In this document: piece after piece, positions 1-64,000 of the stretch
Numbering within the stretch: position 1 is the stretch's first letter
Layout of the letters: every line of letters begins with the position of its first letter
DNA from: Nitrospirota bacterium
GTDB taxonomy: Bacteria; Nitrospirota; Nitrospiria; Nitrospirales; Nitrospiraceae
Reading direction: 5' to 3'
Length of the DNA stretch: 64,000 nucleotides
Assembly (NCBI GenBank): GCA_030684575.1
Contig: JAUXVD010000008.1
Coordinates: 310,001 to 374,000, forward strand
Notes under the pieces: model-generated
Database searches by the model: none
What the model saw: only the letters and a program-made list of their open reading frames with translations
What the model was told of the DNA's origin: nothing
Made by a program: the position numbers and the translations under genes

Positions 1-2
1 AC

Positions 3-2279
3 CGGGCGGAGCAGCAACTGCGGCTGGATCGACTGAGCATCCAGCTTGTCGAACGTCGTCGGCCGGTCGTCACGCTGTCGCTCGACAAGCCACTCTCGCT
101 GAGTTTCGCGCAGGCCAAAAAAGGGGACGGTTCGCAAGCAGGCGGATCTGCTGAGCCGATCACGCTGGGGCTCCGAGTTAATCGTCTGGGCCTTCATCAA
201 CTCCGTCCATGGGTGGTACTGGCGGGAAGTCAGGCCCTGGCGTCGGTTCGAGGCGGCGCGTTGGACGCAGACTTGCAAGTTCACATCAGCGGGACCGATG
301 ACGCCGCGGTCGCCGGTCGTTTGGATCTGGAAGATGTCACGTTCGAACGTGGCGCGAGCGCATCGGTCACGCTGGGCACCGAAGTTCGTGCATCGGTCGT
401 GGGCCGGTCACGTGTCACCGTGGATTCATGGGCGGTGCGGGCATTGGCCGGGAAGACGGTCCTCGGAGAGGCGCGCCTGACCGGATCGGCCGACTTCGGC
501 GGCGCGACAGACCTCCGGCTGGATCTCGCCGCCAGCGATCTGAGTGAATTCGTCGGTCGGCTCGGGCTCTTGACGGAGCGGCGACAGGAGCTGATTTCAG
601 GCGGCACACTCAAAGGCGACGTGCGGCTGGTCACGGCGGGTCCGGCGAAGCCCGTGACCGTCAAGGCCGCGCTCCGATCGACAGACCTGATCATGCGGCT
701 GAACAAAACGCAGCAATTGACTCGATCGCTCGGGCTGCAGGCTGATATCGAAGTGGACGCGGACCGGACCCTGGCGCAACTCCAGCGTCTGGAGGTTAGC
801 GTAGAGTCCGCCGGCGCCAAGGCCGGGATTCTGACGGCGAACGGGCGGTGGCCGCTCGCAGACACAGGATCGACGACGCCAGCCGGCGCGGTGAGCGTGA
901 CGGTGAAGGAATGGGATAGCGGACCGTTCGTGGATTTCTTCGGCATCTTGCCCGGTCGCGTGTCCGGGCCGTTGCCCTTGACCGGAGAACTGATCGTCTC
1001 GCAGGAGGCAGGCGGTAAGGTGCTTGCCGTGAAGGGGAAAGAGACGATTGGACCGGTCACTGCCGCGGTGAATGGCGGTGCCCCTGAGTCGGCCACGATA
1101 CAACTGGAACAGGACATGGCCCGAAGCGGCGACGAGATCAGAGTGGCGGTGCTCTCGCTCACCGCGGAGCGGCCGAAAGGACGGGCTGACCGGGCGGCGA
1201 TGAATGGGAATCTCCGTATGGGTGCGCAACCCCGCCTGCAACTTCGCGGGAGCGTGGACGCATTCAATGCCGATTGGTATGCCGCCTTGACGGCCCCGCC
1301 TTCAGACCAGGCATCGATCGGCAAGACTTCCGGCAAGTCAAATGACGCGAAGGACACAGGAGTCGGCCTCGGCGTGCCGTTAGACCTCGACGTCGACCTG
1401 GCCATCGGGTCCGTGATCTATCAAACGCTCGAGATCGGCAAGGGGCGCCTCGTCGCCAAGGGGGACGGGCAGAAGATGCAGGCGACGCTGGAGCCGACCG
1501 GCCTTGCAGGAGGATCGGTGCAAGGGACTGTCACGATCGCTCTGAAGGGCGGGCAGCCGGACATCGGCTGGGACGCGAAGGGAGAGGCCTTGGATCTCGG
1601 CGTCCTCACGAAGGCCGCGTCGGGGGAGCCAGAGCCGCGGATGACCGGTCGTGGCACGTTCACGACCTCGGGAACTGGTCGAGGCCAGGGTGAGGCGTTA
1701 CGGCAGAGTCTCAGCGGTACCGTGGCGTTCGACGTGGCCGACGGCCAATTCGTCAAGTCGCCTCTTCTGGAGTTCCTCGCGAAGCAGACCCATATCGACG
1801 AATTTAGAGCATTGGGGTTCCGGACGGTGCATGGGGAACTGCAGATCAAGGATGGGTGGGTACATCTGAATCAGGCCCGCGTGGTTGGCCAGGCCGCCGC
1901 CCTGGAGGCGGGCGGGAAAATCGGGCTGGACGGTCGACTTGACGTGTATGTCGAGCCGAAGATCGGGCCGACCATCTCCGATCACGTCACCATTCCCTGC
2001 CTGAACCAGCTGACGAAAACCGCGGACGGCTTCACGGTGTTGCCGGTTGCCGTGACGGTCCAGGGGACGGCAGAGAAACCGGCCTACGGAGTACAGATGA
2101 CGGGCGGCAACATGGTTGGACGGCAGGTCGGGGCGCTGGTCGGGACCGTGGCAGACCTGCTCACCGGTTGCCAGGGCGGCGCAGCCGCACAGAAGGCGAC
2201 GGAGGAAGCCCTAGGGGCCATCAATGACACGGCGAAGGATCTCATCAAGGATTTGTTCGGCGGTAAGAAGAAGCGGTGA
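3..2279 (+). CDS. AsmA-like envelope protein, C-terminal part (5' end outside window)
   Basis: The reading frame is already open at the left edge of the window, with no in-frame stop before the GTG at 213, so this is the C-terminal ~758 residues of a larger protein. It is rich in short beta repeats of the AsmA/DUF748 kind and ends with a typical AsmA C-terminal block, in which a GFRTVHGELQIKDGWVHL-like segment is followed by a G-x-I-x-LDGRLD strand pair. AsmA-family proteins are long periplasmic beta-groove proteins tied to lipid transport and outer-membrane assembly. The C-terminus is Lys-rich (GGKKKR). The family call rests on pattern. The true start and the membrane anchor are not in the window. 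Confidence 0.75.
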   Translation, partial: RAEQQLRLDRLSIQLVERRRPVVTLSLDKPLSLSFAQAKKGDGSQAGGSAEPITLGLRVNRLGLHQLRPWVVLAGSQALASVRGGALDADLQVHISGTDDAAVAGRLDLEDVTFERGASASVTLGTEVRASVVGRSRVTVDSWAVRALAGKTVLGEARLTGSADFGGATDLRLDLAASDLSEFVGRLGLLTERRQELISGGTLKGDVRLVTAGPAKPVTVKAALRSTDLIMRLNKTQQLTRSLGLQADIEVDADRTLAQLQRLEVSVESAGAKAGILTANGRWPLADTGSTTPAGAVSVTVKEWDSGPFVDFFGILPGRVSGPLPLTGELIVSQEAGGKVLAVKGKETIGPVTAAVNGGAPESATIQLEQDMARSGDEIRVAVLSLTAERPKGRADRAAMNGNLRMGAQPRLQLRGSVDAFNADWYAALTAPPSDQASIGKTSGKSNDAKDTGVGLGVPLDLDVDLAIGSVIYQTLEIGKGRLVAKGDGQKMQATLEPTGLAGGSVQGTVTIALKGGQPDIGWDAKGEALDLGVLTKAASGEPEPRMTGRGTFTTSGTGRGQGEALRQSLSGTVAFDVADGQFVKSPLLEFLAKQTHIDEFRALGFRTVHGELQIKDGWVHLNQARVVGQAAALEAGGKIGLDGRLDVYVEPKIGPTISDHVTIPCLNQLTKTADGFTVLPVAVTVQGTAEKPAYGVQMTGGNMVGRQVGALVGTVADLLTGCQGGAAAQKATEEALGAINDTAKDLIKDLFGGKKKR

Positions 2280-2329
2280 AGCCTGTGCCCCGGCGGATCG
2301 GCCCGGCCGGAGCGAGGGACCTGAGACGA

Positions 2330-2479
2330 TTACCGGCGGAACGCATCCTTGGCTTTGAGCACGTCGGAGAGCAACGTATCCGCAGACTTGGCGGCGATAC
2401 GCTGCCGGTACCACCGGTGCCCGAGTGTGAAGAGGATCCCGCCAATCACGACGACCACTAGCCATGCCGAGTCACCCAT
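2330..2479 (-). CDS. small single-span membrane protein (49 aa)
   Basis: This short gene reads convergently towards the AsmA-like gene. The ATG at 2479 is preceded by GGAG at good spacing. The product begins MGDSAWLVVVVIGGILFTLG, giving one N-terminal membrane span, followed by a basic stretch (HRWYRQR) and a short soluble tail ending in DAFRR. Cytoplasmic orientation of the tail is expected from the positive-inside rule. No family is recognised. Support is the SD sequence, clean membrane topology and a gene-free setting. It may simply be a conserved hypothetical membrane peptide. Confidence 0.55.
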   Translation of the reverse strand: MGDSAWLVVVVIGGILFTLGHRWYRQRIAAKSADTLLSDVLKAKDAFRR

Positions 2480-2549
2480 GGCTCCAGTCTAACCAACTCG
2501 CCAATGTTGAACAAGGTCAACGTGCCCCTGTGCCTCAGGTAGGCCGAGG

Positions 2550-3668
2550 TTATTCTTCCGTGTGTGGACCGTAGAGCTGATCGAGAGCCGTTCGTATGGT
2601 GGCTTTGAGTTCTTTGAGCTCGGGACTCGTATCGTTGCGTGCCTGCGTGAGTATGGAACGGTTCAACGATCGGAGGGGATCGAGGGCACGCCGGTCGGTC
2701 GTTTTGCTCAGCGCGCGGACCAGAATAATCTGTGTCGGCACCGGCTCCTGAAGGAGCGTTCCCAGGAGCGTCGGGACGATGTCACTGTTGGGGTGCAAGG
2801 GCGCGAGCCGGCCTAGGCCGACTGCCGCGGCGCGATGCTGTTCCGGCGTGCTGGATTTGTAGAGGGACAACAGCGGGGGGATGCCGTCTTCATGGCCGAT
2901 GGTTCCTAGCGCGGTTGCGGCAGCATGCACGATGGCCGGATCGGGATCCTTGAGTGCTGCGATCAATCGCGGGATGGTCTCGATCGACATCATGTTTCCC
3001 AAGAGGTCGATGAGCGTGACCTTCTGGCCGCTTGTCGTGCTCGCCGCATCCAAGGCGGGAACGAGGCGAGAGGATTGTCCCAATTCTGCTGCCAGCAGGA
3101 ACGGGAACGTGTCCTTGCGTATTTGTTCACTCAGTGCGGCGACGGCGTACGCGCCTGAGTCAGGCTGCCCGGCTTTTTTGGCGGCCTCCTGTGCATCGCT
3201 GAATTCGGCTCTGACTTCGTGCCGCCAGTTGGACGTCCGGCTCCCGAAGCGATAGGAAACTTGACAGGCCGGGCCCTTCCAGAGGCGCATGGCCGCGTCG
3301 ACCATATCGGCATCGCCGCCTGAGCGCCCGGTTCCCTCCCAGGTTTTCGCCTCTTCGCATTTAACCTTGACGGTGACGTCCTCCGCGGGCTGTCCTGCTT
3401 CAGGGATGACCCGGTAGCCGAGTTGTTCGAGGCGCGCAGTTGCGGCCTTCGTCACGGGTGCGGAGTCAATGGCGCCACGGAGCGTGAGGGCGATGACTTC
3501 CAGGTAGATCGTTTCCGTCCGACGCATCTGCTCCTTCTCCACGGACGTGAGCAGTTCCTTGCGTGCCTGGCTGACATCCGGCGCGATTCCAATCAACAGC
3601 GCTCCGACCGTCATGAAGAGGCTGGCGAATACGAACTGGTGCTTGCGTGGGCGATGATAGCGAGACAT
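2550..3668 (-). CDS. exported HEAT-repeat protein
   Basis: The 372-residue product starts with a basic N-terminus and one hydrophobic segment (FVFASLFMTVGALLIGIA), a signal peptide or anchor. The central ~200 residues are unassigned. The last ~150 residues are helical HEAT/PBS-lyase-like repeats, for example IPRLIAALKDPDPAIVHAAATALGTIG and IPPLLSLYKSSTPEQHRAAAVGLGRL. Such repeats form protein-binding solenoids. It probably acts in the periplasm as a scaffold, with no enzymatic motif visible. GGAG lies about ten bases upstream of the ATG. It stands alone, with no operon partner. Confidence 0.75.
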   Translation of the reverse strand: MSRYHRPRKHQFVFASLFMTVGALLIGIAPDVSQARKELLTSVEKEQMRRTETIYLEVIALTLRGAIDSAPVTKAATARLEQLGYRVIPEAGQPAEDVTVKVKCEEAKTWEGTGRSGGDADMVDAAMRLWKGPACQVSYRFGSRTSNWRHEVRAEFSDAQEAAKKAGQPDSGAYAVAALSEQIRKDTFPFLLAAELGQSSRLVPALDAASTTSGQKVTLIDLLGNMMSIETIPRLIAALKDPDPAIVHAAATALGTIGHEDGIPPLLSLYKSSTPEQHRAAAVGLGRLAPLHPNSDIVPTLLGTLLQEPVPTQIILVRALSKTTDRRALDPLRSLNRSILTQARNDTSPELKELKATIRTALDQLYGPHTEE

Positions 3669-4684
3669 GGGAATGAGGCTCCTCTCCTAGCATGTGAAAG
3701 AGGTCAAGGATTGGGCGGATTCTCTCACAAGCGGGTGCCGAGAGGGTAGGCCTTCGAGGCAGAGCGATCATTCATCCTGCAGACACAAAGAATCGGGACG
3801 GAAAGTCGTCATCGGAACGCGGCTTCCGCGATGTTCGAATCGGCTGACCGGTGCGTATCCTGTCCGTCTCCCTCGGTGCTCGGTCGGTATCCTGTCTTTC
3901 CCGCCGTCGACTCCTCAATCATAGTCCGGTAGCGTTTGACCCTGCCGGTGTTATCGAGTCAACAGGAGCGAGCGATGGTGAATCCTCTGCGGTCCATTCT
4001 CCTGTTGAACGTCGTTCTCACGCTGATCTGTGGTGTCGTGTAAGCAGGGACCTGCCGCCTCGGCAGTCGAAGGCGAGTCTTGAGCCGGAGTTTCGACAAT
4101 TGCGGACGAAGCTCAGAGTGATGCCGGAATTCATCGACACCGATCGGCGAGCTATCAATCGGCGCAATTCTGTCTAATCCAGCTTTGCCCTGCCTGTGCT
4201 TGAGGCATGATTGCAGCGGATTCATGTAGGAACTACTGTTCGCGCCCTGTGTGCTTCGGTCAGGTCCTCTCTCAATCACATCACAACTGCATGATCATTC
4301 GATGGCACCTGTTTGGAGCATCCTCTCTGCAGGCGTCGACCCGCACGTCCCCTCTTTCCCTAATCCACACCGGATGAGATGCGTTCCATGAAGTGGGCCC
4401 GTCCATGACATGGAGATGGACCTCGGGGAAGCGAATCAAGTGGCCGGGCAATACAGTCGGCTCAACGAAATCGACAAGCAGCCCATGCTGAATTTTCTGT
4501 GTGCCTTGCGAGCCAGGAAAAGTGACCTTCCATGAAATATTTCTCAACTATCTTGAAAGTGAGCGAATTTGACCAGATTGCCGATGAACCCAGTAGGTAT
4601 AAGTAAAGAAAGAATGCAAGAGAGGGTGGCCGGGTCATGCCATCTCATACGGCTCATATGAAGGTGTTGAACGGAAGGAACATC
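3669..4684. other. 1-kb intergenic stretch without a recognisable gene
   Basis: No frame here shows a recognisable domain. One 22-codon hydrophobic peptide (3975-4043, MVNPLRSILLLNVVLTLICG...) has GGAG upstream and could be a leader peptide or the start of a decayed exported-protein gene. The remaining frames have no ribosome binding site and biased composition. The right end holds the leader of the haloperoxidase-like gene. Confidence 0.5.
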
Positions 4685-6229
4685 ATGATGTCACACATTA
4701 GCAAGGTCTTGGTTTTCATCTCGGTGCTGTTCGCGCTGGCATCCCCGCAAGGGCTTTCTGCGGAGGGATTTCCGGGCGGATTTGACGGCGCGTTCGGCCC
4801 GAAGTTCGATTCGGATGCCAGGCCGGCTCCACCAAAGGCGAAGCAGGATTCCCTCCACGGGCTGGATCGAGCCGCCGCCGTCCGTAACTGGAATCAGATT
4901 GCCATTGATGCGAGCGGACTCGATCATACCCCGGTCGCGCCGGGGGAGACCCGCGTGTATGGCGAACAGCTTGGGCCGACGCGTGCGAGCCGGGCGATGG
5001 CCATCGTCCATCTCGCGATGTATGAAGTCGTGAACGCCGTCGACGGGAGCTATCAGAGCTACACCGGCCTGGCTCGGGCGAGGGTGGGAACGTCGCTCAA
5101 TGCGGCGATCGCTCAGGCTGCCCACGATACACTTGTCGCGCTCTTTCCTTCGCAAGCGTTGCGATTTGACGCCGTCCTTGCGGTGGATCTGAGCGGGGTT
5201 CAGGAGGGCCGCACGAAAACTGACGGAGTCGCGTTAGGGAAGGGTGCGGCAGCGGCTATTCTCGCCATGCGAGCCGATGACGGTTCGTACCACGGGGAAG
5301 CGAGAATGGGCACTGAGTTCATCCCGAGTAACGAACCGGGCAGGTGGCGGCAGGACCCCATCAGTCTGATTCCCATCGCGCTGGGTGCCTACTGGGGCAA
5401 GGTCAAACCCTTTGCTCTCACGCAAGCAGATCAATTCCGAGCGCCACAGCCACCCAAGCTCGGCAGTGTCGAATATGCCGCTGCCTATAACGAGGCGAAG
5501 ACACTGGGGGGCGACGGCCTGGTGACTCCCACCACGCGCACGGCAGAGCAAACACAGATCGGTATCTTTTGGGCCTATGACGGCACGCCGAGTTTGTGTG
5601 CACCGCCGCGACTCTACAATCAACTGACCATGCGGATTGCACAGAAGATGGGCACGGATACCGATGTGGTGGAACTGGCTCGCCTCCTGGCGCTCGTGAA
5701 CGTGGCCATGGCAGACGCCGCCATCGCCGGATGGGAGTCAAAATATACGTATCAGTACTGGCGGCCGGTGACCGGCATGCGCGAATCGGGCAAAAATACA
5801 GGTCCGATGGGGCTCGGCGATGGTAACCCGTTCACAGTCGGAGACTTGACGTTTTCTCCTCTCGGAGCCCCGGCCAGCAACCTCACGGGGCCGAACTTCA
5901 CGCCGCCGTTCCCTGCCTATCCCTCCGGCCATGCTGGATTCGGCGGGGCGCTCTTCCAGATGCTGCGGAACTTCTATCGAACCGATCGTATCGCGTTTAC
6001 CTTTATCTCGGACGAATTCAATGGCGTGACGAAGGGTAATAATGGAGTCGCACGTCCGGTCGTGGAGCGCAGCTTCTCCTCGCTCTCGCAGGCGGAGGAA
6101 GAGAATGGCCGAAGCCGCATCTATCTGGGTATCCATTGGGCGTTCGATTCGACCGAGGGAATCAAGCAGGGTAACCGGGTTGCCGACTACGTGTTCAAGA
6201 ACCTGCTGCGACCGCGGAGTGGACGCTAA
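4685..6229 (+). CDS. vanadium-dependent haloperoxidase / PAP2-type phosphatase family protein, exported
   Basis: The 514-residue product has a signal peptide (VLVFISVLFALASPQGLSA) and the acid-phosphatase/haloperoxidase core. A KYTYQYWRPVTG segment comes first. PAYPSGHAGFGG, around residue 411, is the PSGH motif with the catalytic His. SRIYLGIHWAFDSTEG, around residue 480, carries the second Arg and the His that binds vanadate in haloperoxidases. Length fits vanadium chloroperoxidase-like proteins rather than short PAP2 phosphatases. The start was placed at the ATG preceded by GGAAGG, 16 codons inside the longest frame. It likely acts in the periplasm. Halide oxidation versus phosphatase activity cannot be decided from sequence. 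A hairpin terminator follows. Confidence 0.85.
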   Translation: MMSHISKVLVFISVLFALASPQGLSAEGFPGGFDGAFGPKFDSDARPAPPKAKQDSLHGLDRAAAVRNWNQIAIDASGLDHTPVAPGETRVYGEQLGPTRASRAMAIVHLAMYEVVNAVDGSYQSYTGLARARVGTSLNAAIAQAAHDTLVALFPSQALRFDAVLAVDLSGVQEGRTKTDGVALGKGAAAAILAMRADDGSYHGEARMGTEFIPSNEPGRWRQDPISLIPIALGAYWGKVKPFALTQADQFRAPQPPKLGSVEYAAAYNEAKTLGGDGLVTPTTRTAEQTQIGIFWAYDGTPSLCAPPRLYNQLTMRIAQKMGTDTDVVELARLLALVNVAMADAAIAGWESKYTYQYWRPVTGMRESGKNTGPMGLGDGNPFTVGDLTFSPLGAPASNLTGPNFTPPFPAYPSGHAGFGGALFQMLRNFYRTDRIAFTFISDEFNGVTKGNNGVARPVVERSFSSLSQAEEENGRSRIYLGIHWAFDSTEGIKQGNRVADYVFKNLLRPRSGR

Positions 6230-6270
6230 GGATCCCCAGTAGTCCGAGCCTTAGCAGCGCAAGTCACCGG

Positions 6271-6300
6271 AGGCCCGCAGGACAATTATCCTGCGGGCCT
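6271..6300 (+). terminator. hairpin terminator after the haloperoxidase-like gene
   Basis: A perfect 12-bp inverted repeat (AGGCCCGCAGGA / TCCTGCGGGCCT) with a 6-nt loop starts 41 bases after the stop codon. No T-run follows, so it may need Rho or only protect the 3' end. Confidence 0.6.
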
Positions 6301-6578
6301 ACCTGTATCTATGGTCTGGCCTAGGAGGTCTAGGCGCAATCCTGTCTGATCCGTTCTTGCCTCATCCCGCACGCGCTGCACACGACTAATGATCTCGACA
6401 TCTGGGCCTGTCATCCATGATCGCCCCCGTAGGAATGCAGAGAATCTCCTGCATCTCGTTGATGGAATTATGAGGCTATTTGCAGCTTGCATAGCCGGTG
6501 AACACGAAGAACATTCTGAAGGGGCAATGTGCGACATCTCCGAAGCAGTCAGTTGAGGTATATGGCTACAGTGAGAAG

Positions 6579-6636
6579 GGGATGGGGGCGGAAGATCTTC
6601 TGTGCTCGCGCAGTGGAAGATCAATGAGGGCTCCAT
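6579..6636 (+). repeat. fragment of the TGCTCGCG hairpin repeat family
   Basis: The segment around GGAAGATCTTCTGTGCTC and CGCGCAGTGGAAGATCAATG matches the copies at 43.0 and 46.1 kb but lacks the middle. It is the only landmark in the otherwise featureless spacer 6301-6816. Confidence 0.55.
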
Positions 6637-6816
6637 TATTGAAGAGACGGCGAGACTGTTTTGAGAGATCTCTGCCTGGAAGAAGGCATCACTGTTGCAC
6701 ATGTACATGAGTGAGACTGCGGGCTTGTTCTGGACGGGTGCGCGTAATGTTCCCGTTCCCATGACGGTCTTGATCGGCATCGAACTCATTACTAACTCGA
6801 CGGAGGAGGACGGTAC

Positions 6817-7302
6817 ATGTTGAAGGAAGTAACCGGGGATATTTTATTGACCAAGGCAGAGGCGTTGGCGCATGGCGTCGCACCAAACGACAACTTCGCC
6901 CATGGGTTAGCCTTGGCGCTTAGAGAGCGATGGCCGGCGATGTATAAAGACTTCCGGCATTATTCTCAGACCTACAGCCCGAAGGCCGGGGAGCTCTGGA
7001 CCTGGGGCGGTGTCGGTGGTGTTCGCATTGTGAATTTGCTGACCCAGGAGCCTGCTGTCGGTCATGGGGCCAGCCACCCGGGCCGGGCCACCATCGAGAA
7101 CGTGAACCACTGTCTGAAAGCGTTATGTAAGGCGATCGAGACCGAGAAGTTCAAGAGTGTTGCGCTTCCACGTCTGGCCACTGGTGTGGGCGGGCTCGAC
7201 TGGAAAGATGTCAAGCCGCTGGTAGAAAAACACCTCGGTCAGCTGTCTATCCCCGTGTATATTTATTCCACATATCAATCCGGGGTCCAGGCAGAGGAAT
7301 AG
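6817..7302 (+). CDS. macrodomain protein (TARG1/DarG-like ADP-ribosyl hydrolase fold)
   Basis: The 161-residue product is a single macrodomain. GDILLTKAEALAHGV at the N-terminus is the ADP-ribose-binding first loop. A Gly-rich segment (WTWGGVGGVRIVNLLTQ) follows. LPRLATGVGGLDWKDV around residue 112 matches the phosphate-binding loop of the TARG1/DarG class. Such proteins bind or remove ADP-ribose, on proteins or, in DarG, on DNA. No DarT-like toxin lies beside it, so it is either a solitary hydrolase or an orphan antitoxin. A strong GGAGGAGG ribosome binding site sits 7 bases before the ATG. A hairpin repeat directly downstream may serve as its terminator. Confidence 0.85.
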   Translation: MLKEVTGDILLTKAEALAHGVAPNDNFAHGLALALRERWPAMYKDFRHYSQTYSPKAGELWTWGGVGGVRIVNLLTQEPAVGHGASHPGRATIENVNHCLKALCKAIETEKFKSVALPRLATGVGGLDWKDVKPLVEKHLGQLSIPVYIYSTYQSGVQAEE

Positions 7303-7329
7303 GGCTGGGGTGAACGATAGGACATGAAG

Positions 7330-7419
7330 GGGCGGCCTGGGTGATCCCGTGCTCGCGGAACCTCCACTTCGGAAAGTGGTCGTTCGACGCGCGCAGTTCT
7401 GGATTCACCCAGGCCGCCC
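7330..7419. repeat. TGCTCGCG hairpin repeat, simple copy
   Basis: The ends GGGCGGCCTGGGTGA and TCACCCAGGCCGCCC are inverted repeats enclosing the family core: CGTGCTCGCGGAACC, an inner hairpin CCACTTCGGAAAGTGG, then CGTTCGACGCGCGCAG. It lies 27 bases after the macrodomain stop. The rest of the spacer to 7642 shows no gene. Confidence 0.7.
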
Positions 7420-7642
7420 TTTCTCTGTCACGTTCGGTTGCAGCGGTGGGGAGAGAAAAGGAGCGAGCTTGGAGGGGGGAGCCGCACGATCAGCGAGTAG
7501 TGATGAGACCCCGCCAACACATTGGGTCAGAATTGTGTCAGACGCTGTCGGGCCTCGTTGGTTGAGAAGCCAGCTTGACTTGTATTCAGACGATTCAGGA
7601 CGTCATCGAGCGAGATACTATTCATGTCCTGATACGCGAAAG

Positions 7643-8548
7643 TCAGGCACGAGCACTTCGCACGATCAACACAGAACAAGGGGCATGTCTCAGGAGGCTG
7701 TCCGAGACGCTGCCCAGATGGAGCCGTTCGTTCTTGGAGAGGTCGCGCGACCCGATCACCAGGAGGTCGGCATGCGTCGCCGTCACCTGTTTGACGATGG
7801 TGTCGATGACGTGATCCATCTGCACGTCCGTTTCGACGGCGAAGCCTTCTTTCAGGAACTCATCCCGCAATGCTGAGACCAGTTTCGTGGCTCGTTCGAG
7901 GACCGGGCGCTCCAGTTCGGCGACCTGGGTTTTGGATAAATAGCGAACGGCCAATTCGGTCAGCGGTCTCTCGGCCAAGGAGAGGATGGTGGTTGTTGCG
8001 GAATCAGGAAGCAACCGGGATCGAAGAAATCGAGCGGCGGCTCGGGAATGCTTGGAGTCATCGACCGCGAGGGTCACCCGCCTTAACTGCGGGCTCGGCT
8101 GTTTCACGACGAAGACGGAGCAGCGGGCGATCGACGCGACTTGTCGGGAGATACTTCCCAGTAAGAATCCTCGAATGTCGCTCAACCCGCGGGATCCCAT
8201 GAGGATGAGATCGGCCTTCACACGCCGCGCCTGCCGCACGATCGTTTGGGCAAGAGGACCATGGGCCAAGGTGCGCTGGAAGGTCGTGCGGGGGCCGGTT
8301 GCGGCCTGTCCGAGGGCGACGCGAGCCGCCCGCTCCGCATCGCGGAGCAGAATGCCACCGGCCTTCTCCATCGCGGCTATGGCGCGCTTCTCTGCCGTGG
8401 GATTTCTGCCTCTGCCAGTCTGGAGGGCCGATGGATCGACCACGTGAAGCAGTGTCACCTCTTCCGGCTCACGACCGGCGAGTGCCTCAAGTGCTTGTAC
8501 CCCCCATTGTGAATATTCAGACCCATCCACGGCACAAAGAATATGCAT
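7643..8548 (-). CDS. universal stress protein, tandem UspA domains
   Basis: The start is the ATG at 8548, with AAGGGAG upstream, 29 codons inside the longest frame. The 301-residue product has two UspA domains. The first begins MHILCAVDGSEYSQWG and ends with an ATP-loop-type GSRGLSDIRGFLLGSIS. The second begins RRVTLAVDDSKHS and ends GSRDLSKNERLHLGSVS. The second loop departs from G-x2-G (GSRD), so only domain 1 keeps a full nucleotide-binding signature. Cytoplasmic stress and energy-limitation role is known for the family. This is one of five USP genes in the window and the only one outside the 25-34 kb cluster. Confidence 0.9.
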   Translation of the reverse strand: MHILCAVDGSEYSQWGVQALEALAGREPEEVTLLHVVDPSALQTGRGRNPTAEKRAIAAMEKAGGILLRDAERAARVALGQAATGPRTTFQRTLAHGPLAQTIVRQARRVKADLILMGSRGLSDIRGFLLGSISRQVASIARCSVFVVKQPSPQLRRVTLAVDDSKHSRAAARFLRSRLLPDSATTTILSLAERPLTELAVRYLSKTQVAELERPVLERATKLVSALRDEFLKEGFAVETDVQMDHVIDTIVKQVTATHADLLVIGSRDLSKNERLHLGSVSDSLLRHAPCSVLIVRSARA

Positions 8549-8858
8549 GACAGACTCCCTTCCTCGATCACGATACGCAAACAGCTCCGCATATCGGTTC
8601 TGCATTGGATGTGCCTGCGACAGGTGATGGCTCATAGACGAGAGGCCCTAAGATTCTGATGGTTTCTGGAGAGAGAGAGCCTGTTCGGGCCATGGCCTGC
8701 GGCGTTTCGCTGCAGTACCGCATGGAGGACTGTGGTGATTGGCGTCAGTTCTGAGGGGGCAGAAACGGATCGCACGGGAATAGGTGATCCGGCATGCGAA
8801 AATGAGAAGTCTGTTCGGTTCAGGGGGCTGGCATTTACATTGCGTAGTCTGACCATTA

Positions 8859-8985
8859 GCAGGATGCTGAAACTGTCCGCCAGCGGCGTTCTCGCATCGT
8901 TCAGACCCTCAACGTACCCCAAGGGTACGCCTCGGGCCTTCACTCGCTGCGGCCTTGCTGGACGGTCTGTTTGAGCGTCCTGCTG
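8859..8985 (+). repeat. ~125-bp palindromic repeat, copy 1
   Basis: It begins TAGCAGGATGCTGAAA, contains CTCAACGTACCCCAAGG/GTACGCC in the middle and ends TTTGAGCGTCCTGCTG. The two halves are imperfect inverted repeats. Related copies are at 20636, 25519, 28772, 31692 and 54990. Confidence 0.9.
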
Positions 8986-9033
8986 AGTACCGTTATATGG
9001 TTTAATGCCGGAGCGGTCACAAGTCTGTTGATC

Positions 9034-9858
9034 ATGTCTATCTCTGTACGTTGGTCTCTCCTGAAATCACTGATAACCGTGATCGTGATGATGGTCGTGG
9101 TCCTTCCTGTTTCTGTGCAAGCCGATTCACCCCACAAACATCGCGGGCCCTGCGAGATCCATTACCCCAGTGACGCCACGGTGGAGTGGGACTGCCATGT
9201 CATTCTTCCAGGCGAATCGCTGGAAACGATCTTTGGCGAGTCCTGGAATGAGGGTGCACGATTCAATCGGATTGATCGACGGCATGCGCATGCTGGGCTC
9301 TCAATCAAAGTGCCGAGACGGATCGAGGATCTGGTGCAGTTTACGCCGCTCCCGCTGTTCTATCCGCCGGGAGAACTGGACGAGAAATTCATTCTCATCG
9401 ATTTGACTGAGCAATTTCTCGGGGCCTATGAGTTCGGAGCGCTTCGTTTCGACAGCCCCATTACCTCCGGGAACGGACGGAATGAAACGCCTGCAGGAGA
9501 GTTCCGTCTGGCCGCGGCCCACCGGCAGCACCAATCCTGCCTTTATACAATCGAGGGGACGGATCGGCCCTATCCGATGAACTACGCGCTCCGGTTTCAT
9601 GTGAATCGGGAAGGGGTGTCCTATTGGATTCATGGACGGGACATGCCGGGCTATCCCGCCTCGCACGGCTGCATCGGCCTCTACGATGAGACGATGCAGC
9701 AGGAACAGTACGGAGTGCCGAAAGAGCCGGAACTCAGCGATGCAAAACGGTTGTTCGAGTGGGTCTTAGGAGGTGAGATCGGCGATGATCGCGTCATCCC
9801 TCTCAGCCACGGCCCCCGCGTTCACATCATCGGTCAGGCGCCAAAGAGCGAGCGATAG
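9034..9858 (+). CDS. L,D-transpeptidase (YkuD family), exported
   Basis: The 274-residue product has a signal segment (SLITVIVMMVVVLPVSVQA), then a LysM-like region (CHVILPGESLETIFG...) that would bind peptidoglycan, then the YkuD catalytic domain. That domain carries the signature HGRDMPGYPASHGCIGLY near residues 199-216, with the nucleophilic Cys at about residue 212. It cross-links or anchors proteins to peptidoglycan in the periplasm. The start at 9034 is chosen because it gives a proper signal peptide. No strong SD is visible and the spacer just upstream is filled by repeat copy 1. Confidence 0.85.
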   Translation: MSISVRWSLLKSLITVIVMMVVVLPVSVQADSPHKHRGPCEIHYPSDATVEWDCHVILPGESLETIFGESWNEGARFNRIDRRHAHAGLSIKVPRRIEDLVQFTPLPLFYPPGELDEKFILIDLTEQFLGAYEFGALRFDSPITSGNGRNETPAGEFRLAAAHRQHQSCLYTIEGTDRPYPMNYALRFHVNREGVSYWIHGRDMPGYPASHGCIGLYDETMQQEQYGVPKEPELSDAKRLFEWVLGGEIGDDRVIPLSHGPRVHIIGQAPKSER

Positions 9859-9930
9859 CTCACACAGGAAAACGTATGAACGTGGTGCCAAAAGTGTGAC
9901 TTGCTTTTGAGCCCAATCATTATCATCTTT

Positions 9931-10042
9931 AGCACTGAAGCGAGTTTCACGGGCTTTGTGCTAGAAAGTCACCGACTTGTGACCTGAGAATGAGTGAGAT
10001 TGAGAGAGCGGGAATGAGAAGAAAGCAGCTCTGCTATACGAC
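9931..10042 (+). repeat. direct repeat R1, left copy, flanking the chaperone operon
   Basis: About 112 bases from AGCACTGAAGCGAG to CTGCTATACGAC align collinearly with 17970-18081, on the other side of the chaperone operon. Shared words include GTTTCAC, AAAGTCA, GAGTGAGATTGAG and AGCTCTGCTATACGAC. A second motif (10126-10180, TCCGACCCAAAGCAGACG) also has a relative at 17803. Nothing else is seen in 9859-10268. Confidence 0.75.
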
Positions 10043-10268
10043 TGCTTCTTGTATTCTCTGGTTCGAGCTCTGATTGGCTCCCCGAGTCTGGCAAAGATAG
10101 ACACTGAATTGAGATATTCTCGCTGTTCTGAACGGCTGCTTCCGACCCAAAGCAGACGTACACGACCGACCGCTATCTGGGCTGCTCCCGGCTTCATTCA
10201 TGCACCTAACTCGGTGTATTTGAAACCGGCAGCAGCCCATAGTATAGCCATGCGCCGCAAAGAATCGT

Positions 10269-11897
10269 TTAGGACAGTAAGGGGTCAGTCAGCCTATTAA
10301 ACCCGCCAGGGTGTTTGAAGGCTATACGAAGTATCTGCTCAACCACATGGGCATTCGGCACCCCGATATATGAAAGCTTGACGTAAACCTTATCGTCCTT
10401 GGCAAGTCCAATACAAAAGTTGCCGTCTCCCGTCCAGATCTTGACGTCATGCCATGCACACCAGACGGAATCATCCCCGAAAACTTTATGGTGTGTCAGC
10501 AGCACTTGCTCCTCGGTTAACACGGCATCCCCGATGGTCACCTGCTGACCTGCGCGAAGACGTTGTGCCAGATCGAGCGCCAAGCGTGGACCCACGGCCC
10601 GCCATAGTTTATCGATGATCGTACTAAACAACTCCTCGCCACGAAACACCATCACACCTTCGGATGTGGTATTGCCGAAGGCCACGGTAAAGGTCAGCAC
10701 ATCGGATTCTCTAATGCCGCCATAGCGAATCCGGGTTATGTCCGACAGGGGATAAAAATTATTTTTCCATGCGATCCCTTCCGCCGAAAGGCGAAAGGTT
10801 TCTTTGAAGAAGGTTCCGAACTCAGCTTCACAAGAAATGTCTCGCTTCCACTGCTCCAATTCTTCAGCCGTTTCTTGCTGGGCATGAAGCAACTTCTGGA
10901 GAGCGATGCTATCTTCATCCGCGCGCTCGCGGACTTCCGGCAATTCCGCAAATACCGAAGCGATCAGCTCAGTGAGGCGCTGGGATTCCTCCATGCAGTT
11001 ATGCTCGTTAGTCAGCTCAACGGCCAGTCCTCGAATGGTATCAGCGAGGCCTTGGCTCAGGGCATGTCCAAGGCCGCGAGAGCGGGCGCTCAATTGAATA
11101 GGCTGTGCCACTGAATCCCACTGACGCACCACTTGTGCGAGGATGTCGATGAATCGGTTTACAGAGGAACCTCTTGCCTGGACTTCCGCCCGGATTGCGC
11201 CGATGATTTTCTCAATATTCCGCGCTTCGTCTTCGAGAAACCGTTGGCTTTCCACCTCGTAGGTCCCGACCAATTCATCGATGATGGGGGGAGCATGTAT
11301 GGTGCCTCCATGAGTCGCCTCGTCTACTGCGATGGTCATCGCCTCGATGATCCACGAAGTGGGCAACCGATTCAGACACTCTTTGATTGCCGTCCGATAG
11401 TACCGTGTGCGTTCCTGCCATTCCACATCGAGGACCTCGGGTTTGACTGCAGGGAAGCCTGCAATGCTTCGATCTTCGTTGAGATCCCGGACGATCGCTT
11501 CGGGAGTACACAAGCTTGTTAGTTCGGAAAATTTATGAATGAGGGTAGCCATTGCCTTGGCGTCGGCCGTCAACCGAATCGACTCGACCGCCGCAGCTAG
11601 TAAATTGGCATGGGGTAGCGGCGGCAGACCAGCCTCCTGTGCAATCGACAGCGGGTTCTCCAAGAGCTGTTGGGTCAAATGGATGGCGCGGGTCGGCGAC
11701 AACCCTGGCAACCAACCCAACTCAGCAGCGAGTCGCGTGCGGGGATTGGTGAGGTCGGCTCGGGCTTTTTGGCAGGCCTGGGCATCATGGGTGAGTGAGC
11801 GCTCATCCGCCAATTCGATCAGACGCCGTCGGTCATCGCGGGTCGAGGCCCCAAGCACCCAAAACGGATTCGTGTGCAACGCGGTGGACGCCATCAC
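10269..11897 (-). CDS. J-like protein lacking HPD, with C-terminal PH/GRAM-like region (last gene of chaperone operon)
   Basis: The 542-residue product opens with a J-domain-like module: NPFWVLGASTRDDRRRLIEL, then CQKARADLTNPRTRL where J proteins have their last helix. The loop reads SLTHDAQ instead of carrying His-Pro-Asp, so normal stimulation of Hsp70 ATPase is doubtful. The middle is helical and coiled. The C-terminal ~180 residues contain two beta-rich stretches (FRLSAEGIAWKNNFYPLSDI and AVLTEEQVLLTHHKVFGDD) that resemble tandem PH/GRAM folds. It overlaps the preceding gene by ATGA, which indicates translational coupling. The J-like and PH-like assignments are by pattern. It probably delivers clients or membrane sites to the operon's Hsp70. 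Confidence 0.6.
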   Translation of the reverse strand: MMASTALHTNPFWVLGASTRDDRRRLIELADERSLTHDAQACQKARADLTNPRTRLAAELGWLPGLSPTRAIHLTQQLLENPLSIAQEAGLPPLPHANLLAAAVESIRLTADAKAMATLIHKFSELTSLCTPEAIVRDLNEDRSIAGFPAVKPEVLDVEWQERTRYYRTAIKECLNRLPTSWIIEAMTIAVDEATHGGTIHAPPIIDELVGTYEVESQRFLEDEARNIEKIIGAIRAEVQARGSSVNRFIDILAQVVRQWDSVAQPIQLSARSRGLGHALSQGLADTIRGLAVELTNEHNCMEESQRLTELIASVFAELPEVRERADEDSIALQKLLHAQQETAEELEQWKRDISCEAEFGTFFKETFRLSAEGIAWKNNFYPLSDITRIRYGGIRESDVLTFTVAFGNTTSEGVMVFRGEELFSTIIDKLWRAVGPRLALDLAQRLRAGQQVTIGDAVLTEEQVLLTHHKVFGDDSVWCAWHDVKIWTGDGNFCIGLAKDDKVYVKLSYIGVPNAHVVEQILRIAFKHPGGFNRLTDPLLS

Positions 11898-13192
11898 CTC
11901 GACGCTCCTGGTTGGGCGGAGGCCCGTGCGGAGCGAACGGCCTGCTGTTGATCAGGCAACAAGAGTGTCTCTTGGCACAAGGCAGGGTATTTCCCCTCCA
12001 AACACACGGTGAACATGGCCTGGCGCTCAGCCTCCTCGACTGCCTGGGCTTGAGCCGCGGTCAACCGCTGATGGTTGCAGCGTAAGGGATATTCGCCTGT
12101 CAGGCACTGTTTCAGGTTGGCTCTCCTTTCAGCCAATACCACGTCTTCTAATTGAGCAGGAGTGAGGCGTGCGTGGTTACACAGAGTGGGGTATCGCCCG
12201 TCGAGACATTCCTTCAGATTTGCAGCCAGTTCAGCTGTTTCAGTCTCATTCGCCTCCGACGGGTTGAGCTGTTGTTGTTTATCAAGGTTCGCTGCCTTGT
12301 CGGTTTGGTGTCGCGGCTCGACAGCACTGATCCTTGATGTTGATGCAAGCGGCGTGGCCTGGTCAGACTCACGCCTGGTCTGGGGACGTTCGTCCGCTGC
12401 TGAGCGCCGACCTCCAGGGGACGACACCTCATTATTCTGGACCTCCGCTAGTAGAGGGTCGAGGCGAAAGCGCGGTTCCTCAGTCGCTCCCTGATTGTCC
12501 TGAGGGGATGAAGGCGACAGACGGGATTGGGCGTCCGCGATCCGCAAACGCCTTGTACCTTCGTCCTGCAACGACGACCGCTGCCGCTCGACCTCTTGTT
12601 TGGCGCGTTCCATCATGGATTTCTGGTAACGAAACTCCCCACATCGGCTATTGTAGTCGTCGATAGAGTTGTTAAATTGCTGTACGGCGCCGGCGTCGTT
12701 CGTGTCATGAATCAGTAATTGCCCCGCCTCCAGTCGAATATTTTCAGCCAGGCAATACTGGAGTTGTGCGCGCGTCAGAATATGCTTTTTGCCGATAGGT
12801 GGCTTCTCTTCCGTGTATGACCCGGATGGCTCCGGCACAGGGGAGGGAGGCACCCGAGGGGCAGGAATCGGCGGCGGGGACGGTGTTGGTGAGGACGAGA
12901 CTGAGACCGATTGCTTCGTCGGATCAGTAAAAAGCATAACGCCAAAGACAAAGAGCGTCAGCGCCCCCAAGGCCCATCCGTATGAGAACTGCCAGCGTGG
13001 GGTGGAAGCAGTGAGGGGTTTGAGTTCAGGAGGCTCGGCCCGAGGGGAAACGGACGGCTGGATGACAGGAGGAGCGGTCTGTGCTGTCTCACGTCTGGCG
13101 GCGGCCAAGAGGGCATCGGCGTCCGAGACCATGTGCGCCATACCGGCGAAGCCAACAGGGCCTTCGACTTCTTCCGTTCGAATCGGTGTCAT
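11894..13192 (-). CDS. membrane-anchored protein with triplicated Cys repeat (chaperone operon)
   Basis: The start at 13192 has AGGGG upstream and follows the AAA gene by 7 bases, which discards 49 codons of overlap. The 432-residue product has ~90 N-terminal cytoplasmic residues, one membrane span (WALGALTLFVFGVMLF), a Pro-rich linker, a helical region and a C-terminal triplicate. Each C-terminal unit is ~34 residues and reads NLKxCLxGxYPxxCNHxRLTxAQ; the last copy is diverged (MFTVCLEGKYPALC). The paired Cys suggest disulphides in the periplasm or a metal site. It would place the chaperone machinery at the inner membrane. No known family was recognised. Confidence 0.6.
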   Translation of the reverse strand: MTPIRTEEVEGPVGFAGMAHMVSDADALLAAARRETAQTAPPVIQPSVSPRAEPPELKPLTASTPRWQFSYGWALGALTLFVFGVMLFTDPTKQSVSVSSSPTPSPPPIPAPRVPPSPVPEPSGSYTEEKPPIGKKHILTRAQLQYCLAENIRLEAGQLLIHDTNDAGAVQQFNNSIDDYNSRCGEFRYQKSMMERAKQEVERQRSSLQDEGTRRLRIADAQSRLSPSSPQDNQGATEEPRFRLDPLLAEVQNNEVSSPGGRRSAADERPQTRRESDQATPLASTSRISAVEPRHQTDKAANLDKQQQLNPSEANETETAELAANLKECLDGRYPTLCNHARLTPAQLEDVVLAERRANLKQCLTGEYPLRCNHQRLTAAQAQAVEEAERQAMFTVCLEGKYPALCQETLLLPDQQQAVRSARASAQPGASR

Positions 13193-13199
13193 AGAACCC

Positions 13200-14597
13200 C
13201 TATACGAAGCCGATACGGGCAGGAGAGGCGGTGTCCGTGCAGCGTGCCGGGCTCGAATGCAAGGCGGCGAGGAGATGACTGTGGGCAAGACGACTCTGGC
13301 CGGCGCGTGCCGCCAGTCGAGCGCCTTCTCGAACGACAAAAGTCACATCCGAGAGAGGACGCCCTGCCAATGCCTGTGCGAGCGGCGCCACTTTGACAGT
13401 GGCCTCGGTCGGTAACGCCGCGAGGAGTTTGGTGAGCAACGCGGCAATTTCATTTTCGCTGGCCGGCGGCACAGCAATGATATGATCGAACCGTCCGCGC
13501 CGGAGAATGGCAGGATCGATCATATCCAGTCGATTGGTCATGGCGATGATCAAGACGTGATTGTGAACGGCTTCTGGAATGCGGCGAAGGAACTCAGCCA
13601 CTTCTTCCACTCGATGATGCCCAAACCCGTCTGCGCGGTCAGCCAGAAAGGCTTCCATCTCGTCGATCACCAGTACGGAAGGCGCATGCGCCATCGCGTC
13701 TTCAAAGACTTGAGCGACCTTCTTACTGGTCTCATGAATATAGGGGCTGGCCACACTGGAGGCGTCGATTTCGTAGCTGGGCCAGCCCAAGAAATCGATC
13801 AGACGCTGGACCGCAAAGGTTTTCCCGCAGCCGGGGGGGCCGTGGAGAATGACCGCCGAAGGAAAATCGATGCCGAGCGCGCGATATCGCTCCGGATGCT
13901 GGACGATGTCGACGATGTGTTCATTGAAAAAGTATTCCAATTCCGGCCGCCCGGCCAATTCGAAACGGCTGGCCGCCGCGTCGTTCGCCACCTGCTCGCC
14001 GTTGTCGATGGAAGTCGCTGTGGTCGCCGAAGCCTCGGTGACGGCGATTCCCGCCGCCCCCACGATCTCTATCAACTGAGACGGCGCCAACCAATTCAAC
14101 GCTTGCGAAAGCCGTCGGAAGGACGTGGCTGGGATGCTGGCGCCACCGGTCAGCCAGTAGCCCAACACCGTGGCGTCCTCTGTCCGGGAGGTGATGCTGT
14201 ATGTCGGTAAGAGCCGGCTGAGCTTTTCGATGTAGAGCGCGTCTTGCAAGGGTGACGTGGCATCGTGAAGACGGGTGGCTTTGAACGCAACGGCGAAGGC
14301 AAGGGCCTCACTCTTGGAGTTGGGAGACCGACCCGCGGACACCGGGCACACGACTTGGCTGCGTGGGCTGGAGACGGTATACAGCTGCTGACTCCCGAAG
14401 GAGAGGGGCGTGAGGGCGCCGCGCTCTAAGAGACCGGCAGCAATCCACCGTTCTGCGAGGACGCCGTCGGCCAACAACGTACGCCCCTCGCCGTCAGTTT
14501 CAATAATTTGCCAGCCAGGTCCTTCAAAGAGGGCCTGTTTCGTTCGAGACCCGTCCGGTAAAGCTAGGCCTATGGGAAGCCAGTTATCCAAAGTCAT
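13200..14597 (-). CDS. AAA+ ATPase of the chaperone operon
   Basis: The 465-residue product has an N-terminal ~230 residues of unknown fold followed by one AAA+ module. Walker A GPPGCGKT spans residues 253-260. Walker B is VLVIDEMEAF, sensor-1 region IIAMTNRLDMID, and an arginine-finger stretch AILRRGRFDH follows. The C-terminal helical lid ends the protein. This is the classic AAA unfoldase/remodelling type (FtsH/p97-like core) without a protease domain. It follows the Hsp70 gene by three bases. Together with Hsp70 it suggests a disaggregation or remodelling pair, as DnaK and ClpB form, though ClpB has two AAA modules and this has one. Confidence 0.8.
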   Translation of the reverse strand: MTLDNWLPIGLALPDGSRTKQALFEGPGWQIIETDGEGRTLLADGVLAERWIAAGLLERGALTPLSFGSQQLYTVSSPRSQVVCPVSAGRSPNSKSEALAFAVAFKATRLHDATSPLQDALYIEKLSRLLPTYSITSRTEDATVLGYWLTGGASIPATSFRRLSQALNWLAPSQLIEIVGAAGIAVTEASATTATSIDNGEQVANDAAASRFELAGRPELEYFFNEHIVDIVQHPERYRALGIDFPSAVILHGPPGCGKTFAVQRLIDFLGWPSYEIDASSVASPYIHETSKKVAQVFEDAMAHAPSVLVIDEMEAFLADRADGFGHHRVEEVAEFLRRIPEAVHNHVLIIAMTNRLDMIDPAILRRGRFDHIIAVPPASENEIAALLTKLLAALPTEATVKVAPLAQALAGRPLSDVTFVVREGARLAARAGQSRLAHSHLLAALHSSPARCTDTASPARIGFV

Positions 14598-14600
14598 GGC

Positions 14601-17090
14601 TCATCCCCGGACAATATTTGTCGTAGACAACATGTCGTCGTCTCCTGACGTGCCGATTCGTGCAGCATCCAATTGCGCCACAATAGTCCGCAGCCGCGCC
14701 ATGTCGTCGGCTTTAAGCGCTTCAGTGCCCATGGCGACCAGCTGAGCGTGTGTATGGGCATCAGGAAAGAGATGGGCCACCTCGGCCAGCATCTTGAATC
14801 GATCCAAGACAAACCAATCCTGCCGCCAGAGAATCATGAAGGTTTTTGACCGCAGGTCATCCACATGGGATTCAAATTCATTGCTCGGGGCGTTCATAAC
14901 GCGCTGGGCAGTTTTTACGAGATTCTCGAACGTGGATATTTCGGATGGCTTTGCGTGCTCCCTCACATATTTGTCGAAAAAAGTCAGGGCTTTGTCCAAT
15001 TCGAGCTGCCGAATCGTTTTCAGATGAACCTGGCGAGTTTCGGCCAGTAAGCGCTTGATCTGCTGGATGTCGTCCATCGTGTGTTTCGAGCTTTCAGGAT
15101 CCTGAGACCCGACGGCGCCTTCGACCCTGGTCAACTTCTCTCGTGCCTCCGCAAGTCGCGGATCCTCGATTTTGGAGGCCATTTCATCTAATCGCTCCAA
15201 CACTTGATTGGACTCTTGGGCGATGAGTTTGGCCGCTTGGCTATAGTCGATTTGGCCCTCTTGCCGAGAATAAAAGTTGTGTCCACTGTGAAAGGAGCCG
15301 CTAATTGAGGGGACCGACACTTCCAGGACGATTTGGCCGGAATCTAGAACTTCATACTGACATTGGAGTTCGGCGCCAGCTGCGATGACGCCATCAGAAA
15401 AGTCCTTGCCCGTGATCTTGAACAGGCCGATAAAACAGTTGTCTGTGATCGGCTTCGTGCAGTCGCCTTCCCACAGTTGAAAGTTGAGCGATCCGGGACT
15501 ACCCGCTTTGAGGGATTCCTCAGCACGGAAAACTAGGACGCCCTTCTTGGGCAATGGATCCCCTTCTCGGACGAGATAGGCCAGGGCGATCGGCCCGCCG
15601 ATTTTGTCTTTTGCCGCGACTGATATGGAATGAGAGGCCGGAATGGCATCGATCGTCGCCGCCGTTCGCGAAATGACGAGCTGATTGTGTTCCAGCGTCA
15701 TGGGAGCGCCGGCGGAGTCAAACACATAAACCTTAAACCGGTTCTCACCTGGACGGCTCAACATCACCTCGACGGCGGCCCCATCACGCAGCGCCGTGCG
15801 ACCTGACGACCAGCCCGTATCCGAGCTATCGATTTGGAACTCGCTACCGGCCGCGACTGTGCCGCTGACTTTAGCTAGGATCTTAGCTTTGACATCTGGC
15901 GTGCGACTGGCATAGGCGAAAGAAATGGCCACGGGCCCGCTGACCGTGATGGTCCCTCGCGCACTTTTGCGCCCACGGTTTTTCGTGCTCCAATCGATGG
16001 ATTCAGCAAAGATAGCCGCTCCCTCGGCAACCGCCGTCATAGGATTCACTTCCGTCGAGGCAGCAATGCCAAGCTCAAAGGCCACCTTGTCGCGCAAAGG
16101 TTTGTATTGGGTTGGCCCACCGACAAAGATGAGGCGTTCGACGTCTTGAGGTTCGTAGCCGGCCTTGCGCAACGTTTCCCGTGCGGCTTGGATGGACTCC
16201 GTCACCCGGGGTGCAATGAGGTCATCAAGTTGCTTCCGGGTGAGCAGGACATCCAGATAAATTTCCTGGCCGTTACAATCCCGCGCATTGAGTTCGGTTT
16301 CGGAGAGGCTAATCAGGCTCTCCTCACGCTGGGATAATTCAATCTTGGCTTTTTCCGCGGCCCAGAGCGCCATGCGCGCGAGGGATTTGTAGCCCGGTTG
16401 CCCCGCAAAGTCTTCGGGCAATGAAAACTGTTTAAGCAGCCACGGTTTCACCACGGCATCGAAGATGTGCCGGTCAAAGTCCGTGCCTCCACACATCACG
16501 ATGCCACCGCCGGCCAGGAGACTCACCCGTCCTGCAATGCTCTGCGCGATCGCAATATCCAAAGTGCCGCCACCGAGATCATAGATACAAAACAGCCCGT
16601 CGTGCTTGCGCTGGCGCATTACGCTCATGACTGCCGCGACGGGCTCCTGCATCAGTGCCACTTGGCCGATTTGCGCCATGATGGCGGCCTCCGTCGTCGC
16701 ATCCTTCTGCATCTGGTTGAATGCGGCGGGAACCGTAATGACGGTGCCGACCGCCTCATCATTGCGAATATCTTCCGGGAGATAACCGAACAAAACCCGC
16801 AAGAGTTCGGCAGAACATTCCTCTGGCCTCATGGTGCGCTGGACTCCGGGCAACTCAATCGGCGTGCTCGTGCCCATGAAACGTTTGAACTTCAGCGCCG
16901 CCTGTTCCGGAGTCCTCGCGGCATTCATATAGGCTCGAGAGCCCACATACTTATTGCCGCGTTTATCGATGAAAAGCGCCGAAGGCGTAACATCATGTTG
17001 TTCAGGGCTTTTATATAGTCGAACCGTCTCACCGTCATAGGAGCAAATCGCGCTGTTGGTGGTGCCCAAATCGATCCCAACGTAATTCAT
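14601..17090 (-). CDS. divergent Hsp70 (DnaK-like) chaperone, 829 aa
   Basis: The nucleotide-binding domain is intact: GIDLGTTNS at residues 5-13, VITVPAAFNQMQKDAT around 118, YDLGGGTLDIAI around 172 and IFVGGPTQYKPLR around 317. The region after ~400 does not follow DnaK's substrate-binding domain closely and the protein is ~190 residues longer than DnaK. The C-terminus is helical. DnaK hallmark NPDEAVA is replaced by NPMTAVAEGAA. It therefore belongs to the specialised Hsp70s encoded in dedicated operons, not the housekeeping DnaK. It overlaps the GrpE-like gene by ATGA. Clients are unknown. Confidence 0.9.
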   Translation of the reverse strand: MNYVGIDLGTTNSAICSYDGETVRLYKSPEQHDVTPSALFIDKRGNKYVGSRAYMNAARTPEQAALKFKRFMGTSTPIELPGVQRTMRPEECSAELLRVLFGYLPEDIRNDEAVGTVITVPAAFNQMQKDATTEAAIMAQIGQVALMQEPVAAVMSVMRQRKHDGLFCIYDLGGGTLDIAIAQSIAGRVSLLAGGGIVMCGGTDFDRHIFDAVVKPWLLKQFSLPEDFAGQPGYKSLARMALWAAEKAKIELSQREESLISLSETELNARDCNGQEIYLDVLLTRKQLDDLIAPRVTESIQAARETLRKAGYEPQDVERLIFVGGPTQYKPLRDKVAFELGIAASTEVNPMTAVAEGAAIFAESIDWSTKNRGRKSARGTITVSGPVAISFAYASRTPDVKAKILAKVSGTVAAGSEFQIDSSDTGWSSGRTALRDGAAVEVMLSRPGENRFKVYVFDSAGAPMTLEHNQLVISRTAATIDAIPASHSISVAAKDKIGGPIALAYLVREGDPLPKKGVLVFRAEESLKAGSPGSLNFQLWEGDCTKPITDNCFIGLFKITGKDFSDGVIAAGAELQCQYEVLDSGQIVLEVSVPSISGSFHSGHNFYSRQEGQIDYSQAAKLIAQESNQVLERLDEMASKIEDPRLAEAREKLTRVEGAVGSQDPESSKHTMDDIQQIKRLLAETRQVHLKTIRQLELDKALTFFDKYVREHAKPSEISTFENLVKTAQRVMNAPSNEFESHVDDLRSKTFMILWRQDWFVLDRFKMLAEVAHLFPDAHTHAQLVAMGTEALKADDMARLRTIVAQLDAARIGTSGDDDMLSTTNIVRG

Positions 17091-17458
17091 AGATGTGCCT
17101 TTCGAAGGACTACCGTGCCGGATTTTTTGAGTCCGGTCGTACTCATAATGATCGGCTCAAGCATTTGTTCGACCAGAAGGGGAACATCAGGCTCGAAATC
17201 ATCCAAGTTTACCGGGACGGCGGCCATGCCGGGATCGAAGGGGTGGCCCTCGAGATTCACCAGCTTTAATCCCGCGACCTCCAGGCTTTCTTCCATCTTG
17301 CGTTGTGAATATCGTAGTTGGCTCGCGTAGCGGGCCGCTTCCCCGGCGTCGAGTTTGGCTAGCACTTTTTGAAACACGCGCGAAAGGCGCCAATTCTCGA
17401 TCGCTAAGTCGATGAGCACTTGCTCAAATAATTCGGGGATTGATGCAGGGGTGCTCAT
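17087..17458 (-). CDS. GrpE-like protein, first gene of the chaperone operon
   Basis: The 123-residue product has an N-terminal helical half and a C-terminal part, GLKLVNLEGHPFDPGMAAVPVN...ILEP-type turn...SGTVVLRKA, that follows the GrpE beta-domain plan (FDP turn and a final V-LR-V-like strand). GrpE proteins release ADP from Hsp70. Position directly before an Hsp70 gene with an ATGA overlap supports the call. The start is the ATG at 17458. A TTG at 17512 is possible, and neither has a strong SD. The protein is shorter than GrpE (~190 residues), lacking much of the long dimer helix. Confidence 0.6.
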   Translation of the reverse strand: MSTPASIPELFEQVLIDLAIENWRLSRVFQKVLAKLDAGEAARYASQLRYSQRKMEESLEVAGLKLVNLEGHPFDPGMAAVPVNLDDFEPDVPLLVEQMLEPIIMSTTGLKKSGTVVLRKAHL

Positions 17459-17718
17459 TCGAAGGACACCCCGATGGTCGAGAAAAAGATTTGACAATGG
17501 AGAGTACCGCAAGTCCGCATATGGGCGACCAGCTCCTTACGAAATTCGGCTTAAGACTAGGGGAACAGCATACCCAAATTCAAGCCACTCTTTGGCCCTA
17601 TTTAGAGGGGTGCGTATTCCGCTCAAACTGCGCCAGTCATTCAGGTCGAAACAGCCACGTATTACGGTGTCTTTACTCGCAAGAGTTATGAGTCTAGTAA
17701 GAGTTGAGCACGAAACAA
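17459..17718. other. divergent promoter region of the chaperone operon; no convincing gene
   Basis: A plus-strand frame at 17497-17691 (MESTASPHMGDQLLTK...) looks protein-like over ~40 residues but has no ribosome binding site and may be a decayed gene start. The spacer up to 18270 otherwise holds repeats R2 (17719) and R1 (17970). Confidence 0.35.
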
Positions 17719-17785
17719 ACAAAATCTCATGAACGGAAGCTTTCCGGCACGGAGATTGCCCCTAGTGACTGTCGCTAAGTGGCCG
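17719..17785 (+). repeat. direct repeat R2, left copy, flanking the toxin-like module
   Basis: AAAATCTCATGAACGGAAGC, then TTTCCGGCACGGAGA and GACTGTCGCTAAGTGGCCG, match 20303-20370 collinearly (CATGAACGGCAGCTTTCC, GACTGTCGCAAAGTGGCCG). Confidence 0.75.
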
Positions 17786-17969
17786 TTCTGCGACCGTCGG
17801 AATCCGACCCAAACCCGAAGTCCACGACCGACGGCTATCAGGTGGTCCAATCGAATGACGGCGCCATCGGGACCCTATGGGGTGTAAAAGAAAGAACGTT
17901 TATAGCAGCACTTGCGCCTTGAGGTAGTGCCGAAGGCGGGATTTGATTTGGATGCATTTCAGGAATTTC

Positions 17970-18081
17970 AGCATTGACACGGGTTTCACAGGTATTACTC
18001 TAAAAAGTCAACGAGTTGAATGCTGAGAAAGAGTGAGATTGAGTGAGCCGGAATAAGCGGGAAGTAGCTCTGCTATACGAC
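17970..18081 (+). repeat. direct repeat R1, right copy
   Basis: It is collinear with 9931-10042 and shares GGGTTTCAC, GAGTGAGATTGAG and AGCTCTGCTATACGACC. Same orientation, separated by about 8 kb that is almost exactly the chaperone operon. Confidence 0.75.
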
Positions 18082-18270
18082 CGTTTTACGACCGCCTCTT
18101 TGTCGTATCCATGACAGGGCGCGGGTAGGCAGTGATGAATTCCCTGTACCGGAATCTCGTATTCAGTATAATCTAAAAATCTCACGGTCTTGCTCTGTAC
18201 GCTGATGCGATATGGCCTACTGAGTGACAAGGATTTATGGTAACCGCTGGGCATAGTGGTACTTGAGCGG

Positions 18271-19491
18271 ATGACCTCACCAAACAATAAGATAAAAGCC
18301 TTAGTCAAAGGTGAGCTACTGATCTGGGCTCGCAAGAGTGCGGGCCTCAGTGAGGGAGAAGCCTCAATTGAAACGGGTGTCTCTGAGCATGACCTGCGTC
18401 AGTGGGAAGCCGATCAAGGGAAGCCAACCATATCCCAGTTGAGAGAATTGGCGAGAGTCTACAAGCGCCCATTGGCTGTGTTTTATCTTCCTTCCAGCCC
18501 TAAAGATTTCGATGCAATGCGGGATTTCCGCTCAAGAGTGGACCATGAAAAGCGACGGCTAAAGCCCGAAGCGCTCCTTCAAATCCGGATTGCGCAGGAG
18601 CGCAGGTTGATCGCGTTGGACCTTCATAAATCACTCGAAGAGACAGAGTTGCAATTCTCGATTGGCAAATTACAGATTCAAGATCCCGAACGTCTCGGCC
18701 TTGAGCTACGACGGCTCCTGAAGATTCGTATTGATGCCCAGGTGAAATGGAAAAAGCCGTATGGTCCCTTTACAGCCTGGAAAGAAGCCATAGAAAGCAA
18801 GAATGTACTGGTTTTCCAAGCCGTCGATGTGCCTGCGGAAGATTTAGAGGGGTTTTCAATCTATCACTCTGAGTTACCCATCATATCGGTTAATATTAAG
18901 TCACCGGTTAATGCGCGAATCTTTACCCTACTCCATGAGTTGACCCATCTGGTGATTCACCAGACGGGGTTATGCAATGACCTTCAGCATGAACGGAACA
19001 AGGCCCCCAATGAACGGAAAATAGAGACATTCTGTAATCTCGTTGCGGGCGCAACGCTTGTGCCAAAGGAGTTCTTGTTAAACGAGAAATTAGTGATCGA
19101 AAATAAAGGGCGGCACGATTGGGAAGATACTGCGATTCACAAGCTTGCTTTGCATTTTGGCGTGAGCCGAGAAGTTGTTCTCCGCAGATTGCTGATCTGT
19201 AACCGAACCACAAAAGCGTTCTATGAGGACAAGCTCGGTCAATACACAGAAGAGTTCAAGGCGTTCAAAGCAAAGGAAAAAGCAAAGAAGAATAAATTCG
19301 GACTACTGCCAGGGCCGAAAGTCATTGCAAGTGCAGGCACACCATTTGTCAAAATGGTGTTAGGCAATTACTATCGGGGATCCATCACGCTGAATTCAGT
19401 CTCAGATATACTCGGAATCAAACTAAAACATCTTCCTGGCGTTGAAGCTAAGGTTATGGGGAAACCTTTGGCTAAGGATATTGCTTCGTGA
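18271..19491 (+). CDS. XRE-type regulator with ImmA/IrrE metallopeptidase domain
   Basis: The 406-residue product has an N-terminal helix-turn-helix (WARKSAGLSEGEASIETGVSE, then QLRELARVYKRPLAVFYLP). An ImmA/IrrE zinc peptidase follows, whose active site is HELTHLVIH at about residue 222, with an acidic residue downstream for the third ligand. Family members cleave or bind partner repressors, or act as the antitoxin-like half of two-gene modules. The start at 18271 was preferred to the GTG at 18256. Its stop overlaps the next gene's GTG start by four bases, so the two are translated together. Codon use is visibly more AT-rich than that of neighbours. Confidence 0.85.
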   Translation: MTSPNNKIKALVKGELLIWARKSAGLSEGEASIETGVSEHDLRQWEADQGKPTISQLRELARVYKRPLAVFYLPSSPKDFDAMRDFRSRVDHEKRRLKPEALLQIRIAQERRLIALDLHKSLEETELQFSIGKLQIQDPERLGLELRRLLKIRIDAQVKWKKPYGPFTAWKEAIESKNVLVFQAVDVPAEDLEGFSIYHSELPIISVNIKSPVNARIFTLLHELTHLVIHQTGLCNDLQHERNKAPNERKIETFCNLVAGATLVPKEFLLNEKLVIENKGRHDWEDTAIHKLALHFGVSREVVLRRLLICNRTTKAFYEDKLGQYTEEFKAFKAKEKAKKNKFGLLPGPKVIASAGTPFVKMVLGNYYRGSITLNSVSDILGIKLKHLPGVEAKVMGKPLAKDIAS

Positions 19492-19964
19492 ACTACTGCA
19501 TAGACACTAGTTCATTGATACATGCCTGGAAGGAGGCGTATCCGATCAAGAATTTTCCTTCTATTTGGGAATACATGGATGACTTAATTGCACAAGGAAG
19601 CTTGATCGCGTCAGAGGAAGTGTTTGAGGATTTGAAAAAGAGGGATGAGTCACTTACTGAATGGGCAGCCAAAAGAAAGCATATCTTTCTACCGCTGGAA
19701 GAGGAAATCCAAAAAGTGGCAAGTGCCATTATGTCGGAATATACCCGTTTAATGGATACAAGGACCGGTAAATCTGCCTCAGATCCATGGGTCATCGCGA
19801 CCGCGAAGGTCAAAGGTTGTAAGATCATCACAAATGAAGGCCCGACAGGGTCATTCCCGAGAGTAAGAATCCCCGATGTATGCAATCGGATGAGCATCAA
19901 GCATACCAATTTCTTGGGATTGATCCAAGAACGTGGATGGGTTGTCGGAGGAAAAGGTGGGTGA
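19488..19964 (+). CDS. DUF4411 PIN-fold protein, putative RNase toxin
   Basis: The 158-residue product begins NYCIDTSSLIHAWKEAYP, the first Asp of a PIN domain, and has SEEVFEDLKKRDESL (second acidic site) and SASDPWVIATAKVKGCKIITNE (third and fourth acidic positions). This is the DUF4411 layout. DUF4411 genes commonly follow XRE-ImmA/IrrE genes, as here with a GTGA overlap. PIN-domain toxins of the VapC type cleave tRNA or rRNA. Whether this pair is a toxin-antitoxin or a defence module is inference. The tRNA-like gene starts 56 bases downstream. Confidence 0.8.
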   Translation: MNYCIDTSSLIHAWKEAYPIKNFPSIWEYMDDLIAQGSLIASEEVFEDLKKRDESLTEWAAKRKHIFLPLEEEIQKVASAIMSEYTRLMDTRTGKSASDPWVIATAKVKGCKIITNEGPTGSFPRVRIPDVCNRMSIKHTNFLGLIQERGWVVGGKGG

Positions 19965-20020
19965 ATTTTGGTGGTGAGAGCTGACCAGATGAAGCCTTTA
20001 CTCACTAGAGGCTTGATCAT

Positions 20021-20103
20021 CAGGGTGTGGCGGAATGGCAGACGCGGCAGCCTTTCAAGCTGCTGGCCGAAAGGCCGTGTGGGTTCAATTCCCACCACCA
20101 AAA
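20021..20103 (+). tRNA. class II tRNA-like gene, anticodon UUC, damaged acceptor stem
   Basis: The body is Leu-like: TG, D arm GCG-GAATGGCAGA-CGC, anticodon stem GCAGC/GCTGC with loop CTTTCAA, long variable arm GGCC-GAAA-GGCC, T arm GTGGG-TTCAATT-CCCAC. The anticodon read from the loop is UUC (Glu), which is not expected on a class II body. Only four acceptor pairs form (GGTG with CACC); the outer three positions are CAG against AAA. It is either a pseudo-tRNA left by element exchange at a tRNA 3' end or a non-canonical tRNA. Aminoacylation cannot be judged. Confidence 0.6.
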
Positions 20104-20302
20104 TTCATTCTCCATCCAGCTGTCCCTTAAATTATCTGATTTCTGGACGGTGGAAGTCGAATTCTTGGTCACATGAGTTCGAGGACTTACAGGAAGATAT
20201 TTGGGCAGGTTTTGTGGACACCGACACGCGTGTTAGCTAACTGTTCTATGACCCTCCCTCAGCCGACTCGACCCCATCCAGCCAAGCGTAGCGCGAAGCG
20301 AG

Positions 20303-20370
20303 CACAATCTCCCATGAACGGCAGCTTTCCGGCGCGGAGAGTGCCTGAGCGACTGTCGCAAAGTGGCCGG
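20303..20370 (+). repeat. direct repeat R2, right copy
   Basis: Matches 17719-17785 (CATGAACGGCAGCTTTCCGG, then GACTGTCGCAAAGTGGCC). It closes the ImmA-PIN-tRNA module. No gene is seen between here and 20635. Confidence 0.75.
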
Positions 20371-20635
20371 ATGCTGCCGGTCGAAAAATGACCATTTACC
20401 ATCTGATTTAAGGACACCGCTCGGCCTGTTTTGGCAGGCTGTAGTTTCGAGAGCTTGCGGACCGGAGCTCTTACAGGTTTTGTGGACAGCAGACTTCAAC
20501 GGTTTCCCCGCCTCGACTTTCGCCAGAATGCTAGCTCCAGCCCTTCTTAAAATCTCTAGCAGGCTGTGGGGAAACTCGTTGTATACGATGCCTATGGCTG
20601 AAATATTTCGTCCGGTGTTGGAGCCGCAATCACCA

Positions 20636-20762
20636 CAGGATGCTCAAAAAGACCGTCCAGCAAGGCCGCAGCCGACGAACGCACCGGAGGCGTACCCTTG
20701 GGGTACGTTGAGGATGCGTTCAAGGTGAGAACGCAGCTGGCGGACTTTTGGGGCATCCTGCT
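20636..20762 (-). repeat. ~125-bp palindromic repeat, copy 2 (inverted)
   Basis: It runs CAGGATGCTCAAAAAGACC to GGGCATCCTGCTAG with central GTACCCTTGGGGTACG. On the minus strand its end TAGCAGGATG supplies the TAG stop of the pentapeptide gene. Confidence 0.9.
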
Positions 20763-22170
20763 AGCGCTTGGCCTTTGCCGCGACGCATGGCGCGGGGCGA
20801 TTGAGATCGGACGGCAGTTTCGTCTGTTCGTCTATACAGGCCGTATCGAGTTGGGCTTGCGTCAAGCCGGACACCAACGACAGGTTGGCTCCATGTAAGA
20901 TCGCCCGGTGGAGATCTGCCGCGTCGACTCGCGCGCCGCTGAGATCCGCTCCGGAGAACGTGGCGCCTTGGAGGTTCGCTTCTTGGAGATTGGCTTCCAT
21001 GAGCAGGGCATGGCTGAAATTGGCATCTCTCAGGTCCGCTGCGACGAGATTGACCGATTCCATCGTCGCCTCATTGAATTGAGCGTGATGAAATTGGGAT
21101 GTTGGGGCGTAGACCTCGCTGAGGTCCGCTTTCGTAAAGATGGCGCCGGTTCCTCTGGCGCCGATCAGCACCGCGCGAGAGAGCATCGCCTCCCGGAAAT
21201 CCGCCTGGTCAAGGATGGCCTTATGGAGAATCGCCATCCGCAGTGTGCCGGACTGCACCTTCGCCTTGATCAATTGGGCACCTTCTAAATTGGCTCCTTC
21301 CAGATCGGCCCTCTGCAAGCCGGCCGAATGGAGGTTGGCGTATCGCAAGTCCGTCCCGCGGAGGATGGCGTCACGCAGGTTGGCTCCCACGAGACTGGCA
21401 TCGTCGAGGTAGGCGCTTTCTAAGTCTGCTTCCACCATCAGGGCTCCATCGAGACTGGCTCCGTCGAGGAGAGCGCCTTGCAGATTGGCCTGCTGAAGGT
21501 TGGCATGGGTCATGACGGTGTGCCGGAGGTCGGCTCCCATCAGGTCGGTCCCGGCCAAGATGGCACGGGAAAGATTGGCGCCGTAGAAGTAGGTGTCGAT
21601 GAAGGAGGCGTTCCTCAGATTGGCTGAGGCAAGATTGGCCTCCTCAAAATGGGCCCGCTCGAAGGTGGATTCGTGCAGTTGCGCCCCGGTCAGGATGGCA
21701 TTGTAGAGGGCCGCTTCGTCGCCGATCGCACGGAACAGATTGGCGTTCGACAATCGTGCATGCCGGAGATCGGCGCCCGCCAGGTTGCTACCTTCCAAGA
21801 CGGCTTTCGTCAGATCGGCGCCCGCAAGATTCGCTTGTGACAAATTACTTTGGGTCAGATTCGCCTGGCGGAGCACGGCCCCTTCCAATCGCGCCCGTTC
21901 CAGATTCGCCCCGGCCAGTTTCGCATGGCTTAAGTCTGCTTGGCAGAGATCGGCGCGGCGATATTCCGGCTGTTCACGGTGGTCGAGCCATTGTCCATGC
22001 GATGCCACGATGGCCTGCAGTTGCTTGGGCGAAACGGGTTTTTTGTTGTACGGGCTCTCACAGCGAGTGAGGTGGCTGTCCGTCTTACTCGGCTGTGCCG
22101 CAGAGGTAATGGTCGATTGGGCGAGGACGAGGGATGCCAGGATCAGGGTCAGAACGGTGCGTGGTGTCAT
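20761..22170 (-). CDS. exported pentapeptide-repeat protein
   Basis: The product (469 residues) has a signal peptide (VLTLILASLVLAQSTITSAA) and then nearly 400 residues of A(N/D)LxX pentapeptides such as ADLSHAKLAGANLERARLEG. These fold as a right-handed quadrilateral beta helix. Unlike Qnr-type DNA mimics it is exported, so a periplasmic structural or binding role is likelier. The start is the ATG at 22170 with GGAGAG six bases upstream; a TTG five codons earlier is less likely. It ends KAKR with a TAG that is part of a palindromic repeat. It is the third gene of an operon with the hibernation factor and cytochrome c. Confidence 0.9.
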   Translation of the reverse strand: MTPRTVLTLILASLVLAQSTITSAAQPSKTDSHLTRCESPYNKKPVSPKQLQAIVASHGQWLDHREQPEYRRADLCQADLSHAKLAGANLERARLEGAVLRQANLTQSNLSQANLAGADLTKAVLEGSNLAGADLRHARLSNANLFRAIGDEAALYNAILTGAQLHESTFERAHFEEANLASANLRNASFIDTYFYGANLSRAILAGTDLMGADLRHTVMTHANLQQANLQGALLDGASLDGALMVEADLESAYLDDASLVGANLRDAILRGTDLRYANLHSAGLQRADLEGANLEGAQLIKAKVQSGTLRMAILHKAILDQADFREAMLSRAVLIGARGTGAIFTKADLSEVYAPTSQFHHAQFNEATMESVNLVAADLRDANFSHALLMEANLQEANLQGATFSGADLSGARVDAADLHRAILHGANLSLVSGLTQAQLDTACIDEQTKLPSDLNRPAPCVAAKAKR

Positions 22171-22218
22171 ACTGATGCTCTCCAAAATGGTGTGTGTAGG
22201 CTGTGTGAGTCGATCGCG

Positions 22219-22605
22219 TCAACGTGCCGCTTGTGCCAACAAGCGAATATACGCTACCACGTCCTGCATTTCCCCGTCCGTCAGCTGGCCTCGCCATGCA
22301 TGCATGGGGCTGAAGACGACCCCGTGCTCAATAGTCCGCAACAGTTCTTCGTCGGATTTCAGAACAAACATAAAACGGTGGAAATTCGTCGGCGCCACTT
22401 TGAGATTGTTCGCGTCCGGTCCATCCCCCCAACCTCCAACACCGTGGCAGGCCTGGCAATTGCGCTGATACAGGGCTTTCCCGCGTGTGAGATCGGCCGG
22501 ATATTCTTGTGCCTGGAGGAGCGGCGCGAACAGAAGGCCGATGAGTCCTATGCTGAGCGTCAGATGGAATGCCAACGCCATCGTTCGAGAGATGGTCTGC
22601 ATCAT
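22219..22605 (-). CDS. exported monohaem cytochrome c
   Basis: The 128-residue product has a signal peptide (ALAFHLTLSIGLIGLLFAPLLQA), one haem site CQACH near residue 52 and a C-terminal stretch with the axial-ligand candidate Met (VFSPMHAW), a small class I cytochrome like those in cbb3 or nitrite-oxidising chains. The start at 22605 has GAAGAGG upstream. It would carry electrons in the periplasm. It lies 31 bases after the hibernation-factor gene and 48 bases before the pentapeptide gene. Confidence 0.9.
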   Translation of the reverse strand: MMQTISRTMALAFHLTLSIGLIGLLFAPLLQAQEYPADLTRGKALYQRNCQACHGVGGWGDGPDANNLKVAPTNFHRFMFVLKSDEELLRTIEHGVVFSPMHAWRGQLTDGEMQDVVAYIRLLAQAAR

Positions 22606-22636
22606 GGCCTCTTCGTCAGTCTGTCGATCGATTCCA

Positions 22637-23179
22637 TCAGCCAGGAAAGGCTGATGGATGCACGGTTGTCGCCTGCGGGCCCTTGTCGCCCTCCTCCATG
22701 TTGAAGGCCACGGAGGTTCCATTGTCCAACTCACCGAACGTGAGTCCCTTCAGCGCATGTTGGTGAAAATACACTTCCCCCCCGCCCTCCTTGAGGATGA
22801 ACCCGTAGCCTTCTATTGGGAAGAGTTTGCAGATCACGCCGCGCAAGGGCGGAACCGGAGATGTGCGCACCTCGGTGCGGCCTCGTTTTTCCCGGTACTT
22901 GCAGAGTTCGATGACGATGGCGTCGAAGGCGGTCCTGATCGCTTCTTCGAACGTCTTGTCTTCCTTGCGGGCCGTCATGGTATGGCGACCAGGGAGCGTG
23001 ACGACGATGAGTGCCTCGGCGACGTTGGCCAATTTCTTGTGATGGAGGTTTTTCGTGAGGGTCACTCGCCCATGGATCAAATCCTCATGCCGCTGATGGA
23101 GATCTGTCATGCGCGTTTCGATTTCGCTCTTCCAGCGTGGGGCCATCTCGATGTTTCGGCTTTCAACTTCCAGATCCAT
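22637..23179 (-). CDS. ribosome-hibernation (HPF/RaiA-like) domain fused to cold-shock domain
   Basis: Residues 1-100 follow the sigma-54 modulation/S30AE fold (MDLEVESRNIEMAPRWKSEI ... RVTLTKNLHHKKLANVAEALIVV ... FEEAIRTAFDAIVIEL). Residues ~112-175 are a cold-shock domain with GYGFILKEGGGEVYFHQHAL and KGPQATTV. HPF proteins bind the small subunit and silence ribosomes at low energy; the CSD adds single-strand nucleic-acid binding. The start at 23179 has GGAGG five bases upstream. First gene of the operon with cytochrome c and the pentapeptide protein. Confidence 0.85.
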   Translation of the reverse strand: MDLEVESRNIEMAPRWKSEIETRMTDLHQRHEDLIHGRVTLTKNLHHKKLANVAEALIVVTLPGRHTMTARKEDKTFEEAIRTAFDAIVIELCKYREKRGRTEVRTSPVPPLRGVICKLFPIEGYGFILKEGGGEVYFHQHALKGLTFGELDNGTSVAFNMEEGDKGPQATTVHPSAFPG

Positions 23180-23196
23180 GGTGCCTCCATTCTTGT

Positions 23197-23270
23197 TCAT
23201 CTGGTCTGTCTGGTTTCTCTGGTCTATCTGGTTTTTGTCGTACGAAATTAACCAGATGAACCAGATCAAC
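23197..23270. repeat. CCAGA/TCTGG hairpin repeat
   Basis: TCATCTGGTCTGTCTGGTTT repeats a TCTGG word four times and then meets AACCAGATGAACCAGATC after a short centre, so the stretch folds on itself. It overlaps the 5' leader of the hibernation-factor gene. Similar stretches are at 43738-43804 and 55320-55383. Confidence 0.6.
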
Positions 23271-23329
23271 CATGCAGCCCGTTACTGGTTGATATCAGCA
23301 AGCGATGTGCCGTCCTCGTAAGGAGGCAA

Positions 23330-23567
23330 GAGGTGAGAGGCGAGCGGCCATGGGCCTGATTATTCTTACCTCAAGCCCCGCGCCCATGCCCCTAGCCCTG
23401 GCTTCGACTGGCGCATTTTTCCTCACTAGTCACCTAGGCACTGAAGCTCAATGCGCCAGTTAAATAACAAGAGGCGAGAGGCAAGCGGCCAGAGGCTAGG
23501 GGTGAGAGAGATAAGATTTCAAGGACTTTTACGTTCCACTCGCCTCTAGCCTCTGGCCCCTTGCCCG
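23330..23567. repeat. GAGGCGAGAGGC low-complexity inverted repeat
   Basis: GAGGTGAGAGGCGAGCGGCC (23331) and GAGGCGAGAGGCAAGCGGCC (23469) are direct copies. GCCTCTAGCCTCTGGCCCC near 23545 is roughly the inverse complement. The family also lies at 24695-24780. No gene is seen inside. Confidence 0.6.
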
Positions 23568-23605
23568 ATATCTTGGTGGAACGTGACTTGCGTGATGAAT
23601 TCATC

Positions 23606-24694
23606 ATGGCGGTTCTTAAGAGACAGGCAATCGAACGATACCTTCGCGACCGGTTCGGTCCCAAGGCGACCCTGTTGACCTATGGGGCCATCGGGAAAGA
23701 AAGTTCGCAGGGGACCTATAAACAATATGGGTATGGCACGCCGGTCAAGCTGACATTTCAAGTCGGAAGGAAGATTCAGTCTGCGGTACTAGGGACCATG
23801 AAGCCGGGGCCCTTCGGCCATGAGCATATGGCGGATCGCGCGCAGGCCATGCTGTGGGATTATGATTCTTATGGCCGGCTGCCGCGCCATGTGAAGGCGC
23901 TCGATATCGGCGCGTTTACCGCCGATCATGAACTTATGTCGGTAGCCCCGGCACAGGAGTTCTTTGTCCTCAACCAATGGATGGATGGGAGCAGCTATCA
24001 TGTCGACTTGGAGCGGTTAGTCAAAGGCGGAAGGCTGCGGAAGCAGGATCGAGCGCGCACGATCGCCCTGGCGCGCTATCTGGCAGAGATTCATGCCAGA
24101 AAACTTCGCGATCCCGACCTCTATCGGCGTCGGCTCAGGGAATTGATCGGCCATGGCGAATGTATTATGGGGCTGACCGACAGTTATCCCGACCGCTACG
24201 GGTTCATCACGACGGATCTCTTGCGCGGGGTTGAGGAAGCCTGCAATCGCTGGCGCTGGCGCCTGCGCGGGGAGAGCCATCGTCTGTCGCAAGTCCACGG
24301 AGACTTTCATCCCTGGAATGTCTTGTTCCGGAAAGGCACGGATTTTTCAGTGCTCGACCGGTCACGAGGGGAATGGGGAGAGCCGGCGGACGACGTGACC
24401 TCGATGACGATCAACTATCTGTTTTTCTCACTCTGTCGTTGGGGCAAACTGCAGGGGCCGTTGGAAGTGCTGTTCCGGCTCTTTTGGGACAGCTATATGG
24501 AAGCCAGCCACGACCATGCAGTCACCGAGACGGCCGCCCCGTTTTTTGCATTTCGAGGATTAGTCTTGGCAAGTCCCCTCTGGTATCCCAAGCTGCCGAT
24601 CGAAGTGCGCCGGACCATCTTCAGATTTATCGAACAGGTGTTGGATGAGCCGCGCTTCGATCCTGCTAGGGTGAATGAATATTGCGCCGCATAG
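23606..24694 (+). CDS. aminoglycoside-phosphotransferase-fold kinase of unknown substrate
   Basis: The product has the APH/choline-kinase fold. HGDFHPWNVLF near residue 231 is the catalytic loop. The metal-binding position follows as VLDRSRGEWGEPADDVTSM, with the usual Asp kept. The N-terminal lobe is short. The start is uncertain: the ATG at 23606 is used, but TTG/GTG codons at 23561-23576 are in frame and abut a repeat. An APS-kinase gene follows 92 bases later, separated by a repeat. Fusions of an APH domain with a P-loop kinase domain are known, so the two may act together. The substrate is unknown and resistance is not implied. Confidence 0.8.
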   Translation: MAVLKRQAIERYLRDRFGPKATLLTYGAIGKESSQGTYKQYGYGTPVKLTFQVGRKIQSAVLGTMKPGPFGHEHMADRAQAMLWDYDSYGRLPRHVKALDIGAFTADHELMSVAPAQEFFVLNQWMDGSSYHVDLERLVKGGRLRKQDRARTIALARYLAEIHARKLRDPDLYRRRLRELIGHGECIMGLTDSYPDRYGFITTDLLRGVEEACNRWRWRLRGESHRLSQVHGDFHPWNVLFRKGTDFSVLDRSRGEWGEPADDVTSMTINYLFFSLCRWGKLQGPLEVLFRLFWDSYMEASHDHAVTETAAPFFAFRGLVLASPLWYPKLPIEVRRTIFRFIEQVLDEPRFDPARVNEYCAA

Positions 24695-24780
24695 CGGCAG
24701 GCGAGCGGCAAGGGGCTCGGGGCGAGAGGCAGTATTATTGTTTCCTCTAGCCTCTGGCCTTGTGCCTCTAGCCAGGGGGG
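24695..24780. repeat. GAGGCGAGAGGC-type inverted repeat between the two kinase genes
   Basis: GGCAGGCGAGCGGCAAGGGG ... CCTCTAGCCTCTGGCCTTG, related to 23330-23567. Confidence 0.6.
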
Positions 24781-24786
24781 CATGGA

Positions 24787-25314
24787 ATGACACAAGGTCA
24801 GACATTCGCCATCTGGATCACCGGTCTCCCGGCTTCGGGCAAGAGCACGATCGTCTCGGCCTTGAAGCCGCAGCTTGAAGGGCTGGGTTTGACGGTCGAA
24901 GTGTTGGAGTCCGATGAGGTCAGGCGGGTCATCACGCCGACGCCGACTTACTCAGAAACGGAGCGGGATCTCTTCTATCGCGCGTTGGTATTCACCGGAG
25001 AGAAGCTCCTGGCCCATGGTGTGACCGTGGTCTTCGATGCTACGGCGAGCCGCCGGGCCTATCGGGACTTTGCGAGGTCCGTGATCCCTCGGTTCATCGA
25101 GGTCTCCGTGGAATGTCCCCTCGCGACCTGTATGGAGCGAGACAAGAAAGGAACTTACCTAAAGGGTCAGCGGGGCGATTCGGTTACCGTCCCAGGACTC
25201 CAATCTCCCTACGAAGCGCCGACCAATCCAGACCTCCGAATCGACAGCACCACCACAACAGCCAGCGCCGCAGCCCGCCAGATCCTCGACTTGGTCAACA
25301 CGAAATTTCTCTAG
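24787..25314 (+). CDS. cysC: adenylylsulfate (APS) kinase-like P-loop kinase
   Basis: The 175-residue product is a complete single-domain APS kinase. Walker A is GLPASGKST at residues 13-21, followed by ESDEVRR (CysC has a D-x-D-x-R-type site here) and DATASRRAYRDFAR. The lid has CMERDKKGTYLKGQRG, where CysC proteins carry a K-G-L/K-Y motif. It phosphorylates APS to PAPS in the cytosol. No sulfurylase gene lies nearby; the partner is the APH-fold kinase upstream. A related kinase with another small substrate is possible. Confidence 0.8.
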   Translation: MTQGQTFAIWITGLPASGKSTIVSALKPQLEGLGLTVEVLESDEVRRVITPTPTYSETERDLFYRALVFTGEKLLAHGVTVVFDATASRRAYRDFARSVIPRFIEVSVECPLATCMERDKKGTYLKGQRGDSVTVPGLQSPYEAPTNPDLRIDSTTTTASAAARQILDLVNTKFL

Positions 25315-25518
25315 AGGATGGAGGGCTCGGTTTTATCACCCGCCTAACGACCCGTACACCTGCCAGCGGAAGCGGGCGAAGCCCGCACAATAATTAGATT
25401 GATCCGCATAAGATGCGGAGTTCTGATTTTCTGACCGTATAGCACACCTTGGGATTTCTTGCCGAAGGTTTGTTCTCCCCGTTGGATTCAGTGGTGCGTT
25501 GGATGTCTGTGGTTTCTC

Positions 25519-25644
25519 GCAGGATGCTCAAAAATGCCGTCCAGCAAGGCCGCAGCCGACGCACGCACCGGAGGCGTAGCCTCTGGCTACGTTGAGGATG
25601 CGTGCGAGGTGAGAACGAAGCTGGCGGAATTTTTCAGCATCCGA
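25519..25644 (-). repeat. ~125-bp palindromic repeat, copy 3 (inverted)
   Basis: GCAGGATGCTCAAAAATGCC to TTTTTCAGCATCC. The central palindrome is changed to GTAGCCTCTGGCTAC, so the pairing is kept while the bases differ. It sits 11 bases after the stop of the next gene. The rest of the spacer 25315-25518 has no gene. Confidence 0.9.
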
Positions 25645-25654
25645 TAGCCGGTGC

Positions 25655-26518
25655 TTAGTGGAACGCAAGCACCGGACAAGGCATCTTGTGCAACAGCGCA
25701 TGAGACACACTGCCGAGCACGAAGCGGGTGATGCCCTGTCGGCCCCTGGTGCCCATCAGAATCAAATCCGATTGTCGGCTAGTGGCTTCTTGGAGGATCA
25801 TGGCAGACGGTGTCCCCAGTACGGCGATCCCCTGCGCCTGATAACCTAAGGCGCGGAGACGTTCTGTGATGCTATCGATGTAGCCGCGTGCGCTCTGCAA
25901 GGCCTGCTTCTCCAGTTTCTCGGCGGCGGCGGCTTCGACGGGCCAGGGCGGTTGTGTTGAAGGCAAGACGGTCAATAGCGTGATTTCAACCGGATCGTGG
26001 AACGGTTTCAATTGTAGAAAACGAAATGCGGCTTCCGCGTCTGATAGGCCCTGGAGCGGCAGCAAGATATGTTTCATGGCTTTGACCGGGCCGTTGACGA
26101 TCAGCGTGGCGCAGGGGGCCAGGGTGAGGATGCTGTGGGACACACTGCCAAGCAGCCGCTCCTTGATGGGGCCAAGGCCCCGTGCGCCCATCACGATGAG
26201 ATCGGCCCGTTGTTCTTCGGCCGTCGCCACAATGACTTCTGATGGAGATCCGATTCGAAGCTGTTTCGTCACAGGGCCTGCGTGCATGGGGAGGAGGGAC
26301 TGAACCCGACTCAGCAGCCGCTCGCCGTCCTCCCTCATGCTCTGTTCGAGAGATTTGTAGAGCTCCTCTGCGACGTCCGGCGCCATCATGGGATAGGCCG
26401 GTCTCGGGACGTCCATGGCATGAAGCAGGGTCAGTTCCTCTGCCCGGGCCAGGTATTTCATGACGTGAACGGCCTCATAGGCATTATCCGATCCATCGAC
26501 GGCGAGCAACGTTTTCAT
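25655..26518 (-). CDS. universal stress protein, tandem UspA domains
   Basis: The 287-residue product begins MKTLLAVDGSDNAYEAV and ends domain 1 with GARGLGPIKERLLGSVS, a full G-x2-G-x9-G-S ATP loop. Domain 2 begins KHILLPLQGLSDAEAA and ends GTRGRQGITRFVLGSVS. AAGGAG precedes the ATG. Its start overlaps the stop of the upstream hydrolase gene by four bases, so the two are coupled. Confidence 0.92.
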   Translation of the reverse strand: MKTLLAVDGSDNAYEAVHVMKYLARAEELTLLHAMDVPRPAYPMMAPDVAEELYKSLEQSMREDGERLLSRVQSLLPMHAGPVTKQLRIGSPSEVIVATAEEQRADLIVMGARGLGPIKERLLGSVSHSILTLAPCATLIVNGPVKAMKHILLPLQGLSDAEAAFRFLQLKPFHDPVEITLLTVLPSTQPPWPVEAAAAEKLEKQALQSARGYIDSITERLRALGYQAQGIAVLGTPSAMILQEATSRQSDLILMGTRGRQGITRFVLGSVSHALLHKMPCPVLAFH

Positions 26519-27195
26519 CGGTGCGACTCCTTTGTTGTCGTCACGCCGCCCTGATGCGGGGCAGCATGAAAGTAGCGCTGAAACCAGGCGAGTGCCTGCT
26601 CTGCGACCTGTTCAAGTGTGTCGGGTTCGTCGAAGAGATGCGAAGCGCCTGGCACGATCACAAGACGCTTCGGGCAGGTGAGGAGGCGAGAAGATGTTCG
26701 ATTCATTTCGATGACCGGCTCGTCGTCTCCACCGACGATCAGCAGCGTCGGCGCAGTGACGGCTGGAAGGTAGGGTTCAGCCAGATCCGGTCTGCCGCCC
26801 CGTGACACGACCGCCCGAATGGAGGAGGGCTCGCGGGCTGCCGCCTGCAGGGCTGCTCCTGCTCCGGTACTGGCGCCGAAGTACCCGATGTCCAGGCGTT
26901 TCGTTCGATCGTCCTGTTCGAGCCAATCCTTGGCAAGCAGCACTCGATCCGCCAACAGGTCGATGTCGAAGACCGTGCGGCGGTCTTCGGCTTCATCCTG
27001 GGTCAGGAGGTCCAGCAGCAATGTGGCCACCTGTCCTTGCTGGAGATAACGGGCGACGGCATTGTTGCGTGGACTGAATCGCCCGCTGCCGCTTCCGTGG
27101 GCAAAGACCACTATTCCGATTGCCTCCGCTGGCAGGCCGAGGATTCCCTCAAGGGAAAGAGGTCCTCGTGTGATTCTGACAGTCTCTTCATTCAT
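26515..27195 (-). CDS. alpha/beta hydrolase, dienelactone-hydrolase-like
   Basis: The 226-residue product has an alpha/beta hydrolase core: VVFAHGSGSGRFSPRN (oxyanion region), GYFGASTGAGAAL carrying the nucleophile elbow G-x-S-x-G, TLLIVGGDDEPV with the acid Asp, and GASHLFDEP with the catalytic His. Similar genes are often paired with USP or phosphoribosyltransferase genes. The substrate is unknown. It is translationally coupled to the USP gene that follows. Confidence 0.85.
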   Translation of the reverse strand: MNEETVRITRGPLSLEGILGLPAEAIGIVVFAHGSGSGRFSPRNNAVARYLQQGQVATLLLDLLTQDEAEDRRTVFDIDLLADRVLLAKDWLEQDDRTKRLDIGYFGASTGAGAALQAAAREPSSIRAVVSRGGRPDLAEPYLPAVTAPTLLIVGGDDEPVIEMNRTSSRLLTCPKRLVIVPGASHLFDEPDTLEQVAEQALAWFQRYFHAAPHQGGVTTTKESHR

Positions 27196-27267
27196 TGTCG
27201 CTCATCACATTTGCCGAACCGTCATCACAATAGCCTCGCGTCTCTCTCGCTCAACGCTATTCCGCGT

Positions 27268-27363
27268 TCAATGGCATTTCGTGGGGCAGAACAACAGAAT
27301 AGAGACGCTGACCCCAAGTCCGAGCAGGACCGTTCCCGGTATCCACCACGGTGTTCGTGTCAC
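27268..27363 (-). CDS. candidate 31-residue membrane peptide
   Basis: A GTG at 27363 is preceded by GGAGG at six bases. The product begins (M)TRTPWWIPG, then a single hydrophobic span (TVLLGLGVSVSILLF) and a short tail CPTKCH with two Cys. The neighbouring spacer holds nothing else. Support is the SD sequence and topology only. Confidence 0.4.
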   Translation of the reverse strand: MTRTPWWIPGTVLLGLGVSVSILLFCPTKCH

Positions 27364-27600
27364 GTCTTGCCTCCAACTCTGTACGCCAATGAATGTCAGC
27401 AAGTCCGATGCCTCTCCTGGAGAAGGGGTACAGGCCGTGAGGGGGTGAGCTGTATCATGAGGAGCGAGAGGCGGTTGGCGTTGTTTGTCTTCTAGCCTCT
27501 CAGGGCTAACAGTCCACGTTTCACGGCTTCTGTTGCCTTCCGCCACAGTGTGAAGCGCCACGCTGTAGCAAGACACCCCCGCGTAACAGAGATAGATATG

Positions 27601-27682
27601 AAGTCTGAAGGCTAAAGGCGTGAGAGGAGGAAGAAAGCCGTTGTTTCCACGCAGCTATCAGCCTTCAGCCTTCAGCCGATAT
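27601..27682. repeat. CTGAAGGCT inverted repeat
   Basis: GTCTGAAGGCTAAAGGC pairs with GCCTTCAGCCTTCAGCC across ~50 bases, a word-like intergenic repeat. It is the main feature of the spacer 27364-27735. Confidence 0.55.
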
Positions 27683-27735
27683 CAGTGGCACCGGCCTTGC
27701 GATATTAGGGAATGAGTCAATTCTCTGGAGGTGAT

Positions 27736-28221
27736 ATGGCCGAATCGCTTTATACGAAGATATTGGTGCCGGTCGATTTCTCTCCTTGCTCGGAAGAGGC
27801 CTTCCGGGTTGCATTGGCCCTTGCCAGGACGTTTCAAGCCAAGCTGTTGCTGGTGCATGTCATCGATACGAATGCCCTGGCGACGTTCAATCAGCTGGGG
27901 CTCTTGGCGGTGCCTTCAGATGCACAGGGCCAGAAGCGGCGGTTGCGCCACCATGCCCGGCTCAACGTGCGGCGTTTGCTTGAATCAGAATCGGCTGAGG
28001 GCGTGGCGGTGACGCGAGTGGTTTTAGAGGGCACGCCGTTTACGGAGATCGCGAAGACGGCTCGAGCGGAAAAAGTAGATTTGGTCGTCATGGGGAGCTA
28101 TGGGGGGCGTTCGGGTAGCGTGGACAAGATTTTTTTCGGCAGCACGGCTGAAAAGGTGGTGCGGACTGCTGGTTGTCCGGTGTTGACGGTTCCGTTGCCG
28201 GCGAAATCTCATCGTTCATGA
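27736..28221 (+). CDS. universal stress protein, single UspA domain
   Basis: The 161-residue product begins MAESLYTKILVPVDFSPCSEEAF and ends with GSYGGRSGSVDKIFFGSTAEKVVRTAGCPVLTV, a full USP ATP-loop variant (GS-x2-GGR-x9-GS). The start is the ATG with GGAGG upstream, eight codons inside the longest frame. Between it and the cupredoxin gene is a spacer with GTGAAACGTGAAGCG-type words. Confidence 0.92.
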   Translation: MAESLYTKILVPVDFSPCSEEAFRVALALARTFQAKLLLVHVIDTNALATFNQLGLLAVPSDAQGQKRRLRHHARLNVRRLLESESAEGVAVTRVVLEGTPFTEIAKTARAEKVDLVVMGSYGGRSGSVDKIFFGSTAEKVVRTAGCPVLTVPLPAKSHRS

Positions 28222-28339
28222 AACGTGAAGCGTGAAACGTCAGAATCCGGACACGAACGACGTGCCACGAGATACGGTTCACGTGCTTCGAGCGCGCCAG
28301 TGGCGGGATTTTTGATCATTTTGCTAACGGGAGGGATAC

Positions 28340-28765
28340 ATGAACAGTCAGAAGATGCAGTGGGGAGGGGCTCTGGTGCTGGCGATTACCTGTGGGTTTT
28401 GGTGGGAGGCGGCAGCGCCGGTCTTTTCGCAGTCCGAACAAGTCGTTGAGGTGACGATTCAAGACTTCAAATTTGTGACCAAGCAGGGATCGCTTCGCCT
28501 CGGATTCCCTGTAGTGATCAAGGTGAAGAACGAGGATGCCGAACGGCATGACTTTGGCTCGACCATGTTTGAAGGCATTCCCACTCAGATCGAGAAAGAC
28601 GGAGTGATCGTCTACGGACGGGGTCTGAACGGCGTGTTTCTTGATCCTAAGAGGGATGCGTCCATTCGGTTCAACATGTCGAGGCCTGGCCGACATGAAT
28701 TCCGCTGTTCGATCCATCCGAATATGAAGGGTGAGTTGTTGTTGCTGAGTGTGGAGGCGGTCTAA
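28340..28765 (+). CDS. exported amicyanin/plastocyanin-like cupredoxin
   Basis: The 141-residue product has a signal peptide (ALVLAITCGFWWEAAAPVFS) and one cupredoxin domain. Type 1 copper ligands are visible: His in KNEDAERHDF, then C-x2-H-x2-M in FRCSIHPNMKG, the amicyanin spacing. Periplasmic electron carrier. GGGAGGG precedes the ATG. It sits between USP genes; the cytochrome c of 22.2 kb is a possible partner by distance only. Confidence 0.88.
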   Translation: MNSQKMQWGGALVLAITCGFWWEAAAPVFSQSEQVVEVTIQDFKFVTKQGSLRLGFPVVIKVKNEDAERHDFGSTMFEGIPTQIEKDGVIVYGRGLNGVFLDPKRDASIRFNMSRPGRHEFRCSIHPNMKGELLLLSVEAV

Positions 28766-28771
28766 GCAAGA

Positions 28772-28900
28772 GGCAGGCTGCTGAAACAGTCCGCCAGCTG
28801 CGTTCTCGCTTCGAACGCATCCTCAACGTACCCCAAGGGTACGCCTCCGGTGCGTTCATCGGCTGCGGCCTTGCTGGACAGACCGTTTGAGCACCCTCTA
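28772..28900 (+). repeat. ~125-bp palindromic repeat, copy 4
   Basis: GCAGGCTGCTGAAACAGTCC to GTTTGAGCACCCTC, central GTACCCCAAGGGTACG. Placed just after the cupredoxin stop. Confidence 0.88.
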
Positions 28901-28935
28901 GAGATTGTGGGTTGAAGAATGAGGAAAGGACGCCT

Positions 28936-29895
28936 GTGATTAAGCGAATTTTATTTGCGACGGATTTCTCACCCTGGGCCAGGCGGGCGGAGGATTATGC
29001 CTGCGCCCTTGCCTGTTCGTGGAAGGCGAGCTTGACGGTACTCAGCATCGCGGAGTTTCAGCCGGGGCTCAATCCCGACTACCCCATCAATCAGCAATAC
29101 TTGGCGGATCTACTCAAGCAGGCGTCGGCGCAGCTCGTCGATCTCAAAGGCCGGGCGGAACGGCGAGGCATGACGGTGACGACCAGGGTCGCGACGGGTA
29201 TTCCCAGTGAAGAAGTCATCACCGCGGCGCAGGCGGAGGAGTCAGACCTGATCGTCGTCGGAACGAAGGGCAAGACGGGCCTTGCGCATGTCTTGTTGGG
29301 CAGTACTGCCGAGCGGGTCATTCGCGGAGCCCCCTGCCCTGTGCTGACGGTACGAACGGATCAGCCAGACGCTGAGCGGGGAGAGGGGGCCCTGCCGGGG
29401 CCTATCGTCCTGGAGCGCATTCTCGTGCCGGTCGACTTTTCAGAATGTTCTCTCGATGCCGTGGAGTATGCAGCAGTGGTGGCGCAGCAGGCCAAGGCCT
29501 CCCTCATGTTGCTGCATGTGTTGGAGCCGGTGTCTTATGGCTTGGATTTTACCCTCGGCCAGAGCAGGACGCGCGAGCAAGTGCGCGAGACCTGGACGAA
29601 GCGACTGGAGGAGTTGGCCTCTTCGCTCAAGATGACGGGGCTATCTGTCACGTTTCAACTACGGGGCGGCGTGCAGGCCGATTCAATCTTAGACTCAGCC
29701 AAGACTCTGCCCTGCGACCTGATCGTGATGGGTACGCATGGACGCCGCGGCATCTCGCATGCCTATTCCGGCAGCGTGGCGGAGGCGGTCCTGCGAAAAG
29801 CGCCCTGCCCTGTCTTGACGGTGCGGAGCCTCAAGCTTGGATCAGGCCATAGCCGGGTGATTCCGGCAGCAAGGTTTCCTGTAACGCACAAGTAA
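28936..29895 (+). CDS. universal stress protein, tandem UspA domains
   Basis: The product (~319 residues) has domain 1 (IKRILFATDFSPWARRAED ... GTKGKTGLAHVLLGSTAERV) and domain 2 (LERILVPVDFSECSLDAVEY ... GTHGRRGISHAYSGSVAEAV). Both keep the G-x2-G-x9-G-S loop. The start chosen is the GTG at 28936 with AAAGGA five bases upstream; a TTG at 28912 is in frame. It is followed by the DUF2934 gene 14 bases later. Confidence 0.9.
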   Translation: MIKRILFATDFSPWARRAEDYACALACSWKASLTVLSIAEFQPGLNPDYPINQQYLADLLKQASAQLVDLKGRAERRGMTVTTRVATGIPSEEVITAAQAEESDLIVVGTKGKTGLAHVLLGSTAERVIRGAPCPVLTVRTDQPDAERGEGALPGPIVLERILVPVDFSECSLDAVEYAAVVAQQAKASLMLLHVLEPVSYGLDFTLGQSRTREQVRETWTKRLEELASSLKMTGLSVTFQLRGGVQADSILDSAKTLPCDLIVMGTHGRRGISHAYSGSVAEAVLRKAPCPVLTVRSLKLGSGHSRVIPAARFPVTHK

Positions 29896-29909
29896 CCAAG
29901 GAGTCAGTG

Positions 29910-30134
29910 ATGAAGGGGACGAGTAAACAGACTGAAAAAGTGAAACCTTCGAAGCGCTCGGCTGTGGCGGCATCGCCGCAATCTATGGAGCTGCCGGATA
30001 ACCTGTGGGAGCGGATTTCAAGAAAAGCATGTGAGCTGTGGCAGGAGCGGGGCTATCGAGACGGACAGGATCTCGAAGATTGGTTTGATGCCAGGACCAT
30101 CGTGATGGAAGAAAGTCATGAAGCTCGCGAGTGA
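29910..30134 (+). CDS. DUF2934 small protein
   Basis: The 74-residue product ends with the DUF2934 helix pair, LWERISRKACELWQERGYRDGQDLEDWFDARTI. The N-terminal ~30 residues are Lys/Ser-rich and disordered. The start is the ATG with AGGAG upstream. Function of DUF2934 is unknown; it is frequent in Nitrospira and acidobacteria next to stress genes. The end overlaps the next gene by 17 bases. Confidence 0.8.
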   Translation: MKGTSKQTEKVKPSKRSAVAASPQSMELPDNLWERISRKACELWQERGYRDGQDLEDWFDARTIVMEESHEARE

Positions 30135-31491
30135 AACGACCGCCGGCTTCCGGGTGCCTCTCGCCCCCTCGCTCGAGGCGCTACTTGTGCGCTTGGAATC
30201 CCTTTCGTTGGAGCCGGGGTTCACCGCGCAGGCGCAGATAGCCTTGCGCCTCGCCCTCCAACCCTATTTTGAGGGTGGGGCCGGGACTCTGATGGCCCCG
30301 CTACAGCAGGAAACGACGTTAGCCAATCTCGTCCTCTATGCCGATTTCTATCCGCAGGACGGGCAAGTGACGTTGGTCGAACAGTTGCGCGACGTCATCA
30401 CAGAGCATATTCCGCAAGAAGAACGAGACTGGTTGGACCCGCTGAAACATTCGGCTCTCGATCTGGTCGAATTCATATCGGTCGACGAACGGGATCAGCG
30501 CCTGGTCTTTCGCTCGCTAGGAAATGCGCGGGTCTATCGCGTGCCGGACGGAGCCTTCCGCGAGGGGTTACAGCCGGGACAAGTACTGGTGACGCGGCTG
30601 ATTCGGGAGCCGGGCGATGTGGAATGGGAGCGGGCGGTGATTGCGGGCGCCGCGATCCGGTTATCCAAGGAGGACGGACAGGGCCTGCTGAACGCCGTAC
30701 GGGATTATCAGCGGCAGGTGGAAGTTTCCGCCGGATCGTTCGAGCTCGGCGATTGGCCTAAATTCGCGAAGCGCTATGGGCATGTGTTGCTCTGGACCTT
30801 TGCCCGTATGCGGGTTGCCGCGCTCGTCGATGCCGTGCGACGTATTCACTATGTCACAGAAGGGGGGCAGCCCTATCTGTATGCCTTGGCGCTGTACGAG
30901 CATCACGAGCACGGGTATATAGATGAGCTGCTTGCAGGGCTTGAAGGGTTCGAGCGGGAAGCGATGGCCTCTTTCGGCAGTGGCGCATCAGGGGCGAAGG
31001 CCCCGCAGCATTTTGTGCAACGAGGGACCTCTGGGACTCTTGAATCCCGGGTGGTCGCACGGGTGATCCTGACGGCGAGCCAATTATGGGTGGAGTGCGA
31101 TTCGCGAGAGCATCTCGATACCATCAAACATGCGTTGGCGGCGACGTTCGGATTCTCGCTTCATTTCCGTGGCGAAACCTATGCGTCCCCGCCTCGACAG
31201 ATCAAGGAGTCCGAGCTGGCCGTTGAGGAGCCGCTCACGTTGGTGATTTCGAGAGAGGACGATCGAGCCTTCTTGCGCGGGTTTTTGGAGACTCTCTACT
31301 TGGAATGGGCGGAACAGGCCTGCCCTTCGCTGGATAGCCAGACGCCGCGTCACGTGGCCACATCGGCAGAAGGTCGCGAGCAGGTCGCCGCCTTGATTGC
31401 TGACATGGAGAGCCACGACCCCGGTCTCAGGCGCGTGGGCCAGGCGGCATTTGACTACAATACATTAAGAGCCCACGTGGGGCTCGATTAG
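30118..31491 (+). CDS. conserved hypothetical protein, 457 aa, coupled to DUF2934
   Basis: No family is recognised. It is a soluble mixed alpha/beta protein without signal peptide. A beta-rich central part (RLVFRSLGNARVYRVPDGAF ... GQVLVTRLIREPG) looks like a small barrel. The C-terminal part has ILTASQLWVECDSREHLDTIKHALAATFGF, which resembles the DUF-type C-terminal domain seen with SEC-C or metal-binding proteins. It overlaps DUF2934 by 17 bases with GGAAGAAAG as ribosome binding site. Its TAG stop is the first three bases of a palindromic-repeat terminus (TAGCAGGCTGCTGAAAC). Confidence 0.7.
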   Translation: MKLASETTAGFRVPLAPSLEALLVRLESLSLEPGFTAQAQIALRLALQPYFEGGAGTLMAPLQQETTLANLVLYADFYPQDGQVTLVEQLRDVITEHIPQEERDWLDPLKHSALDLVEFISVDERDQRLVFRSLGNARVYRVPDGAFREGLQPGQVLVTRLIREPGDVEWERAVIAGAAIRLSKEDGQGLLNAVRDYQRQVEVSAGSFELGDWPKFAKRYGHVLLWTFARMRVAALVDAVRRIHYVTEGGQPYLYALALYEHHEHGYIDELLAGLEGFEREAMASFGSGASGAKAPQHFVQRGTSGTLESRVVARVILTASQLWVECDSREHLDTIKHALAATFGFSLHFRGETYASPPRQIKESELAVEEPLTLVISREDDRAFLRGFLETLYLEWAEQACPSLDSQTPRHVATSAEGREQVAALIADMESHDPGLRRVGQAAFDYNTLRAHVGLD

Positions 31492-31691
31492 CAGGCTGCT
31501 GAAACAGTCCGCCGACTGGTGAGGCGGCCACTCGACGATCCGTCTTACGACGAGGCCGGGTGGGATGTCGGTCGGTGGATTGGATGCGCAGGTATGTCCC
31601 TTCGAGCCGCACCGGTTGCCTCGTGACGAGATGGAGTATACAACTATGCCGCAGCTTATGAAGAAGTTGGAAGGCCGCTGGGGAAAATTCT

Positions 31692-31863
31692 AGCAGGCTG
31701 TTGAAAAAGTCCGCCAGAGGCGTTCTCGCGTCGTTCAGGCCCTCAACGTACCGCAAGGGTACGCCTCGGGCCTTCACTCGCTGCGGCCTTGTTTGGGACG
31801 AGGCGCGTTTCGGCGCGCCAGGGTTGGGCGGGTGAGAAGTCTGGCCATTTTGAACAGCCTGCG
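31692..31863 (+). repeat. ~125-bp palindromic repeat, copy 5, with internal extra segment
   Basis: AGCAGGCTGTTGAAAAAGTC to TTTTGAACAGCCTGC. The right half differs from other copies by ~50 inserted bases around GGCGCGTTTCGGCGCGCC. A truncated end of the same family lies at 31489-31515. Nothing else is seen in 31492-31946. Confidence 0.85.
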
Positions 31864-31946
31864 GTGTTAGTTTTTGTCCGTGATTGCATACATGATGTCT
31901 TTGCAGAGTGCTCACGAACTTTCGTAACAGCTTTCTAGGAGGACGG

Positions 31947-33194
31947 ATGGCGTTGCAGAGAGCGACTGTTGGAATCCTGGTCGGGGGCGGACCGGCTCCC
32001 GGCATCAATAGCGTGATTAGTGCGGTCACGATCCGCAGTATCCTCGGCGGCTGCGAAGTCGTCGGGATCATCGACGGATTCAAGTGGTTGATGGAGGGGA
32101 ACGTGAGTCAGGTGCGCCCCCTTTCAATCGAAGAAGTCAGTCGCATTCATTTTCGAGGCGGGTCACATCTGGGCACCTCGCGGGCGAATCCGACGAAGAA
32201 GGCGGAATCGCTTGCCACGGTCTTGTCTTGCTTGATGAAACTTGGCATCACGCGCCTGGTGACGATCGGCGGAGATGATACGGCCTTTTCTTCGCTCAAA
32301 CTGGAAGAGCAGGCGGCAGGGCATGTGCAAATTGTGCATGTGCCGAAGACCATCGACAACGACCTTGATTTACCCTCCGGCATTCCGACGTTCGGCTTTC
32401 AAACGGCCCGGCACTTCGCCGTCGAGATCGTCAAGAATCTCATGGTGGACGCGCATACGACGGCGCGCTGGTATTTCGCCGTGACCATGGGGCGGAAAGC
32501 CGGTCATTTGGCGCTGGGAATCGGCAAGGCGGCCGGTGCCACCCTCACGGTGATACCCGAGGAATTTACGGAACGGCCCGTGAGGCTTCAGCATCTGGTG
32601 GATCTCGTGATCGGGACGATGATCAAGCGTCTCAGCGGAGGACGTTCAGACGGGGTGGTCGTGTTGGCGGAAGGGCTGATCGAGATGCTCGACCCGCAAG
32701 ACCTGGGTGGGTTGGATCATGTCGAGCGGGATGAACATGGCCACCTGCGATTGGCCGAGGTGGATATCGGCGATGTGCTCAGGCGTGAAGTGGCCAAGGG
32801 CATGAAGGCTTTGGGATTGGCTACGACGATCGTCGCCAAGAATGTCGGGTATGAGTTGCGCTGTGCGGACCCGATTCCGTTCGATATGGAATATACCCGC
32901 GATCTTGGTTATTGCGCGGCGCAGTTCCTGCTCGACGGAGGCACGGCGGCCATGGTCTCGATTCAGGATGGGCGGTTTACGCCGATCCCGTTCACGCAGA
33001 TGCTGGATCCTGCGACCGGCCGGGCGAAAGTGCGGATGGTGGATATCACGGCGCAGTCGTATCAGATTGCGCGCCAATACATGATCCGGTTGTCCGACGA
33101 GGACTTGAAAGATCCGGTCACATTGGGCGGCTACGCGGGCCTCGCGGGGCTGTCGCCGGGCGTCTTTCAACGGCGGTTTCAGCCAGTTGTCTGA
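31947..33194 (+). CDS. ATP/PPi-dependent 6-phosphofructokinase
   Basis: The 415-residue product has the PFK-A signatures. GGGPAPGINSVI is the nucleotide loop, IGGDDTAFSS is the GGD(D/G) site that discriminates PPi (GGDD) from ATP (GGDG), PKTIDNDL carries the catalytic Asp region, and GRKAGHLALG is the effector/substrate helix. GGDD hints at pyrophosphate or the atypical long PFK group. It commits fructose-6-phosphate to glycolysis in the cytosol. AGGAGG sits at ideal distance from the ATG. The following USP gene is 35 bases away. Confidence 0.9.
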   Translation: MALQRATVGILVGGGPAPGINSVISAVTIRSILGGCEVVGIIDGFKWLMEGNVSQVRPLSIEEVSRIHFRGGSHLGTSRANPTKKAESLATVLSCLMKLGITRLVTIGGDDTAFSSLKLEEQAAGHVQIVHVPKTIDNDLDLPSGIPTFGFQTARHFAVEIVKNLMVDAHTTARWYFAVTMGRKAGHLALGIGKAAGATLTVIPEEFTERPVRLQHLVDLVIGTMIKRLSGGRSDGVVVLAEGLIEMLDPQDLGGLDHVERDEHGHLRLAEVDIGDVLRREVAKGMKALGLATTIVAKNVGYELRCADPIPFDMEYTRDLGYCAAQFLLDGGTAAMVSIQDGRFTPIPFTQMLDPATGRAKVRMVDITAQSYQIARQYMIRLSDEDLKDPVTLGGYAGLAGLSPGVFQRRFQPVV

Positions 33195-33229
33195 CATGCA
33201 ACCAACTGTCAATTGAAAGGATAGGCAAT

Positions 33230-34093
33230 ATGAAAGTGCTCGTGGCGACGGATGGATCGAAGTTTGGGGAATGGGGATTGAACTGGCTGGCCAAGCTGCC
33301 GTTTGTGGAGCCGCCGAACGTGACGGCGCTGCACGTGGTGGATCTCGCATCGCTTCGCGCGCCGTTTCTTTCGCAGCCGGTGATGGCGGGAACGGAGCGC
33401 TACATCAAGGAAGAAGTTCAGCGTATGGAAGCGCGCTCGGCAAAAACGCTCAAGGAGACCAAACAGCAGCTGGCGGCACTGAAGATCAAGGGCAAGGTCC
33501 GCAAGGAACAAGGGGCGATCGCCCCGACGATTTTGAAACGTGCGCCGAAACGGGACGGGCTCCTGGTCGTGGGGAGTCAGGGCCTCGACGCCCTCGACCG
33601 TTTCATGCTCGGCAGCGTGTCGACGAATCTCATCCATCATGCGACCTGCCCCGTGCTCGTCGTGAAGGAGGACGCGGTGCCGCTGCGGCGGATTACCTTG
33701 GCGACCGATGGATCGGCCGCGTCGACCAAGGCCCTGACGTTTGTGGTGAAGAATTTTCAGCCGGATCGTTCGACCGGCAAGGGCGGGCGTGCGCCGATTC
33801 ACGTGAGCGTCATCCATGTGATGCCCTTCATCAAGTACCCCGAGCTGAGAGAGGCAGGGCGCCATCTGGTCGAACGAAGCATGCGGAAGCTGGTCAAGGC
33901 TGGGTTTACGGCTGAGGCTGTCTATCAGCTCGGGAAGCCTGCCGAGGAGATCATGAATGTGGCGTCCAAGCATCATGCTGATCTGATCGTGATGGGGGCC
34001 AAGGGGCTGGGCGCCATTGCACGCTTCCTGTTGGGCAGCGTTTCGACCAGGGTGGTCCAACAGGGTACCTGCTCGGTGCTCGTCGTGCGATAG
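33230..34093 (+). CDS. universal stress protein, tandem UspA domains
   Basis: The 287-residue product begins MKVLVATDGSKFGEWG. Domain 1 ends GSQGLDALDRFMLGSVSTNL, domain 2 begins RRITLATDGSAASTKA and ends GAKGLGAIARFLLGSVSTRV. Both ATP loops are complete. It probably shares a transcript with the phosphofructokinase gene, linking stress sensing to glycolytic flux. Confidence 0.92.
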   Translation: MKVLVATDGSKFGEWGLNWLAKLPFVEPPNVTALHVVDLASLRAPFLSQPVMAGTERYIKEEVQRMEARSAKTLKETKQQLAALKIKGKVRKEQGAIAPTILKRAPKRDGLLVVGSQGLDALDRFMLGSVSTNLIHHATCPVLVVKEDAVPLRRITLATDGSAASTKALTFVVKNFQPDRSTGKGGRAPIHVSVIHVMPFIKYPELREAGRHLVERSMRKLVKAGFTAEAVYQLGKPAEEIMNVASKHHADLIVMGAKGLGAIARFLLGSVSTRVVQQGTCSVLVVR

Positions 34094-34316
34094 TACCGGA
34101 TTTATTTCCGTCTATTCGAGAGGGGGTGTCCTGTCCATTTGTTCCGGGCAGACTCCTCCCGTCCTGTTGTTGCTTGCTACACTTCTGCCTGAACATGTTT
34201 TGGGGTCCCTTCTCCTTGCGCCGCACCCTGCTGACGATGCCTTGTTGTGTTGAATTGTCTATTGCCGGTAGGATATCCAACGAGAAGGCCGACCTCTTGC
34301 ATATCTGATTGTCCCT

Positions 34317-35531
34317 ATGAGCCTACGGAAATCCCCTCAAAACCAGCCGACCAACGTCAAATCTGGGAAGCGAGCCACGGCAGCGAGTCCATCGAGGCCG
34401 GGTATCCCCATCCAGGTTCCAACAGGAGAAGACGCGCAACAAGAGATCTTGCACCACCTCAGGGAACGGGTGAAGGAGCTGACGGCCCTGCACGGAGTCG
34501 TGCGGGTGCTTCAAGGCAGCACGAAGCCGCTGAAGGAGATCTTCCGAGAAATTGTGACCCTCATTCCACCGGCCTGGCAATATCCTGAGGTCGCGGCGGC
34601 TCGTATCAGGTTTGAAGGACTGATTGTGACGACACCCTTTTTCCGAGAAACGGCGTGGATGCAGCGGGCTACGCTCGTGACCGCGAAGGGCATGAGCGGT
34701 TCCATTGAAGTTGTGTATCTGGAGGAGAGGCCGAACGAGCGTGAGGGGCCATTTCTTCTCGAGGAACGTCTGCTCATCGATTCGCTGACCGACAGCGTCT
34801 CGTCCTTTCTCACGCGGCGGGAGGCCGAGGAGTCGTTGCGGGTGGCCCATGCGCAACTACAGACCCTATCCCGCCAGCTCATGCAGGTACAGGAACGGGA
34901 GCGCAGGCAACTCGCGCATGATCTCCACGACGAAATCGGGCAGGCCGTGACCGCGATTAAGATGAATCTCCAGACCATGCAGCGGGTTGCTGATACGTCT
35001 GCCGTTCAGGAGCGCTTAGACGATAGTCTGGGGATGTTGGACAAGATTCTTCAGCGAGTCAGGGATCTGTCGTTGGATCTGCGTCCCTCGCTGCTGGACG
35101 ATCTCGGGTTAGCGCCGGCGGTCCGCTGGTACGTCGAGCGTCAAGCGCAGCGGGCAGGTCTGGTCGCTGAGGTTGAGGCCGAGCATGTGCCGCAGGGGCT
35201 GGAACCGGACTTGGCCGTGGCCTGTTTTCGCATCGTTCAGGAGTCGATCACCAATATCCTGCGTCATGCGAAGGCGACGACGATTCATGTGGACTTACGA
35301 CAGACGGATCAGTGGCTGGATCTGTGCGTCAGAGACGACGGAATCGGTTTTAGCAGCCGGGAGTCGTCGGCCCGGGCCGCCAATCGCCCGAGTCTTGGAT
35401 TGCTCGGAATGCAAGAACGGGCGCAGGCGTTGGGGGGAACAATCTCAATTGAATCCTTGCCGGGTCAGGGGACGGAAGTCCATGTGCGGATTCCGCTCCG
35501 GCCCCCTGAGACAGCGAGAGAGAGAGGCTGA
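34317..35531 (+). CDS. NarL-type sensor histidine kinase (HisKA_3), soluble
   Basis: The 404-residue product has no membrane span. Residues ~45-175 form a GAF-like input region, then a coiled helix leads to the HisKA_3 box ERRQLAHDLHDEIGQ (phospho-His near residue 204) and the ATPase domain with IVQESITNILRHAKA, DDGIGF and GLLGMQERAQALGG. It autophosphorylates in the cytosol and would pass phosphate to the regulator encoded 8 bases downstream. The input signal is not evident; no haem or Cys motif is seen in the GAF-like part. Confidence 0.92.
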   Translation: MSLRKSPQNQPTNVKSGKRATAASPSRPGIPIQVPTGEDAQQEILHHLRERVKELTALHGVVRVLQGSTKPLKEIFREIVTLIPPAWQYPEVAAARIRFEGLIVTTPFFRETAWMQRATLVTAKGMSGSIEVVYLEERPNEREGPFLLEERLLIDSLTDSVSSFLTRREAEESLRVAHAQLQTLSRQLMQVQERERRQLAHDLHDEIGQAVTAIKMNLQTMQRVADTSAVQERLDDSLGMLDKILQRVRDLSLDLRPSLLDDLGLAPAVRWYVERQAQRAGLVAEVEAEHVPQGLEPDLAVACFRIVQESITNILRHAKATTIHVDLRQTDQWLDLCVRDDGIGFSSRESSARAANRPSLGLLGMQERAQALGGTISIESLPGQGTEVHVRIPLRPPETARERG

Positions 35532-35539
35532 GACGCGCC

Positions 35540-36190
35540 ATGCCGATTCGAGTCATATTGGCCGACGATCATATCCTGATTCGAGCAGGTCTCCGCGCCT
35601 TGCTGCAGACCTTGTCGAACATCTCGGTCATCGGGGAAGCGAGTGGCGGACATGAGGCGGTCGAGGCCGTGGCCCGTGAGCAGCCGGATGTGGTGCTGAT
35701 GGATATCGCGATGCCAGGGTTGAATGGCTTGGACGCCGCGGCCCGCATCGTCAAGCAATGGCCCGGAGTTCGGGTCATCATCCTCTCAATGCACGCGAAC
35801 GAAGAATATGTGGGACAAGCGCTCGATGCGGGAGCCACGGGCTATCTCCTCAAAGGTGCGGAGCCCGCTGAGCTGGAGTTGGCGCTGAAGGCTGTCATGC
35901 GCGGCGAAACCTATCTGACGCCAAGCGTGTCGAAGCCTCTCGTGGACGACTACGTAGCTAGGCGAAAAGAGCAAGCCGGTCCCCTGCACGATCTCACCTC
36001 TCGACAGCGAGAAATCCTGCAATTGATCGCGGAGGGCCACTCGACCAAAGCGATGGCCCACAAACTCAATCTGAGCATCAAGACTGTCGAAACCCACCGG
36101 AGCGAACTGATGCGTCGGCTCGACATCCATGATGTGGCAGGCCTGGTGCGCTATGCGATTAAGAAGGGGCTCGTCACCTTGGGCGGTTAG
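35540..36190 (+). CDS. NarL/FixJ-family response regulator
   Basis: The 216-residue product has a receiver with acidic pocket (ADDH), phospho-Asp in VVLMDIAMPG near residue 54 and Lys in YLLKGAEP, then a LuxR-type helix-turn-helix (LTSRQREILQLIAEGHSTKAMAHKL and SIKTVETHRSEL). DNA-binding regulator paired with the upstream kinase. It likely controls some of the neighbouring stress genes, by analogy with DosR. Confidence 0.93.
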   Translation: MPIRVILADDHILIRAGLRALLQTLSNISVIGEASGGHEAVEAVAREQPDVVLMDIAMPGLNGLDAAARIVKQWPGVRVIILSMHANEEYVGQALDAGATGYLLKGAEPAELELALKAVMRGETYLTPSVSKPLVDDYVARRKEQAGPLHDLTSRQREILQLIAEGHSTKAMAHKLNLSIKTVETHRSELMRRLDIHDVAGLVRYAIKKGLVTLGG

Positions 36191-36476
36191 CCGACCGGTC
36201 CTGCTCCCTACCTATGCAGGTTCTTCGCAGAGGGCTCTCCTTTTTCCCGACCACCAGGCTGTCTGTTCCGTCATCTGCTTCTCTCTTCTTTTGTCCCCAT
36301 TGTCCTGAATATCAGGTCCTTTCCCGGTCGGGTCCTCTAGCCCCGCCCATTCCTCAGGTGTTTTCCTCCTCGGTATCAGGGTTCCCCCGATACCGGCTGA
36401 GCGGAATATGTGCGAAATCTATAACCAGACATATCGTAGAGGCTTACCCGGAAAGCCTGAACAAGGAGGACGAACG
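36191..36476. other. spacer without gene
   Basis: Pyrimidine-rich plus strand, with a short hairpin AGGCTT/AAGCCT at 36441-36459 just before the ribosome binding site of the next gene. No gene is seen. Confidence 0.4.
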
Positions 36477-36848
36477 ATGATGGTACAGAAGTCTTCATAT
36501 AGTTTACTGGCAGCCGTCCCGTTGGCGGCCCTGCTCGGGCTCATCGGGTGCACCGGTGTATTTGCGACGCAGGTGGAGAGTACGCTCGGGCCCAATGCAG
36601 GCGCCGACGACCACATGGCGGCGTCGATGCTCTATCAGGCGAAGGCACAGCAATTGGCCGCAGAAGCGGACCGCTATGAAACGGCGGCGTTGAAAATCGG
36701 ACCCTACGAGGACCTCAAGGGCTTCCGGCGTGCAGGGCTGAGGATTGCGGTTCAGGAAAAACGTGGTGAGGCGAATCAGCTGGAGGAACTCTACGCAGTC
36801 CATTACGAAAAAGCTCAAACGATGTACGGAAAGAAGAATCCTGACTGA
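36477..36848 (+). CDS. small lipoprotein, paralogous to the convergent gene at 36957
   Basis: The product (123 residues) has a lipobox LLGLIGC after a short signal, then a helical domain with YETAALKIGPYEDLKGFRRAGLRIAVQEKRGEA. The same domain (KGFRRSSLNIAAQSKWK) is in the convergent gene. Function unknown; likely lipid-anchored in the periplasm. AGGAGG precedes the ATG at good spacing. A strong bidirectional hairpin follows. Confidence 0.75.
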   Translation: MMVQKSSYSLLAAVPLAALLGLIGCTGVFATQVESTLGPNAGADDHMAASMLYQAKAQQLAAEADRYETAALKIGPYEDLKGFRRAGLRIAVQEKRGEANQLEELYAVHYEKAQTMYGKKNPD

Positions 36849-36878
36849 AGATATTTGGAGCGAGTCTGTCGGTCAGTC

Positions 36879-36913
36879 AAAGGGGGCACCACGGAGACCG
36901 TGGTGCCCCCTTT
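36879..36913. terminator. bidirectional hairpin between convergent paralogues
   Basis: AAAGGGGGCACCACGG pairs fully with CCGTGGTGCCCCCTTT across a 3-nt loop, giving U-like ends on both strands. It ends both the plus gene and, on the other strand, the convergent gene. Confidence 0.85.
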
Positions 36914-36956
36914 GTACGAGGCGGCACAATGCGATAGACCCGTTAGAATACTGTTG

Positions 36957-37352
36957 TTATTGCTTTCGCTCTTTCGCATACATACGCTTGGCCTTCTCTC
37001 TGTGTTCCGAAGCGAGGAGGCGCAGATCCGATGATTGTTTCCACTTCGATTGGGCGGCAATATTCAGGGAGGATCGACGGAATCCTTTCGTGTCCGTCAG
37101 TGGTGTTATGGCGGCTGCCGCCCGCTCATATTGCAGCGCCTCATCTTCCACGTTCTCCGCCGTGGTGTCATAGAAGTTCGCGATTTCCTCTAATTCGGCT
37201 GGCGTCCAGGGCTTGTCTTGCGCGCCCTTGGTATCCGTCTGTGCCCAGGCCGATGATGTCGCCTGCGAACTGGTGTCATGCCCCGGCAATAGGAACCACG
37301 TTCCCGCAACGCCCAGGAAGAGACCGATGAACAGTGCCATGCTCGTGCGCAT
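36957..37352 (-). CDS. small exported protein, paralogue of the lipoprotein at 36477
   Basis: The 131-residue product begins with a membrane anchor or signal (MALFIGLFLGVAGTWFLLPG) without a lipobox Cys. Its domain YERAAAAITPLTDTKGFRRSSLNIAAQSK aligns with the convergent paralogue, including the final M-Y-x-K segment. Both are probably helical bundles attached to the inner membrane or envelope. Function unknown. Confidence 0.75.
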   Translation of the reverse strand: MRTSMALFIGLFLGVAGTWFLLPGHDTSSQATSSAWAQTDTKGAQDKPWTPAELEEIANFYDTTAENVEDEALQYERAAAAITPLTDTKGFRRSSLNIAAQSKWKQSSDLRLLASEHREKAKRMYAKERKQ

Positions 37353-37436
37353 TGTGAACCTCCTTTTCTGATGATAGATCAGGAACCAACATTCTAATTT
37401 TCCTTGTTTGATATTCTCTTACATGCATTTTTTGGC

Positions 37437-38333
37437 TTAGGCAATGGGACAGGAGGCCCATCGCACGTCGCCTCGCTTCACCCACCCTGGTTGACCGTCC
37501 CGTGTCATCACGTGCAGGAATGCATTCCTGCCAGGATCGTCCTCTTGCACGATCAATTCCGAGTCCAGTCTCCCAATGACCTCGCTACTTCCCATATGAC
37601 CCCGTACCGCAATCCCTTTGGTTTTTGGAGTAAAGCACAAGTTCGGCAGGGCATGAGCCACCATGTCGGGACTGTCTGCCCTCGCAGACTCTCCCGTGGG
37701 ATCGGATCTTTCCCCGTTGTGAGTCTTGGTGTCAGGGGAGTGGTACGCAACTCTGTGGATGGGGATACTCGGTGCGGAAACGGGTCGGAGGTCCTCTAGC
37801 CCATCCCTCAGAGCTTCACCGATCCGCGAAATGAATGACGTGGTTTCGCTCTCGTGAGAGAGCGTGGCCTGCGCCGGCTCGCCTGTCGTCACGTCGGTCA
37901 GGTAGATCCGAGTGACGGTGTCGCTCGCGACGATGCAACTTGCCACAAGCCGAAGGCCTGCTGTGCCCGGTATCAGTGTATGCATGGATGCCAAGGCGCG
38001 GGGACAGATGATCGACGGGATCACGGTCTCTCCCAGCCCTTCAAGCGAGAGGACTTGTTCTTGGAGAATGACGGGGCTCGAGGCATCCGCTGTGAGGGGC
38101 GGTACGGTCCTTTCGTCAGGGGTCACAGGTTTCCCCAGTACGTGCCTCGACGACTTTTCGAGAAGGTTCACGATGGTTTGTATGTCATCCTTCGTAGGCA
38201 TTTCGTAGGACAAGGCAGCCGTGACGGTGGACATTGACCGGGAATGTGAGGTCATGGCACAGCCTGGAAGCACAACGAATCCAAGCAGCATAGCAATAAG
38301 TTGTCTGAAGCCTGAGGTTGTGATGCGATTCAT
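37437..38333 (-). CDS. lipoprotein with C-terminal SH3-like domain, under ANTAR-type leader control
   Basis: The 298-residue product has a signal and lipobox (LLGFVVLPGC). The central part, with RLVASCIVASDTVTRIYLTDV and TLSHESETTSFISRIGEAL, resembles a periplasmic caspase-less sensor domain but is unassigned. The last ~70 residues (GIAVRGHMGSSEVIGRLDSELIVQ ... PGWVKRGDV) look like a bacterial SH3 domain. GGAGGAG precedes the ATG. The leader (38334-38545) carries two dual-hairpin/terminator units, so expression is probably controlled by transcript elongation. Confidence 0.75.
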   Translation of the reverse strand: MNRITTSGFRQLIAMLLGFVVLPGCAMTSHSRSMSTVTAALSYEMPTKDDIQTIVNLLEKSSRHVLGKPVTPDERTVPPLTADASSPVILQEQVLSLEGLGETVIPSIICPRALASMHTLIPGTAGLRLVASCIVASDTVTRIYLTDVTTGEPAQATLSHESETTSFISRIGEALRDGLEDLRPVSAPSIPIHRVAYHSPDTKTHNGERSDPTGESARADSPDMVAHALPNLCFTPKTKGIAVRGHMGSSEVIGRLDSELIVQEDDPGRNAFLHVMTRDGQPGWVKRGDVRWASCPIA

Positions 38334-38349
38334 ATGCTCCTCCTCAAAG

Positions 38350-38386
38350 AAAAAAACGTCCCCGACCGCGATGGGTCTGAGGACGT
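38350..38386 (-). terminator. intrinsic terminator T2 in the lipoprotein leader
   Basis: On the minus strand, ACGTCC ... GACC/GGTC ... GGACGT forms a bulged stem followed by seven T. It lies 16 bases before the start codon. Its 5' arm shares GTCC with hairpin P2b, so the two are mutually exclusive. Confidence 0.8.
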
Positions 38387-38438
38387 CCTTGTCCAGAAGT
38401 CAGGGAGTGAGCCCCGACGGGGAGGCCTCATTGCCCCC
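38381..38438 (-). promoter_or_regulatory. ANTAR-type dual hairpin, second unit (P1b, P2b)
   Basis: P1b at 38419-38438 has a 6-bp stem with hexaloop AATGAG. P2b at 38381-38394 has stem GGAC/GTCC with hexaloop AAGGAC. Both loops have A at position 1 and G at position 4, the known ANTAR-protein recognition pattern. P2b overlaps terminator T2. Confidence 0.75.
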
Positions 38439-38454
38439 GGCGATTCATCTCAAT

Positions 38455-38489
38455 AAAAAAGTCCTCACCCGTTTCCCAGGTAAGGACTT
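38455..38489 (-). terminator. intrinsic terminator T1 in the lipoprotein leader
   Basis: On the minus strand AAGTCCTTACC pairs with GGGTGAGGACTT (about 11 bp with one wobble), then six T. Its 5' arm (AGTCCT) is the 3' arm of hairpin P2a. Confidence 0.8.
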
Positions 38490-38529
38490 CATTGTCCTAG
38501 GTATTATGGAGAGACTCCATTGTCTCTCC
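38483..38529 (-). promoter_or_regulatory. ANTAR-type dual hairpin, first unit (P1a, P2a)
   Basis: P1a (38508-38529) is an 8-bp perfect stem GGAGAGAC/GTCTCTCC with hexaloop AATGGA. P2a (38483-38498) is AGGAC/GTCCT with hexaloop AATGAA. Linker 9 nt. A1 and G4 are present in both loops. P2a and T1 compete. Confidence 0.8.
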
Positions 38530-38546
38530 TGCTGATACAGCAATAC

Positions 38547-38576
38547 ATTATTATCATTCGATCCTGGCTGAGTCAA
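38547..38576 (-). promoter_or_regulatory. sigma-70-type promoter of the lipoprotein gene
   Basis: TTGACT at -35 and AATAAT at -10 (or GATAAT three bases upstream) with an 18- or 15-base spacer. The transcript would start near 38540, immediately before hairpin P1a. Confidence 0.6.
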
Positions 38577-38649
38577 CGGGGAATATGTATACATGCGAAC
38601 GGCTTTTCGCGGAGTGCTCCGCTCAGACGAGAGTCGTGATAGAGTTGCC

Positions 38650-38684
38650 CCGCAACCGTGACGAGCACCGTCATGGTGTTGCGG
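38650..38684 (+). promoter_or_regulatory. hairpin just upstream of the P-type ATPase start
   Basis: CCGCAA/TTGCGG plus CCGTGAC/GTCATGG, about 13 bp with a two-base bulge and a 7-nt loop. It ends 11 bases before the ATG at 38696, where a ribosome binding site is expected and none is visible. Confidence 0.45.
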
Positions 38685-38695
38685 CTGGTTTCACT

Positions 38696-41392
38696 ATGGC
38701 AATGATCTCAAGTTTCCCTCCCATTCCTTCGAAGCCGTTTCATCCTGACGCGCCGGCGTGGCATGTGCTGCCCCTGTCGGATGTGGCGCAACGGCTGACG
38801 GTTGATCCACAGGCGGGCTTAAGCGGAGAGGAAGTCTCGCGGCGGATCGTTCGCTACGGTCTGAATGAAATCCGTGAACGACCCCCACGCCCGCTCTGGC
38901 GCATGTTCCTCGATCAATTCACCGACTTCATGATCCTTGTCTTGATCGGGGCGGCGATCGTTTCCGGGATCGTCGGCGAACCGCCCGATGCGATTGCCAT
39001 CGTCGTGATCGTCCTGCTCAACGGGGTGATCGGCTTTGTCCAGGAGTATCGGGCTGAGCGAGCCGTCGCTGCCCTGAAATTGCTCGCAGCCTCCACGGCG
39101 CGGGTCCGGCGTGGTGGCCGTACGACAGAGCTCTCCGCTCTGCAGCTGGTGCCTGGCGATGTCGTGCTGCTGGAGGCCGGTAATACGATACCGGCGGATC
39201 TACGTCTGATCGACAGCGTTCAGCTGAAAGTGGATGAGTCACCGCTGACCGGTGAGTCGGTCCCGGTTGAGAAGCGCACGGACCCGTTGCACGAGCCTGA
39301 GGCACCGCTCGGCGACCGGGTGAACCTCGCGTACAAGGGAACCAGCGTGACCTATGGTCGCGGCAGCGGTCTGGTGGTTGCAACCGGCATGCAGACTGAA
39401 TTGGGCAGAATCGCTGCAATGCTGGGGAATGAAGAGGCCGTGAAGACGCCGCTCCAAAAGCGGCTCGCGCTGTTCGGGCGGCGGCTGGCTCTAGCGGCAT
39501 TGGCGATTTGCGCCATTGTGTTTGCCATCGGTGTATTGCGTGGTGAATCGGTTGTGTTGATGTTTTTGACGGCGGTGAGTCTGGCCGTCGCGGCGATCCC
39601 CGAAGCGCTCCCTGCCGTGGTAACCGTGTCTCTGGCCTTAGGGGCTCGCCGGATGGTGAAGAAACGGGCGCTGATCCGCCGATTGCCGGCGGTGGAGACG
39701 CTGGGGTCTGTCACCTACATCTGTTCGGACAAGACGGGCACGCTCACACAGAACAAGATGCGAGTGGAGCAACTCATTGTGAACGGCCAACTGGAGAATG
39801 GATCCACGAGCGAGGAGGAGTCGTGGCGTCGATTGATGAAGGCCATGGCGCTTAGCAACGACGCGATCAGGCACGAGGATGGCCACATGATCGGCGATCC
39901 GACGGAAGTCGCGCTCTTTCAGGGGGCAGAAGAGAGGGGATACGGGAAGGCTGAATGGCTGGAGCAGGCGCCTCGGGTGGCGGAATTACCGTTCGATTCA
40001 GATCGCAAATGTATGACGACCCTGCACCGGGAGGGTTCGGAGGTCGTGGCCTTCACCAAGGGGGCGCCTGAGCAGGTTGTGGCCCTGTGCGATGGGCAGT
40101 TAACCGGCGATGCCAGAACCTCACTCGATTCGGCGGCGCTGTTAGAGCAAGCCGACCGGATGGCGGCGAGCGGGTTGCGCGTCTTGGCCCTGGCCTATCG
40201 GACCTGGCCGGATCTCCCGGCGGAACTGACCCCTGACTGCATCGAGCGCGGGCTGACGTTTCTCGGTCTGGTCGGCTTGATGGATCCGCCGAGGGAAGAA
40301 GCGAGGGAGGCGGTGTCCCTCTGTAAATCGGCAGGCATCACGCCGGTGATGATTACCGGCGATCATCCTGCGACGGCCCGCGCCATTGCCCTGCGCCTCG
40401 GCATTATCGAGGACGGCGGAGCGGTGATGACCGGGCAGGAACTGGCGAAGTTGCCGCGGGATGAATACGAGGCGAAGGTGGAGGGGATCAGGGTCTATGC
40501 GCGTGTATCGCCGGAGCAGAAGATTACGATCGTGAAGGGCCTACAAGATCAAGGCGAATTCGTCGCGATGACCGGCGATGGCGTGAACGATGCCCCGGCG
40601 CTTCAGCGCGCCGACATTGGCATCGCAATGGGGCTGGCCGGGACGGATGTGGCGCGCGAAGCGGCGCATATGATCCTGCTGGATGACAATTTTGCCACGA
40701 TCGTGACGGCGGTGAAGGAAGGGCGGCGGATCTTCGATAATATCCGTAAGTTCATCAAGTACGCGCTGTCGTGTAATACCGCGGAGGTCTGGACGATCTT
40801 TTTGGCGCCCTTCCTGGGATTGCCGATTCCCTTGTTGCCGATTCACATTTTGTGGATCAACCTCGTCACCGATGGGTTGCCGGGGCTGGCACTGGCGGTT
40901 GAGCCGGAAGAAAAGGGCCTCATGGAACGACCGCCCAGACCGCCGGGCGAGAGCATCTTCGCAGGCGGCATGTGGCAGGGTATTCTCTGGATCGGCCTGC
41001 TCATGGGAGGCGTGACGCTCGTCACCCAGGCCTGGGCCTACCGCACGGGACATGCCCATTGGCAAACGATGGTCTTCACCGTTCTGGCGTTGTCGCAGAT
41101 GGGTAACGTGCTCGCGCTCCGGTCCGAGCGCGAGTCCTTCTTTACTCTGGGGCCGTTGACGAACCTTCCCTTGTTAGGCGCGGTACTTCTCACCTTTGTG
41201 TTGCAGATGTGCACGATCTATATCCCGGCGTTGAATCCGATCTTCAAGACCGAGCCGCTTGATCTCGACGAACTGCTGTTGTGTCTGGCGCTCTCGTCGA
41301 TCGTATTCATCACGGTGGAGATTGAGAAGTGGTGTATCCGGCAAGGTTGGTTGCGCTGGAACGCGAAGAATGCGGAGCCGCCACCTGTGTGA
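38696..41392 (+). CDS. P2-type cation-transporting ATPase (Ca2+-ATPase-like)
   Basis: The product (898 residues) starts WHVLPLSDVAQRLTVDPQAGLS after a short tail, the usual P2-type N-terminus. It shows TGES (actuator), CSDKTGTLTQNKM (phosphorylated Asp), VAFTKGAPE (nucleotide site) and GDGVNDAPAL (hinge). TM4 reads AAIPEALPAVVTV and TM6 reads ILWINLVTDGLPGLAL, carrying the E309 and N796/T799/D800 equivalents of SERCA. The C-terminus is GNVLALRSERESFF.... It exports Ca2+ (or Mn2+) from the cytosol. Earlier ATG codons in frame give a non-conserved extension. A long hairpin sits in its leader. Confidence 0.92.
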   Translation: MAMISSFPPIPSKPFHPDAPAWHVLPLSDVAQRLTVDPQAGLSGEEVSRRIVRYGLNEIRERPPRPLWRMFLDQFTDFMILVLIGAAIVSGIVGEPPDAIAIVVIVLLNGVIGFVQEYRAERAVAALKLLAASTARVRRGGRTTELSALQLVPGDVVLLEAGNTIPADLRLIDSVQLKVDESPLTGESVPVEKRTDPLHEPEAPLGDRVNLAYKGTSVTYGRGSGLVVATGMQTELGRIAAMLGNEEAVKTPLQKRLALFGRRLALAALAICAIVFAIGVLRGESVVLMFLTAVSLAVAAIPEALPAVVTVSLALGARRMVKKRALIRRLPAVETLGSVTYICSDKTGTLTQNKMRVEQLIVNGQLENGSTSEEESWRRLMKAMALSNDAIRHEDGHMIGDPTEVALFQGAEERGYGKAEWLEQAPRVAELPFDSDRKCMTTLHREGSEVVAFTKGAPEQVVALCDGQLTGDARTSLDSAALLEQADRMAASGLRVLALAYRTWPDLPAELTPDCIERGLTFLGLVGLMDPPREEAREAVSLCKSAGITPVMITGDHPATARAIALRLGIIEDGGAVMTGQELAKLPRDEYEAKVEGIRVYARVSPEQKITIVKGLQDQGEFVAMTGDGVNDAPALQRADIGIAMGLAGTDVAREAAHMILLDDNFATIVTAVKEGRRIFDNIRKFIKYALSCNTAEVWTIFLAPFLGLPIPLLPIHILWINLVTDGLPGLALAVEPEEKGLMERPPRPPGESIFAGGMWQGILWIGLLMGGVTLVTQAWAYRTGHAHWQTMVFTVLALSQMGNVLALRSERESFFTLGPLTNLPLLGAVLLTFVLQMCTIYIPALNPIFKTEPLDLDELLLCLALSSIVFITVEIEKWCIRQGWLRWNAKNAEPPPV

Positions 41393-41503
41393 TCGGAATC
41401 GTGCGGCGCCGTGGTCTGTCACAGGTCCCCCCCTGCAGCAGTCTGACCCCGGTCAAATAGGAGTCTTTCCTCAAATCCTGTAACATGACCCTGTACATGG
41501 AGA

Positions 41504-42976
41504 ATGTTGTCGATGCCGAAACATCAGGTTGAGCCCCATGTCTTTATCATCATCGGTGCGACGGGCGATCTGACGCGCCGGAAGCTCCTGCCAGCCCTGT
41601 ATTACTTGCGGGACCAGGGAGTCCTGGAGACTCGCAACACGCTGATCGTCGGCGCCGCCTTGCCGGAGCTGGGCGAAGAGGGGTTTCGGCTCTGGGCGTT
41701 CGAAGGTCTGCAGCATGCCGGTTGGCGCAATGAAACGGAGTTGCGCCTCTGGTGCGAGGAATGTCTGCATTACCAGACCTTGCATGAGGGGGGAACGGAG
41801 GATTATGAGGCCTTGGCCCGGTACATCCGCCGGTTGGAACTCACGCATAAGATGCCGGAGAACCGGGTCTTCTATCTGGCGTTGCCACCGGACGCCGTAC
41901 CCATGGCGATGGAACGGCTGGATCAGGCGGGACTGCTCAAGAGCCACGGGTGGGTCCGCGTCGTGTTCGAAAAGCCGTTTGGCCACGACTTCCAATCAGC
42001 GCGGCGTCTGAATACGACCCTGCATCAATATATCGAGGAATCCCAGATCTACCGCATCGATCATTACCTCGGTAAAGAGACGGTGCAGAATCTTCTGGCG
42101 TTCCGCTTCGCGAACCCGATATTTGAATCGCTCTGGAAGCGCGACATGATTGAGAACGTGCAGATTACCGTGGCCGAAGATCTCGGCGTCGAACATCGCG
42201 GGGCCTACTACCAGCAGGCCGGGGCGCTCCGCGACATGGTGCAGAATCATCTGACCCAACTCCTGACCGTCGTCGCGATGGAAGTGCCGGGCTCCTTCGA
42301 TGCCCCTGCCATCCAGAGTGAAAAATTGAAAGTCCTCCATTCCATTGCGCCCATCACGCAGCAGGATGTCGTCTTTGGCCAATACACGTCCTGGCAGGTC
42401 GCCGATCAGACGATTCCTGGCTATCGCGAAGAACGTGATGTGCCGAAGGATTCGACCACGGAGACCTATGTTGCGCTGAAAGCGGAGATTCACAATTGGC
42501 GCTGGAAGGGCGTGCCCTTCTATCTGAGGACGGGCAAACGTTTCCCGCGCAAAATGACCCAGATCGCGGTGACCTTTCGTGAGGCCCCTACCCAAATGTT
42601 TCGCTCCCTCGATCCTGTCAGTATTCCATCCAACAAGCTACTGATCACGCTCCAACCCAGTGAAGGGTTCTCGCTCTGTTTTTCCGTGAAGAGTCCCGGG
42701 AGGCCGTTCCAATTGAGCGAGCATGCGTTGCAGTTCGACTATGAGCAGGCGTTTGGCGAGCTTCCTGAAGCCTACGAGACGCTGCTCCGCGACGTGATGA
42801 TCGGCGATCAAACCCTCTTTGTCAGCGCGGACTTCACCGAGACGGCTTGGCGTCTGTATGACCCGCTGTTGACCGGCGAAAAATCCGTCTACTTCTATAG
42901 CGCCGGTAGCTGGGGCCCGAAGGAAGCGGATGCGCTGTTGGAGAAGAATGGGCATCGGTGGGCGTTGGGTTGGTAG
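41504..42976 (+). CDS. zwf: glucose-6-phosphate 1-dehydrogenase
   Basis: The 490-residue product has the nucleotide loop IIGATGDLTRRKLLPALY, active-site RIDHYLGKETVQNLLAFRFAN (catalytic His) near residue 183, and the C-terminal TTETYVALKAEIHNWRWKGVPFYLRTGKR. It oxidises glucose-6-phosphate to the lactone and reduces NADP+. The start may instead be the ATG three codons later. No gnd or tal gene follows. With phosphofructokinase upstream, the region has both branches from hexose-phosphate. Confidence 0.95.
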   Translation: MLSMPKHQVEPHVFIIIGATGDLTRRKLLPALYYLRDQGVLETRNTLIVGAALPELGEEGFRLWAFEGLQHAGWRNETELRLWCEECLHYQTLHEGGTEDYEALARYIRRLELTHKMPENRVFYLALPPDAVPMAMERLDQAGLLKSHGWVRVVFEKPFGHDFQSARRLNTTLHQYIEESQIYRIDHYLGKETVQNLLAFRFANPIFESLWKRDMIENVQITVAEDLGVEHRGAYYQQAGALRDMVQNHLTQLLTVVAMEVPGSFDAPAIQSEKLKVLHSIAPITQQDVVFGQYTSWQVADQTIPGYREERDVPKDSTTETYVALKAEIHNWRWKGVPFYLRTGKRFPRKMTQIAVTFREAPTQMFRSLDPVSIPSNKLLITLQPSEGFSLCFSVKSPGRPFQLSEHALQFDYEQAFGELPEAYETLLRDVMIGDQTLFVSADFTETAWRLYDPLLTGEKSVYFYSAGSWGPKEADALLEKNGHRWALGW

Positions 42977-43205
42977 GGGAAGGGAGTGGCCGGGTGCCCT
43001 CCTTGCTCGCAGAACAGCGGAGGGGATGGAGCCTGATGATCTTCTGTGCTCGCGCAACGCGCGGCCTCAGAAGGCCCTCGTTGGACGCGCGCAGTGGAAG
43101 ATCAGTCAGCCCCCATCCCTAGAGAGAAGCGAGCAAGCTTGGAGGGAACATGGGTATCGTTCGACGCGCGCAGGGAACAACAGTCTGGCTGCTTCCTTTA
43201 GGGAA
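42977..43205. repeat. TGCTCGCG hairpin repeat, nested copy
   Basis: An outer copy starts GGCCGGGTGCCCTCCTTGCT and ends CGTTCGACGCGCGCAGGGAAC near 43175. Inside it lies a second unit, GGAGCCTGATGATCTTCTGT ... TCGTTGGACGCGCGCAGTGG ... GAGCAAGCTTGGAGG. This suggests one element inserted into another. Confidence 0.65.
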
Positions 43206-43279
43206 TGTTTGGGGGAAATAGGCAGGCCTCGCTCGACGGCCGCAGTTCCTCAGTTAACGATCGCTTCACCCCTCACGTG

Positions 43280-43630
43280 TTACGGTTCCTGGGCCGCGTT
43301 CTCTGAGGTGTTGCTGAGGTGAGCGATGATGAGTCTGGCGTCGGCGATGGGGTCTGCCGTGAAGGGGGCTTGGTGTTGACGGGTTACGGAGGTGCTGAGC
43401 CGTTCGGCTGCCTGGCGAATGGGAAGCGGGAAGGATTCGTCCTGCTGAATATGGCGGAGATGTGCCATCGCATCCCCGCGCCATTGTGGACGAGGAAGTC
43501 GGGCGAGCCAGGCGTCGGTGGCGAGGGCTACGGCACGTCTGGCGCAGACGCGCGCTTTTCCGTCGTTGCTGTCCCGTTGTGCAGCCTCGGCCGCCGCAAG
43601 TTCCCGTTCAATCAGTTTCGTGGTCGTCAT
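43280..43630 (-). CDS. hypothetical helical protein, 116 aa
   Basis: The product starts MTTTKLIERELAAAEAAQRD, followed by KARVCARRAVALATDAWLARL (a basic amphipathic helix) and a region rich in Arg/Gln. The whole is predicted alpha-helical and soluble. No family is recognised. The GC-rich frame extends 46 codons upstream, but the ATG at 43630 leaves only AGG directly against it, so the start is unsure. Confidence 0.45.
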   Translation of the reverse strand: MTTTKLIERELAAAEAAQRDSNDGKARVCARRAVALATDAWLARLPRPQWRGDAMAHLRHIQQDESFPLPIRQAAERLSTSVTRQHQAPFTADPIADARLIIAHLSNTSENAAQEP

Positions 43631-43832
43631 CCTGCTAGGTCTTTCCGATGTGCAGGGGAAGCCGCTAGCCATTGTGATCAATTGCAGATATGATCCGCAA
43701 GCCGTCGCCGGATACTCAGGAGGGTTCGTGGGCGGTTTGTCAGGCTCATCTGGTTTTATCCGGTCCAATTTAATACACGAGACAAACTCAACAGACCAGA
43801 GTCACCACTCGGTGTAATGTACGAAGAGGAGC

Positions 43833-44375
43833 ATGAAAAAAATGGCAGCCAAGATCATACGAAAGAAGAAACCGAAGACCGCAGTGAAGAAGGCAGTGGG
43901 AAAGAAGAAGGCCACGCCGGTTCGACGGGCGAAGAAGTCCAAGGCGGCATCTTCTGCGGTTCTGATTTTGTCCGGCTCCACGCCGCTCCGCCGGAGGAAG
44001 GCAGCCGAGACTTTGGCCGAAACCCTCAAGGTCGATTTGTTCCGGGTGGATCTGTCGGCGGTGGTGAGCAAGTATATCGGCGAGACTGAGAAGAATCTGA
44101 ACAATGTTTTTGATAAAGCCGCCGCGAGTGGCTCGATCCTCTTTTTCGATGAGGCGGACGCGCTGTTTGGGGCACGCACCACGGTCAAAGATGCCCATGA
44201 CCGATATGCGAGCGCGGAGACAGCCCATCTCCTCCTGCGTATCGAGAACCACACCGGAATCGTGATTCTCACCAGCAATGGAAAGAAGCGCATCGAGGAG
44301 GCGTTCTCACCTCAGACTCCGGTGGTCGTCATGGTGGCCACGACGAAGGCAGAGGGGACAAAAAAGAAGAAGTAG
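43833..44375 (+). CDS. degenerate AAA+ ATPase fragment with Lys-rich tails
   Basis: The 180-residue product has a basic N-terminal tail of ~40 residues (KKPKTAVKKAVGKKKAT type), then a half AAA domain. Where Walker A should stand is LSGSTPLRRRKAAETLAETL, without GK(T/S). The second half is kept: KYIGETEKNLNNVFDKAAA, Walker B ILFFDEADALFG near residue 102, SAETAHLLLRIENHTGIVILTSN (sensor 1). There is no arginine finger or lid, and the C-terminus is again Lys-rich. It probably binds nucleic acid or a partner AAA subunit but cannot bind ATP on its own. Compare with ordinary AAA proteases, which are larger. Confidence 0.75.
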   Translation: MKKMAAKIIRKKKPKTAVKKAVGKKKATPVRRAKKSKAASSAVLILSGSTPLRRRKAAETLAETLKVDLFRVDLSAVVSKYIGETEKNLNNVFDKAAASGSILFFDEADALFGARTTVKDAHDRYASAETAHLLLRIENHTGIVILTSNGKKRIEEAFSPQTPVVVMVATTKAEGTKKKK

Positions 44376-44379
44376 GGGG

Positions 44380-44570
44380 AAGGGCAGCCTGGTCGTCCTC
44401 CTGCTCGCGGAACGCGCACGATCAGAATGTGCTCGTTGGACGCGCGCAATCGAGGATCGACCAGGCTGCCCTTAAAAATGAAATGAGTGAGTCGGGATCA
44501 CGCGCGCAGTGGAAGATCAATCAGCCCCCATCCCTGAAGAGATGACGAGCGAGTTTGGAGGGGAGGGGGA
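44380..44570. repeat. TGCTCGCG hairpin repeats, one full and one partial copy
   Basis: GGGCAGCCTGGTCG ... CGACCAGGCTGCCC (44387-44473) is a complete hairpin copy with core TGCTCGCGGAACGCG and TTGGACGCGCGCA. A partial copy (CACGCGCGCAGTGGAAGATC, AATCAGCCCCCATCC, GAGTTTGGAGG) follows to 44570. Confidence 0.75.
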
Positions 44571-44664
44571 GAAGCCAACCATCCGTCTTGCGTCACGGTT
44601 TCCAGCCAATTCTTTCCTAGCTAAGGTCCCATCGGGTGTTATCCCAGATTGATGGAATAAACAC

Positions 44665-46122
44665 ATGAAAAAACATCGGACAGATCTCAGGAGTATTGCC
44701 CGCCGCGCCATGATCGAGCGAGACCTCTTGCCTGATTTTTCTGCTGCGGCGATCAGCGAGCTTGCGGGCATACAGGCTGCCGCCACTGAGCCGCTTGAGA
44801 ATCTGCGTGACTTAACGGGGCTGCTCTGGGCCTCGATTGACAACGACGACTCCCGGGATCTCGACCAACTGACCGTAGCCGAGCCGTGTCCGGATCAGTC
44901 TGTGAAGATCCTGGTTGCGATTGCCGACGTGGATGCGCTGGTCAAGAAGGACTCCGCCCTGGACGGTCATGCCAAACACAATACGACCTCAGTCTATACA
45001 GCCGGCGACATGTTCCCCATGCTGCCGGAAAAGTTGTCGACTGATCTCACCTCGCTCGGCGAAGGGCAGGACCGACTTGCCGTCGTCGTGGAGATGGTGG
45101 TGACAGAGGGTGGGGCGGTTCTCAGGTCGACAATTTTTCGAGCCCTGGTCCGCAACCAGGCGAAGCTGGCCTATAACAGCGTCGCAGCCTGGCTCGCGGG
45201 GGAGGCGCCGGCGCCTGAGCGGGTCACGGCTGTTTCCGGTCTCGATGCGCAACTTCGGCTCCAGGATCAGGTCGCGCAGCGGCTCAAGGCGCGGCGACAT
45301 GAGCAGGGAGCCCTGAGTCTTGAAACGATTGAGCCCCGCCCTCTGTTCGATGGTGAGGTGCTGACCGATCTCCAGGTCGAGCAGAAGAATCGCGCCAAGG
45401 AACTGATCGAAGACTTTATGATTGCCGCGAATCAGGCGACGGTGTCCTACCTCAAGGGAAAGGGCATCCCGTCCTTCAGCCGCATCCTCCGCTCTCCTGA
45501 ACGCTGGCAGCGGATTCGAGATGTGGCCGCACGCTTGGACGAGCAGTTACCATCAGAGGCGGACGCGCATGCGCTCGAAGAGTTCCTCGTGAAGCGGCAG
45601 CATATTGACCCCCTCACCTTTCCCGACCTGTCCCTGACCATCGTGAAGTTGATCGGCAGGGGCGAATATGTGCTGGACCAGTCGAGGGAGGGATCTGCGG
45701 AACATTTCGGGCTGGCGGTGCAGGGCTACACTCATTCCACGGCCCCCAATCGGCGATTTCCCGATCTCATCACCCAGCGGCTGGTCAAAGCGTCGCTGGC
45801 CGGAATTGCAACGCCCTATAAGCCAGAAGAATTGAAGTATCTGGCCGAACACTGCACCGAGAAAGAAGTCGATGCAGAAAAAGTTGAGCGTCGGCTCCGC
45901 AAATCCGCAGCCGCCCTCTTGCTTGAATCGCGCATCGGGCAGCGCTTCGACGCCATTGTGACGGGCGCCTCAGACCGAGGCACGTGGGCCAGGGTGTTCG
46001 ATCCGCCGGTCGAAGGGCGAGTGGTGAAGGGTACGAGAGGGCTCGACGTCGGTGACAGGCTACGGGTGGAACTCATCAGCACGGACGTCGAACGGGGTTA
46101 TATCGACTTCGTCAGGGTTTGA
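44665..46122 (+). CDS. RNB-domain (RNase II-like) exoribonuclease, short form
   Basis: The 485-residue product lacks the N-terminal cold-shock domains of RNase II/R. Its RNB signature SIDNDDSRDLDQL near residue 58 has three of the four metal-binding Asp, with Gln where the fourth Asp (D210 in E. coli RNase II) is. The RNB centre YTHSTAPNRRFPDLITQRLV near residue 356 holds the conserved Arg of the exit path. The C-terminus is an S1-like RNA-binding barrel (ESRIGQRFDAIVTGASDRGTW...). This resembles the compact RNB enzymes of deinococci and cyanobacteria. It degrades RNA 3'-5' in the cytosol. Confidence 0.85.
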   Translation: MKKHRTDLRSIARRAMIERDLLPDFSAAAISELAGIQAAATEPLENLRDLTGLLWASIDNDDSRDLDQLTVAEPCPDQSVKILVAIADVDALVKKDSALDGHAKHNTTSVYTAGDMFPMLPEKLSTDLTSLGEGQDRLAVVVEMVVTEGGAVLRSTIFRALVRNQAKLAYNSVAAWLAGEAPAPERVTAVSGLDAQLRLQDQVAQRLKARRHEQGALSLETIEPRPLFDGEVLTDLQVEQKNRAKELIEDFMIAANQATVSYLKGKGIPSFSRILRSPERWQRIRDVAARLDEQLPSEADAHALEEFLVKRQHIDPLTFPDLSLTIVKLIGRGEYVLDQSREGSAEHFGLAVQGYTHSTAPNRRFPDLITQRLVKASLAGIATPYKPEELKYLAEHCTEKEVDAEKVERRLRKSAAALLLESRIGQRFDAIVTGASDRGTWARVFDPPVEGRVVKGTRGLDVGDRLRVELISTDVERGYIDFVRV

Positions 46123-46125
46123 ATG

Positions 46126-46215
46126 TGATGGAGCCTGATGGTCGACTGTGTTCGCGCAGTGGAAGATCGATCAGCCCCCATTCATGAAGCGAGAACGGGC
46201 GAACCAGGAGGCATC
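46126..46215. repeat. TGCTCGCG hairpin repeat, partial copy
   Basis: GGAGCCTGATGGTCGACTGT, GTTCGCGCAGTGGAAGATCG, ATCAGCCCCCATTCATG and CGAACCAGGAGG follow the 43.0-kb copy, lacking the middle. Confidence 0.6.
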
Positions 46216-46235
46216 AATTCGAGGGGTTCGACGCG

Positions 46236-47585
46236 TCACTCTGTGAGGACGCATTTTTCGTAGAGATCCTTCAGGTTGCCGGTTGGATCGTAGCGAGCCT
46301 TGAGTTGGCGGTAGGTCGGTTCGTCGTACAACTGCCAGAATGCTTCGCGCGAATAGAATGAATTCGAGTACAGAGACTTTTTGCCTCCCAGCTCCTGAAC
46401 CTTCGCTTCTATTTTCTTATTGAAATAGCCCTCCTCGTGATCGCTTCTGACTGCGTCCCAGAACCCGAAGTTGACGTATAGGGTTTGAGGATTCATTGGG
46501 TACAACGGATAGGAGACTTCCGGATTGTACGTTGCGACTGGACAGACCCACACCGGTTTGATCCCGATCTCCTGATTGAAGAAGCGTGCGAAGGCCGCTG
46601 CATGCTCGATCGGGATCTCCACGTCCTGAATCACGGCTTCTTGCCGCCCGCCTAGCATTCTGGCGACCAGCTGTGCGATGCGTGAATGATTGAATCTCTT
46701 GCGCAGCCTCCAATAGGTCGTGGAGTTCAGATGCTTCTTTCCCCATAACCAGCGCACGAGCGGATGCTGTGCGAGGAAATGTTTTGAACACCAGAACCAA
46801 TCGGTGTCCCAGCGCCAGAGATAGTCGTACGTCGTGAGGTAGTCGATTGTGTTGCACGGGATCGATCGATAGTAGATGTGCCGATCGGTGTAATCGCTGA
46901 GCCACTCGGCCTGGTCGACGAACGTACCGGTCGTGAGATACAGCTCTTGCTCATCGAACAGCGTGCCGTCGATGAAATCTACCTGCCGGTCCTGGCAAAC
47001 CTTCCCTAGCGCCTGGAAATAGAGGTCGAGGTCCGAGTAGCGCTCGTGCTGGAGTTTGACGAATCTTCTGACAGGCACGAGTGCCATTTTTACTTTGAGC
47101 GCATAGCCCAGCGTGCCATAGGAGTTGGCAAAGCCGAAGAACAAATCCCTGTGCTCATTATCGTTGGTGGCCACCGCGATCGTTCCATCTGGCAGGAGGA
47201 CGTCAATTCCCAGGATCGTTTCGTGGACAAACCCATACTTGAACGAGGAGGATTCGATGCCGATTCCGGCCATCGCTCCGCCGATGGTAATCGATTTCAG
47301 TTGGGGGACGACGGCGGGCATGAGCTGGAACGGCAGCGTTTCACGGACGAGGTCCTCGTAGGTCGTCAGGCCTTCGACTTCTGCGTAGCGTTCTTTCTCG
47401 TCAACGTGGATGACGCGATTGAAGTGGCGCAGATCCAGTCTGTGCCGCGGCTCGGCGGTACGCTGCCGGAACAGATTTGATGTGGATTTTTCGAGGGCGA
47501 GGGATCCGGTCCTGTTCGACGCAAGAAGGGTCTTGATCAACGACTCCCGTTTGCGGGCATGGTCTTCATGCGAGATCATGGCCAT
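46236..47585 (-). CDS. FAD-binding oxidoreductase, TmsA/BfaA-like methylene reductase
   Basis: The 449-residue product is a vanillyl-alcohol-oxidase/GMC-like FAD_binding_4 protein. GLTTYEDLVRETLPFQLMPAV and PQLKSITIGGAMAGIGIESSSF form the FAD fold (Gly-rich GGAMAGIG). NSYGTLGYALKVKMALVPV follows. In mycobacteria, relatives named BfaA or TmsA reduce the methylene intermediate made on oleate by the partner SAM enzyme to a 10-methyl branch. Its ATG overlaps the CFA-like gene's TAA (TAATG). Membrane-associated, cytosolic face. Confidence 0.8.
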   Translation of the reverse strand: MAMISHEDHARKRESLIKTLLASNRTGSLALEKSTSNLFRQRTAEPRHRLDLRHFNRVIHVDEKERYAEVEGLTTYEDLVRETLPFQLMPAVVPQLKSITIGGAMAGIGIESSSFKYGFVHETILGIDVLLPDGTIAVATNDNEHRDLFFGFANSYGTLGYALKVKMALVPVRRFVKLQHERYSDLDLYFQALGKVCQDRQVDFIDGTLFDEQELYLTTGTFVDQAEWLSDYTDRHIYYRSIPCNTIDYLTTYDYLWRWDTDWFWCSKHFLAQHPLVRWLWGKKHLNSTTYWRLRKRFNHSRIAQLVARMLGGRQEAVIQDVEIPIEHAAAFARFFNQEIGIKPVWVCPVATYNPEVSYPLYPMNPQTLYVNFGFWDAVRSDHEEGYFNKKIEAKVQELGGKKSLYSNSFYSREAFWQLYDEPTYRQLKARYDPTGNLKDLYEKCVLTE

Positions 47586-48694
47586 TACCGCACGGTTTCA
47601 TAGCCGCCTAGCAGTCCGCGCTTCGACATGACAATTTGCCAGAGGTGGATGGTTCTGGCGCGGAAGGCCCCCGCGAGGGAGAGCAGATAGTAGCGCCACA
47701 TGCGGGAGAAGCGCTCATCGAAGGTGGATTGCCAATGCCTCCAATGCTCGTTGACATTGCTCTGCCATGCCAGGAGGGTGCGGTCATAGTCCGTTCCGAA
47801 ATTATGCCAGTCCTCCATGATGAAGAGTCCGTCCATCGCCGCGCTCAGCTGCGCGACGGAGGGGAGCATGCCGCCCGGGAAGATGTATTTGTCGAACCAG
47901 GGATCGCCGGTGGTGACGGAGGCATTGTTCCCGATGCTGTGGAGCAAAAACAGACCATGTGGTTTGACGCTCCTATGGGCCACTTCCATGAGGGCGCGGT
48001 AATTTTTATATCCCACATGTTCGCAGATCCCGATGGCGGCGACCTTGTCGAACTCCCCTGTCGCTTCACGGTAGTCCATGAGTCTGATGTCGACGGGCAA
48101 TCCGGCACACCAGCGCCGCGCGTAGGCGACTTGCTGCTCGGAAATGTTATAGGCGACGACCGAGCACCCATAGTTGGAGGCCGCGAAATGGGCGAAGCCT
48201 CCCCAGCCGCACCCCAGCTCTAACACACGTTCACCTTTCTTGAGCTGCAGCTTCCGGCATATGAGATCTAGCTTGTGCTCCTGTGCCTCCGCCAGGCTCT
48301 TCGTCCCTTTCCAGTAGGCACAGGTATATTGCATGTGGGGGCCAAGCATCTGTCCATAGAACTCGTTGCTGAGATCATAGTGCTGTTGCGCCACTCTGGT
48401 TGAGCGCCGCTGATTCTGCATGTTGAACAGACGAGCTTTGAGGGCGTTCAGGATGAGGCGCTTATCGCGGACGGCCTTGTCGAGGTCGGCGAGATGGAAT
48501 TTGAAGAAAAATTCATCGAGCGGATCGGCATCCCACCAGCCATCCATGTAGGACTCGCCGAGTCCCAGAGAGCCTTCGGTCAGGATGCGATCGTAGAACC
48601 GATCATGGTGTACTTGGATATCCCCCGGTTGAGATCCATTCACCTGCACCTGGGCCTTCTCGAGCAATTCTTGAACGACGTGCTGTGGATTCAT
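47585..48694 (-). CDS. CFA-synthase-like SAM methyltransferase (TmsB/BfaB-type)
   Basis: The 369-residue product is of the cyclopropane-fatty-acid synthase family: YDLSNEFYGQMLGPHMQYTCAYW (substrate site), VLELGCGWGG at residues 157-166 (SAM site) and ICEHVGYKNYRALMEVAHR. The start is the ATG at 48694, 32 codons inside the longest frame, with GAGGG upstream. Alone it could make cyclopropane lipids, but directly linked to an FAD reductase the likely product is a methylene and then methyl branch on an unsaturated acyl chain. Confidence 0.88.
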   Translation of the reverse strand: MNPQHVVQELLEKAQVQVNGSQPGDIQVHHDRFYDRILTEGSLGLGESYMDGWWDADPLDEFFFKFHLADLDKAVRDKRLILNALKARLFNMQNQRRSTRVAQQHYDLSNEFYGQMLGPHMQYTCAYWKGTKSLAEAQEHKLDLICRKLQLKKGERVLELGCGWGGFAHFAASNYGCSVVAYNISEQQVAYARRWCAGLPVDIRLMDYREATGEFDKVAAIGICEHVGYKNYRALMEVAHRSVKPHGLFLLHSIGNNASVTTGDPWFDKYIFPGGMLPSVAQLSAAMDGLFIMEDWHNFGTDYDRTLLAWQSNVNEHWRHWQSTFDERFSRMWRYYLLSLAGAFRARTIHLWQIVMSKRGLLGGYETVR

Positions 48695-48814
48695 AGAGCG
48701 AACCCTCTTTTCCCCGCCAGGCAAGTGGGTTGATTCTGGCAGATCGCGGCTCGAGCGTAGTATGAGCTCCAATGAAGGACGACACCACATGTGTTGTCGC
48801 CACGAGGAGTTTTG

Positions 48815-49696
48815 CTACAAGATAGAGGTATGTTCTGTCGCGAGGATGGCGGCTTTGATGTGGGCCGGCGGCGTTCGCAGGTCCCAGACGATCCCGAACC
48901 AGGAGAGGACCGTCAAGACGTAATAGGAGAAGTCCACTTCCCACCACAACCAGCCCTGATTGACCGACGATTGGTAGTAATGGTGGTTATTGTGCCAGCC
49001 TTCCCCACAGCAGAGCACCGCCAGGATGAAACTGTTTTTGCTCCCATCGCGAGAGTTGTATCGAACCCGACCGACGATGTGCGTCAGGGAATTGATGAAG
49101 AATGTGCAATGATAGAGGACGGTGGTGGACACGAAGAATCCCCAGACCAGTCCAGGGACCCCCCACAGTGCAAACATCGCTATCGCGTACAGCAAGGGTG
49201 GAATGACGTGAAAGCGGTTGAGGAATCGCAGCTCAGGATATTTTGCCAGGTCCCTCACGACCGTAAAGTCGGTCTCGACATATTCGTTTGACAGCAGCCA
49301 TCCGAGATGGGAATACCAGAACCCTCGTTGTAACGGGGAATGACGATCTTCTTCCCGGTCTGAGTGCTTGTGGTGGTGCCGATGGTGTGAGGCCCACCAG
49401 AGCACGCCTTTCTGCGCGGACGTCATGGCGAAAAAGGCCAGGAGAAACTGGAAGACCCGGCTGGTCTTGTACGAGCGGTGCGAGAAATAGCGGTGATAAC
49501 CGGCCGTGATGGCGACCATTCTCAGGTAATAGCTCCCCAGGGCCAGCGCCACCCACTCCACGCTGATTCCGGTCTGAATGACCCATAGGCACATCAGGTG
49601 GATGGTTAGGAAGGGGATTGCGCCCTTCCATTGGAGCTGTTTCGCGGTCGCTTCCTGATCGAGGGAACCGACGGAGTTGCACGACAGTCTATTCAT
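48815..49696 (-). CDS. acyl-lipid / acyl-CoA desaturase
   Basis: The 293-residue product has four or more membrane spans and three His boxes of the di-iron desaturases: HRYFSHR near residue 68, HHRHHHKH near 107 and HNNHH near 237. It removes two hydrogens from saturated acyl chains using O2. It lies 120 bases upstream of the methyltransferase gene on the same strand and would supply the double bond the methyltransferase acts on. Confidence 0.92.
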   Translation of the reverse strand: MNRLSCNSVGSLDQEATAKQLQWKGAIPFLTIHLMCLWVIQTGISVEWVALALGSYYLRMVAITAGYHRYFSHRSYKTSRVFQFLLAFFAMTSAQKGVLWWASHHRHHHKHSDREEDRHSPLQRGFWYSHLGWLLSNEYVETDFTVVRDLAKYPELRFLNRFHVIPPLLYAIAMFALWGVPGLVWGFFVSTTVLYHCTFFINSLTHIVGRVRYNSRDGSKNSFILAVLCCGEGWHNNHHYYQSSVNQGWLWWEVDFSYYVLTVLSWFGIVWDLRTPPAHIKAAILATEHTSIL

Positions 49697-49942
49697 GCAG
49701 GATGCTCATCGTGTGATCTTTATCCTCGAACTCAATAGGGGTTTGCAAGAAACGGGGCTATTCTACGCGATTGGCATCGGCCTAGGAAGCAAAAAAACGT
49801 CTTACAATGAGAAAATAGTTGACGCGTTGTTTTGCGGTATGTAGCGCAGGGGATCTGGCCGAAAGAGGCGATCTGGTTTAACGAAATTGACGAGAGCGAT
49901 AGAGACCGGAGGCAATGAGCCGGTTTTCAGGCCGCACAGCTG

Positions 49943-50806
49943 TTATTGGAGTGGCGCGTCCAGCGACGAGTCAGGCGTCTCCAGACTGGTACGTCCCAAT
50001 GTGCCGTTGCGGTAGTCCAATAGGAGAATCCTCGCTGCCTTGTCACGGTCCAGCCCGCCGCCGCTCCTGGTCAGCAGGCAGCCGCGTTTTTTGGCGATGG
50101 CATCGATGACGTCCGAACTCGTCAGTCCCTCTATCGCAAAGCCGTAGCGAGCCGTCAGCCTGGCCGGATAGCGCGCCAGGAGGATGGTCGCGAGAAATTC
50201 TGCGACGGCTTCGTCATCGACGACCGTGTGGCCCACGGCGTTGACCGTCGCGAGCAGCAGGCCGACGTTCGGGTCTTTGATCGTTCCCCACAACAAACCC
50301 GGTGAGTCGGTGATGGCCATATGGTCGTTCAGTTTGTGACGCTGTTGAACCTTGGTCACCGCCGGTTCGTCGCCCACACGAGCGATACGGCGTTTGAGGA
50401 GCATATTCATCAGGGTCGATTTTCCGACGTTGGGGATTCCCATAATCAGCATGCGCAGCGGCTTGACGCTGCTGTTTCGATGGGGGGCGAGTGGCTGACA
50501 GAGCTGGGGGATCTTGGCGGCATCGCCCGCATGATGGCATGAGAGGGCCACGGCGCTGACGCCCGGTTGCCGGTTATACAGATTGAGCCAAGCCTGTGTG
50601 ACGGCGGGATCGGCAAGGTCGGCTTTGTTGAGGACTTTCAGGCTGGGACGCTGGCGGACCAGGCGCAGTTCTTCGATCAGCGGGTTGATGCTGGCGTCAG
50701 GTATGCGTGCATCCAGCACCTCGACGATGACATCGATCACCTCCATCGTCTTGGCCGCTTCTTTGCGCGCGGCATTCATGTGACCGGGGAACCATTGGAT
50801 GGACAT
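49943..50806 (-). CDS. ylqF: circularly permuted GTPase, YlqF/RbgA-like ribosome assembly factor
   Basis: The 287-residue product starts MSIQWFPGHMNAARKEAAK, the YlqF hallmark. GTPase motifs are in permuted order: G4 NKAD, G5 near SCHH, then G1 GIPNVGKST, G2 and G3 DSPGLL. The C-terminal domain (YGFAIEGLTSSDVIDAIAKKRG) is the usual RbgA tail. It helps assemble the large ribosomal subunit. No SD is visible, as is common for this start. Confidence 0.95.
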   Translation of the reverse strand: MSIQWFPGHMNAARKEAAKTMEVIDVIVEVLDARIPDASINPLIEELRLVRQRPSLKVLNKADLADPAVTQAWLNLYNRQPGVSAVALSCHHAGDAAKIPQLCQPLAPHRNSSVKPLRMLIMGIPNVGKSTLMNMLLKRRIARVGDEPAVTKVQQRHKLNDHMAITDSPGLLWGTIKDPNVGLLLATVNAVGHTVVDDEAVAEFLATILLARYPARLTARYGFAIEGLTSSDVIDAIAKKRGCLLTRSGGGLDRDKAARILLLDYRNGTLGRTSLETPDSSLDAPLQ

Positions 50807-51176
50807 GGGGGAAAAGGCTTTCTGGGAAAAAGAGTGATCTGCCAGGCTGTGGGGCCGTGATCGGTGTGGTCATCGCTTCATCTATCCATATCTTAGTAGT
50901 AATTCGCTCCCCATTGAAAGGTCGCAAAAGGGCAGGTCATCTGTTCAACATGATTTTCCTGCTATCCCCGTTTTTGCTGATCGACCCGTCCGGCGAAGCA
51001 CTGGTACGTTCCGTAATCGAGGCGGCGGCTTCGTTGACAGGACTCCGGCAAGTCAGTAGCCTACATCCGGTTCTGATAGGCCCAGGCATGCCAATGGCGC
51101 GCAGGGGATGTTGCTTCAGCGCCGTGTTGTGTCCGTGCTCACCATACCGATGCAGACTCTGATTGGAATCCTCTAG
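50807..51176. other. divergent promoter region without gene
   Basis: No gene is recognised between the divergent GTPase and antiporter genes. Both promoters probably lie here. Confidence 0.4.
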
Positions 51177-52355
51177 ATGAAGACCTCGCACCCGCAGCTG
51201 GTTGCTGCATTTCCTCCGCACAACGGATCGCGCCTGAGCATTCTGAGTGTGGCTCAGCGGGAATGGCCGCTTCTGAGCAGCATCGCGACGGCGGCGGCGT
51301 TTCTCGCCTTCGGTCAAGAGTGGCTGGCCGACCTGTCCAACCCTATTTGGTTTGCAGTCGTCCTGCTGTGGTTATTCGGCATCGTCCTGCTCTCGGCGTT
51401 CTCGGTCGTTCGCCATGCGGAGGTTCTGGCCGTCAAGCTCGGTGAGCCCATCGGGACGCTCGTTCTCACGCTGTCCGTGACCGGCATCGAAGTCATGATG
51501 ATTGCGGCAGTGATGTATACCGCTGAAGGCGGTTCGTTCTTGGCCCGCGATGCCATGTTTGCCGTGGTGATGATCGTATTGAACGGCATGGTCGGCTTGT
51601 CGCTCCTGCTGGGCGGCTTGCGGTACCACGAACAGACCTACAATCTTCAAGGCGCCAACGCGTTTCTGGCGGTCATTGTGCCGTTGGCCGTGCTTGGTCT
51701 CATCCTGCCGAACTTTACGACGTCGTCTCCCGGTCCCACCCTCTCGCCGTTTCAAGCCGTGTTTCTCATCGTCATGTCAATCGGGTTGTACGGTGTGTTT
51801 CTGGCGATCCAGAATTTACGCCATCGTAACTATTTCGTGTCTCCTGAGTCGGAAGATGCCGCCGCGGGACCGCCTCACGGGCAGGGTGAAAATTTTGAAC
51901 ATTGCTCTGTCGGGTATCATGCCCTCTTCTTGCTGCTGTTTCTCGCTCCGCTTGTCGTGTTGAGCAAGCAGATGGCGGTGCCGATCAATTTCGCCATTCA
52001 TAGGTGGGGCGCGCCGTCGGCATTGGGCGGATTTTTGGTCGCCGTGCTGATTCTGGCTCCGGAGTCGCTCGGCGCGGCGCGCGCAGCGCTGGCGAACCAG
52101 CTACAGCGGTCCGTCAATGTGTTGTTGGGATCCGTGCTGGCGACGATCAGTCTCACCATTCCGGCCGTTCTGACCATAGGGGTCTTCACGGGCAAGACGG
52201 TCATTCTTGGCCTTGGTCCCGTCGATATGACCCTATTGCTGCTGACCTTGGGGCTCAGCACCTTGACCTTCGGCAGCTCACGAACGAATGTCTTGCTCGG
52301 GGCCGTGCACTTGCTGCTGTTTTTAGCCTATCTTATGCTCATCTTCGAGGGGTAA
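51177..52355 (+). CDS. Ca2+(Na+):H+ antiporter, ChaA-like
   Basis: The 392-residue product has about eleven spans and both alpha repeats of the CaCA superfamily. The first is VRHAEVLAVKLGEPIGTLVLTLSVTGIEVMMI near residue 88. A second repeat is SLGAARAALANQLQRSVNVLLGSVLATISLTIPAV. A NLQGANAFLAVIVPLAVLGL stretch in between matches ChaA. It exchanges Ca2+ or Na+/K+ for protons. It has a nearby companion of unknown function at 52415. Confidence 0.9.
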   Translation: MKTSHPQLVAAFPPHNGSRLSILSVAQREWPLLSSIATAAAFLAFGQEWLADLSNPIWFAVVLLWLFGIVLLSAFSVVRHAEVLAVKLGEPIGTLVLTLSVTGIEVMMIAAVMYTAEGGSFLARDAMFAVVMIVLNGMVGLSLLLGGLRYHEQTYNLQGANAFLAVIVPLAVLGLILPNFTTSSPGPTLSPFQAVFLIVMSIGLYGVFLAIQNLRHRNYFVSPESEDAAAGPPHGQGENFEHCSVGYHALFLLLFLAPLVVLSKQMAVPINFAIHRWGAPSALGGFLVAVLILAPESLGAARAALANQLQRSVNVLLGSVLATISLTIPAVLTIGVFTGKTVILGLGPVDMTLLLLTLGLSTLTFGSSRTNVLLGAVHLLLFLAYLMLIFEG

Positions 52356-52414
52356 CGGCGAGGATCTGCTTTTTCACTCGGCGGGAGTGACACTTTTTTC
52401 TGGGAGTTCATGTC

Positions 52415-52993
52415 ATGAGCAGGCACAGGGTACGCCGTCGGAGTCTCACCGTCTTGGCGGTCATCTGGCTGGCGCTCGCGCCGGAGAGCCATGCGGTGGT
52501 GCAGATGCTTCCGGACGTGTCACTCACGGTCGATGGCCGGGTTGTCCACGATCATGCATCCGTCGTCTCAGATCCCACCGTGAAAGAGATTCTGGCGGCG
52601 TTCGGTCGTGCCGAAGCCGCCGTGCAGAAAGAGGATCTGGCGCCGCTGCTGCAATTCTACGCCAAGGGCTACAACTACCATGGCTTGAAATCGGCGGATG
52701 TACGCCGGATCTGGGGCGAAGTCTTCGATCATTACCGTGACCTGTCGTCGACCCATCTCTTTTCGGAGGTGAAACTGTTCCGGTCAGGGCTTCAGGTGCG
52801 TGCGGAAATCACCTGCACCGGCGGCCTGTACGGGACGGAGGCCGAGGGCGGCACGCGGATCACGTTGGATAGTTGGTTTCGCGAAGTCCACTATCTGGTT
52901 CATGAGGACGGGGCCTGGCGTTTTCTGGGGAACGCGGGCGCTGCGCCAAGCACAGCGCCTTTCGCGTCTAGCCCTCACCATCCGCTTTTTTAG
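52415..52993 (+). CDS. exported NTF2-like (SnoaL/DUF4440-type) protein
   Basis: The 192-residue product has a signal peptide (SLTVLAVIWLALAPESHA) and an NTF2-like cone domain (VKEILAAFGRAEAAVQKEDLAPLLQFYAKGYNYHGLKSADVRRIW ... DSWFREVHYLVHEDGAWRFLGN). The stop falls in TTTTTTAGCATCCTGC, the terminus of the ~125-bp palindromic repeat, so the last residues may come from the repeat. Function unknown; nearby to the antiporter. Confidence 0.75.
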   Translation: MSRHRVRRRSLTVLAVIWLALAPESHAVVQMLPDVSLTVDGRVVHDHASVVSDPTVKEILAAFGRAEAAVQKEDLAPLLQFYAKGYNYHGLKSADVRRIWGEVFDHYRDLSSTHLFSEVKLFRSGLQVRAEITCTGGLYGTEAEGGTRITLDSWFREVHYLVHEDGAWRFLGNAGAAPSTAPFASSPHHPLF

Positions 52994-53076
52994 CATCCTG
53001 CGGTGATTCTGATCCCAGCACCACGCAGAAGATTCTGGCCAGGTTATCTTTTTCAGGCAAGTCTATCGATAGTCTG

Positions 53077-54090
53077 CTAGTCGCTCAGGCTCGGGAGAAG
53101 TCCGATCGCCATTCCGTCGGTTTTTGGTCGGCCCGATCGGTTCAATTCGATGTGGGCCGGTTTGGTGGCGAGCTCGAAGGGTCCCATCAGGGCTCCGACC
53201 TCTTCTGGCGCCGGTTCCAGTTCGAACCGCTCTCTTCGAATCTCGCTGCCGGTCTTATTGCGATAGATCAGCTCGTCCGTTTCCAGATCATATTCCGGAA
53301 TCTCGACGTTCCCCCAGCGCTGCATGAAGTAATGGGCGTAGAGGGTATAGAGACCGTGCTCCTTGTTGTTATGCCGCAGGACGTATTCCGGCATAGTCTT
53401 CACATCCAAGTCGGCATGGTAATGCTGGAGCCAGAGGTAGTCTCCTAGGATGACCAATTTCATCAGCGGAGAATCCGAGTAGAGCTTCAGCTTGACGGTC
53501 TTTCCCATGGCCTTCAGCCGTTTGAGTAGCAGGATACTCTGCCGGACTTCTGCCCGGAATTGTTCCAGCGTGAACTCAGGATGGTCGATCGCTTGGATGC
53601 GGGTACTCGCGTCCTGGCTGTAGGGATTCACCAGCATGATTCTCGCCCCCAGGCATTTGTCCAGGACCGAGGACAGGCTTCCCACTTGGTCCCCAAAGGT
53701 GCTGTGGCCGCTCGACCCGATGACGGAGATGGTTCGGCCTGTGCCCTGCTCTTCCCGGAGCGTTGCGATATGCCGTTGCGCTCCCCGCGTGCGGCGCGGG
53801 AAGAACGAGACGAGGCCCGCTCCGGTCGCCATTAGTGCGAGGGCGCGATCCCGCATGCTGCGACGGAGGTAGTTGAGACCGATGATCAACAGCACCGTCA
53901 GCGTCATTTCCACGGCGATGAGCGAGAGTTTGTCCTGTTCGACGCGTGCCCAAAATGAAAGAAAATGCCTGGCGCCTGCCGGGAGCAAGAGCGCAATGCC
54001 CGCACTCAAGGCGACGATGACGATGTGATAGAGACTCCCAGCGGCGTCGTGGAGGAGTGCTCGAACGGTTGACGAAAATTCATGAAACAC
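53077..54090 (-). CDS. membrane protein with two spans and cytoplasmic domain of PLD-like type
   Basis: The 337-residue product starts with GTG (AGAGGTG upstream) and has two N-terminal spans (IVIVALSAGIALLLPAG, LIAVEMTLTVLLIIGLNYL). The remaining 230 residues are cytosolic: ISVIGSSGHSTFGDQVGSLSS ... KTVKLKLYSDSPLMKLVILGDYLWLQHYH. A single H-x-K-like motif of the PLD superfamily is not found, so the PLD resemblance is by fold pattern only. Function unknown. Confidence 0.6.
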   Translation of the reverse strand: MFHEFSSTVRALLHDAAGSLYHIVIVALSAGIALLLPAGARHFLSFWARVEQDKLSLIAVEMTLTVLLIIGLNYLRRSMRDRALALMATGAGLVSFFPRRTRGAQRHIATLREEQGTGRTISVIGSSGHSTFGDQVGSLSSVLDKCLGARIMLVNPYSQDASTRIQAIDHPEFTLEQFRAEVRQSILLLKRLKAMGKTVKLKLYSDSPLMKLVILGDYLWLQHYHADLDVKTMPEYVLRHNNKEHGLYTLYAHYFMQRWGNVEIPEYDLETDELIYRNKTGSEIRRERFELEPAPEEVGALMGPFELATKPAHIELNRSGRPKTDGMAIGLLPSLSD

Positions 54091-54484
54091 GGATGCACCT
54101 CTTGATGTTGTGAGGTCCCCACGAGTCTGTCGGGCTAGCCATGAACGCGAGGGATGAGTCGGCCTTCGACGAAATGCTCAGCAGATATGGACGGCTGCGT
54201 GCGGACAAAAAAAGATCGCGTCAGACTTCGTGTCTCGTTGGAGGACTGCAGCCTCCGAACACGGAAGGTCTTCTACGATCACCTGTCACCCTAACATGCA
54301 CCTGGCGGGCATGCAAGGAATGCGACGAAAGATGTGCGAGCGTCTGGAAGCGTAAAGCGCGACTACGAGCCGATAGCCTATAGCATCGGATAGGCATCGT
54401 CTGTCGGGAAGAAGAGTCGAGTATTGGTTTCGACAGTTCCAGCTCTGGTTCCCCGCCATCAGCGATATGCTCTTCTCTTCGGCC
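54091..54484. other. spacer without a recognisable gene
   Basis: A plus-strand frame at 54141 begins MNARDESAFDEMLSRYGRL but loses coding character after 30 codons and has no SD. It may be a decayed gene start. Confidence 0.35.
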
Positions 54485-54970
54485 CTAGGACTGCAACGTC
54501 GAAGGCTCTCGATGGAACTGCGCCACCGTCGGGTGAACCAATTCGGCAAAGTCGCGGTAACGAAGCTTCATGGCTCCCGTATGTGTCCCGGCGTCGAAGA
54601 AAATGTGTTCATCTTTGGTGAGCAACTGATCGACGTAGACCGCCATGTTGTAGAGATTGCCGAACGGAGGCATCGTCCCTACTTCGCAGTCCGGAAAGAG
54701 TTCTGCGAGTTCCTGCTCCGTTGCCAGCCTCACATGTTTGCTGTCCAGCGCCTCTTCGAGTCCCCTAAAATCCACCCGCCAGGTGGAGGGGATGACCACT
54801 GTCACAAATCGTTGGTCTGCTTTGACCACCACCACTTTGGCGAACAGATCGCCTGGCACATGGAGAACCTCCGCCGTCCTTCTGGCGCTGAAGGCCTTGT
54901 CATGGCTGAGTACCGTATAGGCGATTTTGTGGCTGTCGAGATAGGTTTGGAGTCGTTTGAGGACGGGCAT
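54485..54970 (-). CDS. YbaK/EbsC-type aminoacyl-tRNA deacylase
   Basis: The 161-residue product is the YbaK/ProX fold with a catalytic-loop Lys near residue 46 (LFAKVVVVKADQ) and GTMPPFGNLYNMAVYVD near residue 98, the loop that lines the active site. It hydrolyses mischarged Cys- or Ala-tRNA(Pro). The start is the ATG at 54970 with GGAGG five bases upstream; an ATG four codons earlier overlaps that SD. Confidence 0.88.
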   Translation of the reverse strand: MPVLKRLQTYLDSHKIAYTVLSHDKAFSARRTAEVLHVPGDLFAKVVVVKADQRFVTVVIPSTWRVDFRGLEEALDSKHVRLATEQELAELFPDCEVGTMPPFGNLYNMAVYVDQLLTKDEHIFFDAGTHTGAMKLRYRDFAELVHPTVAQFHREPSTLQS

Positions 54971-54989
54971 GGCAACCTCCATGGGGTAG

Positions 54990-55113
54990 GCAGGATGCTG
55001 AAAAAGCCTGCCAGCGTCGTTCTCGCATCGTTCAGACCCTCAACGTACCCTCCGGGTACGCCTCGGGTTTTCACTCGCTGCGGCCTTGCTGGCAGCCTTT
55101 TTGAGCATCCTGC
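54990..55113 (+). repeat. ~125-bp palindromic repeat, copy 6
   Basis: GCAGGATGCTGAAAAAGCC to TTTTTGAGCATCCTGC, central GTACCCTCCGGGTACG. Its bounds and centre are the best-preserved of the family in this window. Confidence 0.92.
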
Positions 55114-55319
55114 GTTTGAGCCTATTGATGATTGAATAGAGCAAGGGGAATGCCATCATCCTCACGCAGAATGGCGCAGGTAAATGTGTGATGCATTGCG
55201 TGGTTAGCGAAGGATTAAGACAGTGGCATTCGAGGCAGCAGACTGGTTCCGTGGCAGAATAGGGCAATGGTGTATAGCGGACTGTCCTGAAATGCTACGA
55301 CGAAGTGAGGTGAAGAGGG

Positions 55320-55383
55320 TTTGTCTGGTTCATCTTGTTTGTTTGGTTCAACCAGATAAACGAGACGAACCAGAGAAACAAAA
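55320..55383. repeat. CCAGA/TCTGG hairpin repeat
   Basis: TTGTCTGGTTCATCTTG ... TTGGTTCAACCAGATAAACG, then GAACCAGAGAAAC, folding around GGTTCAACC. It lies just after the reductase stop (minus strand). Confidence 0.6.
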
Positions 55384-55397
55384 GGAACAGCCCGCCA

Positions 55398-56342
55398 TTA
55401 GCGGAGGCGTTCGCGGCCATGGGGGGTCGTGAGATCCTGGTCCGGACCGAGAGGAACGATACGGGTTGGATTGATGTCGTCGTGGGTGACGTAGTAATGC
55501 CGCTTGATGTGGTCGAAGTTCACGGTGTCGGCGATGCCGTCGGTTTGATAGAGGTCTTTGAGATAGCCGAAGAGGTTCGGGTAGTCGATGATTCTCCGAA
55601 TGTTGCACTTGAAATGGCCGTGGTAGACGGCGTCGAAGCGTATGAGGGTGACGAATAAGCGCCAATCGGTTTCGAGGAACTGTGAGCCGAAGAGATAGCG
55701 TTGGCGTACCAGCCTGGCCTCGAGTTGATCGAGGGCGTCGAAGAGGCGCAGCACGGCCCGCTCATAGGCCTGCTGCGAGGTGGCGAATCCCGCGCGATAG
55801 ACCCCGTCGTTCACGTTTTCGTAGATGAAGGTGTTGAGGTCGTCGATCTCTTTCCTGATGCCGTCTTGATAGAGATCGATCGTGTTTTCGGTGAAGCGGT
55901 TGAACTCGCCGTTGAACATACGCATGAGGTCGTCATCGGAATTGGTCACGATGCGTTTCGTGACGGTATCCCACAAGACCGGGACGGTGAATCGTCCCCG
56001 ATAGTCGGGATCGGTGGCCTTATAGGCCTGGCTGAGGAACTGGAATCCGTTGATGGGATCGAGCGAATGGCCCGTCCCTTCTCGGAAGGCCCAGCCCCGC
56101 TCGTCGCGGATCGGGTCCACGACCGTCATGCCGATCGCGTCTTCGAGCTTCTTGAGTTTTCGCACAATGATCGTGCGATGGGCCCAGGGGCAGGCTAGGG
56201 AGACATAGAGGTGGTAACGGCCTTTCTCAGCTGGATAGCCGGAGTTCCCGTTCGCGGTCACCCAGTTCTTGAACATGTCCGGCTGCCTGGCGAAGGCGCC
56301 TTCGCCGCTTTGCTCGTCTGGAAATTGCGCCTTGATGGTCAT
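55398..56342 (-). CDS. glutathionyl-hydroquinone reductase (Omega/Xi-class GST)
   Basis: The 314-residue product has the Xi-class active site SLACPWAHRTIIVRKLKKL with the nucleophilic Cys near residue 51, and GRFTVPVLWD and TNSDDDLMRMFN typical of this group (PcpF/YqjG-like). It reduces glutathionyl- or other thiol-adducted quinones. AGGAG precedes the ATG. The C-terminal helical domain (YRAGFATSQQAYERAVLRLFDALDQLE) is complete. Confidence 0.92.
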   Translation of the reverse strand: MTIKAQFPDEQSGEGAFARQPDMFKNWVTANGNSGYPAEKGRYHLYVSLACPWAHRTIIVRKLKKLEDAIGMTVVDPIRDERGWAFREGTGHSLDPINGFQFLSQAYKATDPDYRGRFTVPVLWDTVTKRIVTNSDDDLMRMFNGEFNRFTENTIDLYQDGIRKEIDDLNTFIYENVNDGVYRAGFATSQQAYERAVLRLFDALDQLEARLVRQRYLFGSQFLETDWRLFVTLIRFDAVYHGHFKCNIRRIIDYPNLFGYLKDLYQTDGIADTVNFDHIKRHYYVTHDDINPTRIVPLGPDQDLTTPHGRERLR

Positions 56343-56387
56343 GTGAACTCCTACTGCCTCTACCGTACCATAATAATGGGGAATGGG

Positions 56388-56545
56388 GAGGTGCTCTGGT
56401 TAGTCCATCGTGCTCGCGCAACGCGCGGCCTCGGAAAGACGGAAGGGTAGCCTGGTCGTCCTCCTGCTCGCGGAACGCGCACGATCAGAATGTGCTCGTT
56501 CGACGCGCGCAGTGAGGGACAGTCCGGCGACCTCCTTAAGAGCAA
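56388..56545. repeat. TGCTCGCG hairpin repeat, composite copy
   Basis: A partial unit (CATCGTGCTCGCGCAACGCG, CGGCCTCGGAAAGAC) is followed by GGTAGCCTGGTCGTCCTC, TGCTCGCGGAACGCG, TCGTTCGACGCGCGCAG and GGGACAGTCCGGCGACC. The right arm no longer pairs well with the left. Confidence 0.65.
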
Positions 56546-56590
56546 AGTTGGGAGAGTCAAAATCTCCTCACACCCGTACGTGGTTGGCTG

Positions 56591-57088
56591 ATGAACTGGA
56601 CGGAGAAAGCGGAGACATTATATATTCCAGGAAGAGAACCTTGCCGCCTCCCACTGTGTGTAAGCGCTACGTTGGAATTCATCGGCGAAATACTATTTGA
56701 AGCTATTTGGGCCCTTGTTCAGGTCCTTGGCGAAGTATTACTCCAAACCTTCGGTGAAATGATTGCTGAGATCATCGGCTATGGAATGCGAGAGACGTTT
56801 CGTCGACCGAAGCCACTCATGCCCTGGCAAGCGACTATCGGCTACCTTGCTTGGGGTGCAATTTTTGGTGCCATCAGTCTTTGGCTCTTCCATGGTCACT
56901 TCATCCAATCACAGTGGCTTCGACTCGTGAACCTGTTTCTGACTCCGGTCATCGCTGGGCTCATCATGGCAAAGATCGGATCCTGGCGTCGCAATCGTGA
57001 CCAGGAGCCAATTCGTCTCGATTCATTCTCATATGGGTTTTCTTTTGCGTTTGGGATGGCGTTGGTGCGGTACCTTTGGGCGAAGTAA
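56591..57088 (+). CDS. small membrane protein of unknown function
   Basis: The 165-residue product has a hydrophobic amphipathic N-terminal part (LEFIGEILFEAIWALVQVLGEVLL) and three spans (ATIGYLAWGAIFGAISLWLF, LVNLFLTPVIAGLIMAK and YGFSFAFGMALVRYLW). Members of this loose type often start at the MEFxGE segment; here that would be a TTG at 56672. Neither start has an SD. Function unknown. Confidence 0.65.
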   Translation: MNWTEKAETLYIPGREPCRLPLCVSATLEFIGEILFEAIWALVQVLGEVLLQTFGEMIAEIIGYGMRETFRRPKPLMPWQATIGYLAWGAIFGAISLWLFHGHFIQSQWLRLVNLFLTPVIAGLIMAKIGSWRRNRDQEPIRLDSFSYGFSFAFGMALVRYLWAK

Positions 57089-57234
57089 TTGTGTGTGAGT
57101 TGCAGTGTGAGGCGTTACTTAATCTGAAATATCACCATTTCCTGCTTCTCCCGGTTGACTCTTGCCACGCTAGAACGTAGCCTCTCTCCGTTTTCGCTTC
57201 AGCCTTTGATTACTCACTGGTAGAACCCGTTGCT

Positions 57235-57783
57235 ATGGATTGGTTGTTGTGGCTCGGCTTGGTGGCTCTCTTCGTTGTCGGGGCTACGGCTGCGTTTTAT
57301 TGGTATGGGTTTGTGACCCGCACGCAGGAGGCGTTCCGTGCGGCGCAGCCGGATCTCCGGATCACCAACATGTCGGCGATGAGTTCAGGGAATGTCCTCA
57401 CGATTTATCCGGAACTCGAGAATGTGGGTGGAGGGTTGGCGTACGATTGTCTACTGCACATGGGTGGGTGGGAAGGCAGCTTCGCGGTGAAGAAAGTCTA
57501 TCCTCGCGGGCCACGCTATCAGAAACATGTAGCCTCGATCGTCTTGGGCCCTGACGCGCCGGTTCGCGCCAAACCTATCAATAATGGCTATGTCCGGCTC
57601 CGATATCTGGATCGCTGGGGGCTCAAGTACGACTGTTGGTATCAAGTGACCCAAGTGAAGAACGAGGGTGACCCGGCGCTCTATAGCGTTCAGGTCGACT
57701 TGGAGCATCCTCAATTGAATGACCCGCACCCGTCATTCTGGGAGATGCGGAAGTTTCTTCGCACGATTCCTTTGTATGACTGA
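57235..57783 (+). CDS. single-span membrane protein with beta-rich soluble domain
   Basis: The 182-residue product starts with one span (LLWLGLVALFVVGATAAFYWYG), then a beta-rich domain (DLRITNMSAMSSGNVLTIYPELENVGGGLAYDC...YVRLRYLDRWGLKYDCWYQV). It could be an Ig-like or C2-like fold on the periplasmic or cytoplasmic face. No family is recognised. Confidence 0.7.
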   Translation: MDWLLWLGLVALFVVGATAAFYWYGFVTRTQEAFRAAQPDLRITNMSAMSSGNVLTIYPELENVGGGLAYDCLLHMGGWEGSFAVKKVYPRGPRYQKHVASIVLGPDAPVRAKPINNGYVRLRYLDRWGLKYDCWYQVTQVKNEGDPALYSVQVDLEHPQLNDPHPSFWEMRKFLRTIPLYD

Positions 57784-58030
57784 GCAGATCGCGTCGCCAG
57801 TCTGGTATTGCGGCGTTGGCTTTCTCATCGGCAGTATGATTGTCTCGCGGATGCCACGTCCCTGTGTCAATGTTGACACAACTTCTTCTGCCATCTCTCT
57901 CGTGCGCAGATCGTCGTACCACAATATCCTGTGAGTACGTTCAATCTTCTGCCCTGAATATAGAACTTGCGGCGCAAGATTTTGATCGGTACGAGCCTTG
58001 CTCTACAGCCGATGTATGGAGGGATTCGTC
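57784..58030. other. spacer without gene
   Basis: Nothing is recognised here or in 58145-58447 except GGGGCAAATTTTGCCGC, a short hairpin near 58168. Confidence 0.4.
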
Positions 58031-58144
58031 ATGCATGATCCTGCTGTATGGACAGGTTGGTATGTCGCACTGCTGCTTTTCCCCTTCATGATCTTCGTCG
58101 TGGGGATCAGAGATTTTCTTTCCCGTCGAACAGGCCGTCGCTGA
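58031..58144 (+). CDS. 37-residue single-span membrane protein
   Basis: The ATG at 58031 is preceded by GGAGGG at seven bases. The product starts MHDPAVWTGWYVALLLFPFM and continues to a basic end (IRDFLSRRTGRR), giving N-out topology with one span. Not recognised. The ribosome binding site and topology make it the best-supported small gene in this 700-base gap. Confidence 0.55.
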   Translation: MHDPAVWTGWYVALLLFPFMIFVVGIRDFLSRRTGRR

Positions 58145-58447
58145 ACGGCCAAGCAGACGAGCGTAAGGGGCAAATTTTGCCGCTCAACCGCATGCGTCAT
58201 CCCACCGATTGAGCTGTCATCGTTCTCATACGATGGGCTTGGGCTACAATGTTCACCGAACAATGATGAACGCGATCGGTGCAGGCCTGTGGGCTATGAA
58301 CGGCGGGTCTGTGATGTGGGTGCCGGAAGGCTCTCGACGAACAACGCCTAGTCCTCTGTCCTGCTTCGTCGACTGGCCGTCTTTTGTAAGCTGGGGCAGG
58401 ATGGAATGAGGCGGGTGGTTTGGGTGCCCAATGCGTCCGCATAAAAT

Positions 58448-58480
58448 CAGGGGTGCCAAGCTCAATGCTCGACACCCCTG
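58448..58480 (-). terminator. terminator of the DUF3365 gene
   Basis: CAGGGGTG / CACCCCTG, with a GATTTTAT run on the minus strand, 22 bases after the stop codon. Confidence 0.75.
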
Positions 58481-58501
58481 AATTTGCCACGATTTCTACA
58501 A

Positions 58502-59263
58502 TTACTTGATCGGGAGCTTGACGCTGATCGCGCCTCCGAGGTCCCCTTCGTTGGCGCCTTCTTTCTTATAGCCGGAGATATCCGTTTCGCCCTTCGGTCC
58601 ACCGTGGCAACCCATGCAGCCTTTTCCATAATAAAGAGGGAGCATGACCCGCACGGCTTTCCCGCCCTCGACGGTTTCGCTCATGGCCTTGTCGCCCTGT
58701 CGGGGATAGGCGGCATCGGCGAGTTTCGTGAGGATGCCGGCCTCAAACCCGTCTGCCTTGTTCTTGGGATTCCGCAACAGGCTATCTTGCGTCGTTTGCT
58801 TGAGATACACCCCCGTCTTGGTGCTGAACTCTGCCGCGGCCTGCGTGCCGAAATGTGCCGGCGTGAACGCTTTATAGCCGACGCCTGATTTATTGATGCT
58901 CGCCTGATTGTCCGCCACCGTCTTTTTGGACGCCGCCACAAGTTCTGGCAACAGGCTCTTCGCGGTTTCCGGCACAGCCGCCGCCTTGAGATTGGCCAAA
59001 TCGATACCAGATCGTCCCTTAAACTTTTCGATCAGCTGTGTTTCGAATACGGCCGGCGTAAAGCCCTTGTCTCCCTTGGCCGCATCATTGATGAGCGGCT
59101 GGTTGGCGCCGACCGTTCCCCGACCGGCATCCAACAGAATGGCCAACAGACGTCCGGTTTCGATGGCATCTGGATTGGCCGACGCGGAAACCGGTGCGAG
59201 ACCGATTCCTACTGCGAGCAGGCCCAACGCAAAAACGAGAGTCCTCTTTTTCGCCATGTTCAT
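58502..59263 (-). CDS. exported DUF3365 haem protein
   Basis: The 253-residue product has a signal peptide (TLVFALGLLAVGIGLAPVSASA), a helical alpha/PAS-like core and one haem-c motif CMGCH near residue 218, followed by GPKGETDISGYKKEGANEGDLGGAISVKLP. This ending is the mark of the DUF3365/Tll0287 group, which is thought to sense redox or gases. It likely stands free in the periplasm here, as no kinase domain is attached. AGGAGG precedes the ATG. Confidence 0.85.
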   Translation of the reverse strand: MNMAKKRTLVFALGLLAVGIGLAPVSASANPDAIETGRLLAILLDAGRGTVGANQPLINDAAKGDKGFTPAVFETQLIEKFKGRSGIDLANLKAAAVPETAKSLLPELVAASKKTVADNQASINKSGVGYKAFTPAHFGTQAAAEFSTKTGVYLKQTTQDSLLRNPKNKADGFEAGILTKLADAAYPRQGDKAMSETVEGGKAVRVMLPLYYGKGCMGCHGGPKGETDISGYKKEGANEGDLGGAISVKLPIK

Positions 59264-59587
59264 GAATCCTCCTTGCTAGGCACGTGGGTTAAGGGGGCAC
59301 CAGAAGTACATTGCTCCTGGAAGAGCCCGCGATCACGTGACTATGAACTTTTCCTCTCACTCGCGCCAGTTCTATATTTTCACGTTGTTACTTCATAAGG
59401 ATTACACAGAATTGATTCTGCGTTGTGTCATCCACGATCGGGGATGGAAGGGGCAGGGCCCGATTCAGATTTGCGGTGCGCGCCATTCTACCGCCCGCCT
59501 CTCCCATTGCCTGTGGAGTTTTGTTAGGTCAAGTTGTCGGTCAAGTCCCGTTGCACCTTCCTTGTGTCCTCGGTAAGCTGCACTGCC

Positions 59588-60646
59588 ATGAATTCTTTGA
59601 AACGGCAAGGAGCGTTCTTCGGGCTTGCTGCGGCTCTGTTGTTCGGCATCAGCCCTCCCTTCGCCAAGCTGTTGCTGCCGGAGAGCGGCCCGTTGCTAAT
59701 CGCGGGGTTGCTGTATCTTGGCGCGGGCTTGGGCTTGCTCTTTTTTGAAATAATCGGTCGCCCGTTTCAGCCTGACGGACAAGAGGCTCCGGTCCGTCGG
59801 CCCGATGCAGGATTGCTGGCGGGGGTGATTCTCACCGGAGGGATGCTGGGTCCCTTTCTGATGTTGTGGGGACTGGAGCGCCTATCAGGCGTCCTGACCT
59901 CATTGCTCTTGAATCTGGAAGCGCCCTTCACTGTGCTGATTGCCGTACTTGTTTTCCGTGAGCATGTGGGTCGGCTCGAACTGGCAGGCATCTTCGCGAT
60001 CGTGGTTGCGGCAGGGATACTCACGTATCAGTCTGGCACGATCCGCGGCGACGTTGTTGGCGTCCTTGCCGTGCTGGGTGCCTGTCTCTGCTGGGCGGTC
60101 GATAACAATCTGAGTCAACGTCTCTCCCTGCGCGATCCGCTGGTGGTCACGCGGATCAAGACCCTCGGCGCCGGTTTCGGGATGCTCGGCCTGGCGGTTC
60201 TCACCAGCCAACCATGGCCCTCGGTCAGGATGACGCTGGCAGCGTTGCTGCTGGGACTCGTCAGTTACGGGGTGAGTTTGGTGATCGACATGCGCGCACT
60301 CCGGCTGCTCGGCGCGGCGCGTGAGGCGGGGTTCTTTGCCACCGCTCCCTTCATCGGCGCATTGGTTGCCGTGCCGGTCCTGGGAGAGCGATGGACCATC
60401 CAAGACGCGATCGCCACCGCGCTCATGCTGCTTGGAATTGCACTGCTCCTCCGGGCGCATCACGGACATACACACAGGCATGAGGCGTTAGAACATGACC
60501 ATGTGCATCGGCACGAAGATCATCACGACCACCGGCATGACGGAGAGGCTTCTGTTCGGGAGTCGCATGCGCATCCGCACCAACATGTGCCCATCGCGCA
60601 TGATCATCCGCACCTGTCGGACCTGCATCACCGGCATGACCACTAG
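59588..60646 (+). CDS. EamA-family transporter with His-rich C-terminal tail
   Basis: The product (352 residues) has ten spans in two EamA repeats (QGAFFGLAAALLFGISPPFAK ... GDVVGVLAVLGACLCWAVDNNLS). After the last span (ALMLLGIALLLRAHHGH) there are ~65 residues with about 27 His, in HGHTHRH, HEDHHDHRH and HPHQHV-type clusters. Such tails bind Ni2+, Zn2+ or Co2+. The tail makes metal or metabolite export likely but the substrate is unknown. The start is the ATG at 59588. Confidence 0.85.
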   Translation: MNSLKRQGAFFGLAAALLFGISPPFAKLLLPESGPLLIAGLLYLGAGLGLLFFEIIGRPFQPDGQEAPVRRPDAGLLAGVILTGGMLGPFLMLWGLERLSGVLTSLLLNLEAPFTVLIAVLVFREHVGRLELAGIFAIVVAAGILTYQSGTIRGDVVGVLAVLGACLCWAVDNNLSQRLSLRDPLVVTRIKTLGAGFGMLGLAVLTSQPWPSVRMTLAALLLGLVSYGVSLVIDMRALRLLGAAREAGFFATAPFIGALVAVPVLGERWTIQDAIATALMLLGIALLLRAHHGHTHRHEALEHDHVHRHEDHHDHRHDGEASVRESHAHPHQHVPIAHDHPHLSDLHHRHDH

Positions 60647-60754
60647 GAGTCGGAAGGAATCGGCGCAGTTACTTATTGCCTGGCGCACGGCGCGCTCTCC
60701 CCTGGTAGGCGCTTGCGGACATGTTGGGAGAAGGCCTGTGACCATCCGGACTGC

Positions 60755-61246
60755 TTACGGCAGGTCGTTCGGACTGTTCTCAAACCGGATGGCGATGCCT
60801 GAGAGGGCCTGTTCGATGCGCGGCTGATCCGTGGCCCCTTGGGTCAAGATGTACGGGTTGGAGCTGTAGGGGCTGTACCATCCGTATCCATAGAGACCGA
60901 ATGCCGCTCCGGCCGGGCCCAGTAAGCCCGGCTCATAGTAGGGGCTTCCGACTTGAGAGATCAGGACCATCGGCACATCCGGGACAATCGCATCGGCTCC
61001 CAATGAACGGGCGCGATCCAGCATCGTATGCCGGAGTGTCTCCAAGCTATAGTTTGAGCTTCGTACGGTAATCCGTGCCACTTCTATATGGGGTCGTGTG
61101 GGCTCCCCTTGGAGCCAATCGACTGGTGCGGTCGTGCTTTTCGGGGGATAGGTCGTGTCTGTGAAGTATTCGATGCTGGTGCCGACACATCCGGCGAGAG
61201 ACGCCATGACGGCCAGGGTCAGCAGGGTTCGTCCGAGGGGCTTCAT
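60755..61246 (-). CDS. small lipoprotein of unknown function
   Basis: The 163-residue product has a signal with lipobox LASLAGC-like (VMASLAGC), then a small domain with HIEVARITVRSSNYSLETLRHTMLDRARSLGADAIV, which has the YbjQ/Rcs-like heavy-metal-binding shape, and a Gly/Tyr-rich stretch (GAAFGLYGYGWYSPYSSNPY). GAGAGG precedes the ATG. Outer- or inner-membrane anchored. Confidence 0.7.
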   Translation of the reverse strand: MKPLGRTLLTLAVMASLAGCVGTSIEYFTDTTYPPKSTTAPVDWLQGEPTRPHIEVARITVRSSNYSLETLRHTMLDRARSLGADAIVPDVPMVLISQVGSPYYEPGLLGPAGAAFGLYGYGWYSPYSSNPYILTQGATDQPRIEQALSGIAIRFENSPNDLP

Positions 61247-61516
61247 ACAGGACCTCTCAACATGTGGTTGAGTCCACCGTACTGCGACGTCTGCGAGAGC
61301 CCGATTCCTCGTTGGAGGGTGGAGTCAAGAACCAGGGAACGAGCGGCTTGTTGTCTCCGCCGGGTCATATTACGACTTTTCCGTTTACCCTCTCACGCCG
61401 TACCGTTACGTTTCATAGGCCCTAGATTGCACCGCATAGGGGAAGCTTGATACACAATAGGGGTTCCATCGTCTCACGCTTCGCGCTGTATCGCTGTACC
61501 AGGAGGACTCGCACCC

Positions 61517-62185
61517 ATGTTTCATATCGCTGCACGATTGACTCGACGTATGCCTGTTCGGCAGGTGCTTACGGGCACGTTGTTGGGCCTCTTCCTGATG
61601 AGCCTTCTGCCGGCTTCGCTCCATGCGGCTCGAGGAGGAGGGAAGACGGAGGTCTTGCCTGTGCAAACCGCTGCACCGGCCGTGGTCTTTCTCGAGACGA
61701 CTGGTAGCGAAATGGAGTTGCGGCAGCAAATGCGGGTCAAAAACGGAGTGTCTGAGCTGACGAGTCCTGTGCCGGGTGGCCGTTTCTCCGTCGCGCCAAC
61801 GGGGAGTTACGGGTTTATTATTCCCAGGCTCCTGGGGTTGGCGTTGGTCACGCAGAGCCCGGATCTTCCGCTGGAGCAGATGTCGGCTGCCGCCAATGCC
61901 TTCGAGATCCATAAGCTCGCTGACGGTAGCGGGATGCTGGTGGGATTTGTGGAGGCGGATCTCAAGCCTCAGCTGACGCCGAGTCTGCGGCCGAAGAATA
62001 TTCGGATCAGGCTGTATTCCAATCCTTCGACGAAGGCGCCGCATATCGTTGCGGTACCCTTGGTGAAATTGGTTGTCGACCAGATGCCGCTCAAGCTCGA
62101 TTCCAAGAAGCCGGACGGTGCGGTCGTGTTCGATATGGATTTGCAAGGCACCGCGAATCGCAAATCGGTGCCAGGGGCACAGTAG
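61517..62185 (+). CDS. exported protein of unknown function
   Basis: The 222-residue product has a signal peptide (TGTLLGLFLMSLLPASLHAA) and a soluble domain with no Cys. It is rich in Pro/Leu/Val strands (IIPRLLGLALVTQSPDLPLEQ ... RIRLYSNPSTKAPHIVAVPLV). AGGAGG is ten bases from the ATG. It precedes two further exported-protein genes on the same strand. Confidence 0.7.
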   Translation: MFHIAARLTRRMPVRQVLTGTLLGLFLMSLLPASLHAARGGGKTEVLPVQTAAPAVVFLETTGSEMELRQQMRVKNGVSELTSPVPGGRFSVAPTGSYGFIIPRLLGLALVTQSPDLPLEQMSAAANAFEIHKLADGSGMLVGFVEADLKPQLTPSLRPKNIRIRLYSNPSTKAPHIVAVPLVKLVVDQMPLKLDSKKPDGAVVFDMDLQGTANRKSVPGAQ

Positions 62186-62312
62186 CCCTTTTCCCATGGC
62201 CTGTAGGCCATCATTTCTGGCTGAACTTTGTCCGCAATTGACTCAACTGGTGCGACTCGTTAGCGTTCTCTTGATCAGCAGTCCAGACCGCTACTAAAGG
62301 AGGAGAGAGACT

Positions 62313-63062
62313 ATGAATATGAAGCTCTTGCGATCGGTCGGTATGGCAGTATCGATGGTGGTGATGCCCTTGACGGTCAATGCGGCGCCCCCACCGGAAC
62401 CGCGAGTGGACTATTCAGCCGATAGCACGATGGAGGTGGACGGGGGGATGACGTTGAAGTCTCACGTCTCCCATACACCGGGCAAGGAACGCATGGAGAT
62501 GGGCGGGGCGGAGGGCAGTGTCACCATCATCCGCAAAGATAAGAAGGTGATGTGGCAGCTGATGGGGGATATGTATATGGAGATGCCCCTGGATCAGTCG
62601 AATGCGTCCGATCTCAGCGGCATGGATGTGGAACAGACGACCGTCGGTGAAGAAACGATCAACGGGATCAAGACCACTAAATCCAAAGTCATTGCGACGA
62701 AGAAGGACGGGTCGAAGTTCGGCGGATTTTTCTGGACGACCAAGGATGGAATCACGGTGAAGATGGATCTCCTGTCCAAGGAGGGTGACAAGAAAATTCG
62801 GATGGCGAGCGAATTGACCAACCTGAAGATCGAGAAGCAGGATCCGGCGCTGTTCGAGATTCCCGCCGGCTATACCAAGAACGACATGGGAGCCATGATG
62901 GGGCAGGGCGGCATGCCGAACATGCGCGATATGATGAAGAGCGCGGAGCAGGAGCCGGCGAAAGACCAACGACGGAGTCGAGACAAAGCCAAGAGTAAAA
63001 GCGCGGACAATGAAGAGACGATCGATATGAACAAGATGCTGAAAGGCCTGTTGGGCCGATAA
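62313..63062 (+). CDS. exported DUF4412-type protein
   Basis: The 249-residue product has a signal peptide (AVSMVVMPLTVNA) and a lipoprotein-sorting-like beta sheet (YSADSTMEVDGGMTLKSHVSH ... RKDKKVMWQLMGDMYMEMPL ... TINGIKTTKSKVIATKKDGS). After residue ~185 it is Met- and Lys-rich and disordered. GGAGGAG precedes the ATG. The downstream gene starts 14 bases later, so the two form an operon. Confidence 0.75.
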   Translation: MNMKLLRSVGMAVSMVVMPLTVNAAPPPEPRVDYSADSTMEVDGGMTLKSHVSHTPGKERMEMGGAEGSVTIIRKDKKVMWQLMGDMYMEMPLDQSNASDLSGMDVEQTTVGEETINGIKTTKSKVIATKKDGSKFGGFFWTTKDGITVKMDLLSKEGDKKIRMASELTNLKIEKQDPALFEIPAGYTKNDMGAMMGQGGMPNMRDMMKSAEQEPAKDQRRSRDKAKSKSADNEETIDMNKMLKGLLGR

Positions 63063-63076
63063 CGGAGGATGGCACG

Positions 63077-64000
63077 ATGATTCTGCTCAGACTGTTCTGC
63101 GGTGCATTGCTGCTTCTCGCTCTGACGGCTCCCTCCGTCCGCGCGGACGATATCTGTGTGGGCGATGTCGAAGAGAAGGCTGCCAAGACGCAGGTCGCCG
63201 CCCTGAATAAAGTTGAAAAAACTGGCTCGCCTGCTGAATTGTTTGTGGCGTATCGCGCTATTGCGGGGAACGACTGTATCGACCGGTACGATAAGAATGC
63301 TCAGGTCAGGGCGAAGGCGAACCTTCCGAAACTCGGTCGTGATTTGGCCAAGGCAGCCGAAGGGAAGGGGATCTTGTATTCAGGTGAGCCGGTACGGGCC
63401 GACGGGCGGACATCCGCCTTCCGGTATTTTGAGGACATGGGAGAGTATACCGAAGCCAACCGGGTGATGCTGAAAGCCGCGCAGGCCAAACCGGACGATA
63501 TGGCGTTATTCAAGGCTGCATGGAATGTCGACAATGGCCGCTCTGGTTCCAGTGATCCCAAGTCGGGCGAGCGACAACCCTATGTCTTGCCTTCAGCGTA
63601 TCGTCAGGAGCTTGAGAAAATTGCTTCGGTCAACGCCGACCGGCTCATGAAGGCCGAGGAAAAGGATGCCCAGGGCCTGTCCGGTGGGGCAGCGGAGGTT
63701 GCGAAGGCGGCCATGGGTTCGCTTGAGAATTTGAGGAAGGCCGCCGACTGGATGAAGTTTTTGCCAAACGGCGACAAGTCGGCCAAGGTCAGGGCCGAGC
63801 AACGAGGGGATACCGTCATGGCGCGGCCTGACCCGATGTTCACCCAGATGCATGCCAGGATGTATTACGAATTCGCGGACTCTGTGAAGGCGAAGGAGAA
63901 GGCCGCACAGCTCGACAAGAAGATGGAAGCGTCGGGGCGTGCGGGGGAGAAGTCCGGCGAGAAACTAAAAAGCTCGATCACGCAACAGAGCGAAGCGGAT
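63077..64000 (+). CDS. exported helical protein (3' end outside window)
   Basis: The frame is open to the window end (308 codons). It has a signal peptide (LLRLFCGALLLLALTAPSVRA) followed by a long alpha-helical region with repeated AxAAxG and KAKEKAAQLDKK segments, two Cys near the N-terminus (DDICVGDV, NDCIDRY). GGAGG precedes the ATG at 63077, 14 bases after the DUF4412 stop. No family is recognised. Confidence 0.75.
   Translation, partial: MILLRLFCGALLLLALTAPSVRADDICVGDVEEKAAKTQVAALNKVEKTGSPAELFVAYRAIAGNDCIDRYDKNAQVRAKANLPKLGRDLAKAAEGKGILYSGEPVRADGRTSAFRYFEDMGEYTEANRVMLKAAQAKPDDMALFKAAWNVDNGRSGSSDPKSGERQPYVLPSAYRQELEKIASVNADRLMKAEEKDAQGLSGGAAEVAKAAMGSLENLRKAADWMKFLPNGDKSAKVRAEQRGDTVMARPDPMFTQMHARMYYEFADSVKAKEKAAQLDKKMEASGRAGEKSGEKLKSSITQQSEAD

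Follow-up and report, generated by a model that had tools for sequence, protein, structure and literature searches.

A leader predicted to place a Nitrospirota lipoprotein gene in a nitrogen-assimilation regulon by two-step ANTAR antitermination

Described ANTAR systems and the leader in the window

In the EutV system, an ANTAR dimer binds the hexaloops of two RNA hairpins, P1 and P2, with G4 of the loops being essential, and the terminator is prevented (PMC3369931, PMC8934654). The leader described here resembles the eut leaders of E. faecalis in its P1 and P2 hexaloops, in A1 and G4, and in the overlap of P2 with the terminator, and the two systems also share several attenuators per regulon and a homologous ANTAR domain. 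However, EutV is a REC-ANTAR protein activated by EutW, whereas the candidate regulator here is a GAF-GAF-ANTAR protein, and the putative targets here are nitrogen-assimilation genes rather than genes for ethanolamine use. The linkers between P1 and P2 are 5 to 12 nt long in E. faecalis eut, where a length of 14 nt cut induction (PMC3369931). A 20-nt linker extension abolished in vitro antitermination in the EutV system (PMC8934654), and P1-P2 linkers of 2 to 25 nt were accepted in actinobacteria (PMC8164766). Most of the linkers found here are longer than those of E. faecalis eut, with unit a of the present leader falling within that range.

Klebsiella NasR and its nasF leader combine an ANTAR protein with nitrate/nitrite-assimilation targets, as is also the case here. 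In contrast to the GAF domains and at least four putative target operons found in our analysis, NasR senses nitrate through a NIT domain and acts on a single operon (PMC3369931). NasS-NasT likewise exerts ANTAR-type control over nitrate/nitrite assimilation genes through leader RNA, but there the sensor NasS holds NasT until nitrate or nitrite frees it (PMC3795266), whereas the sole ANTAR protein here is the GAF-GAF-ANTAR protein itself. ANTAR nitrogen regulons have been predicted for Desulfotomaculum acetoxidans and Pelobacter carbinolicus, in which many dual-hexaloop attenuators lead P-II, amt, nitrite, nitrate, and glutamine genes (PMC3369931). Since 13 attenuators are spread over six transcription units in D. 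acetoxidans (PMC3369931), more than one attenuator per unit was already implied there. However, both organisms belong to other phyla, and neither a GAF-GAF-ANTAR protein nor a lipoprotein target was described for them (PMC3369931). As of 2012, no GAF-containing ANTAR protein had been characterised (PMC3369931). Our search of the main texts of open-access papers for Nitrospira with ANTAR or antitermination returned no relevant paper; this is weak evidence, and the Nitrospira-wide set of ANTAR switches is apparently new to description. The GAF regulator, the long linkers, and the two units before one gene are variations on a known kind of antitermination. What we regard as new is the putative Nitrospira-wide regulon, its candidate GAF-GAF-ANTAR regulator, and the longer inter-hairpin linkers, one of which is folded.

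The window (the whole 64-kb stretch of DNA that was analysed) carries on its minus strand, at 38576-38331, a sigma70-like promoter followed by two P1-P2-terminator units in tandem and the start of a lipoprotein gene. A sequence-only reading made earlier had named this promoter, both hairpin pairs with their terminators, the Shine-Dalgarno sequence, and the ATG, and all of them were located; its 8-bp P1a and its counts of six T in T1 and seven in T2 match the sequence. The hairpin inside the P1b-P2b linker is an addition to that description. The features are as follows.

38547..38576, minus strand: sigma70-like promoter TTGACT-18-AATAAT (pattern scan; consensus match alone)
38508..38529, minus strand: P1a hairpin, 8 bp, hexaloop AATGGA (sequence, fold, and P1 covariation in 17 aligned units)
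38483..38498, minus strand: P2a hairpin, 5 bp, core GGAC-AATGAA-GTCC, exclusive with T1 (sequence; core conservation)
38455..38489, minus strand: intrinsic terminator T1, six T (fold; compensatory changes in orthologues)
38419..38438, minus strand: P1b hairpin, 6 bp including one G-U, hexaloop AATGAG (sequence; pair counts)
38399..38418, minus strand: extra 7-bp hairpin inside the P1b-P2b linker (fold)
38381..38394, minus strand: P2b hairpin, 4 bp, hexaloop AAGGAC, exclusive with T2 (sequence)
38350..38386, minus strand: intrinsic terminator T2, seven T (fold; conserved in orthologues)
38331..38345, minus strand: Shine-Dalgarno sequence GAGGAGG and ATG of the lipoprotein gene (sequence)
37437..38333, minus strand: lipoprotein gene, 298 aa, lipobox LPGC, the putatively controlled gene (sequence; no Pfam/NCBIfam match)
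36957..37352, minus strand: small secreted protein gene, 131 aa (sequence; gap of ~85 bases after the lipoprotein gene)

The promoter is the sole sigma70-like match within 600 bases by pattern scan. As the earlier reading had claimed, all four hexaloops of the window leader have A1 and G4, and in unit a and unit b alike the 3' arm of P2 sits within the 5' arm of the terminator. The predicted stabilities are -20.7 kcal/mol for T1 versus -5.6 for P2a and -17.9 for T2 versus -4.0 for P2b. Terminators so much stabler than the P2 hairpins are the usual default-off arrangement, which is thus predicted for this leader. The P1-P2 linker has 9 nt in unit a and about 26 nt, including the internal hairpin, in unit b.

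Chance expectation and conservation of the leader

Both strands of the window were scanned for a P1 of at least 5 bp, a P2 of at least 4 bp, and a terminator formed from the 3' arm of P2 and followed by a T run. Exactly two sites were found, unit a and unit b, and 100 dinucleotide-preserving shuffles of the window yielded none. The leader folds with z = -5.4, and none of 200 shuffles was equally stable. The P1b stretch folded alone was no better than its shuffles (z +0.8), which is due to its GC-rich composition. The double-unit leader is confirmed as real and had been read correctly from the sequence.

The lipoprotein gene is present in 10 of 147 family genomes, with the own genome counted, and all 10 loci carry the leader, with two full units in nine and a single unit in L008. 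Although lipoprotein identity drops to 21-25% in distant members, the loops, the P2 core, and the terminators are still kept. A promoter-like TTGACA or TTGACT with a -10-like hexamer lies upstream of the leader in 8/10 loci. Over 17 aligned units, P1 showed 25 cells with changes on both sides of a pair, a number reached by 0/500 shuffles, and slid structures gave 0 to 12 such cells. These changes fell on six of the seven P1 pairs, the seventh being constant. The P2 core GGAC-loop-GTCC did not vary at all in the 17 units, and because it is invariant it is uninformative on pairing. For T1, compensatory swaps from GC to CG were found in seven sequences; T2 is conserved among the orthologues and too uniform for a covariation signal. 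These comparisons indicate that the stems, P1 at least, are conserved by pairing. Loops or stems that were not conserved in relatives would have spoken against the sequence-only reading; instead, the leader is conserved in ten loci and carries compensatory changes.

The same data bear on ribosome-mediated attenuation through a leader peptide. The P1a loop contains the ATG of a seven-codon ORF, ATGGAGTCTCTCCATAATACCTAG, with a purine-rich stretch upstream. However, orthologues such as L003 (loop AACGAC) and L005 (loop AAGGGC) keep the hairpin without the ATG, and the changes in P1 are compensatory. We therefore give almost no credence to a leader peptide over an ANTAR-type site.

The linker is 9 to 12 nt long in unit a of the lipoprotein leaders and 20 to 28 nt in unit b, where it usually holds a hairpin. 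This hairpin is predicted in most orthologues, with z about -4 in the own leader and its two closest relatives.

Sites at other genes and the ANTAR protein

The lipoprotein leaders served to build R1, a covariance model of P1-P2. Its matches at those leaders are hence by construction, whereas its matches at other genes are independent of model training. In the own genome, R1 found the two window units and three sites on contig C1, at 59348-59406, 50213-50271, and, more weakly, 46310-46373. The first C1 site precedes an operon for a BBP2-type porin, Amt, a second Amt-like protein, P-II (GlnK), GlnD, and GlnA. The second precedes genes for an NrtA-like binding protein, a permease, an NtrCD-type ATPase, and cyanase (nrtABC-cynS), and the third a formate/nitrite transporter gene followed by one for a ferredoxin-nitrite-reductase-like protein (nirC-nirA); the transporter and nitrite reductase names come from family matches, some of which are under equivalog cut-offs. 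In the own genome, the model thus also points to nitrogen-assimilation operons. Both sequence checks suggested in the earlier reading, on the leader in relatives and on ANTAR proteins in the genome, turned out in its favour. Weak own-genome matches on contigs C23, C22, and C14 (E 0.03-1) fall within coding sequences and were discarded.

Across the family, R1 sites at E <= 0.01 were found in 82/98 genomes, and none of the 22 genera sampled lacked them. Many sites in named Nitrospira genomes lie behind the ANTAR gene, and the genes downstream of them are porin/amt genes, NAD synthase-amt, Peripla_BP_5/BPD_transp_2 transporter genes, or a histidine kinase-regulator pair. In 43 further aligned sites, G4 was present in both loops without exception (43/43), while A1 was found in 40/43 P1 loops and 34/43 P2 loops, the remaining loops having G1. 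A1 is therefore not strict in the family. The P2 core was kept in 41 and a terminator reusing the 3' arm of P2 in 39 of these 43 sites. Linkers at other family sites measured 14 to 42 nt, mostly 20 to 42 nt. A folded linker was considered as a general feature and rejected: linkers at other genes show only weak structure (mean z -0.31), so that the claim is made for the lipoprotein leader alone, and there for unit b. In L041, the nrtA leader on the minus strand near 7264 resembles two units, the second ~160 bases further downstream; however, the loop of the hairpin before its second P2 counts ten bases rather than six.

The two terminators of the lipoprotein leader are both strong and intrinsic, and they might simply insulate the gene from upstream transcription as plain tandem terminators without any regulation. 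However, the gene's own promoter precedes T1 and T2, and the gene upstream of the leader, encoding a P-type ATPase, is divergent on the opposite strand, which leaves little upstream transcription to be kept out. Terminators also need no P1, hexaloops, or P2 core, and yet these are conserved, and the complete P1-P2-terminator set recurs upstream of nitrogen operons. Plain insulation is therefore very improbable.

The earlier reading had placed the regulator in trans and suggested a genome search for ANTAR proteins. That search found a single one, encoded outside the window on contig C5, and this protein is the candidate regulator. It is a 421-aa GAF-GAF-ANTAR protein, in which the ANTAR domain (PF03861, 70.6 bits versus a cut-off of 27.3) occupies residues 356-407 behind the two GAF domains. 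The domain aligns with Rv1626, EutV (6wsh), and NasR (4akk) and is homologous to them. By its nearest named relatives, the protein puts the own genome within Nitrospira or beside it. In the first 20 genomes checked, an ANTAR protein was present in all, nearly always as a single one.

We compared the occurrence of the site (E <= 0.001) and of the ANTAR gene among genomes of >= 90% completeness and <= 5% contamination. A site was present in 58/64 genomes with an ANTAR gene versus 1/15 without (Fisher P 4e-10, uncorrected for phylogeny). This P value is not to be taken at face value, because all 15 ANTAR-free genomes belong to one genus, g6, and the independent losses are few; within g6, the counts were 4/4 versus 1/15 (P = 0.0013). 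Six of the ANTAR-bearing high-quality genomes had no site at this threshold. A separate draw over the phylum, whose genomes partly overlap with the first set, gave sites within the family in 13/13 genomes with an ANTAR gene versus 0/9 without.

In genus g6, the ANTAR protein and the sites are both missing from most genomes, which suggests a different nitrogen control in this genus. Genome G087, alone among the high-quality family genomes, has a strong RNA site (contig C17, 157109-157170) with no ANTAR protein found, which may reflect an assembly gap or a recent loss.

The leader is structured and its helices are mutually exclusive, as would be expected of a metabolite-binding riboswitch or of a protein-binding leader from another described family. 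However, no Rfam family matched it at the gathering score, the matches at E <= 10 were unrelated, there is no conserved core beyond the hairpins, and its occurrence tracks the ANTAR gene. We regard membership in such a family as extremely improbable.

Leader conservation, the one ANTAR protein, and the shared RNA sites before nitrogen operons argue for the ANTAR-type reading first proposed. The GAF-GAF-ANTAR protein very probably also controls the porin-amt-glnK-glnD-glnA, nrtABC-cynS, and nirC-nirA operons. Control of ammonium, nitrate-type/cyanase, and nitrite operons by this protein would put the lipoprotein in a nitrogen-assimilation regulon. Judged from sequence comparison, we hold it highly probable that the leader works by two-step ANTAR antitermination and places the lipoprotein gene in this regulon.

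Proposed mechanism and neighbourhood of the lipoprotein gene

In the mechanism we propose, the 5' leader of the lipoprotein mRNA would contain two ANTAR dual-hexaloop attenuators in a row. In the default state, T1 would form, followed by T2 in transcripts that pass T1, and transcription would stop, since each terminator is much stabler than the P2 it excludes. The active GAF-GAF-ANTAR protein may bind the nascent P1 and P2 of each unit, and a protein-held P2 would block the terminator and allow antitermination. In unit b, the linker hairpin would draw P1 and P2 together. RNA polymerase would need two rescues, from which lower leakage and sharper induction would be expected. A signal of nitrogen status may be sensed by the GAF domains; 2-oxoglutarate is one candidate, by analogy with the GAF domain of NifA.

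The two-gate logic draws on the leader anatomy and on retention in nine of ten loci. Antitermination by the ANTAR protein could also be true with the second unit being a relic or a back-up, so that control is effectively one-step. L008 manages with a single unit, most sites at other genes are single-unit, and P2b has only 4 bp. However, both units are kept in 9/10 loci down to about 21% identity, with loops, P2 core, and terminator intact, and we consider effective one-step control unlikely in comparison with two-step antitermination.

Nitrospira are dominant nitrite oxidisers, and some are complete ammonia oxidisers. If the two-step reading and its regulon hold, one conserved protein and its RNA sites would explain how nitrogen assimilation is switched beside energy-yielding nitrogen oxidation, and a list of target operons would be gained, with an envelope lipoprotein as an added member. 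The long-linker sites of Nitrospira would also be natural test cases for the linker-length rule derived from EutV. We lean slightly towards a broader picture for Nitrospirales, in which GAF-GAF-ANTAR would be a global regulator of nitrogen assimilation by RNA antitermination with relaxed geometry (a long or folded linker) and the two-gate lipoprotein would be a dedicated output of nitrogen status.

Searches of Pfam, NCBIfam, and PDB profiles with the lipoprotein and its orthologues gave no family, with a sub-threshold SH3_3 hint in 2/9. An AlphaFold model from a two-sequence alignment was unusable (pLDDT 39). The 131-aa gene downstream is probably co-transcribed with the lipoprotein gene, as judged from the short gap and from no terminator being seen between them; the two would then form one operon behind the leader. 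In L003 and L008, a homologue of this gene follows the lipoprotein gene immediately and in the same orientation. The small secreted protein family accompanies the lipoprotein in 8/9 orthologous loci, as seen in short flanks, and in the remaining locus, that of G061, a copy lies ~2 kb further away. No family match was obtained for the small secreted proteins of 131 aa and 146 aa in the window. The convergent small secreted protein genes at 36408-36848 (plus strand) and 36957-37352 (minus strand) are mutual paralogues (43% over 69 aa).

The lipoprotein gene sits apart from the nitrogen cluster in its own genome. In G061 and G023, the lipoprotein is found within about 10 kb of porin-amt genes, and less than 8 kb of L125 holds the ANTAR gene, an NAD synthase gene preceded by an R1 site, and the lipoprotein gene with its tandem leader. 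Elsewhere in the window, positions 20024-20099 (plus strand) gave an Rfam tRNA match of 43.5 bits and none by ARAGORN, possibly a divergent or degenerate tRNA. A histidine kinase and a LuxR-type response regulator are encoded as a pair at 34317-36190 (plus strand), and in L125 and L084 similar kinase-regulator pairs are found next to the lipoprotein or to ANTAR sites.
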